From Henckelia pumila (lineage: Eukaryota > Streptophyta > Magnoliopsida > Lamiales > Gesneriaceae): a stretch of DNA of 64,000 nucleotides. The notes under the pieces are model-generated. The model was not told where the DNA came from, ran no database searches, and worked only from the letters and a program-made list of their open reading frames with translations. Positions 1-64,000 of this stretch are shown here, one piece after another. The position numbers and the translations under genes are program-made. How positions within the stretch are numbered: the first letter of the stretch is position 1; each line of letters opens with the position of its first letter. The stretch lies in contig NC_133123.1 in the NCBI RefSeq assembly GCF_033568475.1, forward strand, positions 18,338,622-18,402,621. Reading direction: 5' to 3'.

Positions 1-2055
1 AAAGGATCAATCCTAACTAACTATGTTGACATCAACTGAGACAAAAACCCTTGGTCACATCTACACACTGGTCCCCGAACAGAAACTTATAAATGTTCCG
101 TCGAATGGGGTGTCCAAAAAAAATATACGGACGTGAGCGCCAACAACGCTCGGTACGAAGGTATGTAACACACCGAACCGTCACATCAGGAGGTACTCCC
201 ATATCATAAGAACAAGTGGATGAAAGTAACCGGATCCAAATCCATAGAATCCATCCACACAATAACTCGGGGCTAAGCAATAGGGGCAGTCCTGAGAAAA
301 ATGTGGCACGGGGAGAAGTTAAAAATAAGACCCTCTTTCATTAATAATGTATATAAATATATATACATATAATATTAAAGAACATTCACGTTAAAAATAA
401 TTTTACCCATATTTTCTCAAAATAAAATATTCAACAACCAATATTATTTAAAAATCACTTTTATTGCATTTTTTAAAACAAAGTCGTCATTTTTTGACAT
501 TTAACTAAATTCATCAAAATGTAAAATAGTACTAAATAATGAGATCAAATACGAACAAAAAATATACATATATATAGGTGATAGATAATAAATTAATTTA
601 ATATAAATTAATAAAATAATGATGCAACAATCCATTAATAAATGAAAAAAAATGAGAAGAAAAATTCTACTTTTTTGTAAAATTACTCAATTTTCATAAC
701 CTGCAATCTAAGTAATCAACATGATTTAATTGAATAATAAGTAAGAAAAACTTGAGGATATGTCTACCTATGATCAATGGAAGTCTGCGAGAAATTTTTG
801 TGCATGTATTAAATTGGTTGGAGGGCCGCATGAGGAAAAAAAGATAGAATTTGAATAGAGTTAGTGAACTATTTAACTCATTTGGAGCAAGATTTTCGTC
901 ATAAAAACATATTCACGATTTATGTATTTTGTTATAACACTATTTATTAAATAAATTTATTTGGATATTAATTTAAATATTAATTTGTAAAAAATAATTG
1001 GAGGCCCGTCTCAAGGTAGGGCCCTGGGTGGTCGCCCGGCCCGCCCTACCTTAGGGCTACCCCTGCTGAGCAACCCCTCTACTGGTAATATTAAGGTATA
1101 GAGTCAACATGATACTGCGTGTAGCAGTAATAACTGTGGCATACTAAATGCACATAAATCATGTCATATAAACCATGCAAACATAGAACATGCATACTTA
1201 ACCAAGATATCTCGGATAATACGTCTGTACCTCTAATCGAGCAACTCAAGCAACCTAGTCACTCGGATACTCAAGTCCAAGCCTATAAGCAGATAATATC
1301 ACTTATCGCTTACTAAAAATTTTAAGTAGACTAATAACTACTCAAATAATCTAATCAGAGTCTAGCGTTATACATGCATCCATCGCCAGCCTTTTGATGG
1401 CGATGACCTCAAAACCTAGGCACAACTTCGCTACGATCTCGATAACGCCTCGTTATCGACAGGCCCCCGAAACAACGCCTATAACCCACTAGAATCAAGC
1501 AGGACACGAGAGAGAAGAGAGGGAAGTGAGCAATGAAAAATTGAAAATGAGGTCCTTAGCTCTCCTATTTATAGACAACGATCGGAACGTATGATCGATC
1601 TCTTGTTCGGAGATTCCGAATGCACTCGGAGCTTCTTATCTCCCTTCCGATCTCGTATCACTGAAGGTGTCCTTTGATTTGACAACACGGTTGTTGATAG
1701 AGTTCGGACTTTCCGAACTGAGGGTTCGGAGCTTCCGAACTCAGCCTTATCAAATCACCAATCAGAAATTCATATCTGTCTGTCGAGATAAAGTTTGGAC
1801 ATTCCGAACTCGGGATTGGAGCTTCAGAACTACTCGGAGCTCTCGATGGAATCGAAACCACCGATCTAAACCTAGCTCAAGTTCAGACCTAGCTTCCGAA
1901 CTACTTGAACACTTGAAACCCTCCTGACCATTTTTGAATGTCCTGAATTCGATTTTCTAATTATTAATCTCATCCGAGAATTCGCAATCATGTTTTAACC
2001 ATTCTAAACATGCTTAGATAATTAATTATTTATTTCAAAAATCGGGCTACTACAT
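1..2055 (-). mobile_element. LTR retrotransposon LTR remnant, interrupted by a hAT element
   Basis: Read on the minus strand, the sequence begins at 2055 with TGTAGTAGCCC, as an LTR would, and has a TATA-like CTATAAATAG at 1565-1574, where an LTR promoter could sit. The stretch 1600-1910 is full of short TTCGGA/TCCGAA palindromes. The block continues to the window edge and is split by a hAT insertion at 281-1065. The motif around 90-130 recurs at 3575-3640, so the family has more than one copy here. Only non-coding LTR-type sequence is visible and it looks like an old fossil. Ty3/gypsy is likely but not shown. Confidence 0.55.
281..1065. mobile_element. Non-autonomous hAT element with 8-bp TSD
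   Basis: The ends are imperfect inverted repeats: TAGGGGCAGTCCTGAG on the left against CAGGGGTAGCCCTAAG read inward from the right. The four differences are all transitions. The flanks CTAAGCAA (273-280) and CTGAGCAA (1066-1073) form an 8-bp target duplication with one change, as expected for hAT transposons. The inside is AT-rich and non-coding, with a GC-rich block at 1000-1060. It lies inside the minus-strand LTR and so is younger than it. Confidence 0.75.
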
Positions 2056-3304
2056 TTAGCTTATGGATGAGATGATGCATTATGTATAATATAAGGACAA
2101 TAATTAAACATATTTGGACAAGATGTACATGACACTAGTCCTTTAGGTTGCGTATGAATTTCAAATACATGGATTTTAAATGATTCGCGGAGGAGGATGA
2201 GGACTTGCAATATACAAGATCTCGCATAAGTTTGATTCGTAATCTAATGGACTCGACACAAGTCATCGATATTATTCATGTCCAACAACGACTAACTTTA
2301 GCTCACAACTTAGCTCATTTTGCTTCTTATTTTCCTTTCTTCACTTGTTTGGTAGACTAGGAATTTTCCCACGGTTGATGGAAAAGCGTTGTAAATTGAT
2401 CTATTGATTAATAAAAATTTGCATAAAAAAATTTACAAAGCCTTCCAAAAAAAATTTGTTCATGAACTTCAAATCTACATCTTGCATATTTACATAGTAC
2501 TTCATGTTAATTAGGATGACTTTCAAATTCATTAATAATAGTCACTTGCAATCCATTATCATTTGTAACATTAATGTGTAAATAATTAAAGTGTTGACCG
2601 ATCTTTTCGGTTGTATATTCTATTAGATGTAGCGGGTCAAGTAATAATGTAGTCGGATTAGAGTTCGGATTGATTCCACATATACTAATATTTAATTACT
2701 AAAATTTTAATCACTTAACTTAATCTAGAGAAAATAAATAAAACCTGGAGGATGAAATTATTATCTAAATTTAATTACCTAATAAAATTTTCAATTAAAT
2801 CTAATGGTAGTCAATGATCAAGAAAGAATTCAAATTCAAATAAAGAACTAAAACACATAACGATATCAAACTCTACTATGTCAAAACATGTTAAAATCCA
2901 ATTAATTATTAAATTCTTGCACAATCACGGTGAAATACCTAATTTAATTATATTTTTTTTTATAAAATTAATAATCTTATATAAATCTAACAATCTAAAT
3001 ATTTCTAATTGAATTTAGTTAGATTTAAATGCATTAAATTGTTGTGGAATTCAATTTTAACTTAAAATCTCATATCGAAACCAAATACTATTTCTAATCG
3101 GTTTAACTTTATGTTGATTGACGTCTTTGAAGCCTCCTTTAATCAATCCTCTTTCGATTCAAGATTAATCAACAAACATGTAAATAGTTCATCAGACTAT
3201 TCACAAGAAATAATTAATCAACATCAATCAATTGAAAGCAAAAAAAATAATATATTGAAAATAAACAAAGCATCAAACACATAATTGTTTGGTCCTATCG
3301 TGCT
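2056..3304. other. AT-rich non-coding stretch, unidentified
   Basis: No coding region is supported. The block 2600-3300 is slightly structured and looks like dispersed repeat sequence, perhaps the internal non-coding part of a retroelement, but no terminal repeats or protein fragments could be recognised. Confidence 0.4.
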
Positions 3305-3660
3305 CTTTGTAGGGACCCGACCCGGATCACCTATTAATTAACTTATTAAGTATGCAATTAAATATAAACCTAAAACGATAATCAAAGCAACTAAAAGATA
3401 ACAAGTTTACAACCCAAACCGGTAGTATACAATCGACGACTAAAATCCAAAGTAAAATAGTGATATACAACCAAATAGAAAATCAGTAAACCCTGAAACA
3501 AAAATACACCTCGCTGCAACCCCTGATCATGCTCTCAGCCCTGCCTCGATCCACTAGCCTCCCCCAATCTGAGTAATGTCCCGTCGAATGGGATGTCCAA
3601 AAAAACACAATAACATGGACATGAACGAACTACGCTCAGAACACAAACACAACTATAATT
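3305..3660. repeat. LTR-related fragment
   Basis: The segment 3575-3640 closely resembles 90-130: both carry the core CCGTCGAATGGG, then GTCC, an A-run and a similar GC-richer stretch, in the same orientation. This marks a second, diverged fragment of the repeat family at the window start. It is non-coding and a fossil. Confidence 0.4.
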
Positions 3661-5035
3661 AGTAGATATCATTCCTTAAGTTTCAATAATATAAATTAAT
3701 TTTTATTTTCATAACAATTTTTTGTTTAAGTGGTCTACTTACAATATTGAAACTCAAAAGCATATAAAGTTGATTAAATTTATTGATTATTTTGAATTTT
3801 TAATTGATAAGTTGTATATTAATTATAAAATAAAGGCGAAGAAAAGATTATGAGATTGTATCACAGAATTAAGATATTTTTCGTCATTATAACTATATTA
3901 TGCGAACATTATTAGTGGATATCATTCATTAAGTTTCGATATTATAAAGTATTTCTTATTTTACTTATAATAGATAATTCTGAATTTTATTATAGACAGT
4001 GTTATGTAGGGGGAAAATCCGGTACTTGGAATGCATAAATTATTTTCTTCCATCCCAATCTTAAAATATTTTCTCTCATATTTTTTTCAAAATTTAAAAT
4101 AATGGAGGTAATAATGATAGCCTAAGAAGTTTTTGTTATTTTTCAGATTAAATTTTGTTTAAAATAGTGGTGATATTAACGTAGATGTTTATGTTTATAT
4201 ATAGATATAGATTATTGAATAACAAAAAAAAAATATTACATGGACTAAAAAAGTTATGACTCAACAATTAAACTTTATTTCTTGAATTAATTGAATAATA
4301 ACAGTATAATTCAAAATACTCGAAAGCACAAAACAACTAAACCCAAAAAATTGACTTATTGAATATTAAAATTCCCAACTCTTGAAAAAAATTGAAATAA
4401 ACATTCTTTATTAGAAGAACAACATTTCATTCCTTCTCTTGTTTGATGGTAGATTTTAAATTTTTTTGTTGCCGATGAGGAGAAATCATACATCAGTGTT
4501 CTTTTCAAATGAGAATCCTTCAAACCATCTGGCGAAATTATTGTTTTGCATGTAGATTTTAAGGTTGTAGAAACTCCATCTTCCGACGATAGAACCTGTT
4601 GGAAAAAGGGATTTATATTTGGTAATGTAGCAAATTCGTTTTCATATTATACTAAATTTTATGATAATTACCTCCACATCTCCGGTTTCTGTCCTTTTCA
4701 ACTTAGAAAACAGATCCGATTCATGTGGTAATCCAATAATCTCAACAATAAATATATTAAATTTTAAATAATGATTATTAAAGGAAAGATTATTAAACCT
4801 GGCTCTCAAAAAATTTTCCAGCATATTTTTTCAGGATATTAGGGTCTGTTAAAATTTTCATGACAGTGTATATTCCATTAAATCTACGAATTATATTGGT
4901 TCTCACTTGAACTTTGAACATAATATATCGATCAGCTATATAATCAAATTATTTTGGCATTTCTGTAGCATCAATACCCTAAAATAATGTATGAAGGATT
5001 AATGTTTGATAAACGTCTATAAAAAAATTATGAAA
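3661..5035. other. AT-rich non-coding stretch
   Basis: There is no supported gene. One imperfect direct repeat is visible: 3661-3710 and 3914-3960 share the pattern GATATCATTC.TTAAGTTTC. Short open frames here have no recognisable motif. Confidence 0.4.
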
Positions 5036-5330
5036 AAATAAGTTTTTTGGTCAATTAACTTGTTCATGTTTTGGTTTTGATCCATTAACTTTTCCAATGT
5101 GCGGTTTGGTACACTAACTTTGCATTTTAAGTTTTTTTGTCCAACTACATACGTGTCAACTTCTGATTGGTCCAAAATGATGATGTGGACCAATAAAAAG
5201 CAAACACGTATGCAGTTGGACCAAAAAATACTTAAATGAAAAGTTAGTGTACCAAAATACACATCAAAAAAGTTAATGGACCAAAACCCAAAGGGAGTAA
5301 AGTTACTGGACTAAAAAAATTATTTTCCCA
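5036..5330. repeat. Foldback MITE, 'GGTCCATTAACTT' type
   Basis: The left half (from 5037, with GTTTTGGTTTTGATCCATTAAC and GGTACACTAACTTT) is the reverse complement of the right half (GTTAGTGTACC, then GTTAATGGACCAAAAC, to 5325). The two arms meet near 5165-5200, where TTGGTCC and GGACCAA flank the centre. This is a near full-length hairpin of about 290 bp with no coding capacity. Related structures lie at 39070-39405 and 40150-40470. Confidence 0.7.
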
Positions 5331-6279
5331 AAAATTATACCTTATATTATCATAAAGTTATAATGAAAACCTGATTTTTCATTTCAGTCTTCAATTCTAG
5401 TGTTGTTTTTCCAAAAAGTTTAGCACATTCTCTATCCCAGAGTAAGAAAAATGCATTTTGAGTTATGTCAACAACTCTCACTTGAATCTTGAACCTAGGG
5501 ATCAAATGCTAAAAAAATATGTGCCGTAAATATATCGGAAGAAATCTAACTAATTATGATATATTTGTCATATTATTTTGGAGCAAACCTCATATAATAA
5601 TAAATTTTAAGATGATTAAAATACACGACACTTCAAGAGTAAACATACCAAAAATTTCAGATTCATCGATGACTTTTGTGCTCGTCAAATCTTTGAAGTT
5701 CTTGAATTCAAATATCTTTGACGGAAATTTGTGATATTCTATTTCGAAAACATTGGTTTTCTTGATGCGATTAATTTTGTAATTGTTCGATGTGGTTTTG
5801 ATTTTTATTTTATTTTGCGTAACTATCATATTTTTTTATAGCATAAAGACTATCTTCAATTTGTCAATGACATTATCTTTTATAGTTGCATGTATGCGTG
5901 TTTCTTGAAATTGAGAAAAATAATAATAAATCAAAGTGAGATTGAAGATAAAAATAAATATCAAAAAGTTAGTAAAAGCATAACAACTTGAATTTTAATA
6001 GAAGATAAATATAAATTACATAAAGTTCGTGTACTTAATTTAATATCTTGGAATATACATTCCATTGTCGGTTTTTCCTTGCTTTGGTATGGAAGTAGAT
6101 CGTAACAACGTATTAATCTTAACTTTAGCGCCCAATGTCAGTCTGAAAGATTTATATCACGAAAAACTCGAAACAATAGTGCCATTTGTCTGTACTGACT
6201 GGTGATTATGTGGTGACTATTTGAAGAATAACTCTAGATCGTAACAATTTAAATGTTAAATATATTTATACAATAATTG
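5331..6279. other. AT-rich non-coding stretch
   Basis: Nothing with gene-like composition or recognisable termini was found. The short open frames at 5519-5829 overlap on both strands and show no motif. Confidence 0.35.
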
Positions 6280-6532
6280 AGATCAAATCAAAATTAAAAA
6301 TGTTCTCTATTTTTGTTATTTTTTGATTTTATTGTTTTTAATTACCGAATGAAATATTATTAGTTATTTTGTACCTTTTTTTAATTACGGAGATTACGGA
6401 AATATATCTATGTAGATAAATATATGTAAATATTTATACGGTTTAGAATATTTATAAATCTATATTATATTATGTATCTAGAATAAAATAAGTATTTGTC
6501 ATAAATATGGTTAATATTGCAAACCAATAAAA

Positions 6533-6707
6533 TTTATTTTAAATAATGTTCTATTTACATTTCAAAATCTTTCATACTTTTTATTATCTTGTATTCTATT
6601 TTAGCAAACTAGTATTCCACCCGTGCGATACACGGATTATATCTTGAGTATAGTATGATTAAATTGATGGATGGTGTGAAAAATTTTGACTATGAAATTA
6701 AAACGAA
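6533..6707. repeat. 175-bp direct repeat, left copy
   Basis: Matches 9153-9327 with two differences in 175 bp. It holds 76 bp of the local tandem repeat followed by an inverted Helitron 3' end. The two copies exactly bracket the helicase-bearing segment 6708-9152. Confidence 0.85.
6609..6704 (-). mobile_element. Inverted Helitron 3' terminus
   Basis: Read on the minus strand this ends in a short hairpin (CCGTGTATCGCACGG), then GTGGAATA and CTAG followed by T, as expected of a Helitron 3' end. It is homologous over about 85 bp to the plus-strand terminus at 9067-9152. It faces away from the helicase that begins immediately to its right, so it is not the helicase's own 5' end. Confidence 0.7.
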
Positions 6708-8866
6708 CTGTATTATTTTTCGTTCCAAGGAAACAGAGATTTTCGATCGGGCGCATTTTTTACGTTCCTCCGGGATGTGGAGACATGTATTATTTAAGAT
6801 GTCTCCTAAATGTAAACCGTGGTGCCACTTGCTATGATGATATAACTAATGTTAATGGTGTTCAATACCATTCATTTCGTGATGCTTGCTATGCATTGGG
6901 ATTGTTGAATGATGACAAAGAGTATATCGACGGCATTATTGAGGCAAGTCATTGGGCTTCAACACAATCTTTGAGAATTTTACTTGCTACTCTATTGTCA
7001 TCGAACTGCATCAGTCGACCTGAAATACTTTGGGAATCATGTTGGAAGTATTTGTCAGATGATGTTTTATACAGACAACGTAACCTGTTGCAACACCAAG
7101 GTATGCATGCATCAATAAAGTTTTTCAGTTATATTTGTTAATTTTTAAAAGTATATATACATAGATGTGTATGTTTTTGATTAATACCTTTTTTTTTGGT
7201 AGAATTGCAATTGAGTGATGATGAAATTAAAAATTATGCATTGGTTGAAATTGAAAAATTATTACGAAGCTATGGAAAAAGTTTGCGTGAATTTCAATCA
7301 ATGCCATTTCCCGGTGATCAATATTTTCAGACTACTTCACGGAACAGATTAATACTTGATGAGTTGAGATTTGATAGAAGATCTTTGTCTGAAGAACATG
7401 ATAATCACCTTAATAAGTTGAACTCTGAGCAACGTCATGTGTATGATACGGTGATGAATGCAGTTCATTCAAATAAGGGAGGTGTTTTTTTTGTATATGG
7501 ATATGGAGGTACTGGAAAAACATTTGTCTGGAAGACTCTATCTGCATTCTTGAGATCGAAGGGAGAGATTGTGTTGAATGTGGCATCAAGTGGTATTGCA
7601 TCTCTTCTACTGCCTGGTGGAAGAACAGCTCATTCACGCTTTGCGATTCCATTTAATCCTAATGAAGAATCAACATGCAATATCAAACAAGGGAGTCCTC
7701 TTGCGGATCTTATTGAAAAATCTAAGCTTATAATTTGGGATGAAGCTCCAATGATGCATAAGTTCTGTTTTGAAGCTTTAGATAAAAGCATGAGAGATAT
7801 AATGAGATTTGTCAATCCTTCAAGCCTTCATTTGCCATTTGGGGGCAAAACCGTTGTTTTTGGTGGTGATTTTCGTCAAATATTGCCTGTTATTCCAAAA
7901 GGCAGTAGGCAAGATATTGTTAATGCAACCATCAATTCTTCTTATATCTGGAGACATTGTACAGTTTTAAGATTGACGAAAAACATGCGACTACAAAATT
8001 TAGGTTCTGATGAAGAATGTGATAAGACAAAGCAATTTTCTGATTGGATTGCTAATATAGGAGATGGAAAAATTGGAGAATCAAATGATGGTTATGCGAC
8101 AATAGATATTCCAGATGAACTTGTGCTGAAAGATTATAACGATCCTATTGCATCGATAGTCGAGAGTACGTATCCTTCGTCAGACATTTCTATCAGTGAT
8201 ACTGCATATTTTCAACAAAGAGCTATTTTGGCACCGACTCTTGATGTCGTTCAATCCATAAATGAATACATGATATCTCTGAATCATTCTGAGGGAAGAT
8301 TGTATTTAAGTTCTGATATGGCATGTCAATCGGATAAAAGCGTTGGTTTATTGCATGATGTTCATACCCCTGAATACTTAAATGGAATAAGATGCTCTGG
8401 AGTACCAAATCACGAGTTGAATTTGAAAGTTGGAACTCCAGTTATGTTGCTGCGGAACATAGATCATTCTCTTGGTTTATGCAACGGCACTAGATTGATT
8501 GTGACTAGGCTCGGAAACCATGTTTTGGAAGGAAATATTCTGACTGGAAGTAATGCGGGTCACAAAGTACTTATTCCAAGAATGTCTTTGACTCCTTCTG
8601 ATCCAAGACTTCCTTTCAAATTTCAAAGAAGACAGTATCCTTTGATTGTATCATATGCAATGACAATCAACAAAAGTCAGGATCAATCATTATCTCATGT
8701 AGGACTTTTTTTGAGGAATTCCGTGTTTAGTCATGGTCAGTTGTATGTCGCTGTATCTAGAGTTACCAATCCTAAGGGTCTCAAAATATTGATATGTGAT
8801 GGCAAGACCAATCAGAAAAATTCAACAACAAACGTTGTATTTAAGGAAGTTTTTCAAAATTTATAA
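6708..8866 (+). CDS. Helitron Pif1-type helicase, 5'-truncated, one intron
   Basis: This encodes the C-terminal (helicase) half of a plant Helitron Rep/helicase protein. Two coding blocks, about 6708-7100 and 7203-8866, join across a 102-bp GT-AG intron to read ...RNLLQHQ-ELQLSDDEIKN in frame. Visible motifs are Walker A GYGGTGKT (about 7500-7520), Walker B IIWDEAP (about 7733-7750), GGDFRQILPVIPKGSRQD, and the late helicase motifs MTINKSQDQS and YVAVSRV. The frame is open to the stop at 8864-8866. The N-terminal zinc-finger and HUH Rep nuclease, needed for rolling-circle transposition, are absent: homology starts abruptly at the edge of the 175-bp repeat. It therefore looks like a recent fragment rather than an autonomous transposase. 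Pif1 host helicases are an alternative, but the Helitron end at 9152 argues against that. Confidence 0.85.
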
Positions 8867-9152
8867 GATAATTTGTTTGTTTTTTTAATTATATGATATA
8901 TAATGCATATTTCGATTGTTTGTTCAATATTTTTTTTAATATTTTTTTTATCATTAACTGTATAAAATAATATCACGTGCATTGCATAACATATATTTGT
9001 TTAAAGAGTTTGTCCTTTTTACATTATTCTAATTACTCACTATAAAATTAAATTTGTTTATATTTTACTTTTATAGTCAAATTTCAATTTAATACAATTT
9101 AATTATATTATACACAAGATATAGCCCGTGCATCGCACGGGTGAAATACTAG
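6708..9152 (+). mobile_element. Helitron 3' half with 3' terminus
   Basis: The segment carries the helicase fragment and an AT-rich tail. It ends in a hairpin (CCCGTGC-ATC-GCACGGG at 9125-9141), GTGAAATA and CTAG at 9149-9152, followed by T. This matches Helitron 3' ends, which insert between A and T. No matching 5' end beginning TC is seen; the left edge abuts an inverted 3' end instead. Confidence 0.75.
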
Positions 9153-9327
9153 TTTATTTTAAATAATGTTCTATTCACATTTCAAAATCTTTCATACTTT
9201 TTATTATCTTGTATTCTATTTTAGCAAACTAGTATTCCACCCGTGCGATACACGGATTATATCTTGAGTATAGTATGATTAAATTGGTGGATGGTGTGAA
9301 AAATTTTGACTATGAAATTAAAACGAA
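9153..9327. repeat. 175-bp direct repeat, right copy
   Basis: It is the partner of 6533-6707 (two differences) and begins at the base after the Helitron CTAG at 9152. In this copy the inverted Helitron end continues to the right into more Helitron sequence, so this is probably the original arrangement and the left copy the duplicate. Confidence 0.85.
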
Positions 9328-9585
9328 AATAATTTTAATTTTACAATGACTAATTAATAAGAATAACGTAGAAAAAAAATTTAAACTATAAAAGACAATC
9401 TTTAAATAAAACATATGTCGTGTGCATTGTAAGTGATGTTATTTTATATAATTAATTATTAAAAATTGTATGAATGAACATTTAAACAAATACTTGAAAT
9501 TTAAATTAGCTAAATGGATTATATATCATACAATTGAAAAACAAACAAATTATCTTCTAAATTATGGAAAACTTCCTTAAAATAA
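9229..9585 (-). mobile_element. Inverted 5'-truncated Helitron 3' fragment
   Basis: Read on the minus strand, 9585 to 9229 matches the plus-strand region from about 8838 to 9152: the last codons of the helicase, the post-stop tract (GATAATTTGTTTG), the CGTG.GCATTG tract, and the terminal hairpin with CTAG at 9229-9232. Divergence is visibly greater than between the 175-bp repeats. A roughly 35-bp direct repeat (9498-9530 and 9584-9622, core AAATTAGCTAAATG.ATTATATATCAT) flanks its truncated end. Confidence 0.7.
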
Positions 9586-10370
9586 TTTGAAATTCAAATT
9601 AGCTAAATGAATTATATATCATAAATATGGGTAATATATTGCAAACCAATAAAATTTACTGTAAATAATGTTCTATTTACATTTCAAAATCTTTCATACT
9701 TTTTATTATCTTGTATTCTATTTTAGCAAATTGAATCTTCTCAATTCTATATTTTTGTTATTTTTTGATTTTATTGTTTTTAATTGAAGGTCAAAAAATA
9801 ATTAGTAGTTTTGTATAGTTTTTAATTTTTAATTACATAATTATATAATACGTATACAAACATATGCAAGATTCTGGATATATGTGTATATTTATATGGT
9901 TTTGAATCTTACTAAATCTATATTATGTATTTTTGTATTTATTTTTATAAAATGTAGATAGAAAATATTATATAATTTGTTTTATATGTTTTTCTATATT
10001 CTTTTATTTCTAAGAGTTATCTCTATTAAAATAAGAATTTAATATAATCAAGGAAAATTGTTATGTCTGTCTAAGCATGATCTAAAATAAATCAAATTTT
10101 AACCTCTATAATATGGTAAATATGATGTATCTAACATGGTATAAGTATTTGTCATAAATATGGTTAATAATGCAAACCAATCAAATTTTACTATAAACAA
10201 TGCTTTATTTACCTTCGTTCAAAATCTTTAATACTTTTAATTATTATCTTGTATTCCATTATAGCAAATTGAATCTTCACAATTTTATTTTTTTGCTATT
10301 TTTTTATTTTATTGTTTTTAATTGAAGGCCGATAAATAATTAATGGTTTTGTATAGTTTTTAATTACATA

Positions 10371-10376
<6 letters not shown>

Positions 10377-10431
<55 letters not shown>
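10377..10431. repeat. (TA)n microsatellite
   Basis: About 55 bp of uninterrupted TA dinucleotides inside one unit of the local tandem repeat. A shorter TA run lies at about 11055-11081. Confidence 0.95.
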
Positions 10432-10434
<3 letters not shown>

Positions 10435-10690
10435 GCAATGGTTATGGAAAATTGTTTTACTATATTCTTTTATTTCTATGAGTTATATCAATTAAAATAA
10501 GAATTTCACGTAATCAAGAAAAATTGTTATGTATGTTTAAGCATTAACTAAAATGAATCAAATTTGAACCTCATAAATATGGTAAATATTGTAAACGAAT
10601 AAAATTTTTCTGTTAATAATGCTCTATTTCCATTCGTGCTCAATCTTTCATATTATTAAGTATAATCTTGCATTTTATTTAAGAAAATTG

Positions 10691-11825
10691 AACCTCCGAA
10701 GTTGAAAGACTCTTTAAATGTTAAAAGAAAATTAGGTAATTATTTCATTTACGGTACGTACATTTTATATCTAATAATTATTAAATCTTCTAAATTGGTT
10801 TTATTATTAAAGAAATATAGTAGTTTTTAACAATTTTATATATTAAAGCATTTATTTGATATATACGGATTCATAAAATTAATAAATTTGTATAGAGTGA
10901 TTAAACAAATTTTAAAATGATAATTTATTTATTATTATATTTTTAGTATTTATTTATCTACATTTTAAAGTGTAATTTTTTTAGCAAATCAAAACATTAT
11001 AGCCTGTATAAATTTGAGTCAATTATATCTGTGAGTTATCTTTATATTATATTATATTATATATATATATATATATATATAATGTATGAAAAGATTTTAA
11101 ATGTGTTTCGTTGCATTTAAAATATAAATAGAAGTAAGGAATGTTTTTTTTTTTCCTTTTTAGCTTAAATTTTTGGCGAGATTTTATTATATGTGGGGGC
11201 AAAAACTACTATAAATTTTGTTCAACTTTACTCGTGGCAAAAACCAATAATTATTTCTCTCAGAATCAGGTAGAAATAATATATAATATGAGTGGGCTAT
11301 AAATTTTGTTCAACTTTCTTCACTACCCACGCACACGTGGGCCGGGGTTGGCCAGAAATTACATTACTCGTATCTTTAATCCAAAATACCAATGCATGTA
11401 TGCGCGAGTTCTCCCTTAGCCTTTCGCTCAATTTTGATTATTCGTCCCTGAATTTTTCCAGCCCTTTTTCAAGGGTTTCGCTTGCGTGAAATCCGATCTA
11501 TTTGTTTATTCTTTAACCAACGTCTCATCATTTTTTTTTGGTTTTAATCAACATTATACGACAAAAATTAATTTCAATGAATAACCACAAGAAAATGATG
11601 TAAACACACTAAATAAGTACAAAAACAAAGTGCCTTAAAAAAAATTACAAAAACAAAGTAACTCGAAGTGTAAAACCACAATACCTTGTGTGCTTATGAA
11701 GGGTGAATTTAATATTTATCAATTTTTTATTATCAAATAATTTTTAATAAAATTGGAGTCGAACAAAAGATAAAATATCTGATCGTCCGTCATTCTATAA
11801 GTGAAATACTATCTATATTATATTA
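10691..11825. other. AT-rich non-coding stretch
   Basis: There is no supported gene. A 20-bp direct repeat, CTATAAATTTTGTTCAACTT, occurs at about 11209 and 11298. The segment 11320-11500 is less AT-rich and has short open frames, but no motif or splice context supports a gene. Confidence 0.4.
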
Positions 11826-12904
11826 GGATAATACTATGTGTAAATAGAATTTTACATAAAGAGTTATATACCCTATTAAATTAGAAAAGTATATCAAAAT
11901 TTTTTTAAAATTTTTTTATTTTCAACATACAATTATTTGTCTTTTTCAAAAAAAATTTAACAAAAATATTATTATTTTTTATTTTATTATTTATTGTGCA
12001 ATTTCAGGGGGTTTCAAAATTGAAACCGACCCGAGTTGACCATATAATTATCGGATTAAGGTTGAAGTTTTGGGGTTCAAGTTAGACCAGAAATATTTTA
12101 TTTTTTAAAATTTTTAACAAAATAATTAAATACACATAATAATAATCAATATATTTAGATTTAAATACATAATAATAAAATCTCACTTATATAGTTATAT
12201 ATAATTTAAATTTGAAAGTTCAAGTGTACAAAATTTAAAATATACTTACTACACAAAATAAAAATTATTTTAAAAATCAATGTTTTACAAAATAATTATT
12301 ACATATTGAAAATATATGATCCAAAATACAATAATTTTTTTCCCAAATATACAATATATAAAAATATAGTAAATATTTCTTAATTCTATAAATAAGTAAA
12401 AAAAAATTTAAAAAATTTCTCAAACCAAATCACAATAAATCAATGACGACGGACTCGAACTCAAATCACCTGATCAACCAAAACCTACATGATTTGATTT
12501 TTTAATTTTTTTTAACAAAATAATTAATTATTACACATAATAATATTAAATATATTTTAATTTAAATATATAATAAAAAAATCTCTCTTATATATGATTT
12601 AAATTTAAAATTTTAATTTTAAAATATATTTACTATAAAAAAAAATAGACAATTATTATTTTTTTGAACTCGGTAAATAATTATATTTTAAATTTTATAA
12701 AATAATTATTTTTGTTGAACTCATTAAAATTAATTCTATAAATAAGTAATAAAAAAAAATAATATTTTCGTTAAAATTCTATTCGAGCAAGAAATGAATT
12801 GTAGATTGAAAATAAAAAAAATTAATTGTTTTTTGAAATAATTTTCTAATTTAATAGAACGTTTATCTCTCTACGTAAAACTCTATGTACATATAGCATT
12901 ATCC
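11826..12904. mobile_element. 1.08-kb terminal-inverted-repeat element
   Basis: The left end GGATAATACTATGTGTAAAT pairs with the reverse complement of the right end, GGATAATGCTATATGTACAT. The match continues for about 65-70 bp (through TCTATTAAATTAGAAAA). The interior is AT-rich with an internal direct duplication of about 110 bp (near 12095 and 12508). No transposase is present. The flanks are (TTATA)-rich, so the target duplication cannot be read and the superfamily stays open. Confidence 0.65.
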
Positions 12905-12950
12905 ATTATACTATATTATATTATATTATATTATGGTAAATGTTATATGT

Positions 12951-13520
12951 TAATGGCAACGGGGCGGGTTTGGGCAAACCCGAGACCCGTCCCGCCCCGC
13001 CCCGTGGACCCGGCGGGTCCAATCCGGGTTAGACCCATTGGATCCGCCAAATTAAATATAATTTAAATTATATTAAATAAAATTTTAAATAAGTTAAAAA
13101 ATTAACAAATCCTTATTAAATTTATTTTTCAAATTTATATTAATATAATATTTAAGATAAAAAAATGTTTTTACAAGTTAAAATATATCATTTTAATTTA
13201 CATAATAATTAATAACTAAAAAAATCATAATAATATATTTTCATATTAAAAATATCATAATATATTAAAATTATTTAAATCTAAAAATATTATAAACTCA
13301 AATTAGGGATAAAGTATTGATTATGTAATATAAATAATATAATTATATATTGTTAATATATATACATATATAATTTATATTTATATTTAATATATATATT
13401 TTTTGACGTGGCGGGTCCGGTCAAACCCGGGACCCGTTCCGAACCCGCATATCGACCCGCTTGGCCGGGTTTAAACCTTCTCCGTCGGTTCGGGTTCTAA
13501 ACCCGACCCATTGTCATCCC
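12951..13520. mobile_element. MITE-like element with GC-rich ends
   Basis: The left end (TGGCAACGGGGCGGGTTTGG) and the right end (reverse complement GATGACAATGGGTCGGGTTT) are imperfect inverted repeats. Both are followed inward by GGGTCCGG-type tracts rich in GACCCG, with an AT-rich core between. A diverged relative sits in intron 1 of the PP2C gene (14751-15201). No coding capacity. Confidence 0.55.
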
Positions 13521-13664
13521 TATATATATGTACAACTATGGTTATAAATTGGGTTACAACTTGAATTATGCATTACAAAATTATCCATTGAAAAAATATT
13601 TCAAAAATGCATTTAGGATACTTTTGTAATTTTAATGTACTTTATAATCTAATGTGTAAGTCTC

Positions 13665-13799
13665 GATTGGGTCGATGTTGGCTTCAGGATACTCCCCGAA
13701 GCCAGGATCAATGGCCCGGATCAATTTTGCCTTCAAAGAAATCCAGGCCGTTGAATCCCCACCCCAACACTACCCGGATGGGGTAGGATTGATTGACTC
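13665..13799. mobile_element. 135-bp insertion flanked by a 9-bp repeat
   Basis: A GC-richer 135-bp segment is bracketed by GTAAGTCTC at 13656-13664 and 13800-13808, which looks like a target duplication. No clear inverted termini or poly(A) tail is visible, so the class is unknown; coincidence is possible because the repeat is short. Confidence 0.4.
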
Positions 13800-13924
13800 G
13801 TAAGTCTCATTGTACACATGGCATGATTCATTATATTATATTATATTATATTATATTATATTATATAAATAAAATGTAACACTTAATTATGTGTTTCTAA
13901 CGAAAATAAAGAATATTTGGTATT

Positions 13925-13936
13925 CTATATATATAT
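13925..13936 (+). promoter_or_regulatory. TATA box of the PP2C gene
   Basis: CTATATATATAT lies about 50 bp before the PP2C start codon, in a plausible place for a TATA element, giving a short 5' UTR. The surrounding DNA is TA-rich, which lowers certainty. Confidence 0.5.
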
Positions 13937-13981
13937 GATGAGCTTTGAGCCACCCTGAAGCACGTTCTAGCGACGGGAACG

Positions 13982-15872
13982 ATGGCTGATTCGAGCGAGG
14001 AGATGGTTCTCTGCTCAAAAGAAACGCGACAGGCTCGTCGGAAAAGGTCAGAAATTCATAAATTGAAATCGATGAGTCTGAATCTGGAGCTCGAATCCTA
14101 TCCCAAGAACATGAAGACCACTACCCCGGAAGAGGAGGAGCCGGAGAATATTAAAACCCGTGGGTTGGTATACGGACTCGTTTCGATGATGGGGCGGAGG
14201 AGAGTGATGGAGGATGCAGTCACGGTGGCCCCGGAGGGTAGTCTGGCCGGTGAATACTCGTTTTTCGCGGTGTACGACGGTCACGGCGGGGCTGTGGTGG
14301 CGGAAGTGTGCAGCGAGAGGCTTCACAAGTGTCTGGAGAATCACATAGAGAACGGGAAGAAGCTGCCGGAGGAGGATGATTTTGACTGGAAGACGGTCAT
14401 GGAGGAATGTTTTAGTAGAATCGACGAGGAATTAATCGACCAGATCATCAGTAAGGGGCAAGAGGAGAAAGCAGGCGGGCCGCCGGCGTCGGAGAGGATG
14501 ATGGGGTCTACGGCGGTGGTGGTGCTGGTCGGGAGGCGAGATCTGGTGGTGGCCAACTGCGGTGATTCCAGGGCGGTGCTCTGTCGAGGTGGTGCTCCGC
14601 TGCCTTTGTCAAGGGATCACAAGGTAAGAGAGAGTACTTTGCATTAATATCCATTTTTATTCCAAATTGAGACGACGACGTGTAATAAAGAAAACATTCT
14701 AGACCCTTTGTCTATTTATTTATTTTTATGTCCTTTTTTTTTTCGATAAAGATGATAATGAGTCGGATTTAAACCCGACTCCGTATTAAACCCATCTCGT
14801 TAGAGCAGGTCCACAAGCGGGTCTGGAGGAGGTCCCAGATTTGGTCAAACTCATCCCGTATTCTCCCCGCAAAGTGTATATATATACATATATAAATCTA
14901 AAATATACATGTATATATATAAATATAAATAAAATATATATGTAATATTAATAATATATAATTATATTTTTATTCTAAATAATTAATATTTTATCCATAT
15001 ATTTGAAATTAAATTTAATGATTTTTGTTAATTTATAAACTTTTAATTTTTTTTAATTTAATAAATTTAAAATTATTTAATTTTTGATGAGTCCAACAGA
15101 TATAAATCGGATTGGATCCGTCGGGTTGACATACCAAAAGGAGGCGGGATGGGTCTTGATTTAATCAAACCTATCTCATACTCGTCTCGTTGTCATTCCT
15201 AAACAAGTAGGATAAAATTACACAGTTATAAGTGGCTCTGTTTTTGAAATTATAAAATTATTAAACTCACAAATGACAAATCTCTTGGTTGGATAGTAGT
15301 TTTGTATATAACTTTCGTTAAAATTTTGATATTTTGTGAATATATATACATACAGCCCGATCGACCAGACGAGAAGGAGAGGGTTGAGGCTGCGGGAGGA
15401 AGTGTCATAAATCGGAAAGGTTGGCGTGTACAAGGGCTGCTTCCCACTTCAAGATCCATAGGTACATACTACATAACATATATAGTTTTGTGCCAAATTT
15501 TGATTTTATTCCCACTATATATATATACATTATACTCACGTTACTTATATATAACTCAAATTTAAATAATCTCCTCGACTAACAACAGGTGATCACCACT
15601 TGAAACCATACATCAGCTCCCAGCCGGAAGTAACGGTCACGAGGCGAACCGGATCCGACGACTTCCTGATAATAGCGACGGACGGCCTGTGGGACATGGT
15701 ATCCAACGACGTAGCATGCCAAGTTGTTGAACAGTGTCTCCGTGGGGGACCAGATCAGAGTCCGCCTGAGGGGCACCGCGCCTCGCACGCGGCCGCAACC
15801 TTAGTCGAGCTGGCGATTGCCAAGGGAAGCAGAGATAACATCACGGTCATCGTCGTGCTGCTGCGGGAATAA
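13982..15872 (+). CDS. Protein phosphatase 2C, clade-A-like (AHG1-like)
   Basis: Three exons (13982-14623, 15356-15461, 15589-15872) encode 343 residues. It is a Mg/Mn-dependent Ser/Thr phosphatase of the family that includes the ABA-signalling PP2Cs, which dephosphorylate SnRK2 kinases. All PP2C signatures are present: MED (76-78), VYDGHGG (97-103), [15 protein letters not shown] (192-200), SRDHKPDRPDE across exon junction 1, ATDGLWD (279-285) and [11 protein letters not shown] near the C-terminus. Exon 2 reads [10 protein letters not shown] where ABI1-type enzymes have a W one residue before NG; here that position is R234. This tryptophan locks into ABA-bound PYR/PYL receptors, and AHG1 is the known clade member lacking it, so an AHG1-like, receptor-insensitive enzyme is inferred. 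The N-terminus is short, without organelle signals. Intron 1 (732 bp) hosts a MITE. Confidence 0.88.
14751..15201. mobile_element. MITE-like element inside PP2C intron 1
   Basis: The left end (GATGATAATGAGTCGGATTT) and right end (reverse complement AGGAATGACAACGAGACGAG) mirror each other and resemble the ends of 12951-13520. AT-rich core, no coding capacity. It makes up most of the 732-bp intron and leaves the splice sites intact. Confidence 0.5.
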
Positions 15873-16237
15873 TAAAAGATGCAACAAATCATGTAATAAC
15901 TTGTAGCTCATGAGTGTTTGGTCCTTAATTTCTTTTGTAATGTTTTGTGCAATATAATGTTCTTGGTTTTCTAGGATTTCAAATGTGTTTTGTGTGTGTG
16001 TAGAAATCCATCTTATGTTGAGCTGGTTCTTTTTTTCCTCGTGCTTTGTGAGAGTTGCTGACTTGCTGTTGTGCATTAAGAAGTCGTGTTTTTTAATGAA
16101 AATGTTGTGTTTTGATAGTTTAATTAAGGTGATTTTTTTCTTTGTAATTTCTTTTTTGGTTATCCTCCTTTCAACAGTATTAGAAAATTGTTTCAAACGA
16201 ATTACGATATAGTGGTATTAACTTCTTTTCATGATAT

Positions 16238-16781
16238 TGTTAGGTATTCAATCAAAGTCATACATTGTAAGATCAAGGAAAGATCATGGTTTAATATATG
16301 AAATGATATCTTCATTGGTATTAGGTTTTTTGGTTGGTTTCAAAAGCAAAATCATGAGGCTTGTGCCCAAAGTGGACAATATCGTACCAATGTGAGATAT
16401 CGGATTCCATTGATTAACAAATGACGCCGTCTGTGGGAACGAATCATGGTCTGATCGAAACAATGTGGGTGGAATCCTCGAAGACTTGAACGAAGGAGGG
16501 TGAGGGCTCCCGATAAGATCCGTGATAAGCTCTCGAGGGTGATGCTCCCGATATTTCATGTAAGGCGTGCGGTCCATTGCATTGAAGAGGAGTGATCTCG
16601 ACTCTCGATTGGAGGATGGATTGAGGGGAGGCTCGGACCATGTGAATGATCGTGGGACTTCGTTTGAGAGGAAGATTGTTGAGTATTCAATCAAATCCCA
16701 CATTGAAAGATCAATAAAAGATCATGAGTTAATATATGAAATAATATCTCCATTGGTATGATCGGATTCCATTGATTAATT
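16238..16781 (+). mobile_element. TRIM-like miniature LTR element
   Basis: Two direct repeats, 16238-16419 and 16677-16781, begin TGTT.GGTATTCAATC or TGTTGAGTATTCAATC. The left one ends GATTAACA, so it has TG...CA ends. Just inside it is ACGCCGTCTGTGGGAAC, a sequence typical of the internal start of plant LTR elements. The block is flanked by GATAT at 16233-16237 and 16782-16786, a 5-bp target duplication. The interior (about 260 bp) is non-coding. The terminal repeats differ in length and have diverged, so this is an old fossil. It lies about 370 bp beyond the PP2C stop. Confidence 0.65.
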
Positions 16782-16789
16782 GATATAAA

Positions 16790-17724
16790 CCTCTTTCAAT
16801 AAAGTTTGTTAAATTCAAATGATCGTGGTTAATTGAGTATTTAAATCAAAGGGAGGCATTTCAAATTGAATGCTTTAAATTCGAGTGAGGTTGGGATTCA
16901 AAAGATTGTTGTTTCTTGAGTATTGAGTTGCTAATCAAATTGAACTCGATTTACACCCAAATTTTTTATTTTTCTGGGTGTTGAAATTATTATATTTTAA
17001 CTTTTATAGGTTAAAAATAGGTCAATATCATTTGTGCATGTTATACTATATACAAATGCATATTGCGGTGAACATGAATATACAAAATATATACATATAT
17101 AGTACATTATATTTTTGTTGACAACATATAGTAAATTTTATTTCTAAAATAATATATTTTGTTATTAATTTATCTACTAATCTGGTCTAAATAATATATG
17201 AATGTATTTTGCATTTCTCTAAATTTATATTTATTTAAAATTATTTTATAACTCGCTGTAAATTAATCCAACACATGATAAAGTAAAATTAAGCTTCCAA
17301 CAATTTTAAATAATTCATCGCATATTGTTTAGCATATGAATTAATTTGCTTCATCTATCCATCATTTAATCTATCAAGCATTTAATAATGCAACTTGGTG
17401 AATTAAATCCCAAGAAGATCGCAGGAAGCCAGAAACTGCAAAGAATTAGTTAACAACTTTCAAAATTTACATTGCAGGTAGTGAGGTAGAGGAGCTGGGA
17501 AGTCGAGGTCTCGAGGAAACAACTCAAAGAACCAAGCGAAAAATGAGAAAACGAGATTAGGTTAAAGTAGTTGCAAGAAAGTGAGAAAAATATATGCATT
17601 ACCGTTGTCAAGTGAGGCTGTTGGTGGACCTGTTAATGTTGTTATTAGTGGGTTATTGGAAGAACCAAATGAAGAATCCGTCGATTAAAAGAGAAAAAAC
17701 AATGCGGAAATGAAAAAACAGTTA
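16790..17724. other. Intergenic, nothing recognised
   Basis: AT-rich sequence without supported genes or clear repeats; 17400-17690 is somewhat less AT-rich but has no long frame or motif. Confidence 0.4.
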
Positions 17725-19341
17725 TTTGCACCAAATACTCTTGTGAAATATTGAAAATATACATTTATTCCCTGTGAAATTTTAATAAACATTTTCAACC
17801 TTAATTTTTTTTATAAAATTAGCATATGTGTCTCTTCATATGAGTTATTGTTGCGTATGCGTCACTCATGCGACTAGACAAACCTTTTGATTTGTTATTT
17901 TGCACCAAATACTCCTATGAAATATTAAAAATATATATTTGGCCCCTTGAGAGTATAATTTTTAAGGGCAATTTGCTCAAAAATCCCCAAATGCAAACAT
18001 GTTTTGCTTTGGGGTCCCTAGTCATAAAGTGTGGTACAAAACAATACAATATGTGGTACAAAATCATACAAGATGTGGTAAAAATTAACAAAAAATGTGG
18101 TACAAAAAAATGGCTAGGGAGTGCAGAGCAAAACATGTTTGCATTGGGAATTTTTGAGCAATTTGCACAATTTTTAAATCTATTTAACTCATAATACACA
18201 ATTTTTATAAAGATTCAATTATAAAATATATATCAAACATTTTTTATTATATTAATTTTTATTTTTATTTTAAATATATTATTCTTAATTAATTTTTTTC
18301 TAAAAAAATATTATTACTTTATCTTGCTATCATTATTTTATTAAACTCACTTCGTGTTTCCAACTTTTCCATTAAAAATGCATTCATAAACAAGGATTTA
18401 AATACCTAAAAGTACCAAATATTGAACCAAAATGATAAGTTCATGCATATTACTTTTTCGATTTAGGAACTATATAGTATTGAACCAAAATCTAAATTTT
18501 TCGAGAATATGCATTGTACAATTTGCAGTAAATAAAAAAAGTGGTTATATAATGATAAAATTTACTATTAAAATATATTTTTCGCATAACTAATACTAAG
18601 ATAAAATTACTAATATTTTTCATAGTTATTTAATTACAAATATTATTTTATTCAATTAAATATATAATTAATAGTAAATTTTAACATTATATAACCATTT
18701 TATTATTTTTATTATTTATTGAAAATTGTGCAATGCATCTTCTAAAAAATATTAGATTTTAGTTCAATATTATATAGTTCTAAATCGAAAAAGTAATATG
18801 CTTGAACTTATCATTTTAGTTCAATATTTTGATACTTTTGCGTATTTAATCCTTGTTTATGAATGCATATTTAATGAAAAAGTTGGAAAAATGAAGTGAG
18901 TTTAATAAAAGAATGATAACAAGATAAATTAATAATATTTTTTTTAGAAACAAATTAATTAAGAATAATAAATTTAAAATAAAAAAATTAATAAAATAAA
19001 AAATGTTTGATAAATATTTTATAATTGGATCTTACTAAAATTGTGTATTATGAGTTGAATATATTTAAAAATTATATTCTCAAGGGGTCAAATATGTAAT
19101 TTTTAATATTTCAAATGGATATTTGGTGCAAAAAAAATCAAAATGTTATTTCACAGGGGTATTTGGTGCAAAAAAATCAAAATGTTTGCTCAGTCGCATG
19201 AGTGGCGCGTGCACAACAATCACTCATATGAAGGGGCACGTGTGCTAATTTTATAAAAGGTCAGAGTTGAAAATGCTTACTAAAATTTCCCAGAAAATAA
19301 ATAAATATTTTAATATTTCACAAAGGATATTTGGTGCAAAA
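17725..19341. repeat. 1.6-kb foldback (inverted repeat) element
   Basis: The left arm from TTTGCACCAAATA (17725) is mirrored by the right arm ending TATTTGGTGCAAA (19341). Paired landmarks are CATATGAGT (17837) with ACTCATATG (19222), CATGCGACT with AGTCGCATG, GGCCCCTTGAGA with TCTCAAGGGGTC, and AAACAAGGATTTAAATA with TATTTAATCCTTGTTT. The arms are about 700-800 bp each and meet near 18610-18640. The left arm is longer because it carries a later 203-bp MITE. No protein is encoded. It may be a foldback transposon or an inverted duplication. Confidence 0.8.
17966..18168 (+). mobile_element. Mutator-like MITE, copy 1, 9-bp TSD
   Basis: This 203-bp element has about 40-bp inverted ends (GGGCAATTTGCTCAAAAATC on the left; GTGCAAATTGCTCAAAAATT read inward from the right), both followed by GCAAACATGTTTTGCT. 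It is flanked by AATTTTTAA at 17957-17965 and 18169-18177. A 9-bp duplication is typical of Mutator-like elements. The core repeats TGTGGTACAAAA several times. The other arm of the surrounding foldback has the same locus without the insertion and with one AATTTTTAA. Copy 2 lies inverted at 58633-58811. Confidence 0.85.
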
Positions 19342-20084
19342 TGTACAAAGCACTAAATCATACCAAATAAGTGCAATTTTAGTTTCAAGCTAGTTAAGTT
19401 ATATTCAAATCCAAGGTGGTTATAACTTATAACTGATGATTGAATCGAAACTCACGATAACTTACTGAAAGTTAAATTTTTTTGTTATTATTATTATTAT
19501 TATTATTATTTTGAAAAATGCTGTGTGTACCATAGGCAAAAATGGGAATCAAACAATACATTATCTATTTATATTAATTTAAATCATATAATCATAATAT
19601 ATCATGTATAATTCGAATATAATATTCTGAAAATTAATATGTCGTTCATTTTTTTTTCATGCTTAATATATCAACATTAATTTTAAATTTTAAAGTGACA
19701 CATGAACTAGACAACTATAATATATTCTTGCTGAGATATACCTTATACTAAAGGTTATGTTTTATGTACGATGATGGTTAAAATTAGTTTAAATATTGCA
19801 TTTGAAATTATAAAATCATCTTAAACGTATTGAAAGAGTTTTTTTAAATAAAATGAAAAAATAATTTTGTGATTTCAAATGTAATGTATAACCCTCATTT
19901 CTACCTATTATATTTTCCTTCTTTTAATACAAAAATAAATGTGTTTAAATATTATAATAATTTTTTTTTGAAAGAGTTGAATATTATAGTTAACTGCTGA
20001 AATAGGAAGGATGCAGTGTTTTGGGTGTATATGTAAATAAGTATAAATCCGAAGACAATTATGCAATTTATTTTATTTTATTAT
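19342..20084. other. AT-rich intergenic stretch
   Basis: Contains a short ATT microsatellite near 19484-19510 and no gene. The sequence becomes GC-richer from about 20100, where the primase promoter/5' UTR begins. Confidence 0.4.
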
Positions 20085-20119
20085 TTATACTTCAGAGTTT
20101 AGAGCCGCATCAACATTCA

Positions 20120-20155
20120 CCCGCCAAATCCGTAGCGCACTCGTGTTTTCCCGCC
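20120..20155 (+). promoter_or_regulatory. Two E2F-type sites before the primase gene
   Basis: CCCGCCAAA at 20120-20128 (TTTGGCGGG on the other strand) and TTTCCCGCC at 20147-20155 both fit the E2F consensus WTTSSCSS. They lie 360-400 bp before the start codon, in the GC-rich block that should hold the promoter or 5' UTR. E2F/DP control of DNA primase and other S-phase genes is well established, which makes these sites credible. Confidence 0.7.
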
Positions 20156-20516
20156 ATTTTCCGACCTCCCTGCTCCTCCGCCTTCTGATCCGGACTCCGC
20201 CGTTGCGTCCGGCGGAGGAAGGTCCATTACAAGGACTCCCACTTCGAGAGAGGGAAAAATAGCTCGTCTCCGATTGGCTCTGGTTCTTTACCGTAAGGAG
20301 CGGCGGTCGCAAGCCTTTTCAAAGACGGAAGGTCCGCCGTCCCATTCTCTCGTTCGTAAGTTCATCTGCCTGTGACTGCTAATCTGCACGTGATTGCGGA
20401 TATTCAGCTGTAATTTTTCAGGTTCAGGGTTTTAAAATTTAGTTTTCTATCTGTAGTCTGGGACCAATTGATTCGTGTTCTCCGCGTGCTTTGCCGGGAA
20501 AATTGAATTTTTTGAA

Positions 20517-23500
20517 ATGGTTGGAGAAAGAGTTGCGGACGAAAGGGAAGATATGGAAATTGACGGAGTAAAAGCAGAGAAAAAGATTACTAATGAAATT
20601 CCGGATGGGTTCAATGCCAATTTCCTCAAAATTTACTATGGTAATTTTGTCGAGTTTGCTTCGAACCTTTTTTCAACTTCATTGATTTCTGCGATTGAAT
20701 TCTATTTGTATGATTTTACCTGTTTCCACCGATCCGCTCTGTGGGTAACAACCGTTGGAAAGATATGATTGAATCTCCATCTTTCATTTTTGAGATGTTT
20801 CATTGGATTGGGATGGAGATTTCTTCACATTGCTCAGGTGGAAAAATCAAACGCATCTCTAGAATTGAAATGGAGAATTATTTCTGAATTTGTTTCACTG
20901 CACTTCATTGAAACACATGCTTGCAGATATGATCTTGATCATCATGATGCCTTTTTCCTCCAATAAAGCAATAATTTTATAAACAGAATTTCTGAAGCTA
21001 TTTTTATCTTTTCAGGAAAGTTTTTTCCATACGCTGATATGCATAAATGGATGTCATATGGAAACGGTGATCCTCATTTTTCATTAGCATGATTTATAGG
21101 TACTCGTGTTTCTTTATTGCTTTCCGTTCACTTTTCTTAACTGTATGTTTTGGTTGATTACTTGTAGATGGAAAACATCCTGGGTGTGATCACTCCTACT
21201 TTGGGCGAAGAGAGTTTTCTTTTACTTTGGATAATGACATTTATTTGCGGTTTCAGTCCTTCAACAGTTCTGCCGAACTGGAAAAGGCCATAAAGGAGAA
21301 ATGCCCTTTCAAAATTGACATAGGTCCTGTTTATAGTGTGGATGTAAGTATAGCTTAATTAACATTTGTATAGATGGTTGTTGGTAGTGATATTTATCTT
21401 TTTATTTTGTGGATCTCGCCGGTAATTATACGGTAGGATTATATAGGATACTTTGAATTAAAAAAAATATTGCATTGTATTAAAAGGTAGTTATACTTCA
21501 CCATTTTGAAATTGATATTGCTTTGCGATGTTCTTGTCAGTGCAATAGTTTTTTGTTCTTTTCTTCGCCATCTGTATTGTTTCCCTTTATGTTGCAGCCT
21601 GCAAAGAGGCATGCTTATTCCCAGTCTGGTGATAATGTTTTCACACCAGTGGAGAGAGAACTTATATTTGATATAGTAAGTCACTTTTCTCTCATACTTT
21701 TGATTTGATTGTTTAAATATCATACAGAAGGCAATATAACCATTTCTAAGGAAGCATAGATTTGACCTCCGGACATTTTCTCTGGTAGGATATATCGGAT
21801 TACGACGATGTTCGGTATTGCTGTTCGGGAGCTGATGTTTGCCCAGAATGCTGGCCATTGATGACAGTAGCTATCAAAGTGATTGATAAAGCGCTTAGAG
21901 GTTTGAAGTGAAGCATTATAAAAAAATATTCAAATCGTTCAACAGTCATTTTGATGTTATGATGGGTTGACGAACGAGAGTGTTGAGAAAACAAAAATTA
22001 GATACCAAACATGCAAATTACTTTCCCAATGTTCAGTCGTATAAACAATATGTCTAAAGTTGGTGTTATTCTGGTGATATATGTGGGTGCACAGACCTGC
22101 AGATAAAGACAATAATACATCAACTATATATCTAATGTTGGTGTTATGCTGGTGATATATGAGGGTGCATCGTCTACAGGCCTGTAGAGAAACAGTGCGA
22201 TAATACAATATTCATTTTAAGCTTTTCTGGACTGATGAGGATGCATAACATTGATTGTAGTTTGATTTGGAAAACAAAACTTTCCAAATCTTAACATCTA
22301 TGATGTTTCTTATCGTGTGTTTATAATAACTAAGATGGGTTTACTCTGTCTCCTGTTGCTGTGACTTTCATTGTAAGTTGTAAGTAACCCTTCGCTCTTG
22401 CTGGTTAACACCATGAATTCAGCCATGTCTGTTAATTGTTTCTTGAGCAGTGTCCCCTGCAACGAAAGAAAAAATGCTTGTCTGAGTTTATTTGGATGCT
22501 TTGTCTAACACGTCCATGTCCATGCTAACCATATATATGCTTCTCTCTGCAGATGATTTCGGATTTAACCACATCTTATGGGTATACAGCGGCCGTCGTG
22601 GTGTTCATTGTTGGGTTTGTGATGGGAAAGCACGAAGGTAATGGTGCATTATTTGAGGATTAGTTCAAATGATCTACAGTTTCTAGCTGCTAACTGCAAA
22701 CTAAACTCTATTAATTACTAGGTTGAGAAATGAACAAAGGGCTGCTATTGCAGAATATTTACACGTCCACAAGGTTATTTACATTCTTTGTGAACAACTG
22801 ATGTCAGTTGTCTATTCAACTTATGCTGTTCTGTGTTAAAAGCGTTTTTTCCTTCTTCAGGGAAATGAAAATAGCCTTAAAAAAGTTTCCCTTGAGGGTG
22901 GTTTCTCACTACATCCTTTCTTAGCGTAAGCGTATGATAGATATGATTTATAAATCATATGTGATCCATACCACCAATTACACTCTTTGTAATGTTGCAG
23001 GAGATCATACACCGATATTTTGAAAGATTTTTTTGAGGGAGAGTTCCTTGCAAATCAACAATTGTTTTCGGATGAGGAAAGATGTGAAAAGATATTGGGA
23101 ATGATTCCTGATGAATGTATGCTAACATGATTTCCTATTGTTTTCCTCTTTATTTCCTATTGTTTTCCTCTTTCATGGTTAAGTTATTTACTGCCTAAGT
23201 AATGCAGCTATTACTTCTGAGCTGCGAGGGAAGTGGCAGGATAACAAGCGCTCTCGTGATGATGTTAATGTTGCTAGATGGGGCCATCTTAAACACTTTC
23301 TGCAATCTGGAAAACAGAAGGTAGTCCTCATGGCAATCATGTTAGTACCGTTTTATTACTTTCTATGAAGGCACAGCTAGTAAAAGGAAACTACAGCTAT
23401 AAAAACGACAAACTCTAGAAGAAATGAGATACTTGATGATTGGCTCCCTTCATTTAAATTACTAATTCGAGTGTTTTGGACTTTTTAGAAGATAAACGTG

Positions 23501-25465
23501 GAACTGTTTGCAGCTTGATCCAGTTACCTTTCAGTTTCTAATTTCTTTTACTTGTTCTAACGAATCCACTGTCTATTCTTCTAGTTTAAACCGAAGGAAA
23601 GCATTGTTGAGTTTCCTTATCGTAGCGTTATTGTAGCTAGCTTTTTCAAGATGTATATATTGATTTGTCTGAATTCTGAGACTTATTGCTTACTTTTTCA
23701 GTCGCCGGCTATTCGTAGATGCGTAGAAGAGATTGTCTTCTCTTTTACCTATCCAAGACTTGATATGGAGGTTTGACACATTCTCTTCTCTCTATTTCAA
23801 AGATTTACATTCCAGTAAGTTGTGAGTCATAGTTTTGTATCAAAACCATCTAATTAGGCAGCATAGTTTATCATACTGACCGTATCTCACATGAAATATT
23901 TTGGCTGCAATGTCAGGTTTCAAAGCACATGAATCACTTGCTGAAGGCACCATTCTGCATACACCCGAAAACAGGTTTCTCGTTCGAATACTGTCATGTT
24001 TCTAATAAGAGATTTTCCAGGATATGAATAGAAGGAAGATAATTGACAAGAAGCATTCTGAGCTCATGTTTGGCTGCATATGTTTCTCTCTTTTCTTTAT
24101 TTCCTCTAGGTCATGTTTGTGTTCCCATCGATCCCAAGCATTGTGAAGAATTTGATCCTTCTGCTGTTCCAACCCTTTCAAAGGTGTGAAACCTTATGCC
24201 TCAAATTATTTTGGATTTTTTTAATGGATTTTGTAGTTGTCATATAAAATGCCAAGTCATTTTAGTTCTTGTCAAGTCAGAGGCAGTTTAATTTAATGAT
24301 AGATGTCAATGTGCCCGTCAACTCCTATGAAATTGCTTCAGATTCTGCTGTGGGTCAATGTTTGTTGGGACAGTTTCTCGGATCAGAGTATTTACCTTCC
24401 AGATAGATGCTGCGTATTGAGCTAGTGTGCTGATGAAATACTGTATTGCTCCTGGCCGAGGCATAATTTCTCATGAGAAATTATGTATGTTGACTCGATG
24501 TATTGGCGTCACTGATATATAACAAATACATTCACCATTTTGGCATGAAATACATTTCAAAATGTTTCATGGAATAATGTGATGAATTGATTGCACTAGC
24601 CACCTCGAGCTAAATTCTCGTAGGAAATTTTCAGCGACTTGTTTCTTCTGTGCACTGGATTTAATTTACTACATTTTTTGTTTAGCTAATTTCCTGGTTT
24701 ATTGTGAGGTATAGACAAGGATGCCTCATCTCTACAGCGAAGGAAAACAATATTAACATCAGACTTGAAAGTGACCTGGATGGATAATAAAAACCATCAG
24801 TGTTATGCCTTCTTGCAGCTGCTATGTGCAGACACTCTCTTCTGCCATGATTTAATTGTGCTATATGTTTAGGCTACCTAGTCCAATCATGTGCAACACC
24901 TGAATTAGTGGTCAGCTTTGAGCCTTGAAAAGACCCTTGTGTTTCAGGTCTTGTTAGATTCAGACATTGATGGTTTTAAGAGATAGTTCCAACCTGATTG
25001 CATGTCATCTCAGTGCTGTACTGAAGCGAAAATTTTATGACTTATTCACCTTTCGAACAATCTGCAGCTTCTTGAAGAACTTAACATGGGAGCTTTGCGA
25101 TCAGATGGCGAAGATGGTATGGTGCCAATGTTTCCTAGCTTTAACTCTCTCTCATGCACCCATACGTCCGCACTCACATCATAACATGACTGCAATGCGA
25201 ATATTTTGACATTTTTTTGGGCTTTTGACCCGTGACAGAACTGGAAAATAGCTTGCTTGGACAGTCAATCAAATATTTCAGGTCATCTTTCTTGCTGCCA
25301 CTTCTCAAGTCCTGCAAGGTACATCAAAACCAGAATGTTACCTTTATTTCTCAGCTGCATTCAATCTTTATGCGAGGCCTAACGGGTTCTATTTTCGAGC
25401 AGGAAGAGATTGAAAGTTCATATGCCGCCAAAATTCAGCAATCAAATAACTCCCTAAGCTGGTAA
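20517..25465 (+). CDS. DNA primase small (catalytic) subunit
   Basis: Sixteen exons encode 454 residues: 20517-20640, 21016-21066, 21168-21343, 21598-21675, 21789-21900, 22553-22637, 22722-22773, 22861-22925, 23001-23116, 23208-23320, 23702-23770, 23917-23974, 24110-24183, 25068-25116, 25239-25318, 25403-25465. The product is the Prim1-type subunit of the polymerase alpha-primase complex, which makes RNA primers in the nucleus. Diagnostic parts are [29 protein letters not shown], the catalytic [22 protein letters not shown] with its zinc-binding cysteines, [15 protein letters not shown], and FIHP-like [14 protein letters not shown]. All phases join in frame and the length is slightly above human PRIM1 (about 420). 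The start is the first in-frame ATG after the GC-rich leader; a small 5' UTR intron (about 20350-20420) is possible. Intron 13 (884 bp) is the longest. Confidence 0.93.
22053..22210. repeat. Two-copy ~78-bp tandem repeat in primase intron 5
   Basis: 22053-22130 and 22131-22210 share TCTAA.GTTGGTGTTAT.CTGG, GATATATG.GGGTGCA and an AATAATACA-like end. The duplication is confined to the intron and does not touch splice sites. Confidence 0.75.
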
Positions 25466-25479
25466 AACATAATCTTTTC

Positions 25480-25884
25480 TCATTTGGAAGGTCCTTTCCG
25501 TGTATCTCTACTGTTTCATGTTAACGAATGTGGAGAAAAATGCGATTTATTATGGCATGTTTTTTTCGTTTCATAACTTAGTTTTAAATGCAGAGAGAAT
25601 TATAACATGAAAAGTCCTTTTTGTGCTTGGTGTATCTTGTGTATTATTCATGTTTAAATAGTTAAACATGAATATTTGACTCCTTTGACAATTAAATTTT
25701 TATTCACCCAAAATTGTTTGAATACAAACATCTACTGTAAACTAACATTTGATGTTTTGATAAATTTCAAGTTTAATTTGACTGAAACCCACTCATTTAT
25801 TTTCAAAACCAAATTTCCAACGTTAAGAGTCGTTGGTGTTACTGTTATCTCACCTTTATGCCGGGTACTGGTGGGATATATTAA
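25480..25884. other. Primase 3' flank
   Basis: AT-rich downstream sequence holding the 3' UTR and probable polyadenylation region; no other feature was recognised. Confidence 0.4.
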
Positions 25885-26131
25885 GGCACTGTTTGATTTG
25901 AGTGATAGGATAAGTAATTGATAGATAAGTAATATACTGTAAATTAAAAATAAATAAGAAAAAATAGTTAATACATTATTTGATTTGATAGATAGATTAT
26001 AATTTATTTGATTTAATTGATGTAAAATTATTAATTAATAAATAGATAAATAAATAATATGACGAAAATAAGGCGAAATTAATTGGGATAAATTATACAT
26101 AGATTAATAATACATCAAATCAAACAATGCC
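25885..26131. mobile_element. 247-bp MITE with GGCA-TGTTTGATTTGA ends
   Basis: The left end GGCACTGTTTGATTTGA is mirrored by the right end (reverse complement GGCATTGTTTGATTTGA). AT-rich core, no coding capacity. TTA-type trinucleotides near both ends hint at a PIF/Harbinger origin, but the duplication is offset by a few bases, so the superfamily is uncertain. Confidence 0.6.
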
Positions 26132-26134
26132 GAG

Positions 26135-26870
26135 TTAATTAGGATTCAATACCTATTTCATATGTTTCATTATCATTCAGTCCTTGTCAGAAATTTTATT
26201 TTTCTGCACTCCCAAATTCAGCAAAAAGTTTGTATTAACTTCCTGGGCCTACAAAGCATTTTCGAAGTGAAAAATTGGTATAAAAATTTAAAAATCAGGT
26301 ACAAATATTTGAAATCTAAGTACCAATTATTTCAAATCTGGTATAAAAACAAGTGTTCATGGTATAAAGTTTTTTGTGTTATGTTTCTCTCTCTAAAATC
26401 GAAAATATAAATCATGATTTGATACTCAATTTGAGGCAGTTGATGCCATAAATATATAGATCCATACTCAAATTAAATATGTTTGTACTCAAATATTTTA
26501 AATTAGTACACATAAAATTGTTGATTTTCGTGATTATTGAAATACTAATGTATGTACTGAATAATAATGAACAAATGCTTTAATATAAATATTTTGTACA
26601 TAAACATGTATGTACAATATGTTTTTGATGTTAAGAAATTTGTTCGAATGTTATACTCAAAATCTTAATTTTTGTACCAGATCTAAAAGTGATAGTACTC
26701 AAACTTCATATATTAGTATCATATATTTAACTTTTTATACCAATTTTTTTATATGAAAAAAAATGTGGAGTCAACGAGTCAAAACAAAAATTTATGACAC
26801 AGAGACTGAATCTTAACTTATTATTGAACTTAGGGACTGAATCTCAAGTAGCCCTATTATTAATTAGTCT
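26135..26870. repeat. Possible inverted-repeat element
   Basis: Left-end tracts such as TTAATTAGGATTCAATACC and CATTCAGTCCTTG are roughly mirrored on the right by GGGACTGAATCTC and CTATTATTAATTAG. The inner region has repeated GGTATAAA/GTACCAA/GTACTCAAA tracts. Termini and target duplication are not sharp. Confidence 0.35.
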
Positions 26871-27086
26871 GCATATAATTAAATATATTTGTCCCCATAA
26901 TTGCCTTTTTAACAATGAAAGTAAATGAATAATTATGTCAAATATTCGTGTAGCAGAAAATACAACATAAAATTAGCAGATGATTTCATACATGTGTTTT
27001 ATGAATCAAGAATTCGATAACATTATTGAAGTACGGATCGAAAAGCATCGACCGGGACAATTCTAAGAATTTTAGGTTTTAGCGGA

Positions 27087-27291
27087 GTTTTTTTTTTTTG
27101 GTGACATGGGAACCAATAGCCACTACCTTTCGGTCTTTGCCCTCTGGGTAAACCTCCAGACTAATGCAATAGCCTGTAAATTACGTAAGTCCTGTGTGAC
27201 ATGCTAGTTCAAGAAGGTGGAGGCAGAGGAAATCAAACTTCTGACCTATGGTCAATAGTTCACTTACTTCACTAAAACAACCCTTAGGGGC
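27087..27291 (-). mobile_element. SINE-like retroposon with TSD
   Basis: The 205-bp block starts on the plus strand with a T-run (a poly(A) tail on the minus strand) and is flanked by TTAGCGGA at 27079-27086 and 27292-27299. The interior AGGAAATCAAACTT resembles an inverted Pol III B box (GGTTCGAATCC type). A tail, a direct duplication and a box-like motif together fit a SINE on the minus strand. Confidence 0.65.
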
Positions 27292-27339
27292 TTAGCGGAT
27301 GTATTTTAATAAATTCCGGAGTGGGTGGGACAAAATTTT

Positions 27340-27720
27340 AGTTTCTTTTTTTAAAAAAATAATAATAATAATAAAGGATATGAACATTCATTACCGACAA
27401 AGATCATGTTTAACAACCGAACGTATAAAATAAGAAAGACAACCAAAAAACTCTACATCAGAACCAAAACGTAATCCTTCATATGCGAGAAAGTGTGTCA
27501 ACTGGTTAGCTTGCCGAGGACAACATTGAATAACAGAGCCTGGAACAAACAATGAAACAACGGATAGCGTATGTGGTTTGAAAGAGCTTCTACGAAATAT
27601 TTTTCAGTTTTTGCTTCACAAAATTTCATCATTGATAATATAATTGTTGTTTTTGAGAATCTACATTCGTTAAGTTGGATACAAGAAAAACATATGATCG
27701 TGTAGAAGTTCATTAATCAC
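27340..27720 (-). pseudogene. LINE (L1-type) RNase H remnant
   Basis: Read from about 27595 to 27400 on the minus strand, one frame gives SVVSLFVPGSVIQCC, then PRQANQLTHFLAYEGL, and continues to FGCLSYFIRSVVKHDLCR and a stop. The R.AN..(A/T)H.LA pattern is the C-terminal signature of the RNase H domain found at the end of plant L1 ORF2 proteins and in related RVT_3 proteins. Upstream reverse transcriptase sequence is missing, so this is a 5'-truncated remnant. The sequence after the stop ends in TTA-rich and A-rich tracts, as a LINE tail might. A fragment of a host RNase H gene is the alternative. Confidence 0.55.
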
Positions 27721-28929
27721 TCAACTTTTATCTTTATTTTTTTATGATGTGGAAACAACATTTCACTTATTCATTTGTGTGTGTGTGAGATGTAAAACCA
27801 CGATGTTACGTTTCAGTGCGTATTAAGTAAATTCTCGGGTTAATAAAGTAGTCTGAAAATCATATTAGTTAGATAAATTGCATAGCATGGACGAAAGATC
27901 GTAGGAACGTGGCTCTCAAAGTAGACATCTCAGTAACAAACTGTGTGCAACAGACTCGCATAAAAAGATGTTAACACAAATCAAACTCATAATCAATGAC
28001 CAATTGCTCCTGTATTCGCCCAATTCAAATACCACTTTTGTGGTCATTCCTCTTATCTATTCATCCATCCCAATGCGTCGTACTCTTTTTCTAAAGCTGC
28101 CTACTCTACAAACTAAGCTACATTTGCATTAACTCCAATAGTTTGAATAGACCCGTCCATTAAACTCAATTTAGAAGTCACTGAACAAAATTTACAGTAT
28201 ATTTAAAAATTTTATTTCGATATAAATATTAATAGGTGATGTGATATTACCGATATATAACATAATGAGATTCTGTAAAATTATTGATTAAATCAGAGTA
28301 ATCAAACATACTTTTACTCTTATTTTTAATGATAGAAAAATACAATACCTCACAAATATTTCCATTTAAAAAGGGAAAAACTATCTTGACTAATATTTAA
28401 TTTTTTCAATCATACAGCCTCGGATTCTTTCACATGCTTTGACAACGATGAGTGCACTTCAACATTGTTTCATTTTATCCTTTGTTTTTTTTATATAAAA
28501 AAATAATATATAATAATTAACAAGAAACAAATAATAATAAATCGGCACCTTAATAAATTGTTTTCTTACTTTTATGAGAAATAAATGGCAGCATGAAGTT
28601 TCTGGTATTGGAGCCCGTGAATGTGTAGTGTCATATGTGCATGTTTAATGGGACAAAGTTGAAGTCACATGGTGCATAGCGCTTTTCGACTTGTGAACCT
28701 TAAATATGGTATTCTTTGCAAAGTGCTTTCACATGCCTTACATTTATTTTTGCAAAATAATCCATCTTTGGATATATGGACAGCGGGTCATTTGTTTTTT
28801 TTCTAATGAATATCAACTTCTAGATGACTTTGAGGGTATTAATTAAACTATTATGTGCTACCAACAATTTGTGTGTGTGTGTGTGTGGTTTTTTTTTTTT
28901 TTTTTGAAAAAAAGGAAATTGCATCAATT
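27721..28929. other. AT-rich intergenic stretch
   Basis: No gene recognised. Contains a GT microsatellite and T-run at about 28870-28905. Confidence 0.4.
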
Positions 28930-29895
28930 ATGAATTCTAAGTATAGTTGGAGCTGAACAACAAAAAAAAATGTTGTATAGTTTTCACTTGGATTCATGCG
29001 CGAGGAGTTAGTTTAGAGAGCAGTTGACCCTTAATTAGCAACGAGCGTTTGAGAATTCCATGTATAGCCTGAGCTGAACAGCCAAAGATGTTGTATAGTT
29101 CTCATTTGGAAAAAGTACATTTTTGGTCCTGTAACATTAAATTCGCATTTTTAGTTTTGTAATTTATATGATTTTTTCATTTAAGTCATGTTAACACTAA
29201 ATTTACATTTTTAATCATGTAACTTGCATTTTTTTTAATCTTTAGTCATGTTAACAATGAAATTCATTTTTTTTGTCCTGCAACTTTCGTATATTTTTAT
29301 TTTAGTCATATTAAAGGTGAATTTTCATTTTTAATACTTTTATTTATAGTTTTATTTATATTATTTATTTTATAAGATGGTATTTAGTGTAAAAATATTT
29401 TGAATAATTTTTAGTTGATTGTTTTTTTATTTAATTCATTTAAATTTTAAAAGTTTTAAAATATGTAAATCACAATATATTATGATTAAAAATATAAAAA
29501 AAGTATGCAATTTATGGAATTAAAAATGTAAATTCATCGATAATATGACTAAAAATAAAATTAAAAAATATGGTAGTTACATGACAAAAAAATAAAAATT
29601 CAGTGTTAACAGGACTAAAAATAAAAAATAATGTAAATTACATGACTAAAAATGTAAATTCAGTGTTAACAGGACTTAAGATGAAAAACTTATGTTAGTT
29701 ACAGGACTAAAAATGCGAATTCAATGTTAATAGGACCAAAAATAAAAAAAAATGCAAGTTATATGACTAAAATTGCAAATTTACTTTTAACAGAACCAAA
29801 AATGGAAAATGTGCAAAGTACAGGATCAAAAATATAATTATCCCATCTTGGACGTTTCATGAGGAGTTAGTTATGATAGAAGTGTTAGAGATCTA
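28930..29895. repeat. ~115-bp direct duplication split by a foldback element
   Basis: Unit 1 (28930-29048) and unit 2 (29049-29109 continuing at 29848-29895) share GAATTC.A.GTATAG, GAGCTGAACA, GATGTTGTATAGTT and GAGGAGTTAGTT. Unit 2 is split after CATTTGG by the foldback at 29110-29847; unit 1 shows the uninterrupted order. Confidence 0.65.
29110..29847. repeat. 740-bp foldback element of repeated 'GGTCCTGTAAC' tracts
   Basis: The left half repeats the pattern TTTTGGTCCTGTAAC / TTTAGTCATGTTAAC in one direction and the right half repeats the complement (GTTACAGGACTAAAAATG, GTTAACAGGAC). The whole folds back on itself with the axis near 29440. The ends AAAGTACATTTTTGGTCCTG and, inverted, AATTATATTTTTGATCCTG correspond. 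No coding capacity. Confidence 0.7.
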
Positions 29896-30816
29896 ATATA
29901 CCATGTGATTCAATATCACAACAATAAAAAAATTATGTCGAATTAAAATAAAATAAATACCAATAAATGCATACCTGAATCCATAGATCGATCTGACGTA
30001 ATAAGGTTATGGATTTTTTAAGGCAATAGAAAATCGACCCCCTCATTTTTGCGTGAGATGAAAGTAGGACAGAGATCATTTTGCCTGAGACCATAACCAT
30101 ATATATATACAGGGACGAAACCATGATTAAATATTGAAGGGGGCCCGTAACAATAGTGGGAAAGATTTTTTTAATCATATATAACAATAAATTTAAATAG
30201 ATTATAGTTTAATCAAATAATAATCAATATCCATCATGCAAGATTCTGAAATACATCGTTACTTTTCGAATCAATTAAAATTTAAAACGTTTATCTTGGA
30301 TCTCAAGAAAAGATCTATTAAATTTTTTAGCAATTTTTTTCTCAATATATATCTACAATAGTGAATATTATTTATTTAAATATGACACATTTTGATAAAA
30401 TTAAATCTACCATTTTCACGTTTTACTTTGCATCTTAATGAATTTTATCTAGTAATAAAAAATTAATATCGATGAAATTTTTTTGTTTAAAAAAACACGT
30501 CTAACTAAAATTTAAAAGTGGATTAGAATTCAAGAGAATAAAGAAAGGTGAAAAACCAACATATATTAGTTTTGTAGAATTAGTTCAAAATTATTCAAAA
30601 ACAAAGAATTAGTTAAAAATTTTAAAGCAGAATTGCCTGTTATTATATTAATTAAAATTTAAATATTAACTACATGGAGTACTCATACAGTAAAATAACT
30701 AAAAGCCGCCATTATTTTTTGGATCGATCTAGAAAATTCTGAGCTTCTTGTGAATTGTGTTGAATGAAAAACCCAAAACAATATAATAAAAAATTATATA
30801 TATATATATATACATA

Positions 30817-30855
30817 CTAGAAAATGTGTACGTGCGTTTCACGTGGGAAACATTC
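30817..30855 (-). mobile_element. Helitron 3' terminus (minus strand)
   Basis: Read on the minus strand: a hairpin ACGTG-AAACG-CACGT, then ACACATTTT and CTAG (30817-30820), followed by T. This is the layout of a Helitron 3' end. The element would extend rightward; the tandem repeats at 33095-33845 may belong to it, but no 5' end was found. Confidence 0.5.
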
Positions 30856-31489
30856 GATGGAGTAATTAAAAGTCGAAACAATAGTAAAAAACAAACTCCA
30901 GTAAGACAGTCTCACGAGTCAACTTTGTGAGATTGATTTCTTATTTAGGTCACCCAAAAAAATTATTAATTTTTCTGTCAAAAATAGTATTTTTATTTGT
31001 AAATGTGAGCAAAATTGATTGATATCAAGGATAAAGGTCCGTAGGATCGTCTCACAAGAGACTTACGTCAAAATTAATTAACTCAACAAAAGATAATAAC
31101 AATAGTGTTAAATTTCAACAATTCATGTTAATTACTCATATTAACCAATTTTTAAAAAAAACATGTATAAATTTTTTTAAAAAAAAAGATTTGAACTACT
31201 AAATTCTTTCTCATATCTGTTTTATCGTATCATTTTCTTTTGTCATATTCTTACTGTAATGATCTTTTACCATGTTTTATTAAATTAATTTATAAACGTA
31301 AATCACAAGAAAACATGGATTGTCAAAATTGATTACAAATTAAAAAAATTAGAAACTCTAAAAAATCATATCAAAACAATTATTGTATTTTATTTAAGTA
31401 ATTCATAAATAAAAATCACAAGAAAATGTTGGTTGCAAAATATTTTAATTTAAACACATTAGTTAAAAATATACGTGAGATTCTCATGC

Positions 31490-32310
31490 CTAAGTGGAAC
31501 AGAGTTTCCTGAGTTATTCAATTTGTATCTGAGTGTTTCTAATATTATCGAGGGCTAGCAAGGAGCAGTGTGCTACTGGTCGTAACGAAACTTTGCTCAA
31601 TTGCGGGGCTCTCGACTTCTACGGACTAACGACAGATGAAAGTATAGTCCCGAATACTTAATAGTTATTGGGAGTATCTATTGGATTAATAGAGACTGTT
31701 AGATAAAAAAAATAGTGATATGATATTCACTTATCTTTAGGCTGTCAAATTATAGACTCTGTGCTACTAAACTAGTTTTTTAGAGATATGTAAGTATTGA
31801 CTGAGATTTTCAGCTGAGTATGCATCTTTATATGTTGCAGTATTATCTGTCATATGATGCATGATTATCGTGTAATGTATGTATGAACATGTGCTAATCA
31901 TGTTGAGCATGATATCCCTTGAGATAGTCAGTTGAGTAGGGTTGCTCAGCTCTTGTTTCTTGTAACCGTGTGACACCCAGTGGATCCATTGAACAACGTT
32001 TGCAGTTACCTAGGACAGTGTATGTCCAAGATCATTGTCAGTATATATTTGTAGACACCACATTCGAAGAGGCAACTTGCAAGTTGTTCAGGAGGTGAAT
32101 CAGTGTTCAGACATTTATCAGGTCCTAGGGGCAGTGGGTACCGTTGGTTTTAATTTAAGAATATTCTATCTTTTATTATAATTCAATTGTGTTATATAAT
32201 TAATTCTCAAGCCTTTTGTTATCTTCAGTTATTTATGTGTTACTGTTGTAATTAAGTTAATTATATGGTTATCAAGTTATTAGTAGTGGATCCCGGTAGG
32301 TTAACAAGTA
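31490..32310. other. Less AT-rich unidentified insert
   Basis: The block 31490-32310 has a different base composition from the AT-rich repeats on both sides and no long open frame. It resembles non-coding retroelement or captured sequence, but no termini could be assigned. Confidence 0.3.
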
Positions 32311-33094
32311 AAATGATCTAAAAATTAAAAAATTTAAACAAAAAAAAATATACATTAATTTTTTTGACCATATTTTATTTAATTAGTTTTTAAATACAAA
32401 CCATAAAATTAAAAAAATTAAAAAATAAATTAGATATCGAAAACTAAGCAACATGATATAGGTGAATAGGTGATATTATCATTTAAATATATAATTATAT
32501 CATATAATTTATTATTAATGACCATATATAAGTAGAATAAAGATCAGCTTAGAAAATTAAAAGCTCTAAAAAATGCATATAAATTTTATATTTACACATA
32601 TAATTCGTAGCCAATTGCTACAAGTAAAATAAAGAGATTATAGAATTATAAAATTTATAAAAAAAACCGTATAACAATGATCTTTTATCATGTTTTATTA
32701 AGTAAATGATAAATGTAATCCAACCAATTATTGTAGAATTATTTTTTTAAACACATTAGTTGTAGTCAATGCTTCAAAATATTGGTTACAACAAACTTTA
32801 TTTAAGCACATAAATTCTAACTTTATTTTTAAAATAATCGATGGGCATATAGACAAAGTGTGATGAAAAACCAAACAAACAATGCCAAAAAAAATTAATG
32901 AGAAAATGAAAACAAAACAATTAATTCTAGCCTTATTTTAAAATAATCAATGGACTTGTTAAAGATAAAGTGTTATGAAAAAAAAACAAACAAACAATGC
33001 ATAAAACATTCATGAAGAAATAAAAAAAAACAGTTAAATTAATTTTTATATTTAAACTAAAAAATATTGATTGCAAAAAAAAAATTATTTGAAA

Positions 33095-33845
33095 ACATAA
33101 GTTTTAGTTAACAACCACAAATAAAGAGATAAAAAAAAATAAGAATTCAAATGAAAAAAAAGGAGAAAAAAGATAGTTCACAATAATTTTTTCACCATGT
33201 TTTATGCAAGTACTGTATAAACATAAACCATATAAATTAAATTAATTAGAAATCCACAAAAAAATCTCATTAAATTAAAGTCATTAAACAAACAAGAGTG
33301 TGTTTATAAATTTACAATGGACCTTGCATATTTATATATAAAAATTAATATTTGAAAGCATAAGTTTTAGCTAACAACCACAACGTAACTAAAGAGATAA
33401 TAAATAAGAATTCAAATGAGAAAAAAATAGCTCACATTAAATTTTTCACCATGTTTTATAATGTATAAACAACATAAACCATATAAATTAAATTAATTAG
33501 AAAGTCGTAAAGAAGCCTCATTAATTAAATTCGTTAAACAAACAAGGGAATGTTTGTAAATTCACAATGAAAATTTCATATTAATTCATATATAAAAAAT
33601 AATATTTTAAAGCATAAGTTTTAGCTAACAACCACAACTAAATAGATAAGATATAAGAATTCAAATGAAAAAAAAAAATAGCTCACAATAATTTTTTCAC
33701 TGCAAGTAATGTTTAAACATAAACCTCCTTAAAAAATGTTTACACATAAACCATATAAATTAAATTAATTAGAAAGTAATAAAGAAACCTCATTAATTAA
33801 AGTCATTAAACACACAAGGATATGTTTGTAAATTCACAATGGAAC
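33095..33845. repeat. Three ~245-bp tandem repeat units
   Basis: Units start with CATAAGTTTTAG.TAACAACCACAA near 33099, 33359 and 33613. They share TAAGAATTCAAATGA, TAGCTCACA, TTTTTCACC, ACATAAACCATATAAATTAA and GTTTGTAAATTCACAATG. Weaker relatives (CTTTTA.CATGTTTTATTAA) occur at about 31262 and 32670, so the array was once longer. Confidence 0.75.
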
Positions 33846-33854
33846 TTGCATATT

Positions 33855-33855
<1 letters not shown>

Positions 33856-33932
<77 letters not shown>
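33856..33932. repeat. (ATA)n trinucleotide microsatellite
   Basis: About 25 uninterrupted ATA/TAA units, next to the right end of the tandem array. Likely polymorphic. Confidence 0.95.
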
Positions 33933-33933
<1 letters not shown>

Positions 33934-33971
33934 GATATATAGGACCATGTCCCTCCGCCCCTGCATATATG

Positions 33972-34193
33972 TAAGGCTGTGATACCGGATCAAAATACCA
34001 ATTTTTCGGGATACCGTACCAAATTTTTTTTGATATATGACATTTGTTTGGTATATCGAATTTTTTTTGGTATCTGTATGATATCAGTATGAATTTTTTT
34101 CATACCAAAATTTTGAAATTTCGATATCGGTACCGGTATGAATTTTTTTTCATACCAATATTTTGGATACGGTATACCGAAAACCCACCTCTA
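33972..34193. mobile_element. 222-bp hAT MITE with TSD CATATATG
   Basis: Flanked by CATATATG at 33964-33971 and 34194-34201, a perfect 8-bp duplication. The ends TAAGGCTGTGATACCGG and (inverted) TAGAGGTGGGTTTTCGG are similar. The interior has repeated TTTTTTTCATACCAA and GGTAT.GGTA tracts. Confidence 0.65.
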
Positions 34194-34249
34194 CATATAT
34201 GCATACATACATTTATATACATATATACATACACATAGATATTTATAAC

Positions 34250-34985
34250 CTAAGCAGCCTTCACATATTATAGAAGACCTAATTGTGCTAGATTTTACAC
34301 ATAAGATGGACCATGTCAATTTATTTTAATATTTTGAAAAATCATAATTACTTATATCAATGTATTAAGTTCTTTATTAGATAGCATGTAATATGTGAGC
34401 CTACAAAATAGTTTCAACAAGAAGTTGATCCTTAGCGACGAGCGTTCAAGAAACAAAACACTTGGGAACTTAGTTCGCATCCTAGGATTTGTTGGTAGGG
34501 CGAGTTCTCGGAGCGTAACTAAGCACAAGAGTTAACAAGAAAAGACGAGTAAGATAAAGTACCAAGAAATGTAAGATGCAGCTGAAAGGGTGGTGTGGCT
34601 TGACTCGATCAATATTAATATTGCACAACTTTTGTGTGTGTAACGTAATATATGAATGTTACGTGTATTCTATATAACATATATATTTTATTTTAAATTG
34701 TGTATTGACAAGTTACAAAAAAAATATTAAATAAACAACAAGACTTTGTCATATATCTAAATATCGAGTAGATATTTTTAATATTAATTTGCTTAAAATC
34801 GCTTTTGGGTGAATGAGAAATTAATAATTGATTAAATAAAATGGTGGGAACTTATGCCACATTGGAAAATTAAGAAAGAGAAATATTTCTCATGTAGTAT
34901 GAGTTATTCATGTTATGTTCAAATCAAGTGTGCTCAAGCTAACCAATAGTGAGAGAAGTGCAATGCACGAACATAATTGGGATCA
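34250..34985. other. AT-rich intergenic stretch
   Basis: No gene. The segment 34420-34455 (GTTGATCCTTAGCGACGAGC) resembles 29023-29052, suggesting a shared dispersed repeat. Confidence 0.35.
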
Positions 34986-34987
34986 AT

Positions 34988-35232
34988 GAGGAGCTTTCAT
35001 TTATGCAACTCGAAAACGGGTTCTAGGGTTGCATCCCATCCAGGGGGTGTGATAATCCTGGAGAGCTATGAGGAGCTATCATTTATTCGACTCGGAAACG
35101 AGATCTAGGATTGCATTTGAGGGGCATGATCATCCTAGATAGCAATGATGAGATTTTATTTATGTGACTCAAAAAGAGATCTAGGGTTCCATCCAAGAGG
35201 TGTGATCATCTTGGAGAGGTGCGATCTAGAAC
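34988..35232. repeat. Three ~80-bp tandem repeats
   Basis: Units begin GAGGAGCT.TCATTTAT, GAGGAGCTATCATTTATT and GATGAGATTTTATTTAT. Each then has a GACTC.(G/A)AAACG.G or related tract, TCTAGG.TTGCAT or TCTAGGGTTCCAT, and TGTGAT.ATC.TGGAGAG or a variant. Divergence between units is about 20 percent. No coding motif. Confidence 0.7.
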
Positions 35233-35289
35233 ATCAATTCAAATGGACGCAAAAGATTGAATCTAATCAAGGGATGTGTCCAGTGGTTA

Positions 35290-35416
35290 GGGCTGATCAA
35301 AATATTTCAACAGCCGCCCGAACCGACTGTGCTACACCGTATCGCTTTTTTCATTTTTTTTATAAATAACTTTATTTTTTAAAAAAAATATGAAACCTCA
35401 CCGCCTCCACATTGCA

Positions 35417-35494
<78 letters not shown>

Positions 35495-35545
35495 TTTAAT
35501 GCAAAACCGCATGCACCGCACCGCCTTATCTTATATAATTTCTTT
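35290..35545. mobile_element. Probable MITE containing an (ATT)n microsatellite
   Basis: The left side is rich in CCGCCCGAACCG / CACCGTATCG tracts and the right side in ACCGCATGCACCGCACCGCC, a composition typical of small plant hAT-like MITEs. They flank about 25 ATT units at 35419-35492. Target duplication not resolved. Confidence 0.4.
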
Positions 35546-35847
35546 AAATAATGTAATTAACGACACCTTACTATATAGTATATTCTTTATTTCTAACTTG
35601 CAGTCCATCACTTTTTCTCGTAACATTCCTTCAATATTTTCTCTTCTTTATTTCTTAGCACAACAAATATTATTAAATTTATTTTAAAATCATGAATAAA
35701 AATGAAACTTAAAGCATATTATTTATCTATTTTAACTTTATTTTGATGCTTTATTTTTTATGTTATCAATTTTATCTAATTATTTTTTGTACTATTTGTG
35801 GTTATATATTATCTTAAAATATGCCATTAATTATTTTTGTATATTAT

Positions 35848-37530
35848 TGTGGCAGGATCGGTTTTGGGGTGGTCTTCATCGACTGATACTACTGTAGTAG
35901 TTGACCCTCGAAATACTTGATTTAGTTCAGTTGAGATTGGTCAACTGATTTGTTTTCTTCTCGCGTGTTGATGTTAATTGGAAAACAATTATTATGTGCG
36001 GAATGATGTCAACTACAGATTAGAACTACAATCAAATGAATAGACTAAGTTTGTGAATGAATGAAGGTGCTCGACTGATATACGTGTAAAACTAGAAAGT
36101 AAAATGCGCAATGCTTGTTTCTGGATGTTCAGAGCTAAAACTCCTACGTCACACCTTCTACATCTTAGGAAGGATTCACTCTAGAAGACTTTGACTATTA
36201 CAACACTTTGCAACAACCCACTCTAAGACTAGGACTTTCACTCAACCTCTTATCTAAGAACTCCTAGAATCAATAATTTAGCCCTCGACTGATTCTTGTT
36301 ACAAAGAGGTTTGCAGAACCTCAACGGATAAATAAATACAACACTTGTATTAAAACTCAACACTTAGCACAAATGCAGAATATGATCCTAACTGATCTGA
36401 TGCACTAATATGTGTGCTTGTGTTCTTCGGCTCTTGATATATTCTTTGAAGTAAGCTTTAAACTCCTCGACTGAATATTTGTGAGTAAACTGAAATTTAC
36501 CTCTTGATAGCTTGAATATATTCGCGAGTTCTTTATGGAGCCCGATGCTTCTTCAAGCACCCCTTGATATCTATTTATACTCGGATTGTAACGGCTCTTT
36601 TAATTCAAATTGTGACCGTTATCTTGTTTTTTCTGCTACCCCGTACTTATTCTGACACGAAGATACACTTGTGGCGCATTGTGGCTTTGCAACATCAGCT
36701 ATGTACGGAAGTTCTTATTCACAAGAGTTAGACTGATGTAACGAGTTCAGTTTTGATCATGCAGTCTTTGGATAGTTCAGCTTTGCAATCGTTTAGTTTT
36801 GGTAATTCAGTTTGTCTTTGTTGAATTACTTTGGCCCTCTGAAACAGTTTGACTTTGTGAGAGACTGATTCAGTTTAGCTCCCTAAAATGAATACAATTT
36901 ACCAAGTGAAATCAGTTTGATTGCCTTGACCGATTGATGATTTCAGTTTGGCTCTGGTCAAAGTCAACTCAGTTTACACACTTCAGTTTGGCTTGAAAGC
37001 TTGTTCAATCTACGCCTTTAGCTCGTCTTCAGTTCAGCTTCTAGACAAGAGCAGTTTGCCATTGTATTTCATCTAGACTGTTTTGTCAATACCAAACTGT
37101 GTCTATTCAAACAATTTTCATATTATCTAAATTGTTATGTCAACACCAAAATCATGAATATTTCAGCAATTTCCCCCCTTTTGGTGTTGATATTCTTTTT
37201 TATGTTTGATCTTCTTTTTTGATGTTGATGAAGTCTTTGGCATGTAGCTTCATCTTTGGATAGTCCTTGATTCTTAAATCTTTAAAATCCTGAGTCAATT
37301 GGTGCTAGACTGATCTTCTGGTTCTTGCATTCCAGTTTTTTTAAATAGTTCTCCTTAGTGATTTCATCGTAAAGTTCCCCTTGAATTAGTTATATATTTA
37401 CTGATCTCCTGTAAACTGATTTTCTGGACCTTGATTGATCTTATTGGTTTGACTTGAATCTGCTCAGTTTTTCTTCTTTATTTTGGGGTTCAAAACTGAC
37501 TTTATCAGTTGACTTAATGCAGCACGACTT
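35848..37530 (-). mobile_element. Copia-type 3' LTR with part of the internal 3' region
   Basis: On the minus strand a polypurine tract, AAAAGGGGGGAAAT (37169-37182), is followed directly by TGCTGAAATATTC and GTTGACATAACA, the usual layout at the start of a plant Copia 3' LTR. The LTR runs to about 35848 and has a TATA-like GTATAAATAG near 36574-36583. The U3 part is dense in AACTGAA/AGCTGAAC motifs. Sequence 37183-37530 is the non-coding 3' internal end. The rest of the element is not in the window: a partial fossil. Confidence 0.65.
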
Positions 37531-39069
37531 TACTATATATATTAAGAAAGTATTTGGAGAAATAAATTTCTCATTTTGCCCTTATTTAGTGAAATTTTAA
37601 TAAAATAAAATAATTATACGTTTTATGAATTTAATAGAGATAAATTGATAAAATATTAGTACAAATGATATTTAATATGAAAACTATACTATATAATTAA
37701 GAAAGATAAAAAAATAAATGTAGTTTAAATAAGCGAGATATAAAGAGTATGATTATAACTAAGTTTCATGTTGATGTTTGTACTACAATACTATAATACT
37801 TGGCTAATATAATCAATTAATGTTAATACTTATGAAATCGTAAAAATTTGCATGACAAAAAGTAGAAAAACACTACACTCAAATCGATTTTTATGTCAGA
37901 CAAATTGTTCTTATATCTAAATTACTTAAATCTTTGAAATATTAAGTATAACAAATTTTAACTTGTTTAAAATATGATTGTTCATTCTCTAAAAAACATA
38001 TTTTTCTTCACATTTTTTTATCTGCTCATATTTTTTTAAAATAATATATTTAATATACTATTCTTAGAAATTATAAATTAATTATTGCACTCCATATATA
38101 AAAAAAACTTTTATGACATGTAAAACAACATGTACCTTATATGTATATCAAATTTAAAACAACTCGATTGGATTACTATTGAAAAAAATTCAGGAGAAAA
38201 CATATTAATGTCTTATCAAGATATTGTCGTATAAAATAATGGTTGAAAAATTAGAGATAATGAGATTAGACGACATAAAATTATGATCTTCATATACTTG
38301 ATTAGAAGTTCGAGAAATATTAATATAATATATCTAGAATAGAAACCATGTTATTAGCGATGACAATAGAAAAATTAAAAATAATTTATTTCTATACTTA
38401 TAATCTCGAATAGGAAGAAAAAATATAATTTAAAATAATGTCACCAGTTCCACTAAAGCTAATACTGTAAAAGTTTTTGAACAAAATATTACAAGATTTG
38501 AACAAATAAAAGTATAAAGAAAAGTTTGGATTGATTGTTGCGCATTATATGAATTTGATTTCTGAAAAAAGATATTTACCACGTATTAATATGTTAGATT
38601 TTTTAAAACAAGAGTTTGATGAACTTATGAAAAAATATGTATATATATATATATATCATTAATTAAATAATTATTTTGTATAATTGAATTAAATACTCTT
38701 AGTATATATCTGTATATACTATAACACACAGAGTTTATATTATAAAAATATTATTTTTATTTTTATATTTTTTGTTAGGATATTTATTATTTTTTATACT
38801 AAATTATTATTTAATGTATATTTAAATTTGATTATCGAAGCTAAACAAACAAATTTATTCAATAAATTGGGAAAATATATGTAAGAAAAATTTGAATATA
38901 TTATTATGTATGACCAAGATGATTGAAAATAAAAACAAGTCAAGCTACAACAATTGTCTTATGATTATCATGATTTACGAGAGAGAAAATAATACATTAT
39001 TTATATTTACTTTATTAATAAAATATCAACATTCATTTCCAAATAAAACTTTTAAATAAAGAAAAAATA
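37531..39069. other. Very AT-rich intergenic stretch
   Basis: No gene, terminal repeat or protein motif could be supported. A short TA run lies near 38640-38656. Confidence 0.4.
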
Positions 39070-39405
39070 GTTTTTTTTCTGTTCATTAACTTATTTACTT
39101 TTAGGATATGGTCCACTAAGTTTTTAAAGTTTGTTTTTGGTATGCTAAATTTTAATTCTCAACAATTATTGGTCTAATTGGTAACGTGGCATTGAAAAAT
39201 ACTGATTTGTAATTAAAAAAAAAACTACTCACATGAAATAAAAATGCTTAGATCAAAAATTGTTGAATTATCAAATATATATCACGTCAACAATTGGACT
39301 AAAAATAGTAAAAAATTAAATGTTAGTGCACCAAAACCAAATTTGACGACTCAATGGACTAAAACTCAAATTTGGACAATTTAATGAATCAAAAAATCCT
39401 TTCTC
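39070..39405. repeat. Degenerate foldback MITE
   Basis: The left half (CATTAACTTATTTAC, GGTCCACTAAG, GGTATGCTAAATTTTAATT) mirrors the right half (AAATGTTAGTGCACC, CAATGGACTAAAAC, CAATTTAATGAATC). It resembles 5036-5330 in motif order but is more diverged. Confidence 0.55.
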
Positions 39406-39795
39406 TGAAATAAATTACTATTTTTCACTTAAAAATCAATATAAATAAAATTATCATTTAACATAAATTATTCATTACGTTTGAGATTTTGTACGTATTG
39501 TTTAAAATATTAATTGAGCCGTACTGTTATCATCAACTATAAATTTTGTTAAAGCGAGAAGCGTTCGGTCATACAATTAATATATGAGTCAAGGTCATGA
39601 TTTCGATTCACATTGATTGAAAGCACAATAATGGATAAGATGATTGTTTGAGTGCAATAATTGTCCTTCTCCTCGATTGAACAATTGAAACACGTGTTTG
39701 TTTGTATTGCTGTACGATTTAAAAGATTTGAGTTGCACAGTTACCATCAACTATAACTTTTAATAACAGACAAATCACTTGATCCTACAGTTTGT

Positions 39796-39798
<3 letters not shown>

Positions 39799-39842
<44 letters not shown>
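39799..39842. repeat. (TA)n microsatellite
   Basis: About 18 TA units followed by GTATATAT. No other feature. Confidence 0.9.
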
Positions 39843-39844
<2 letters not shown>

Positions 39845-40149
39845 TACGCTTTTCAATAAATATACAATATATGTTATTGCTTTAAAGTTGTCAGTTAAAA
39901 AATAAATTAAACTCAAGGTATAAACATATAATATCACTACAAAAAAACGTTGATCAAGAACAGAAAAATATCACAAAAAAAAAAAGTTAAAGGCGTAATA
40001 TTCCCGCTTCATCTGCTAATTAGATATTGAACAATAGTGACTGAAGTTTAAACTTGTCAGTAAAAAATATAACACGTGATTTTAATAAAGATAAACATTT
40101 GAAATTTGATAACTTCGGTCTCAATCAAATAAAATTGTAATTACATGCA

Positions 40150-40470
40150 ACACACGTACATGGAAAAACTGTAATTTTGGTCATGTATCTTTGTCACTTT
40201 GCGATTTTGGTCCTCTATATTTTCATATTTCAGTTTTAGTCCTGCATGTTCCGATTTTTGGCAATTTCGATCCTTTTTATTCGAAAATGCTGACGTGGCA
40301 CTGTACAAGTCAGACCCACATCAGCACTGCATTGGTGCCACATCGGAAAAAAAGACTAAAATTGTCAAAAAAATAAAGATAGCGGACTAAAATTGAAATC
40401 TGAAAATGTTGAGGACCGAAATCGCAAAGTCACAAACATACAGTACCAAAAAATCAATTTTCCTGCACGT
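40150..40470. repeat. Foldback MITE upstream of the polygalacturonase gene
   Basis: The left half (ACTTTGCGATTTTGGTCCTC, TTTCAGTTTTAGTCC, TTGGCAATTTCGATCC) is mirrored by the right half (GACTAAAATTGTCAAAAA, GGACTAAAATTGAAATC, GAGGACCGAAATCGCAAAGT), with the axis near 40310 (GCTGACGTGGCAC / GGTGCCACATCGG). It lies about 0.4 kb before the gene's transcribed region. Confidence 0.75.
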
Positions 40471-40961
40471 ACATTTTTTTAGTTTATTTAAATATAACAC
40501 ATTTTAATAAAAAGAAATCAACCGGTTTTAAGTTTTAGTTTGCATCATAATGAATTTGATATATTAATAGAAAATTAATATGAAACAAATATTTGGCTAA
40601 CGGAACCCGAATTATTATTATTCGTGTCTTAAAAAAAACAAAGCACATATAGAAGAGTCGCGGACTCGCATAAGGACAGGAGTGAAACGCAATCCCAAAA
40701 AATTCCCGTTACCATGTTTGTTTCTTACATAATAATAATAAATAATATCACCCAAATAAAATCGTAACAATAAAACGAAAAAGGAAAAAAAGTAATAATA
40801 ATTAATATTACACACACCGAGTCTGCATAAAATCTCTCACGTATTCATTTATAATAACACTCGTTGCTTCATCCTCTGCTCCATCTCTTTCTTCTTCTAT
40901 CTTCTTCAGTGAGGACACCTGCTTGCCGACAAATCGAATCCTCTGGTTTTTCGCTTTTCAG

Positions 40962-41100
40962 GTACCCTTCTACACGCACACTGTGTGTTTTGTTTTTTGT
41001 ATGCTTCTGTGTGTTTTTTCCACCCATATGTTCTTGGTCGTTTGCGAATGCTTTGTGTGTGTTTTGTTTGATTTGAAATGCTCTCTAAACATCATTGCAG
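40962..41100 (+). other. Probable 5' UTR intron of the polygalacturonase gene
   Basis: CTTTTCAG/GTACCC at 40961-40962 and CATTGCAG at 41093-41100 give a 139-bp GT-AG intron with a T-rich body before the start codon. It removes an out-of-frame and T-rich stretch from the leader. Plausible but not proven without a transcript. Confidence 0.45.
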
Positions 41101-41182
41101 AAGATCTGTTCATGGAGTTTTCTCGTTGGATTTGAAGAAAGAAAACAAAGTGACATTTAAACTTAACCCGATCGATCGAATA

Positions 41183-43498
41183 ATGCCAAGTACCCCTTCT
41201 TCCCGATTGTTTCTGGCATTAATATCCATCTTCATAAACTGTGCTGCATTAGCATCAGCATTAGCGCAGTACTCGTGCTCCGGCATTGTCCCGATGAGGC
41301 ATCGAAGCGACAGGATATCGATAACGGATTTCGGAGGAGTGGGCGATGGGTTGACGTCCAACACAAACGCATTCAAGGAGGCGATATATAGAATAAAGCA
41401 TTTGAGGAGAAGAGGTGGGACTTTGCTTTACATTCCTCCGGGGGAGTATCTCACGGGACCCTTTAATCTCACCAGTCGTATGACTCTCTACTTGGCTAGA
41501 GGTGCTGTCATCAAAGCTACCACCGTACGTTAAAATCATTCTACCTTTTAAGAATTGATCAAATTCTATTATAAATATAAATGGTGATGATGCTTTTGTT
41601 ATCAGATAACCAACCGTTAGATGTCTAATATCGGTTGGATAAATGTCTATAGACCGACAATCCTTTTATTTTGAGGTTGGAGTTTATGTGTTGGGGGAGA
41701 GAGGTGTGTTAGATGTACTGCGTCGATATTGGATAAAGTCTATGAGAGTTGTATATATATATAGACTTGACAATCATCTCCCCTTTGAACTAGATTTTGA
41801 GGTAAGAGTCAAGTCCAAGTCTGAAATCTTAACAATAACAAGAGCACATAGCATCATTTTATTGTTTTCCTTTCTTCACTAAGCCACCCGGAGAGCGAGG
41901 GAAAGACTGAAGTGTGCACAAAGTTAACAAGTATGCCGATGAACAATTGAAAGTTAACAAGTATTTCCCAGATGACATGTCGATATTTGTGATGCATCGA
42001 TTGGTATAACAGATAAAAATTCGAGTTTGTTTCTGTTTACCTAGGTGTACTTGTATGTTACAGCACAAAGAACTCTTCTTCACATTTTTCTGATTATATG
42101 TTCAAGTTTCATAATGCCAAAAATCTATGGTTACTTTGTGTCCATATATGCTTTAGGATACTAAGCAATGGCCTTTGATAGCTCCATTGCCTTCCTATGG
42201 TAGAGGAAGAGAACGCCCCGGGGGAAGGTATATGAGCTTCATCCATGGAAATGACCTGCGTGACGTCATTATCACAGGTCAGCCTGTAAAATAACATCAT
42301 CTAATATGCTTGTCGAAACGAGGCTCTTGCTAGGGATATATGTCAAAGGTGACTCTGCCATCTGGTTTGGATCAAAAGCCTAGGACGATCCTGGTCCGGA
42401 AAATATCATGGATATCTTGCAGAAAACTTTACATTATTTCTATTTCTATGCTTGTTTGTAGGTGATAACGGGACGATTGACGGGAATGGTTACGTTTGGT
42501 GGAACATGTGGTGGAAAAGAACCCTCAAGTTCACCAGGCCAAACCTAATTGAGTTGATGAACTCAAGAAGTGTGATCATTTCCAATCTAGTCTTCAAGAA
42601 CTCACCCTTTTGGAACATACACCCTGTCTATTGCAGGTAATTTGAATACTGCTATCACCATGAGAGTCAAATCTTTATTAGTCATGTGTCGTTCCCCTTT
42701 TCACTTGCAGCGATGTGGTCGTTCAATACGTTACCATAGTGGCTCCGGCCAATTCTCCCAACACCGATGGAATCGATCCAGGTAGGCTCTCCGGGCTCAG
42801 TTTAGTGAATATTACAGATTTCTTGTGGGAGAATGATTTATCATTCTCATAATACAGACTCTAGCTCCAATGTATGCATTGAGGACTCCTACATATCGAC
42901 GGGAGACGACCTTGTGGCCATCAAGAGCGGATGGGACGAGTATGGGATAGCTTATAATCGCCCTAGCCGTGACATAACCGTCAGACGAATATCCGGATCA
43001 TCGCCATATGCCGGAATCGCTATTGGAAGCGAAACATCAGGTGGGGTGGAGAACATTCTTGCCGAGCACATCAACTTGTTCAACGTGGGAGTGGGGATCC
43101 ACTTGAAAACAAACATTGGTCGAGGCGGGGTTATAAGAAACATCACCATATCAAACGTTTACATGGAGAAAGCGCGGAAGGGGATCAAGATCTCCGGTGA
43201 CGTGGGCGATCACCCGGACGCGGGATACAATCAAAACGCTCTTCCAGTCGTCAAGGATGTCATGATCAAGGATGTGTGGGGTGAGAAAGTTCAACAAGCC
43301 GGATTGATTCATGGTCTGAAAAATTCACCGTTTACAGGTATCTGTCTGTCGAATATTTATCTCCACGGTGAGCCGGGGTCGAAAAATTTGCCGTGGCAGT
43401 GTTCGGCCGTGAGCGGAGCGGCGGTTGGGGTTATCCCATGGCCATGTCCTGAGCTAACCAGCCGGCAGGAAATGGGTGTTTGCTCTTCTTCTTTCTGA
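41183..43498 (+). CDS. GH28 polygalacturonase-like protein (exo-type clade), secreted
   Basis: Five exons (41183-41524, 42157-42277, 42462-42636, 42711-42781, 42858-43498) encode 449 residues. The N-terminus (SRLFLALISIFINCAALASA) is a signal peptide, so the product enters the cell wall space and should hydrolyse pectin (galacturonan). Family marks are ITDFGGVGDG, YIPPGEYLTGPFNLTS, WPLIAPLPSYGRGRERPGG, NSPFWNIHPVYCS, NTDGID, STGDD and GVGIHLKTNIGRGG. The catalytic aspartates in NTD and DD are kept. In place of the GHG motif of typical endo-enzymes it has AGIAIGSETSGG, and H-LKT replaces RIK; both are usual in this exo-polygalacturonase-like plant/bacterial clade. A more upstream in-frame ATG (41078) would place a charged leader before the signal peptide and lies in the probable 5' UTR intron, so 41183 is preferred. 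It converges on the gene at 43799. Confidence 0.9.
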
Positions 43499-43798
43499 AA
43501 TTCGTTGCATCACTTTCTACACACATAAGTATATTGTGGTACTCCATATATAAATGGGTGATTGATCCAGCATAAATTACCCATTAATTTGATTACAGTT
43601 TATGTACGATTCATATTTCTATTCACTTTACTATGGAATTTTGAACAAGATGTTGGGACAGAGAGGGAAAAGGATGATCAAATACATAAATATACTGTTG
43701 AATCTGACATTCAGATTCAAAACAAACAAAGCCCAACTCCAAATATTATTAATTCACTCGAAATATAGATAGATCAAACATAACACATATATATTAAT

Positions 43799-44440
43799 CT
43801 AGAAATAATGGTCGAAAAACTTGCGCACGCGAATCATGAAGCCGTCTCTATGTTTCTTGTGATGATGTTCTTCTTCCTCTGTATTTTCATGGCGTAAGTG
43901 CCTCTTCAGTATCTTCAGCTTCTTCTCCGCATCGAACCCACCAAAATGGCGGCGTTTCAGCGCCATCTTCTTGATCCGATCGTCTTCACTTTCATCATCG
44001 CTGTCGCTGTCACTGTCACTGTCACTGTCCTCATCATGGCGGTGGTGTAGCTTCACCTGCTGCCACGATCCGCCGTGGAGAGTTTCCGGGTTCTGGAAGT
44101 CACTGTTCCCACCGGAGGAGACGAGCATGTCGTTGCCGTAGGGTATTTCGAGGGGTTTCATCGGTTCAGTTTTGTAGAACTTGTGGCGGTGGTGGCAGGG
44201 GAATTTTGAGAAGCGGCGGTTGAACGGGCGGAGCGAGATCACGGCGGTGGGCAGGGAGAGATGGTTGTCTTGGGCGTTGACTGGCTCGGATGGATTGCTG
44301 CTGCCGGTGGGGTTGGCATCGGAGAGGGAAACTGCGGTGGCGAAGTCGTCGTTCTCCGGCGTGTTGAGCGGAGTTAGAGCCAGTGAGAGGGTGAAGAAGA
44401 GGCAGAAGAGCGCGGCGGCGGCGGAGGAGAAGCTGGCCAT
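43799..44440 (-). CDS. Secreted Asp/Ser- and His/Lys-rich protein, unknown function
   Basis: A single-exon frame of 213 residues. A signal peptide is evident (SAAAALFCLFFTLSLALTPL), followed by a Ser/Asn-rich region, a conserved-looking VISLRPFNRRF, a EIPYGNDMLVSSG segment and a GGSWQQVKL segment. Then comes an acidic run of Asp-Ser dipeptides (about 138-150), and a basic, His-rich tail ending FFDHYF. I recognise the general layout of small plant secreted proteins with a YGNDM motif but no named family. A TATA box lies just upstream and base composition is gene-like. Metal or calcium binding by the acidic and His-rich tracts is possible but only inferred. Confidence 0.75.
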   Translation of the reverse strand: MASFSSAAAALFCLFFTLSLALTPLNTPENDDFATAVSLSDANPTGSSNPSEPVNAQDNHLSLPTAVISLRPFNRRFSKFPCHHRHKFYKTEPMKPLEIPYGNDMLVSSGGNSDFQNPETLHGGSWQQVKLHHRHDEDSDSDSDSDSDDESEDDRIKKMALKRRHFGGFDAEKKLKILKRHLRHENTEEEEHHHKKHRDGFMIRVRKFFDHYF

Positions 44441-44483
44441 TGAAGAGATGTTTGGGTAAGTGAGAAATGATTCGTTGAAATTG

Positions 44484-44492
44484 TTTATATAG
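44484..44492 (-). promoter_or_regulatory. TATA box of the secreted-protein gene
   Basis: CTATATAAAC on the minus strand, about 45 bp before the start codon at 44440, well placed for a core promoter with a short leader. Confidence 0.6.
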
Positions 44493-44499
44493 TGTGAAG

Positions 44500-45177
44500 G
44501 AGATTGCGTGTTAAAACTTCTCCCTATCTTTTTATATATACATTACTAACATCACAGGTGTTATCTTCAACCTTACTACACTCTTTTATTGTATATCTAT
44601 ATGCATATAAGTGTGTGTTTTTGTTGGGGTGGGTGTTGCGTGGTTTTTGGGTTGGAATATGAGGAAGAATTTGGCTAGGGAAGGTTGAGACTTGACATGG
44701 GAAAAGTGGAAATATATGGGGAAGAAGACCATCTCCATCAATATAAAAAAACTCCCTCCCATCTCACTCTCTCGGTTCTAACCTGTGATACGAATCATTG
44801 ACACATGAAATAATTTTATGTTTTATTATTTTTATTATAGATATGAGTTGAATCGACTTCAATTCAGACAGTGAGTTATTCTTGAAACACATCATGAAAT
44901 TGTATTACAAGATAATTATTTCATTTATCAATAATACTATATTACTATTCTTTAATCAAATCGAAAAGTCTATCGATGACTTTTTATGGTCAGATATTCC
45001 ATGGTGATGGAATTTAATATTAAAAAATTATTAGAACCACGTCTAAATGCAGAAGTTAGCATCTAATACAACCGGGAGAAAAGGGAAAAAAAATATCAGC
45101 ATAATCAATTTAGTCATCTAAGATGTTCAATACAAACCAAGTTGAACATCCAAACACTTGAATTTTCTGATTCTAAA
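44500..45177. other. Intergenic between two minus-strand genes
   Basis: Holds the promoter region of the gene at 44440 and the 3' end of the HMG-box gene. Nothing else recognised. Confidence 0.4.
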
Positions 45178-47371
45178 CTAATTGTTTTGGCCTTCCACTT
45201 TCTTGTTGTATTCTTCAATTTCTTTCTTGTATACTTCCATGGCTTCTCCAGCTTTATTGTTCCAAACTTTCTTCTCATCCTCACTCATATCCTACACTCG
45301 ACCAAAATTCAAGATTACATGCACACACACACACACACACAATACTCCGACATGAAAAATTCGAATATATTATTAGATTACCTTCCATTTGACTGAGATG
45401 AGAGCGCTGAGAGTGGAGTTGTTGATTCCAGGCCGCTCTTCGGCCAATCTCTTCATCGCCTCATTCCTGCAAATGAATGTAACTTTAATGATCAAGGTTT
45501 TGTTTTTGTATCTCCTCCGAGACTCGAATATGAATCCAACTGACCTGAAGAGTAGGAATGAAGATGCTGGCTTCTTTGGTTTGTTAGGATCAACATTCTT
45601 TTCACCCTTTTCTTTCTGGCATTTGGCCTTTGATTTCTGTGTGTATTCGACAAACGAATGAAGTTTAATCTTTGGAAATCCGAAGTGAACAATAGGAAAT
45701 GCTTGAAATTTATAGACAACCTTGATCAGATTCTCTGTTTTCTCTTTCTTTTTGAGCAGTTGCATCGCTTCTTGCTTCTGAAGCTTCATTAGTTCATCCT
45801 CTTCCTTTCTAAGATTTTCTGATTCTTCTTCTTTCTTCTGCTTGTACAGTTCCATTTCTTGCGTATACTGTTCCTTGTTTTTCAATGCCATCTGAAAATT
45901 AAAACCATAATCAGAAATCAAAATCCCAGAAAGAATTAATTTGATTTTTAGTAATAATGGGGGTTTATCCACAAATTTTACCTGTTCATATGGTCCCCTT
46001 TGTTTCTCATTCATGTTCTTCCATTCTTCCCCAGTAATTCTCGCAACCTTAAAAGAAGACAAGGGTTGTGAAAATCAAGCAATGTAAGATATTACAAACA
46101 AAGGGGAATGCAATTTTTCCTAGTCATTCTTACATCCAAAACATTTTTGTTCACTTTTAACAAAGCCTTGCGACGCTCATTCGCGAAGATGAAATATGCT
46201 GACAACGGTTTCTTTGGTTTCAGAGGATCCCTCTCCTTCCTGCCAAAACAAAAAAATCTCAAATATCAGGAAAAATAACACCACATTAAAACCAAGGAAA
46301 AAAAAAACAAGAATATAAGAGAATTTTGAGGATTTACTTTGATTTCTTCTTGTTTTCTTCCTCTGTTTCCTGTTTAAACTCGAGATATTGTTCAAGCAAC
46401 TCCATAGCTGCCTTCTGTTTTTGTTCTTCCTCCAAGAGCTTCATCCCCTCGTGCTGGCGCTTCTCGTTTCCCACGATTTTCAAGTAAATTTCCCTCTCAG
46501 CTTGGTAAGTGTCTTCATAAGGCCTCTTTTCTTCTGCTGTTACCGTCTTCCATTTTGTCCCCAAGAGATTCGACATTGTTTTGAAATCTGCATCTGGATT
46601 AGCTTTCTTTACCTGAAAGTATCACAATTCACAACCCCAAGAAAAATTCAAAAACAAGTTACAATAAAATACATAAATCATGCAATTCTGATCAAATCTT
46701 GTGCTTGTCATCAAATCTACCTCATTCCACTGGTCTTTGCACCAAAGTACATATGGAGGAGACGGCTTCTTCTTCGCCGGATCCTTCTTCTTGTCTTTCT
46801 TTTCTTGATCTTCACCTTTGATCGAAATCCCAATTGGGAATGCCTATACAATGAAAGACACATCAATTTCATTTTATTTTTCAAAAAAGAAATAAAAACA
46901 GTAACTTTCTTGATTATCTGATTTCAAGAAAAAAAAACCAACCATGGTGGGCTTAAACTCCTTGATCTTCTGCAACTTCTTGATTTCCATTTTCAACTTC
47001 TCCTGTTCCTGATCCTTCTGCTTCAGAGACTCCTCCCTAGCCTTCAGCATCTCCTCCGTCTGCTCCTTCTCAATCGTCAATTTCTCAAGCTTTTCCTGCA
47101 TCTCTAGCAATTCTCTCTCGAAACAAGAATCTTCCGACGACGACTGCTTCTGCTTCGCCTTAGGATCCCCCTTCTTGGTTTTCTTATGGGCGAAACCCCC
47201 TCCATTCTCTTTCCCTGCAGAACTTTCCGTGGCTGGGTCCGCAGCCGGACCGACGTCTATGTTCGTATCGTTTGCTGATGGGTTTTTTGGCTTAAGTGCT
47301 TTTCTAGACCTCCCTTTCTTTGAAGGCACGGGTTCAGCGGCAACCGGCATTTGAGCAGTAGCAGCTGCCAT
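45178..47371 (-). CDS. 3xHMG-box protein (HMGB6/HMGB13-like)
   Basis: Nine exons, listed 5' to 3': 47371-46943, 46843-46721, 46612-46338, 46239-46134, 46047-45982, 45891-45721, 45636-45545, 45466-45382, 45291-45178. They encode 486 residues. The N-terminus is basic and Ala/Pro-rich, with a coiled coil (about 80-140). Three HMG boxes follow: about 164-235 (DPAKKKPSPPYVLW...), 279-350 (DPLKPKKPLSAYFIF...) and 406-478 (DPNKPKKPASSFLLF...), separated by charged helical linkers. This plant-specific triple-box architecture defines the 3xHMG-box1/2 proteins, which bind DNA non-specifically and associate with mitotic and meiotic chromosomes. Slightly longer than the roughly 450-residue Arabidopsis proteins. 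A perfect MSA motif upstream supports G2/M expression. Confidence 0.92.
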
Positions 47372-47531
47372 TGGTTGGACTTGAGAGTGTAACAGTAAAT
47401 GAAAGTGAGTTGCTAAAAGGAGCGAAGGGAAGTTTAATTACATAGGATTTGGTTGGGTTACGGACAAACGGTCGGATTTGATTTGAAATTTTGAATTTAT
47501 CGTTAAAATTTGGATGAGATTTTAAGGAAAT

Positions 47532-47541
47532 GACCGTTGGG
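47532..47541 (-). promoter_or_regulatory. MSA element (G2/M promoter motif)
   Basis: On the gene's strand the sequence is CCCAACGGTC, an exact fit to the mitosis-specific activator consensus YCYAACGGYY bound by three-repeat MYB factors. It is about 160 bp before the start codon of the 3xHMG-box gene. A second AACGG core lies at about 47467-47472 on the plus strand. Confidence 0.75.
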
Positions 47542-47689
47542 AATAATTGATTCGAACATCTTTGACTTGAATCATAACATGTATTTATGTAATATTCATA
47601 TTAGATTTTTTTTTTGTTTTATTTAATTTTTTAATTTTTATTATAGTGTTTAAGCTTTGCCATTTTTTAAAAGTAAAACTTATTTACAT

Positions 47690-48365
47690 GTTCTAGATAT
47701 ACTTTGTGTTAAAATACATTTAGTGTACATCGAGTATGGTCGTGCAAAGATTTTTTGTGTTCAACTATTTGAGCTTGACTTGAATTCGTTAAACTCATCA
47801 AGCTCGAATCGAGCTTTCAGCTAGATGTTCATTGTTAGAGTTTTCTCGAAAATCATGTTTCTACAATAAAATAAAGATGATAAACAAAATACGGAAGAAA
47901 ATTGAAGATTACCTTTATTTAGTTCATGGAATGATTTGGAAGTATTTGTTTTTTTTTGGTTTGAATCCTTCCAAACATACCAAACTCTGCTATTATAGCG
48001 TTTTTCATTTAATAATTAAGTTGATCGAGAGAATGCGAGTTTTGAAAAAAAAGAAAAAGAAAAGAAAAAGAATGTCACATGCGTGTCTCAAAAGTCTAAA
48101 GTTGAGACAACACATGCATCTTCCGTTCAAAATTCAAGCTATTGCAGAATATTCAATTTTGTCTTTTCCTCTTTGGATTTTACATTATATGGGATATTAC
48201 GCGATTTGATTACCCAATTCAAACTTATTTATATGTTCTAGATATGCTTTGTTGTAAGTCGAGTACGGCCGTGTATAGATTTTTTGAGTTTAGCTATTTG
48301 AGCTCGACTCGAATTCGGTTGAACCCAAGTTCGAATCGAGCTTGGAGCTAACTGTCCACCAGTTA
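47690..48365. repeat. ~130-150-bp direct repeats, 0.55 kb apart
   Basis: 47675-47830 and 48220-48350 share AAACTTATTTA.ATGTTCTAG, ATAT.CTTTGT, GAGTA.GG.CGTG and CTATTTGAGCT.GACT, ending TCGAATCGAGCTT. They could be the ends of a small non-coding element or a tandem duplication remnant. No TG...CA ends or target duplication could be confirmed. Confidence 0.45.
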
Positions 48366-48699
48366 CTTGGTTTGCTTGCATCCTGTTTCTTTGTGCTCTT
48401 GATATACAAGCGTAACAATGGCAAAGACTTGAATTAGTTAATTACATGTATATTTCTTAATTGTATTTAACAATATGGCCAATGGCCCTTAATTTAGAAA
48501 GATTTAGTGTATCCAAAACTAAAATAACCAATGAACAAAAGTCAATGCAAGACCAAGGACTGCGCCACTGCGGTATCCAATTTGCCCTACTCAAGATACC
48601 TTCCTCACCTGCTGCTACCTACAAAGAATGACACAAGAAATTCTTGATACTCAGTTTCAAGAAGTAATAAAGTCCCACAAATTCTTGCCAAAACTCTCA

Positions 48700-51274
48700 T
48701 CAAGTAGCCCTCCTTGATCTTGAATTCACTTCATACAGCGTTTTCTTGTAATAATCCGACCGGCTCCTGTGATAGTCAATCCAAACACAAAGCTGCCTTA
48801 TTGCCTCCCTCTTCTCTTCCTCAAGTCCCACCATTCCCTCCTCTTTTTCTTTAATCATCTTCTCCAATTCCCTTATCTTGTTCTCAGATTTCCACACCCT
48901 TTCTCTGAACAAAAGTATCTCTGATTCCTTTTCGTCGAGCTGTGCTAACAAGCAATCAAGATCGTCTTTCACATTCTTCAAAGCCTTGTTCTTCCTCATA
49001 GCCCAGTCTTTAGAAAACTTCAGCTCACATGAGGCTTTAGATATCCGGTTCAGGAAGTTACCGGTGCATTCCTCGAATCTCAGTGCCACTGAGTCTAACA
49101 TAGTTAGGACATCATCGGCATGTAAAGTTATGTCCTTGACGAGCCTCAGTCCTAGCTCGGTTCTGTTGACCCTTTCTTTGAGGAACTTGTTTTCCTGAGC
49201 TGTTCTTTGGTAGCACTCTTTGTTCTCGACGTGTATCTGTTCCGCCACCCTTATCCTCCTGCTCAAGATTCTGTATTTGTCCTCAAATTGTTTCCTGAAC
49301 TCTTCTGCCATTTCTTCCATCTTCCTTTCCATGAACTGGTTGCTCGATTTGGGGTCGTTGAACTTGATTTGCACGCTTTTGCCTTCGTTCTTCAATGCGT
49401 TAATCGTGTCCACCAATTCCAACGTTGCCTGTTTTTCCTTTTCAACATCATCTTCGAGTTGTTTCTTATCGTTTTTCAAGGCCTCCAACTCCATTTCCAA
49501 ACCAGCTTTCTCATCTTCTAAGGCCTGAAATTTTCCTTCAAGATTCTTGTTCTGATCTGTCAAAAATGCAATCTGAGCAGACATTTCATCTTGGAAAATA
49601 TGGAACTTATTCTCTTGGGCCGATAGCTCGTTTTCGCTCTTCGTTAGATCTGTTTGAAGTTCAGAAACCTTAGCATTCAACTCCTGTTTTTCCAACACAG
49701 ATTCATACATTTCTTGATTCATTTTCATCATCTCCTCTTCCAGTTCACATTTCTTAATGTTTAAAGAGTCAATTTCGAGCTCCAAACCTTGAATCTTAAC
49801 CCTTGAACATCCTGTTTTTTCCTCCAATTCTTCGTTGAACTTCATCTCTAACACACTCTTCTCAGTTTTCACAGACACCACTTCTTTCTTCAAAGATTCA
49901 ACTTGCTCCACCAGACTTCCCTCGAATCGATCACGTTCTTCCACCGATTCACCTTTCTCAGCCTGCGCATTGTCTCTATGTCCCTCAAGCTCTCCAATTC
50001 TTGACACATAACTGATCTCACTTTCTTTGAACATATGTTCAAGCCTCGAGACTTCATTCGCCATCTCCAAAACCTCTTTCGACTTCAACTCAACTCGACC
50101 TTCCATTTCTCTCATTTTCCAGAGAAGAGATCCATTTTCAACCTTCAACCTCGAAACCTCTCCCTCCAAATCCCTCATTTTCATCAACATCTGCCTCGTG
50201 TAAATCTCTTCCTGCTCGCCTCCAACGCTCAAATCCTTGGCCATATTTCCGTATCCTTCAAACTCCGAAACCTTCTTCACTTCACTAGTAGATGTCAGTT
50301 TATCTTTCAAGATTGTAGTGTGTTCCAAATCCGGGGTCTCGAATTCCCTGCTCCCTCCCACAGTGTTATTACCAACCTTTTCATCATTCTTGAGATTCAA
50401 TTCCTCTGGGGTATAAAATGTCTCCGAACCCGAGACCGAAGACTCATCATCATCATCATCATCACCATCACCATCACCATCACCATCATCATTATCTGGG
50501 GCATTGAGTTTTTTCTTCACTTCACCTCTCAAATCTTCATAAAGGGAGTAAAGGGATTCATATTGCTTGTGGAAATCTTGAATGAGTTGTGTTGCTTCCG
50601 ACTTTTTCCTCATCTTTGCTTCTTTGTTGCCATTGCCTATACTTTTCGTCAGCTTCAAAATCCTCTTCACTGTTTCCTCAATCTCTGCACCAAACAGGAA
50701 AGAAAAGCCAACTTCTTAATATCTTCCTATTCTTGAACTCTGCAACAAATCTTCTTTTTTAAAAAAAAAAAACACTAAAATTGCACCCTCCTCGTAAATT
50801 TCAGGTCAGCTCGGGCCGAATTACCAGATCAATATCCTACAAAATTCTTAGAAACTATAAACATATATATATATAGAGTACTCTAATGCATGTTTAAAAA
50901 AATGAAGGCCATGTTTGGCCATACATTTCGAGTGGACTCGATCGGGGGGCGGATAACTATTCAAGGGAGTAGTGCTACAAAATGAGCAACTTACTGCGTA
51001 TAAGTTGCCATTCTGTGCACCATAAATAGAAGCCATGTTGAGGATAAAGTTGTGCTGGTAAACGGCCCTTAAATGGCACTCTTTTTGGCCTTAAATAGGC
51101 GCAATCCCATATTCTCCAATCAAACTGTAACGATTCATTGTAATAATTATCGTAATTATAACTTGGAATATTATATTTACCTATTTTCTCCACTTTTAGC
51201 CGATCTTCTTTCTCTGGATCCATGTGACTCACTATAGACTTCATCGACCCTTTCCAACGCTGATGCTTCGTCAT
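48700..51274 (-). CDS. COP1-interactive protein 1-like (NAB-type start, long coiled coil)
   Basis: Two exons (51274-51181 and 50684-48700) encode 692 residues; the 496-bp intron has GT-AG ends and the join reads LKVEKI-EIEETVKRILKL in frame. The start MTKHQRWKGSMKSIVSHMDP and the following DFHKQYESLYSLYEDLRGEV resemble the divergent actin-binding (NAB-like) head of CIP1/NETWORKED-related proteins. An Asp/Gly-rich acidic run (about 95-110, from a GAT-type microsatellite), ETFYTPEEL, and then an almost continuous coiled coil to the C-terminus follow. CIP1 was found through binding to the light-signalling E3 ligase COP1 and associates with the cytoskeleton; a role here is inferred. An ATG seven codons upstream (51295) is possible but the chosen start fits the family. 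Confidence 0.82.
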
Positions 51275-51299
51275 TTCAGGTAATCTTCTGTCCATTTCA

Positions 51300-52241
51300 A
51301 CGTCGTTTTGTAAGGAGATTAATTTTGTATGAACTACATATATTTCTTCGATCGGCTAATATACAAAACCACATTTTATTACACCATAAATGGTGATAAT
51401 AAATATATGTACACATCGCGCGCAAACAATCGTTGCTATATATGAACCAAAAGATATTAATGTATCGTATGCATGTGTATGAATTTTAAGGAAGTTGATA
51501 TATTCATTAGATCAAGATCTGGGAACACAGTGCTTATTGTAACAGGCATCTGCATGTATATATATAGATCAATATTCCACATGAAAATGAAATAAATCTA
51601 CAATGTTTTTTTTAACGCAATAAAATCTAAAGAAAAAACAAAATAAATTTTCCCATTAAACATTCGCAGATGATCGTATTTAATTAATTTATTTTTTTAA
51701 AAAAAAAACCTTTGATTAATCTTCATTTTGATAGATATAACAAAAGAGAGTCTAAAGGGAAAAAAGATCACCTGAGATTTTTTGGTAGCGGAAGGAGAAG
51801 TGAAGAATGTCGATTTTCTTTTTTTATTTTAAAGATGAGAGACATTAATAGATGAACGTATGTTATAATACATACAAACTATATATCATTACTAATATCG
51901 AATAGATAATCTTCTCAAAAAAAATATCGAATACATAATATGTGAACATGCCAATATCCTAATATTAGCAACCAAAAAAAACTCCCTTGTTTTTCGATAC
52001 TCAGAATCAGACCCACATGTTTCGTGCGTGTGCAAAAATATTATACTATTTAATTCCTAATTAACTTTTAAACATACAATTTATATATAAGATGGAAATT
52101 TGTAGGAGGAAAATTACATTTCAAATAAAATCGAGAGAGTTGGGAATGCATATTTGTATAACAATCATCTCTATCTTTATACATCTCTATATATATCTTT
52201 TCTATTATCTCTCTGTTTTTAACTATATTTTATTATTATTA
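51300..52241. other. Promoter flank of the CIP1-like gene, then AT-rich DNA
   Basis: Intergenic sequence with no further gene; it should contain the promoter of the minus-strand gene ending at 51274. No clear TATA element was assigned. Confidence 0.4.
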
Positions 52242-52449
52242 TCTCTACATCTATACTATTATATAAAAAATGAGTCTACTATATTAACTAACTTTGAGGA
52301 CAACAAAATTCTTTATTCCGTAATTACCCCTTCTTATCCACTATCTCACTAAATTATCTCTCACTCACTCCACTTTTTGCTTTCAAAAAAAATATTTACA
52401 TATAAAAAACCTCTATTTTACATATGCAAAGCATTGCATTTTTTACTAG
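52242..52449 (+). mobile_element. 208-bp mini-Helitron
   Basis: The 5' end TCTCTACATCTATACTATTA follows an A. The 3' end has a small hairpin (ATGCAA-AGC-ATTGCAT) and finishes TTTTTACTAG before a T. TC start, subterminal hairpin, CTAG end and A/T flanks are the Helitron hallmarks; there are no inverted repeats or target duplication. Non-coding. Confidence 0.65.
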
Positions 52450-52456
52450 TTATAAT

Positions 52457-53041
52457 CAATGTTCTAAAAAGCGTTAGGCGGTAGGCGGGCGGCTACCCAT
52501 AGCCTAGCACCTAGGCGGCAACCTAGGCGTTTTTTTTTATATAGCCTAAAGTGTAAATTTTTCTTAGAATATTCGTAAGTTTTACCATAAAAATATAATT
52601 TTTAAGTTTTCTTATTATGTTTTTTATATAAAATATATATACTTGTAAAGTTGTAATAATAAATTAATAATAATATACGAATATTATCATATTAATAGTT
52701 TTTTAATATCAATAAACTACCATCATATATAATTTTTTTCCCCCTATAATTCTCTGAGTGAAGGAATATGGAATAGGAAGGAAGAATAGGTAATTGGGGA
52801 AGAAGCGGATAAGTTGGCTTCTCCAATAAGTTGGGCAAATAAATTTAAAACAAATAAAAGAAAACCTAAAACTCGAGGTGGGCTAGGCGAATTTGGGACC
52901 GCCTAGGCCATTTTGGGCCGCCTAGGCGGATTTCGAACCGCCTAGGCGGCCGATTAATTTCTTTGCGCCTAGAGGCTCGCCTCTACAAAAGGCGAGGCGA
53001 AAGGCATCCGCCTCGCCTAGGCGCCGCCTTTTAGAACACTG
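52457..53041. mobile_element. 585-bp hAT element, 'CCTAGGCGG'-rich, TSD GTTATAAT
   Basis: The ends CAATGTTCTAAAAAGCG and (inverted) CAGTGTTCTAAAAGGCG are imperfect inverted repeats with the hAT-like CAGTGTT start. The perfect duplication GTTATAAT at 52449-52456 and 53042-53049 is 8 bp. Both subterminal regions repeat CGCCTAGGCGG palindromes; the core is AT-rich. The left target copy overlaps the last base of the mini-Helitron. Confidence 0.8.
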
Positions 53042-53269
53042 GTTATAATAATGCATGAACCCCTTAAAATAACCACATTGGTCAAATTAATGGATGTACA
53101 AAAATGTCTCTCACTCCCTCTCTTTAATAACTAGTTATTTTATTAAAGATGTGAGACATGTAAAAACTGTTTGGTAATCTGTGTTGTATCACAAATTAAA
53201 ATACGAGTATAACCACTCCCTCTCGTTCCAATTTTAACGTGGTTGAAAGTTGAAACCATGAGAAATAAC

Positions 53270-53575
53270 TTTATGATCTTTTTCAATTTGAATATTAATT
53301 TTATGTTATTTTCATTTTTAATCTTTTTATTGGAGTTTATCACATTTTTTGGTCATAAAATGCCAAAAATGATAGCTAATACAAGTTAAAAGATCAAAAA
53401 TAAAAATAATATACAAGTTATAAGGCTAAAAACGAAAATTCATCATAACATGATCAAAAATTAAAAAAAAAACACACACAAATTACAATATTAAAAATAC
53501 GAATTCACCATTAACAAACAAAAAATGAAATAGTGTAAAAAATAATAGGACCAATAATGTATTTCTCCAGGTATG
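53270..53575. repeat. Degenerate 'GGTC..AAAAAT' repeat
   Basis: Alternating TTTTTAATCTTTTTATTGG and AAAGATCAAAAATAAAAAT tracts resemble the foldback at 29110-29847 in style (repeated AACATGATCAAAAAT, AATATTAAAAATACGAATTC), but only partial symmetry remains. Confidence 0.35.
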
Positions 53576-53582
53576 AGAAGCT

Positions 53583-53882
53583 AGGGATGCATGTCAACCT
53601 CTAAGCGGTCTAGAGTCATCCCGTTAATAACCGGTTCGGAAGTTGATCCATAAAGAGCCTAAACCTACTAAAACATGGTTTGTGGCGATTCCCTGTAATA
53701 GGAACCGGAATTGGTTCGAGCCAATTCTGAATTTTGCAAAACTAGATCCGGTTTCTAAAAAATTTAAAAAACGATTTTGGGCAATGAAATCGTCCAATTC
53801 ACCCATAACTGAACCAATAATACCGAACCGAGCATCTAGTTTGAATTGAAAATTAGAACTTGGAAACCCTCAATCATCCCTA
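53583..53882. mobile_element. Possible 300-bp hAT-like MITE
   Basis: Ends CTAGGGATG and, inverted, CTAGGGATG match perfectly over 9 bp and then diverge. The interior holds ACCGGTTCGG and GGAACCGGAATTGG tracts, similar to the right end of the next element (55040-55210). No target duplication is clear. Confidence 0.4.
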
Positions 53883-54352
53883 GATAAAAGAGATTCTGAT
53901 ATATAAATTAAGAAAGAGGGAAGCTAACAGATTTTAAAATTACTCTGTTTTTCCCTGTTGATGTTATAGGTTTATTCTTTTGTATAATAATTAGTATATT
54001 TGGAGTCACTCATCAATTTTATTATCTAACTCACTCTACAAGATTTCATATTTCATATTAGTCCAAATATCAGTCTTCAAACTAACTTTACAAGAAATAT
54101 TTGAAAAATGCAATGTTAGTGTTTCTTTATACTCTTTATACGTATCAAAGCAATATTTTTTAAGTGTGTACCTAAATATTGTGAAAATCAGGTTGAATAG
54201 TATTAGTAAATTCAATAAAACCTTCTTGTTTAGCTATTATAAAACGTTGACAACATTTCATAACAAATTTAACAATGACTTTTCGTTAAATTTCTTTTGT
54301 AATTGTAAAAGATTTACCACTTGAATGATTAATTTGTTGTTGACTTGGTTTC

Positions 54353-54744
54353 CTACCCAAATGGTTGTAGAATATCAGGGTCAAGTTTATGTACTTTGAC
54401 TAAATATTTTTTTAAAGTGCCGGTACCACCAGAACCATCACCCGTTTTATAAGAATATTTGGTTTTACGAATTTTACATATGGAAAAAGAGTTCGTCCCT
54501 TGTTTTTCAATATCGAAGTGATCCCAAACTTTACTTCTTTTGCTCGGATTGTAGTCGTGCTTGTTGACATCGTATTGCTTTCTCGGGCAGACGATGGTGT
54601 CCCGACATCTTTTTTAGAGATTTCCATGGATTCTTCCTCCTCGTGGTCAGGTCCGACTTTATCAAAGTTGAGCAAGTAGCCAAAATCTTCACCAAAGTCG
54701 AGAATGTATCCACCTCTAAGACCATGATTTGAAGATGACTCCAT
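54353..54744 (-). pseudogene. hAT transposase N-terminal remnant (BED zinc finger)
   Basis: From the ATG at 54744 the frame reads MESSSNHGLRGGYILDFGED, then an acidic Ser/Glu-rich region. A BED-finger-like segment (VWDHFDIEKQGTN, ICKI, YSYKTGDGSGGTGTLKKYL) is read in a neighbouring frame down to a stop at 54353-54355. This layout (acidic N-terminus, WDHF, C..C, GTGTL) is that of plant Ac-like hAT transposases. The dimerisation domain is absent, so it is a fragment. The right-hand GC-richer tract 55040-55211 may be the element's end. Confidence 0.6.
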
Positions 54745-55215
54745 TGAAATTCAAATTATTTATTGGAATAAATTGCAAAGAAAGAAAATTGATTGTAGAT
54801 AAATGTATAAATGAAATAAAACTGTAGAGAAATGTAGAGTTGAGAGAAGATTGAACGTTGTGTGAAATGTTGAAAAATCATCTTGTATTTATAGTTGATT
54901 TTAGGGATTACAAAGAAAAAACTGTATTTTACAATTTGGCAACCAAATTGGGGGCCAAATTGCAATTGTCATTTCAGTAGCCTGAAACGGCTACTGATTA
55001 AGCCGTTGAACGCCCAATGACCATTTTTTTAAAAAAAATATTACAATCCGATCCCAGAACCAGAACCGATTGAACCTGTTCGAAAACATGGAACAGGTTC
55101 AATCCATTCCTTAATGGATTGGACCCGATTCTGGGTCCGGTTCTTCCGTACCGATCTCGATTCCGGGTTTCTTGGACCGGTTCCGGTCCGAACTGGTTCG
55201 TTAAGCATGCCTAAG

Positions 55216-56242
55216 AATGATGTTATTTAAACGACTTTAAACATTATATAAATTTTACAATCTTATTTCAATGGTTAGTCACCCACATGTAGTGCGCGTG
55301 CACCTATGGCGCGGATCAAATATGGGTCCGGGGGCATTGGCCCCCTTTCAATTTTTTTTCATAAGTATTTATTATAATACTTTGAATATTTATTTAATAA
55401 AATAAAAAATCGTAGAGATCAATTGTAAGTCACATTTGTGATATATATTGAAAAAAATATATTTAACAACTTATCAAATGATATGAATTATTATAAATAG
55501 ATGTAATGTTTTAACTTTTCTACTCGTATTTTCGTTGATATAAATTATATTTTTGTGATTTTATATGAATTGTTCCCAATGACGAAACCATGTTTTTATT
55601 TATACTCGAATTAGAATTTTTTAAGCCGTCTATTTTTTATAGGTTGAGCTTGTATCTTCTCATTTTTAAAATTGGGTTACCGAGCTATTGAAAAATTGGA
55701 CTAAATTGAATGTATAAAAAATAAAAAAAAATCGGGTCACTCGAGCTACCGCCCGGACGGAGCAACACGTGGCTCCGCCCTTGATTTTGTCCCCCTGAAC
55801 AGAATTTCTAAGTCTGCCCTGCGTACACCACCCTAACATATATAAATAGATAAGTACTCTCAATTTATAAATGGCGTTGACTTCAAACTTTAATCTACCA
55901 TGCGGAGTCATTAATCAAATTCTCATTTTACATTTCAAGCACTTATGTTTTATTGGGAAAATGTTATTAGGTGTTCGTTGAAATGCGCATTGAAGAGTTT
56001 TTGTTGGGTAACATCGGACGACTTTAACATTTGTTTATGATGTTAGTGAGGACTCGAAAGATTTGCATTTTGAGAATTGTTGGAGTATTGGTTGACTAGC
56101 CAAGTAATGACTATCGAATTTGTCAGTTCGGGCAATATTATTCCTGGCTACATCGCTACAAGTGACCGAAACGCACAAGTGTGCATACTTGTGACGAAAC
56201 AAGAGTTGCACACAAAAAAACTAATGATAACGAGACTCGATG
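55216..56242. other. Intergenic with old repeat fragments
   Basis: 55300-55350 (GGGGGCATTGGCCCCC) and 55740-55820 (GCTCCGCCCTTGATTTTG) are GC-richer tracts of the kind found at ends of plant DNA elements, with AT-rich sequence between; no gene and no certain boundaries. Confidence 0.35.
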
Positions 56243-56250
56243 ATTTGAGA

Positions 56251-56692
56251 TTAGGGGAGCAAACGAACTGAACATGTTTGTGAGTTTTACGAGCCCGCTC
56301 GATAAATATTTGATTCGTACGTATTCGAGCTTATCGAATTCGAGTCGAATTCGAACATGTTCGAACTTTTTTTCGAGCTGAGCTCGAGCCGAAATTACTC
56401 TGTTCGATAGTTTGCGAATAGTTTGCGAACCTTAATATTTAATTAATATAATATAATTATATAATAAATATATATATTTCGAGCTTTTCGAACCATAATA
56501 TTCGAATAGTTCACGAATAAGTTCGAATATTTCGAACCGAACTCGAACTTCATTTCGAGCCGAGCTCGAGCCCAAATATTTGAAATTATCGAACTTCGAA
56601 TCGAGCTCGAACTCGAATATACTCTTATCGAGCCGAATTCGAGCCTTAAAATTTTATCATTATTCGGCTCGATTCAGTTCGTTTGCACCCCT
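56251..56692. mobile_element. 442-bp hAT MITE with TSD ATTTGAGA
   Basis: The ends AGGGGAGCAAACGAACTGAA and (inverted) AGGGGTGCAAACGAACTGAA match at 19 of 20 positions. The perfect 8-bp duplication ATTTGAGA lies at 56243-56250 and 56693-56700. The interior is packed with TTCGA/TCGAGC motifs (GAGCTCGAGCC, GTTCGAA). Non-coding. Confidence 0.85.
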
Positions 56693-56897
56693 ATTTGAGA
56701 CCGTGGTTTTTTTTTAGGTGAAAAATTTGAAAGTGGTGTGATGGTAAGTTAAATAAAAAATGGTAGAAAATTTAATTACATTTGTAATATTTTTAGTTTT
56801 TTAAAATTAAGGAAACTTATGGAATTTTAAAAGAGGTTCAATATATAATTAATTAGGGTTCGTTTGGACAAATATTTTGAAAACATTTTAAGAGGAT

Positions 56898-57605
56898 GTT
56901 TAGTTAAACTTATTAAAAATAGCTTATAAGCCCAAGCTATTTTATGAACTTATAAGATGTTAGAATTTTTTTTTTTTCCAAAAAGCCATTGTGGTCCGTT
57001 TATTAAAAAAAAGAAAATATAAGAGAGGAAACTAGGCCAAAACTTGTCGAGAAATCATTACAAATCAAGAAAATTTCGATCTAGTTCTAATGTAAGGAAA
57101 AAAAAGGACACCGTGTCATAAGATTTTAGGACTTATTTTAAAAATAAGTTGTTAAAGTTTTTGGATAAACTTATTTTAAACAACTTAAAGCTGTTGATAT
57201 GTTTGTTATTATAAAATATTTTTAATGTCAAAATTACCAAAAGAGTATAATGCTATAAAGATAATGTAACGAGTTATACATATACAAAATAATTTTAGAA
57301 TAAACATATATTAAAAATAAAAATATTTAAATATAGAAAAATCTATGTTAATTAGATTTTTTAAAATAATATTTAATATTTAATGGATCAAAAATATGAT
57401 GAAGATATATGAAAATATTGAAAGAAATTTTGGAGAGATATAATATTAAAACAATATTTTTTTCAAAAAAGTAAGGTCACCCTTACTATTTTTAAAAAAA
57501 ACTTATGAGCTGTCAAATATCTTATTTTGACAGCTTATAATCTGTTTCGAAAACTTTTTATCAAACAAATTTTAAGAGCTTAACCAAATATCCTTTAAGT
57601 GCTTT
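56898..57605. mobile_element. MITE interrupted by a short retroposon
   Basis: The left end GGATGTTTAGTTAAACTTAT mirrors the right end (inverted: GGATATTTGGTTAAGCTCTT), followed on both sides by AGCTTATAAGC / GATTATAAGCTG tracts. AT-rich and non-coding. It contains the 154-bp insertion at 56964-57117. Confidence 0.5.
56964..57117 (-). mobile_element. 154-bp retroposon with 12-bp TSD
   Basis: Flanked by ATAAGATGTTAG (56952-56963) and ATAAGATTTTAG (57118-57129), 11 of 12 identical. A T-run at the left end reads as a poly(A) tail on the minus strand. This is a short SINE or a 5'-truncated LINE end; no Pol III box was identified. Confidence 0.6.
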
Positions 57606-57619
57606 ATAAATGAAAAAAA

Positions 57620-57905
57620 TTTAAAGTATCTGTTTGGATAATATTTTTAAATTTTTTTTTGAAAAATATTTAAATTTATTTTCTAGAAATAGAGTTTTTA
57701 AAAAACGATTAACATATATTTTTTAATTTTTTTAAATAAAAAACGCAAGTTAATCGATAATTAAAAGATTTTTATAAAATAATCATCCAAAACATTTTTA
57801 ATTATTTATAACTGTAAAATCGTTTTTGAAACCATCATCCAAAAATTTTCAACTTTAAAATAATTGTTTTTTTTTTAAAATAGTTATCCAAACATATTAT
57901 TCTTA
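57620..57905. mobile_element. Short AT-rich MITE
   Basis: The left end GTATCTGTTTGGATAATATT mirrors the right end (inverted: AATATGTTTGGATAACTATT). Interior AT-rich with TTTTTAAAA palindromes. Target duplication unclear. Confidence 0.45.
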
Positions 57906-58248
57906 AAAACTTTTAAAACATTTTGTAAAAAACACTATTATAAAAATATTGTATACATAATTATTCGAAGAGAGCTGGCCTTATTTACTCTACGACTTTA
58001 CATAATACTTAATAGTATTGATCTATAATCCACATTTTATTTCTTTTTGAAATACCAGTTTACATTTTCTTTTGAGTCGCCATTTTTTTTTAAATTTTGA
58101 TATATTTAAATTAAAATATTAAAAAAAGACTTACCATTTGGTCTGTTAATGCATGCAACTTGGCAATATAGTTGCAAGCTGTGTGACTCAAATAAATGTA
58201 TGGTGGTGGATATTAGTATGCGTGGCCTAAAAATAACTATATATGCCA

Positions 58249-58253
<5 letters not shown>

Positions 58254-58308
<55 letters not shown>
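58254..58308. repeat. (TA)n microsatellite
   Basis: About 27 TA units immediately left of the small element at 58309-58545; shorter TA runs follow that element, as if it inserted into or grew beside the microsatellite. Confidence 0.9.
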
Positions 58309-58311
<3 letters not shown>

Positions 58312-58545
58312 CTTTGCTATGCTGCTCACCTCCGGTGCCCACCTTCATGCCCACCTCCATGCCCACCTATGAGGTGTCAATCATCCAATGGATGAGATGA
58401 ATCATATACAAATGGTTCATCCATCGATGAGTGTCACCTCATAGGTGTGCATCGCTGACGTGACATCCTCTACATCCAATATGTGAACGCCACATCAGCA
58501 GATGCACACATAAGTGCACATGATAGGTGCTCACAATATCAAAAC
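58309..58545. mobile_element. MITE inside a TA microsatellite
   Basis: The left end GAGCTTTGCTATGCTGCTCACC resembles the inverted right end GAGAGTTTTGATATTGTGAGC. Inner tracts pair too (CACCTATGAGGTG with CACCTCATAGGTG). TA runs lie on both sides, so a TA target duplication is possible but not provable. Confidence 0.5.
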
Positions 58546-58632
58546 TCTCTTTATATATATATACATATAATTTTTTTCCAGTCGTGTAACCTATTTATAT
58601 AATAAAATTCACAAATAAAATTAATTTTGTAA

Positions 58633-58811
58633 GTGCAAATTGCTCAAAAATCCCTAATGCAAACATGTTTTGCTCTGCACAATTTTTGTTAATTTGTACC
58701 ACATCTTGTATGATTTTGTACCACATCTTGTATTGTTTTGTACCACATTTTATAACTAGGGACCTCAAAGCAAAATATGTTTGCATTTGGGGATTTTTGA
58801 GCAAATTGCCC
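58633..58811 (-). mobile_element. Mutator-like MITE, copy 2, 9-bp TSD
   Basis: Reverse complement of the element at 17966-18168: same ends (GGGCAATTTGCTCAAAAATC and GTGCAAATTGCTC), same GCAAACATGTTTTGCT and repeated TGTGGTACAAAA core, about 90 percent identical. It is shorter by one core segment of about 25-30 bp. Flanked by ATTTTGTAA at 58624-58632 and 58812-58820, a perfect 9-bp duplication. Confidence 0.85.
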
Positions 58812-58820
58812 ATTTTGTAA

Positions 58821-60466
58821 ACCAATTATACCTATTTAATATCAGGTTTACATAAAGATTAGTATTATCATCGTCATCATTATTTATAATTAAAAGTTAT
58901 ATAAATTGTTTTAAAGTATATATGCGCCTTTGGAATAAAATAAATTAAGTATTTGGTTTGTGGTATTCGATGCAATCCGACGTGTGCATAAAAACTATTA
59001 TTTACATCTGACTTCACCTTTTCAAAATCTCATATTCATCTTCAAAACACTAAATTAAATTAAATTATTGTTGTTGATGGATTAGTGGCTGCAATGACAC
59101 AGACATCCTTAAATTAATCCCACAGGATTGATTAAATGTTAAATCTTGACCAATAAAGAATCAAAGATTAGTGGATATGGTGTAGTGTGTGTGTGTGGTG
59201 CGTGAATCCTGAGATATTTCGACAATTGGAGCCAACTTCTTCCACACACACATCCTTCTCTTTCTGTCCATGCCCACGACGAAGCCCACCTCAGATTCTT
59301 ACTGTTACCATTTGGATATGCTATTCCATGGTTCACATATGTCCCACGGTATTTTTCCATCAAACGTCACGTTATCGCTTCAATTTTTCATTCACCACCT
59401 ACCACTTGGGGCTATCACTTCAACTTGGTTCTACTGTTCACTCGATTGAAATGTTGGTTTTCTGTGTGTTTTGATTTTTTTTGTTATGCTTTATGGGTTC
59501 TGTTGATGGAGGGTATTGGGTTTGGGTTTTGGTTGTGGGTCAAGTGTTTTCTTTGGGGGGTTGACGTGATGCATTTTCTTGATTCGATGGATTGAATTTT
59601 GGGTTTTGTGAGTTTTTATGGACTTTTGGTTTTGGACTTGGATTGCTTGAATGATTCCTCCCGATATGAACCCTCTTGATTGCAACTGTTCATTTTGGTT
59701 GTTGCATTCAAACTGCTGTTTATGGCTTATTGGCTCTGTTCTGTTGTTTTGAAGCTTGATTAAGTTCTCGGCGTGTGTATTTTATTACTTGTTCACTTGT
59801 TGGAATTTGATGTAAGGGCTACAGATGTGACCATGGTTATTTTCATCTTCCTTGGGTTTGGAAGTTTAAAACGCTGCATGACGATTAATGATTCAAAAGG
59901 GTTGTATATGGTTTCTTTTACAGTAATTTCAGCGAATTGATAATCTCATTTGGTGAATCCCTTCATTAATTGTGCATTTGATTTCCCTTTTCCATGGTGA
60001 GACCAACATACTTTTGTGACTTATGCAGCATTCTTCTGGCCCAGGTTTGGAATATTTTTCCAGCAACCTGAGACTGACGGTGCTTGGATGATCGTGAATC
60101 CCATTCTTTCTCACCCCCTCTAACAGGAAAAAGTTTAGGTGTGGCCAAGTTGAGGTACCATGTTCTTTACATCTTCAGACCCAGCTGTTTCCCTATGCTA
60201 TCTCTTGGAAGATTATAGTGGTAGCCCATCTTCTTCATTTATTATTGGGTTGACGATGATTTCATAATCGTTTTCTTCTGAATTTGAGTTATCTATGAAC
60301 CTTAAGGTATGATTTCAGTTTGAAGGTTGAATATCCCGTGTTTATTCTCTTGATTGGTCTAATTTCCTTTCAATAGCTTATATGACTGGTATCCATCCTT
60401 GTTTATCTTAATTATTTCTGCTGTAACTTATTCGTAAAAGTTTATGTTACAGCACAAATCGATCTT
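58821..60466 (+). other. Promoter and 5' leader of the SPA-like gene
   Basis: No coding gene. From about 59180 the sequence becomes less AT-rich and T-rich on the plus strand, as expected for a long 5' leader, with CT-rich tracts (TCCACACACACATCCTTCTC). TTACAG at about 60447-60452 could be the acceptor of a 5' UTR intron just before the start codon. Confidence 0.45.
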
Positions 60467-63400
60467 ATGGTTCAGTGGAAACATTTAAATGATATGGATG
60501 AAGTGGTCAGTGATGCCGTGGCTGAACCTGTTGGCACAACCCACATTCGAAATAAAGAAAGCGAGTTCTCATTGAATCCTGGCAGCTCAAGTGGACTTGA
60601 ATCAAATGAAATGGCTATGCCTCGTGTAGATGATTATCCTGAGAACTTGAAAAATACATCACCAGAAATTTCATATGTGAAATATTTAGACAGAATCGGT
60701 TCTTCTAATCATGCCAGTGCCAGTCCTCATTGTATGGATGATGCAGGGGTGATGGTCGAGGAGTTGACACTGAAAAATTATGACGGAGAAAAGATGGCTA
60801 TAGTTGGGACATCAAATAGTAGAGATAGAATGCAAACTAGGCGAAATCAATGGCAGAATTTGTATCAAGTGGCTGGCGGATCAGGGGTTAATAGCCGGCG
60901 TGGACAATCTGGGTGCAAAGAAAAAGATCTCGAAATGGCAATTGCGTGGGAAGACAGAGACAAAAATTTATTTTGTGAGCTTCTAGATCAAAAAGAACCT
61001 CAAAAGAACAGCAATTGCAAGACATTTGTGAATGATCTTATGAGCAATGATAACAAAGTTTCTTTGAGTGAAATGTACTCTTCTGGAACAGTAAGGACAA
61101 GAGTTTTATCGAAATCCGGTTTCTCAGACTACTTAAAAAGTACACTGAGAGGCAAAGGAGTGATACATAAAAGTCCAGTTTGCAAAAGATCGAGTGTCAA
61201 GTCTGGGGACCATGATCATCCCAAGACTGGCAATGCAAGATTAACAGATTCTGTTATACCATTTGGTTCAACTGCAACTGCTGCTTCACCTCTTCCACAT
61301 GATTTTTCTGAACCGTGGAATTGTCCCAATTCTGATAGTGTCGCTGATGGAATCAGTTTAAGAGATTGGCTTGAAACAGGTAAAAGTAAGGTAGATAAGG
61401 TGGAGAGCTTGCACATATTTAAACAGGTACTGGATCTTGTTGATCTTGCTCATTCTCGTGGGTCTTTCCTTCAAGATTTGAGGCCTTCTTGCTTCAAGTT
61501 GGTAGAATTGAACCAGGTACTGTACGTAGGATCTTCTGCACACTTTGGGGTCAAAGAAAATGCCAATGATCAAGAGATCCACCTTTCAAAATACAGCCAA
61601 ACCGAAAAGAGGTCAATACATCTGAGAAAACCTCCCTCTGATAGCCAGTCAGTAAAGAAGAGGAAATTAGATGAAAATCTGAACTTTGCTCGGAGGTGGC
61701 CGCAATTTCCATCTAGGTCTAGCTTTATAGCTGCACCCGAAAATATTGTCCTTACGGATAATGCTGCGCCTAAGGATCTTATCAATGATTTTGATAAGGA
61801 GCACATCCCTAAGACAGAAAGTAATAGCAAGAGTTTATTTTTTGGACTGAATGTTCCTACGTCATCACAGCAATTGCAGACTTCTGTGAGCTGTATGTTG
61901 GAACATAAGTGGTATTCCGGTCCTGAGCAGTTCAATGACAATGGCTGCGCAATTTCATCAAATATCTATTCCTTGGGGGTTCTTCTATTTGAGGTGCTCA
62001 TGACTTGTATTCAATTGGTTTTCTTGATTGTCATAGATTCGAGTCATACTGAACTGATAGTAAATGTTGGATGTGACAGTCATATAACTGTCACGTAGCT
62101 GACATGAAATTTATGACTATTGGTGTAAGAAAAATGAGATTGTTTTAGTGGTTCAAAATGATCCTTCAGCAGTTCTAGTCATAATCTAGAGGAACTTACT
62201 ATCTGGAAGTTTGTCGCTACCTTTTCGATCATGGCATCCATGTTTCCGTGCAAGTAACTTCTAAATGTTTCATCCCACTTGGAATCCATTCACTGCTACC
62301 ATCTCTCTGGTTATTTTTTTTTTTTTGCTCTACCATCCTATCTGTTCACTTTTGTCATTCCAAAATTCAAATTCGAAGGTTTTGATGGACATTAAACTTA
62401 ATTTTACCTCAACAGTTTATCGAATTTAATTTTGAAAGTGTGGTAAAATGAAGCCAGCTTTGATATATGGCAGATTGATCATGGCAAGAGTGAAATTTTT
62501 TATGAAAGGTTAGGATAACTTGTTGAAGCGGTTGACTGGTGCTTTTTATGAGTCAGATCAGCTTTCTTCATATTTGAACAAGCATCTACTTGGACCAAGT
62601 GCTTGATTTTTGCTTCAATTTATTTCTTTACAAATATGAATTAAAAAAAAATGTAAGGAAGCTTTATTTACGGTTAGAATTGATTTTTTATCTTCACTCA
62701 CAAAAATTTATTGAAAGTGACAAATCTTTTAAGTCATATATCAATTAAACCACATCATTTAAGTGGTTGTGGTAAGTCTTGTTTCATTTTTTCTTCTTAT
62801 AGTAATTATGTCATTTATTTCTTTAAGTTTTTATCTAATGTTGTGGAGTCCTTTCAGCTACAATGCTCATTTGATTCTGGAAGATCTCGCGCTGCTGCAA
62901 TGCTGGATTTGCGCCATAGAATTCTCCCTCCTAGCTTCCTCTCTGAGAGTCCTAAGGAAGCCGGGTTTTGCCTTTGGCTGCTTCATCCTGAACCTTCTTT
63001 ACGCCCAACGACCAGGTATTTTTTTTTCTCTCTAATTACGTTGCAAACCTTTATCCTCCCAATTTATTGTCCTTTACTCTTCTTGGCTGTTGGTGAAAGA
63101 ACGGAACTATAGATTTTTAGAGTAAACTGGACTCTGAGGTATCTTGTGCTGAAATGAATTAGTTCACGTGATGTTTACATATCTTATAAATATAGATGAT
63201 TTGGCAATATTAGTAGGAATCTGTTATTCCAAAGGAGAAAAATTAATTAGCTGGATCTGGTGTATATTACAAGGGATTTTTCCTATTTATTCCTATGGTT
63301 TTTTTGGTTTAAAACTTGAACTGATTAAACCATCTCTTTTTTAAATCAATATTAGCTGCATGATAGTTATATTGTGAGTCCTTTTATTCTTTCGTTGTAA

Positions 63401-64000
63401 TTGGTAATGGAACGTGGAGTAAATGAAATTCTATAAAATTCCATTTCAAATTCATAATTGGTGCAGCTATTCAAGAAATGGGCCTGTAGTTTGTATACCT
63501 GGAAAATCAATTGTGCATATTTATGTTCTTGAAAGATCACTTCGAGTGATTTTTTCATCCTTGTCTTTATATCACTTTGTTTCTGAGTCATATTTCAGCT
63601 ACTAATGTCAATAATTATTTCTACATGGTAGGGAAATTCTGCAATCTGAATTTATCAATGGTATTCAAGAATCATCTGGGGATGAGTTTTTGTCATCTAT
63701 TGATGAAGAAGAAGGAAAATCTGAAATGTTGTTGTCTTTTCTTTCGTCATTAAATGATGTAAAGCAAAAGGATGAATCCAATCTAGTGGAACAAATCCAG
63801 CAGATAGAAGCTGACATTGAAGAGGTTGAGAAAAGGCGGCCAAAAAAATCGCAGGTCATATCTCCCTCACCTGGGGAATCATTGTCTGCATGTGATAAAG
63901 AAACAAGGTTAACAAATAATATCAAGCCACTCGAAAGCGCTTATTTTTCTATGAGGCCCAGTGTTCAGCTTTTGAATAGTGATGTTACCACTCAAAGATA
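60467..64000 (+). CDS. SPA-family protein (SPA2-like), 5' part, cut by window end
   Basis: Three exons are visible: 60467-61993, 62858-63015, 63632 to beyond 64000. They join in frame ([19 protein letters not shown]). The product is a SUPPRESSOR OF PHYA-105 type protein, which forms the CUL4-linked COP1/SPA ubiquitin ligase that suppresses light responses in the nucleus. Seen here: a long Ser/Asp-rich N-terminus; a kinase-like domain ([28 protein letters not shown] in place of a canonical [24 protein letters not shown]); then [33 protein letters not shown], and the start of the coiled coil ([20 protein letters not shown]). The WD40 repeats should lie past the window. The catalytic-loop change suggests weak or atypical kinase activity, as known for the family. 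The true start may be the second ATG (60494, MDEVVSD). Confidence 0.88.

Follow-up and report, generated by a model that had tools for sequence, protein, structure and literature searches.

The window analysed here, a stretch of 64,000 nucleotides at positions 18338622-18402621 of contig NC_133123.1 of the Henckelia pumila genome, contains a 5′-truncated Helitron, H1, enclosed by a 175-bp direct repeat. In our reading, to which we assign a probability of about 0.73, H1 arose by one-ended insertion of a Helitron: its 3′ end was joined to the target, the 5′ part was lost and the target was duplicated. The arrangement constitutes a land-plant, CTAG-type variant of the truncated, duplication-flanked Helitrons reported in Chlamydomonas, as these are described in the available text of PMC3627910.

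A truncated Helitron and the repeat around it

H1 spans positions 6719..9152 of the plus strand and is 97.9-99.7% identical over this region to the related copies L009-L012. An earlier note on this DNA had ascribed a Pif1-type helicase and a proper 3′ end to the segment, and our analysis confirmed both. The first coding exon (6719..7100, plus strand), which is broken at its 5′ end, covers the linker and the start of the helicase and corresponds to residues 860-969 of Helraiser (7lcc). It is followed by a probable GT...AG intron at 7101..7202 (plus strand), predicted from the sequence and the reading frames, and by a second exon (7203..8866, plus strand; stop codon at 8864-8866) whose open reading frame encodes the Pif1-type helicase (Pfam PF05970, E value of 5.6e-100, plus PF21530) and aligns with Helraiser residues 1024-1494 of 1496. 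The 3′ end has the canonical hairpin and CTRR terminus followed by T, all within 9125-9152 of the plus strand and the base after it: the subterminal hairpin CCCGTGC-AT-GCACGGG lies at 9125..9142, the terminus CTAG at 9149..9152, and T is next. The canonical 5′-TC terminus is absent, the break lying inside the open reading frame at 6719 with filler before it, and of the Helitron domains only the part matching Helraiser 860-1494 is left. Since the N-terminal and Rep regions are missing while the close relative L010 encodes both parts (Helitron_like_N, PF14214, 8.1e-48; PIF1, 4.9e-99), H1 is a 5′-truncated Helitron and a fragment only, and its truncation point corresponds to position 5490 of L010.

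Neither a reverse transcriptase nor a poly(A) tail of the LINE kind was present in H1, in which Pfam revealed helicase domains only and which ends in a hairpin and CTAG. No Fanzor domain was found in the two H1 segments or the four L010 open reading frames scanned. A relative in viral_contigs was considered and rejected, as 19 stretches fitted a pattern and none of them was confirmed.

The Helitron segment had been delimited in the earlier note as 6708-9152; its 3′ limit stood, while its start had to be moved. Among the listed copies that reach that far, family homology started at query position 187 (window 6719) in nine, at 190 in four and at 206 in one, and in none of them earlier. In a base-level comparison, L009-L012 were common from CGTTCCAAGG onwards and unlike the window before TTCGTTCC. 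Because the homology of the relatives begins at 6719, the 11 bp at 6708..6718 (plus strand) constitute filler at the truncated 5′ junction. Ten of these 11 bp recur inside H1 at 6786-6795, and in a simulation a 10-bp match arose in the first 100 bp of H1 with a probability of about 0.0005; the template of the filler is nevertheless not certain, because other words of 10-11 bp straddling the filler edge were also found within 4-13 kb.

The two copies of the direct repeat lie at 6533..6707 and 9153..9327, both on the plus strand. In the self-comparison they were identical at 173 of 175 positions, in agreement with the two differences already described, and the match ended abruptly on both sides, extending not one base further either way. 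Copy 1 is composed of 76 bp of the host repeat, R, and 99 bp of an inverted Helitron fragment, H2, whereas copy 2 begins right after the CTAG of H1. With A at 6532 and T at both 6533 and 9153, the insertion site of H1 lies between A and T. The absence of a target site duplication, which characterizes a canonical Helitron, does not apply to H1, where a 175-bp duplication runs outward from CTAG.

Among the 40 candidates scored of 573, query 1-186 occurred as a unit at no other place, and its parts matched the host repeat and inverted Helitron ends. Within the same 40, the 175-bp repeat was present in no other copy and was not seen to travel with the element, so that we rejected it as a part of the element; we likewise rejected 6533-9327 as an amplified tandem unit, of which there was no instance among these candidates. 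The 39 other places that matched H2 each carried at most 19 of the 75 R bases adjoining it, and the 175-bp copy is therefore most likely local.

An older inverted fragment in the same host region

The inverted Helitron end that had been noticed inside the repeat is real and lies on the minus strand at 6609 and again at 9229. The earlier note had seen neither the 5′ truncation of H1 nor that this inverted end belongs to a second such insertion with its own duplication. H2, an older inverted, 5′-truncated Helitron 3′ fragment of 354 bp, occupies 9229..9582 of the minus strand, with 99 bp occurring a second time at 6609-6707. It is 89-91% identical to L014, L015, L017, L024 and L025, all of which match it as far as 9582 and no further. 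Matches to H2 ended at query 427-433 (window 9579-9585) in 36 of the 39 other scored places; two of the remaining three ended earlier (392 and 340) and one continued to 471. As a counterpoint to the supposed break, one relative aligns 41 bases beyond it.

The truncated end of H2 is followed by about 36 bp of filler (9583..9618) copied from H2's own 9494-9530, the alignment over the overlapping 9588-9623 comprising 33 matches, 2 mismatches and 2 gap columns. Next to the filler lies the distal copy, of about 111 bp, of the H2 target duplication (9619..9730). Its partner is made up of 6499-6532 and 9153-9228 and is also present as 6499-6608, the DNA adjoining the CTAG end of H2. The two copies share 107 matches, with 3 mismatches and 2 gap columns (one 2-bp gap), and the similarity between other pairs of R units is 76-90%, in most cases with more gaps. 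Both insertions are hosted by a tandem-repeat region resembling that of L018-type Helitrons (5592..6532, minus strand, identified by homology to relatives), which over much of its length is homologous to L018, L020-L023, L026-L028 and L011. The region continues as R2-R4 at 9731..10700 (minus strand).

The most plausible order is that H2 inserted first, as a truncated copy that duplicated about 111 bp of its target, and that H1 inserted later into the H2 flank. The H1 duplication contains part of H2, and the divergence of the duplicates fits the order of ages expected for nesting, although the substitutions are few: the H2 pair, of about 110 bp, differs by 3 mismatches and a single 2-bp gap, and the H1 pair at 2 of 175 positions. 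The weaker reading of the H2 duplication is a deletion between neighbouring tandem-repeat units.

Direct repeats at related copies in the genome

We compared twenty stretches around H1-related copies in the 884.7-Mb assembly with themselves. Direct repeats that start immediately beyond the 3′ terminus were found in L009, L016 and L017, which together with H1 and H2 of the window makes five such insertions. The duplication of L009 is 266 bp long with 265 identical positions (0.4% divergence), and that of L017 is 313 bp long with 306 identical positions, 7 mismatches and 4 gap columns (about 2% divergence). In L017 the alignment runs about 8 bp beyond the terminus, which we read as chance. L016 carries about 269 bp on the left and some 160 bp extra in the right copy; the last 53 bp are identical, the copies diverge by about 5% plus gaps, and the 3′ end reads ATAG. 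An A precedes the left copy at H1, H2, L009 and L017, which places four of the five insertions between A and T; at L016 this base is T.

The five duplication-bearing copies have the 3′ end in common (7922 in L010 coordinates), while their internal breakpoints are all different (2809, 4368, 5490, 5740 and about 7610). L016 and L017 break off directly against the left copy, with 3 bp of microhomology, TCC and CTT, respectively. Filler is present at the 5′ junction of the other three: 11 bp in H1, about 36 bp of self-copied sequence in H2, and in L009 a stretch of 134 bp that lies between the left copy and the element and is absent from related copies at that point. A stretch similar to these 134 bp was found inverted in L026. 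Local tandem duplications were also seen near such copies: L014 has one of about 1019 bp, and L039 a repeat of 889 bp.

Altogether, 5 of the 36 distinct 3′ ends examined had a duplication. The 36 ends comprise 26 (27 rows, two of them one insertion, since the minus-strand window rows 6609 and 9229 were counted once), six further ends (L019, whose end is decayed, L021, L022, L026, L027 and L028), the end of L037, and three more (L039, the second end of the L040/L023 stretch, and L041); ten further ends of the 3′-end pattern list were left out. Eight ends of that list, L029-L036, had no duplication apart from a match in L036 that was dropped before the count as an AT simple repeat, and L038 had no recognisable 3′ end. 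When 5′ breaks were judged by where the homology to relatives stops, about 14 copies had a break apparently inside the DNA compared, with a duplication in five and none in nine. No duplication was detectable in L011, L013 (ends 7872 and 2582), L014, L015, L019, L024, L025 and L037, a comparison in which the 3′ end of L019 is decayed and short duplications would mostly escape detection. A match in L013 at 7872 (-9 to +37, 79%) was dropped because what it matches is another Helitron end of the same locus. L010 and L012, the longest copies, were rejected as a control free of duplication because both reach further upstream than about position 1300, sharing sequence there with other genomic copies.

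The background was taken from direct repeats of at least 100 bp and at least 85% identity on both strands of L009-L036 and of the first 14 kb of the window. These yielded 42 repeat pairs, the five cases included, whose starts cover 545 of 497,656 positions, a rate of 0.0011. At this rate, 5 of 36 ends would be reached with P of about 6e-10, and 3 of 34, when the window's own two are left out, with P of about 8e-6. We therefore rejected a chance origin of the repeat, as repeat starts cover so few positions. The count of repeat starts replaced a random-anchor control, in which 34 of 591 anchors scored at least 20; it was discarded as too coarse because tandem arrays gave many matches.

Origin of the duplications

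The earlier note had offered two readings, a replication or repair side reaction of rolling-circle insertion and a tandem duplication with a later gain. The former is supported and can now be made specific, as an insertion of the 3′ end only with loss of the 5′ part. The latter found no support, because the duplication begins at the transposon terminus in all five insertions. The structure of these insertions, its precision and recurrence, the placement between A and T in four of five, and the filler or microhomology at the 5′ junctions are seen in the sequences themselves. For the order of strand joinings, the second-strand break, the fill-in and the end-joining pathway, we infer the following course. 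A RepHel transposase would nick one target strand between A and T and join the transposon 3′ end (CTAG) to the T. Transfer of the 5′ strand would then fail, with loss of the N-terminus and the Rep part, and the opposite target strand would break 175 bp away in H1 (110-315 bp across the cases). Fill-in of both long 5′ overhangs would create a long direct target duplication running outward from CTAG, and error-prone end joining, adding a short filler, would connect the free transposon end to the far overhang. H2 would have arisen earlier by the same type of insertion in the opposite orientation (about 111 bp), and L009, L016 and L017 elsewhere (266, about 269 and 313 bp). The 3-bp microhomologies and the fillers at the 5′ junctions would be accounted for by error-prone sealing of the broken end.

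Several observations run counter to this scheme. Nine of the approximately 14 broken copies are without a detectable duplication, and L016 combines a T before its left copy with the ATAG end and the extra 160 bp or so on the right. There is also a tension with mammalian cells, in which fill-in duplications occur mostly at 3′ overhangs according to the available text of PMC8355091, whereas one-ended insertion needs 5′ overhangs.

An improbable alternative is patch repair without any transposition: fill-in at two staggered nicks on opposite strands would have produced tandem duplicates, between which a Helitron 3′ fragment became trapped as filler. Plant tandem duplications from nearby opposite-strand nicks, in which fill-in at the staggered nicks yields direct repeats, have been described (Vaughn and Bennetzen; Schiml et al.; both as cited in the available text of PMC8355091). 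The filler and microhomology at the 5′ junctions would be consistent with end joining in such a repair. The duplications of Vaughn and Bennetzen and of Schiml et al. reportedly have no transposon terminus at their edge. Moreover, patch repair predicts random edges on both sides, whereas in all five cases one of the edges coincides with the Helitron terminus, in four of them at a site between A and T. The weight of this argument is reduced by the sampling: the 3′ anchoring is partly ascertainment, because selection of the copies was based on the 3′ end and covered only fragments that possess one.

The order of events might instead have been a full-length insertion without duplication, then a tandem duplication of flank and element, and finally a deletion of the rest. 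The local tandem duplications near L014 and L039 show that such events do occur beside these copies, but this course takes two extra events and would have to place one edge exactly at the transposon terminus five separate times, which makes it quite unlikely. Very unlikely, too, is a host tandem-repeat array in which an insertion and a deletion between units mimic a duplication. H1 and H2 do sit in the R array, and the target of L009 runs into an array of 440 bp. Against this, 99 bp of the 175-bp copy come from H2 and are foreign to the array, the L009 duplication has 101 bp outside its array, and L016 and L017 are without any other direct repeat of that size and identity. In addition, R units differ by 10-24% plus gaps while the duplicate heads differ by 3%, and the junction of R and H2 was found in none of the 39 other scored places. 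An assembly artefact, with a collapsed or mis-joined read overlap creating the direct repeat, is scarcely credible, since substitutions distinguish the two copies and three further loci have the same pattern, always with the boundary at the 3′ terminus and each with its own length and divergence (0.4% in L009, about 2% in L017, and about 5% plus gaps in L016).

One-ended insertion of H1 has its closest counterpart in the CRe-1/2/3 Helitrons of Chlamydomonas reinhardtii, which the available text of PMC3627910 describes as 5′-truncated and attributes to "one-ended transposition"; their target duplications measure 7-19 bp or, in some copies, 44, 50, 93, 242 and 443 bp. As there, the H. pumila copies have mostly intact 3′ ends and 5′ breaks at many places, duplications of variable length beside the normal target motif (between A and T in four of five), and extra sequence at the 5′ junction of some copies (PMC3627910, available text). 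The CRe elements are, according to the same text, non-autonomous members of the Helitron2 group with Fanzor1 cargo and T-rich tetranucleotide targets; neither Helitron2 termini nor, in the H1 segments and L010 reading frames scanned, Fanzor1 cargo was found here. The H. pumila family is unlike them in its CTAG terminus and insertion between A and T (the Helitron1 kind), its RepHel-encoding relative L010 and its plant genome, and its five duplications are long, about 111-313 bp, in a comparison in which short ones were not systematically detectable.

In the standard model, as given in the available text of PMC5876387, Helitrons integrate precisely between A and T and leave no duplication because the process is single-stranded. 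H1 resembles Helraiser (7lcc) and the wheat Xuan-Feng elements in its CTAG 3′ end with hairpin, its target between A and T and its RepHel relative; unlike H1, the canonical Helraiser and Xuan-Feng insertions have a 5′-TC end and no target duplication, as far as the available texts of PMC4778049, PMC5876387 and PMC13286980 describe them. One-ended transposition of IS91 is similar in that just one transposon end is used precisely (PMC3627910, PMC4778049 and PMC10701932, available texts) and differs from H1 in having no associated target duplications in the available account of PMC3627910. Among the literature matches listed, which were mainly titles and the openings of abstracts and included few subscription journals, none described long target duplications for plant Helitrons of the CTAG type.

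Target-primed insertion of the LINE type produces 5′ truncation, a fixed 3′ end, variable target duplications, and microhomology or filler at the 5′ junction. H1, in contrast, bears no sign of RNA, reverse transcriptase or poly(A) and is a DNA transposon with a RepHel source. A wider proposal, which we regard as doubtful, is that canonical Helitrons of land plants regularly use a LINE-like second route. After initial joining of the 3′ end to the target, copying of the second strand would start from a nick or a replication gap at a distance of 100-300 bp, for instance one of Okazaki size at a fork, and the duplication would show where that gap had been. Most of the many truncated helicase-only Helitron fragments of plant genomes would then have arisen in this way.

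Helitron papers, in their available text, describe insertion without target duplication, and a recurrent truncated class with long duplications that begin at the 3′ terminus suggests that the 3′ end can be joined without the 5′ end. The finding bears on the order of strand transfer in Helitrons, and annotation rules built on "no TSD" will misread such copies. Each duplication constitutes an internal clock for the date of its insertion, and one-ended insertion is a possible way for plant genomes to gain 5′-truncated Helitrons.

Repeats at other Helitron copies and elsewhere in the window

At L014, which shows no detectable target duplication and is related to the window's 5′-truncated, helicase-bearing Helitron H1, the initial 97 bp of the Helitron copy are present twice in the oriented locus (2734-2830 and 3753-3849) at a spacing of 1019 bp, and this arrangement suggests a tandem duplication across the 5′ junction of the copy. 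At L009, a truncated relative with a target duplication from the 3′ end, the target continues into a tandem array (7960-9262, oriented locus) composed of approximately 440-bp units that are 95-96% alike. Two further repeats were found in the window itself, namely a near-perfect inverted repeat (33850-33933 and 35418-35505; arms of approximately 76-82 bp, 1.49 kb apart) and a head-to-tail array at 29497-29807, in which a unit of approximately 60 bp occurs five times with 69-75% identity to the first copy.

Possible non-autonomous relatives

Three relatives of H2, the older inverted Helitron 3′ fragment of the window, share the same start of homology to L014, at position 3651 of the L014 element, which suggests that L039, L040, and L041 constitute a non-autonomous family with only the last ~475 bp in common. 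L039 also carries an 889-bp direct repeat (1-875 and 3656-4543, oriented locus; 95.5% alike), each copy of which contains a Helitron 3′ part.

The related Helitrons at L018, L020-L023, and L026-L028 possibly represent a helicase-only, non-autonomous subfamily. Their helicase part has a common start point, located in several of them at approximately H1 position 740, and AT-rich tandem repeats like those surrounding H1 and H2 lie in front of it.

AT-rich arrays as neighbors and possible targets

Repeats of this type, resembling window positions 5592-6532, adjoin two other truncated H1-family copies as well, at L011 (804-1964) and L013 (3422-4929; both oriented loci). Such AT-rich arrays may therefore be a preferred target of H1-family copies.
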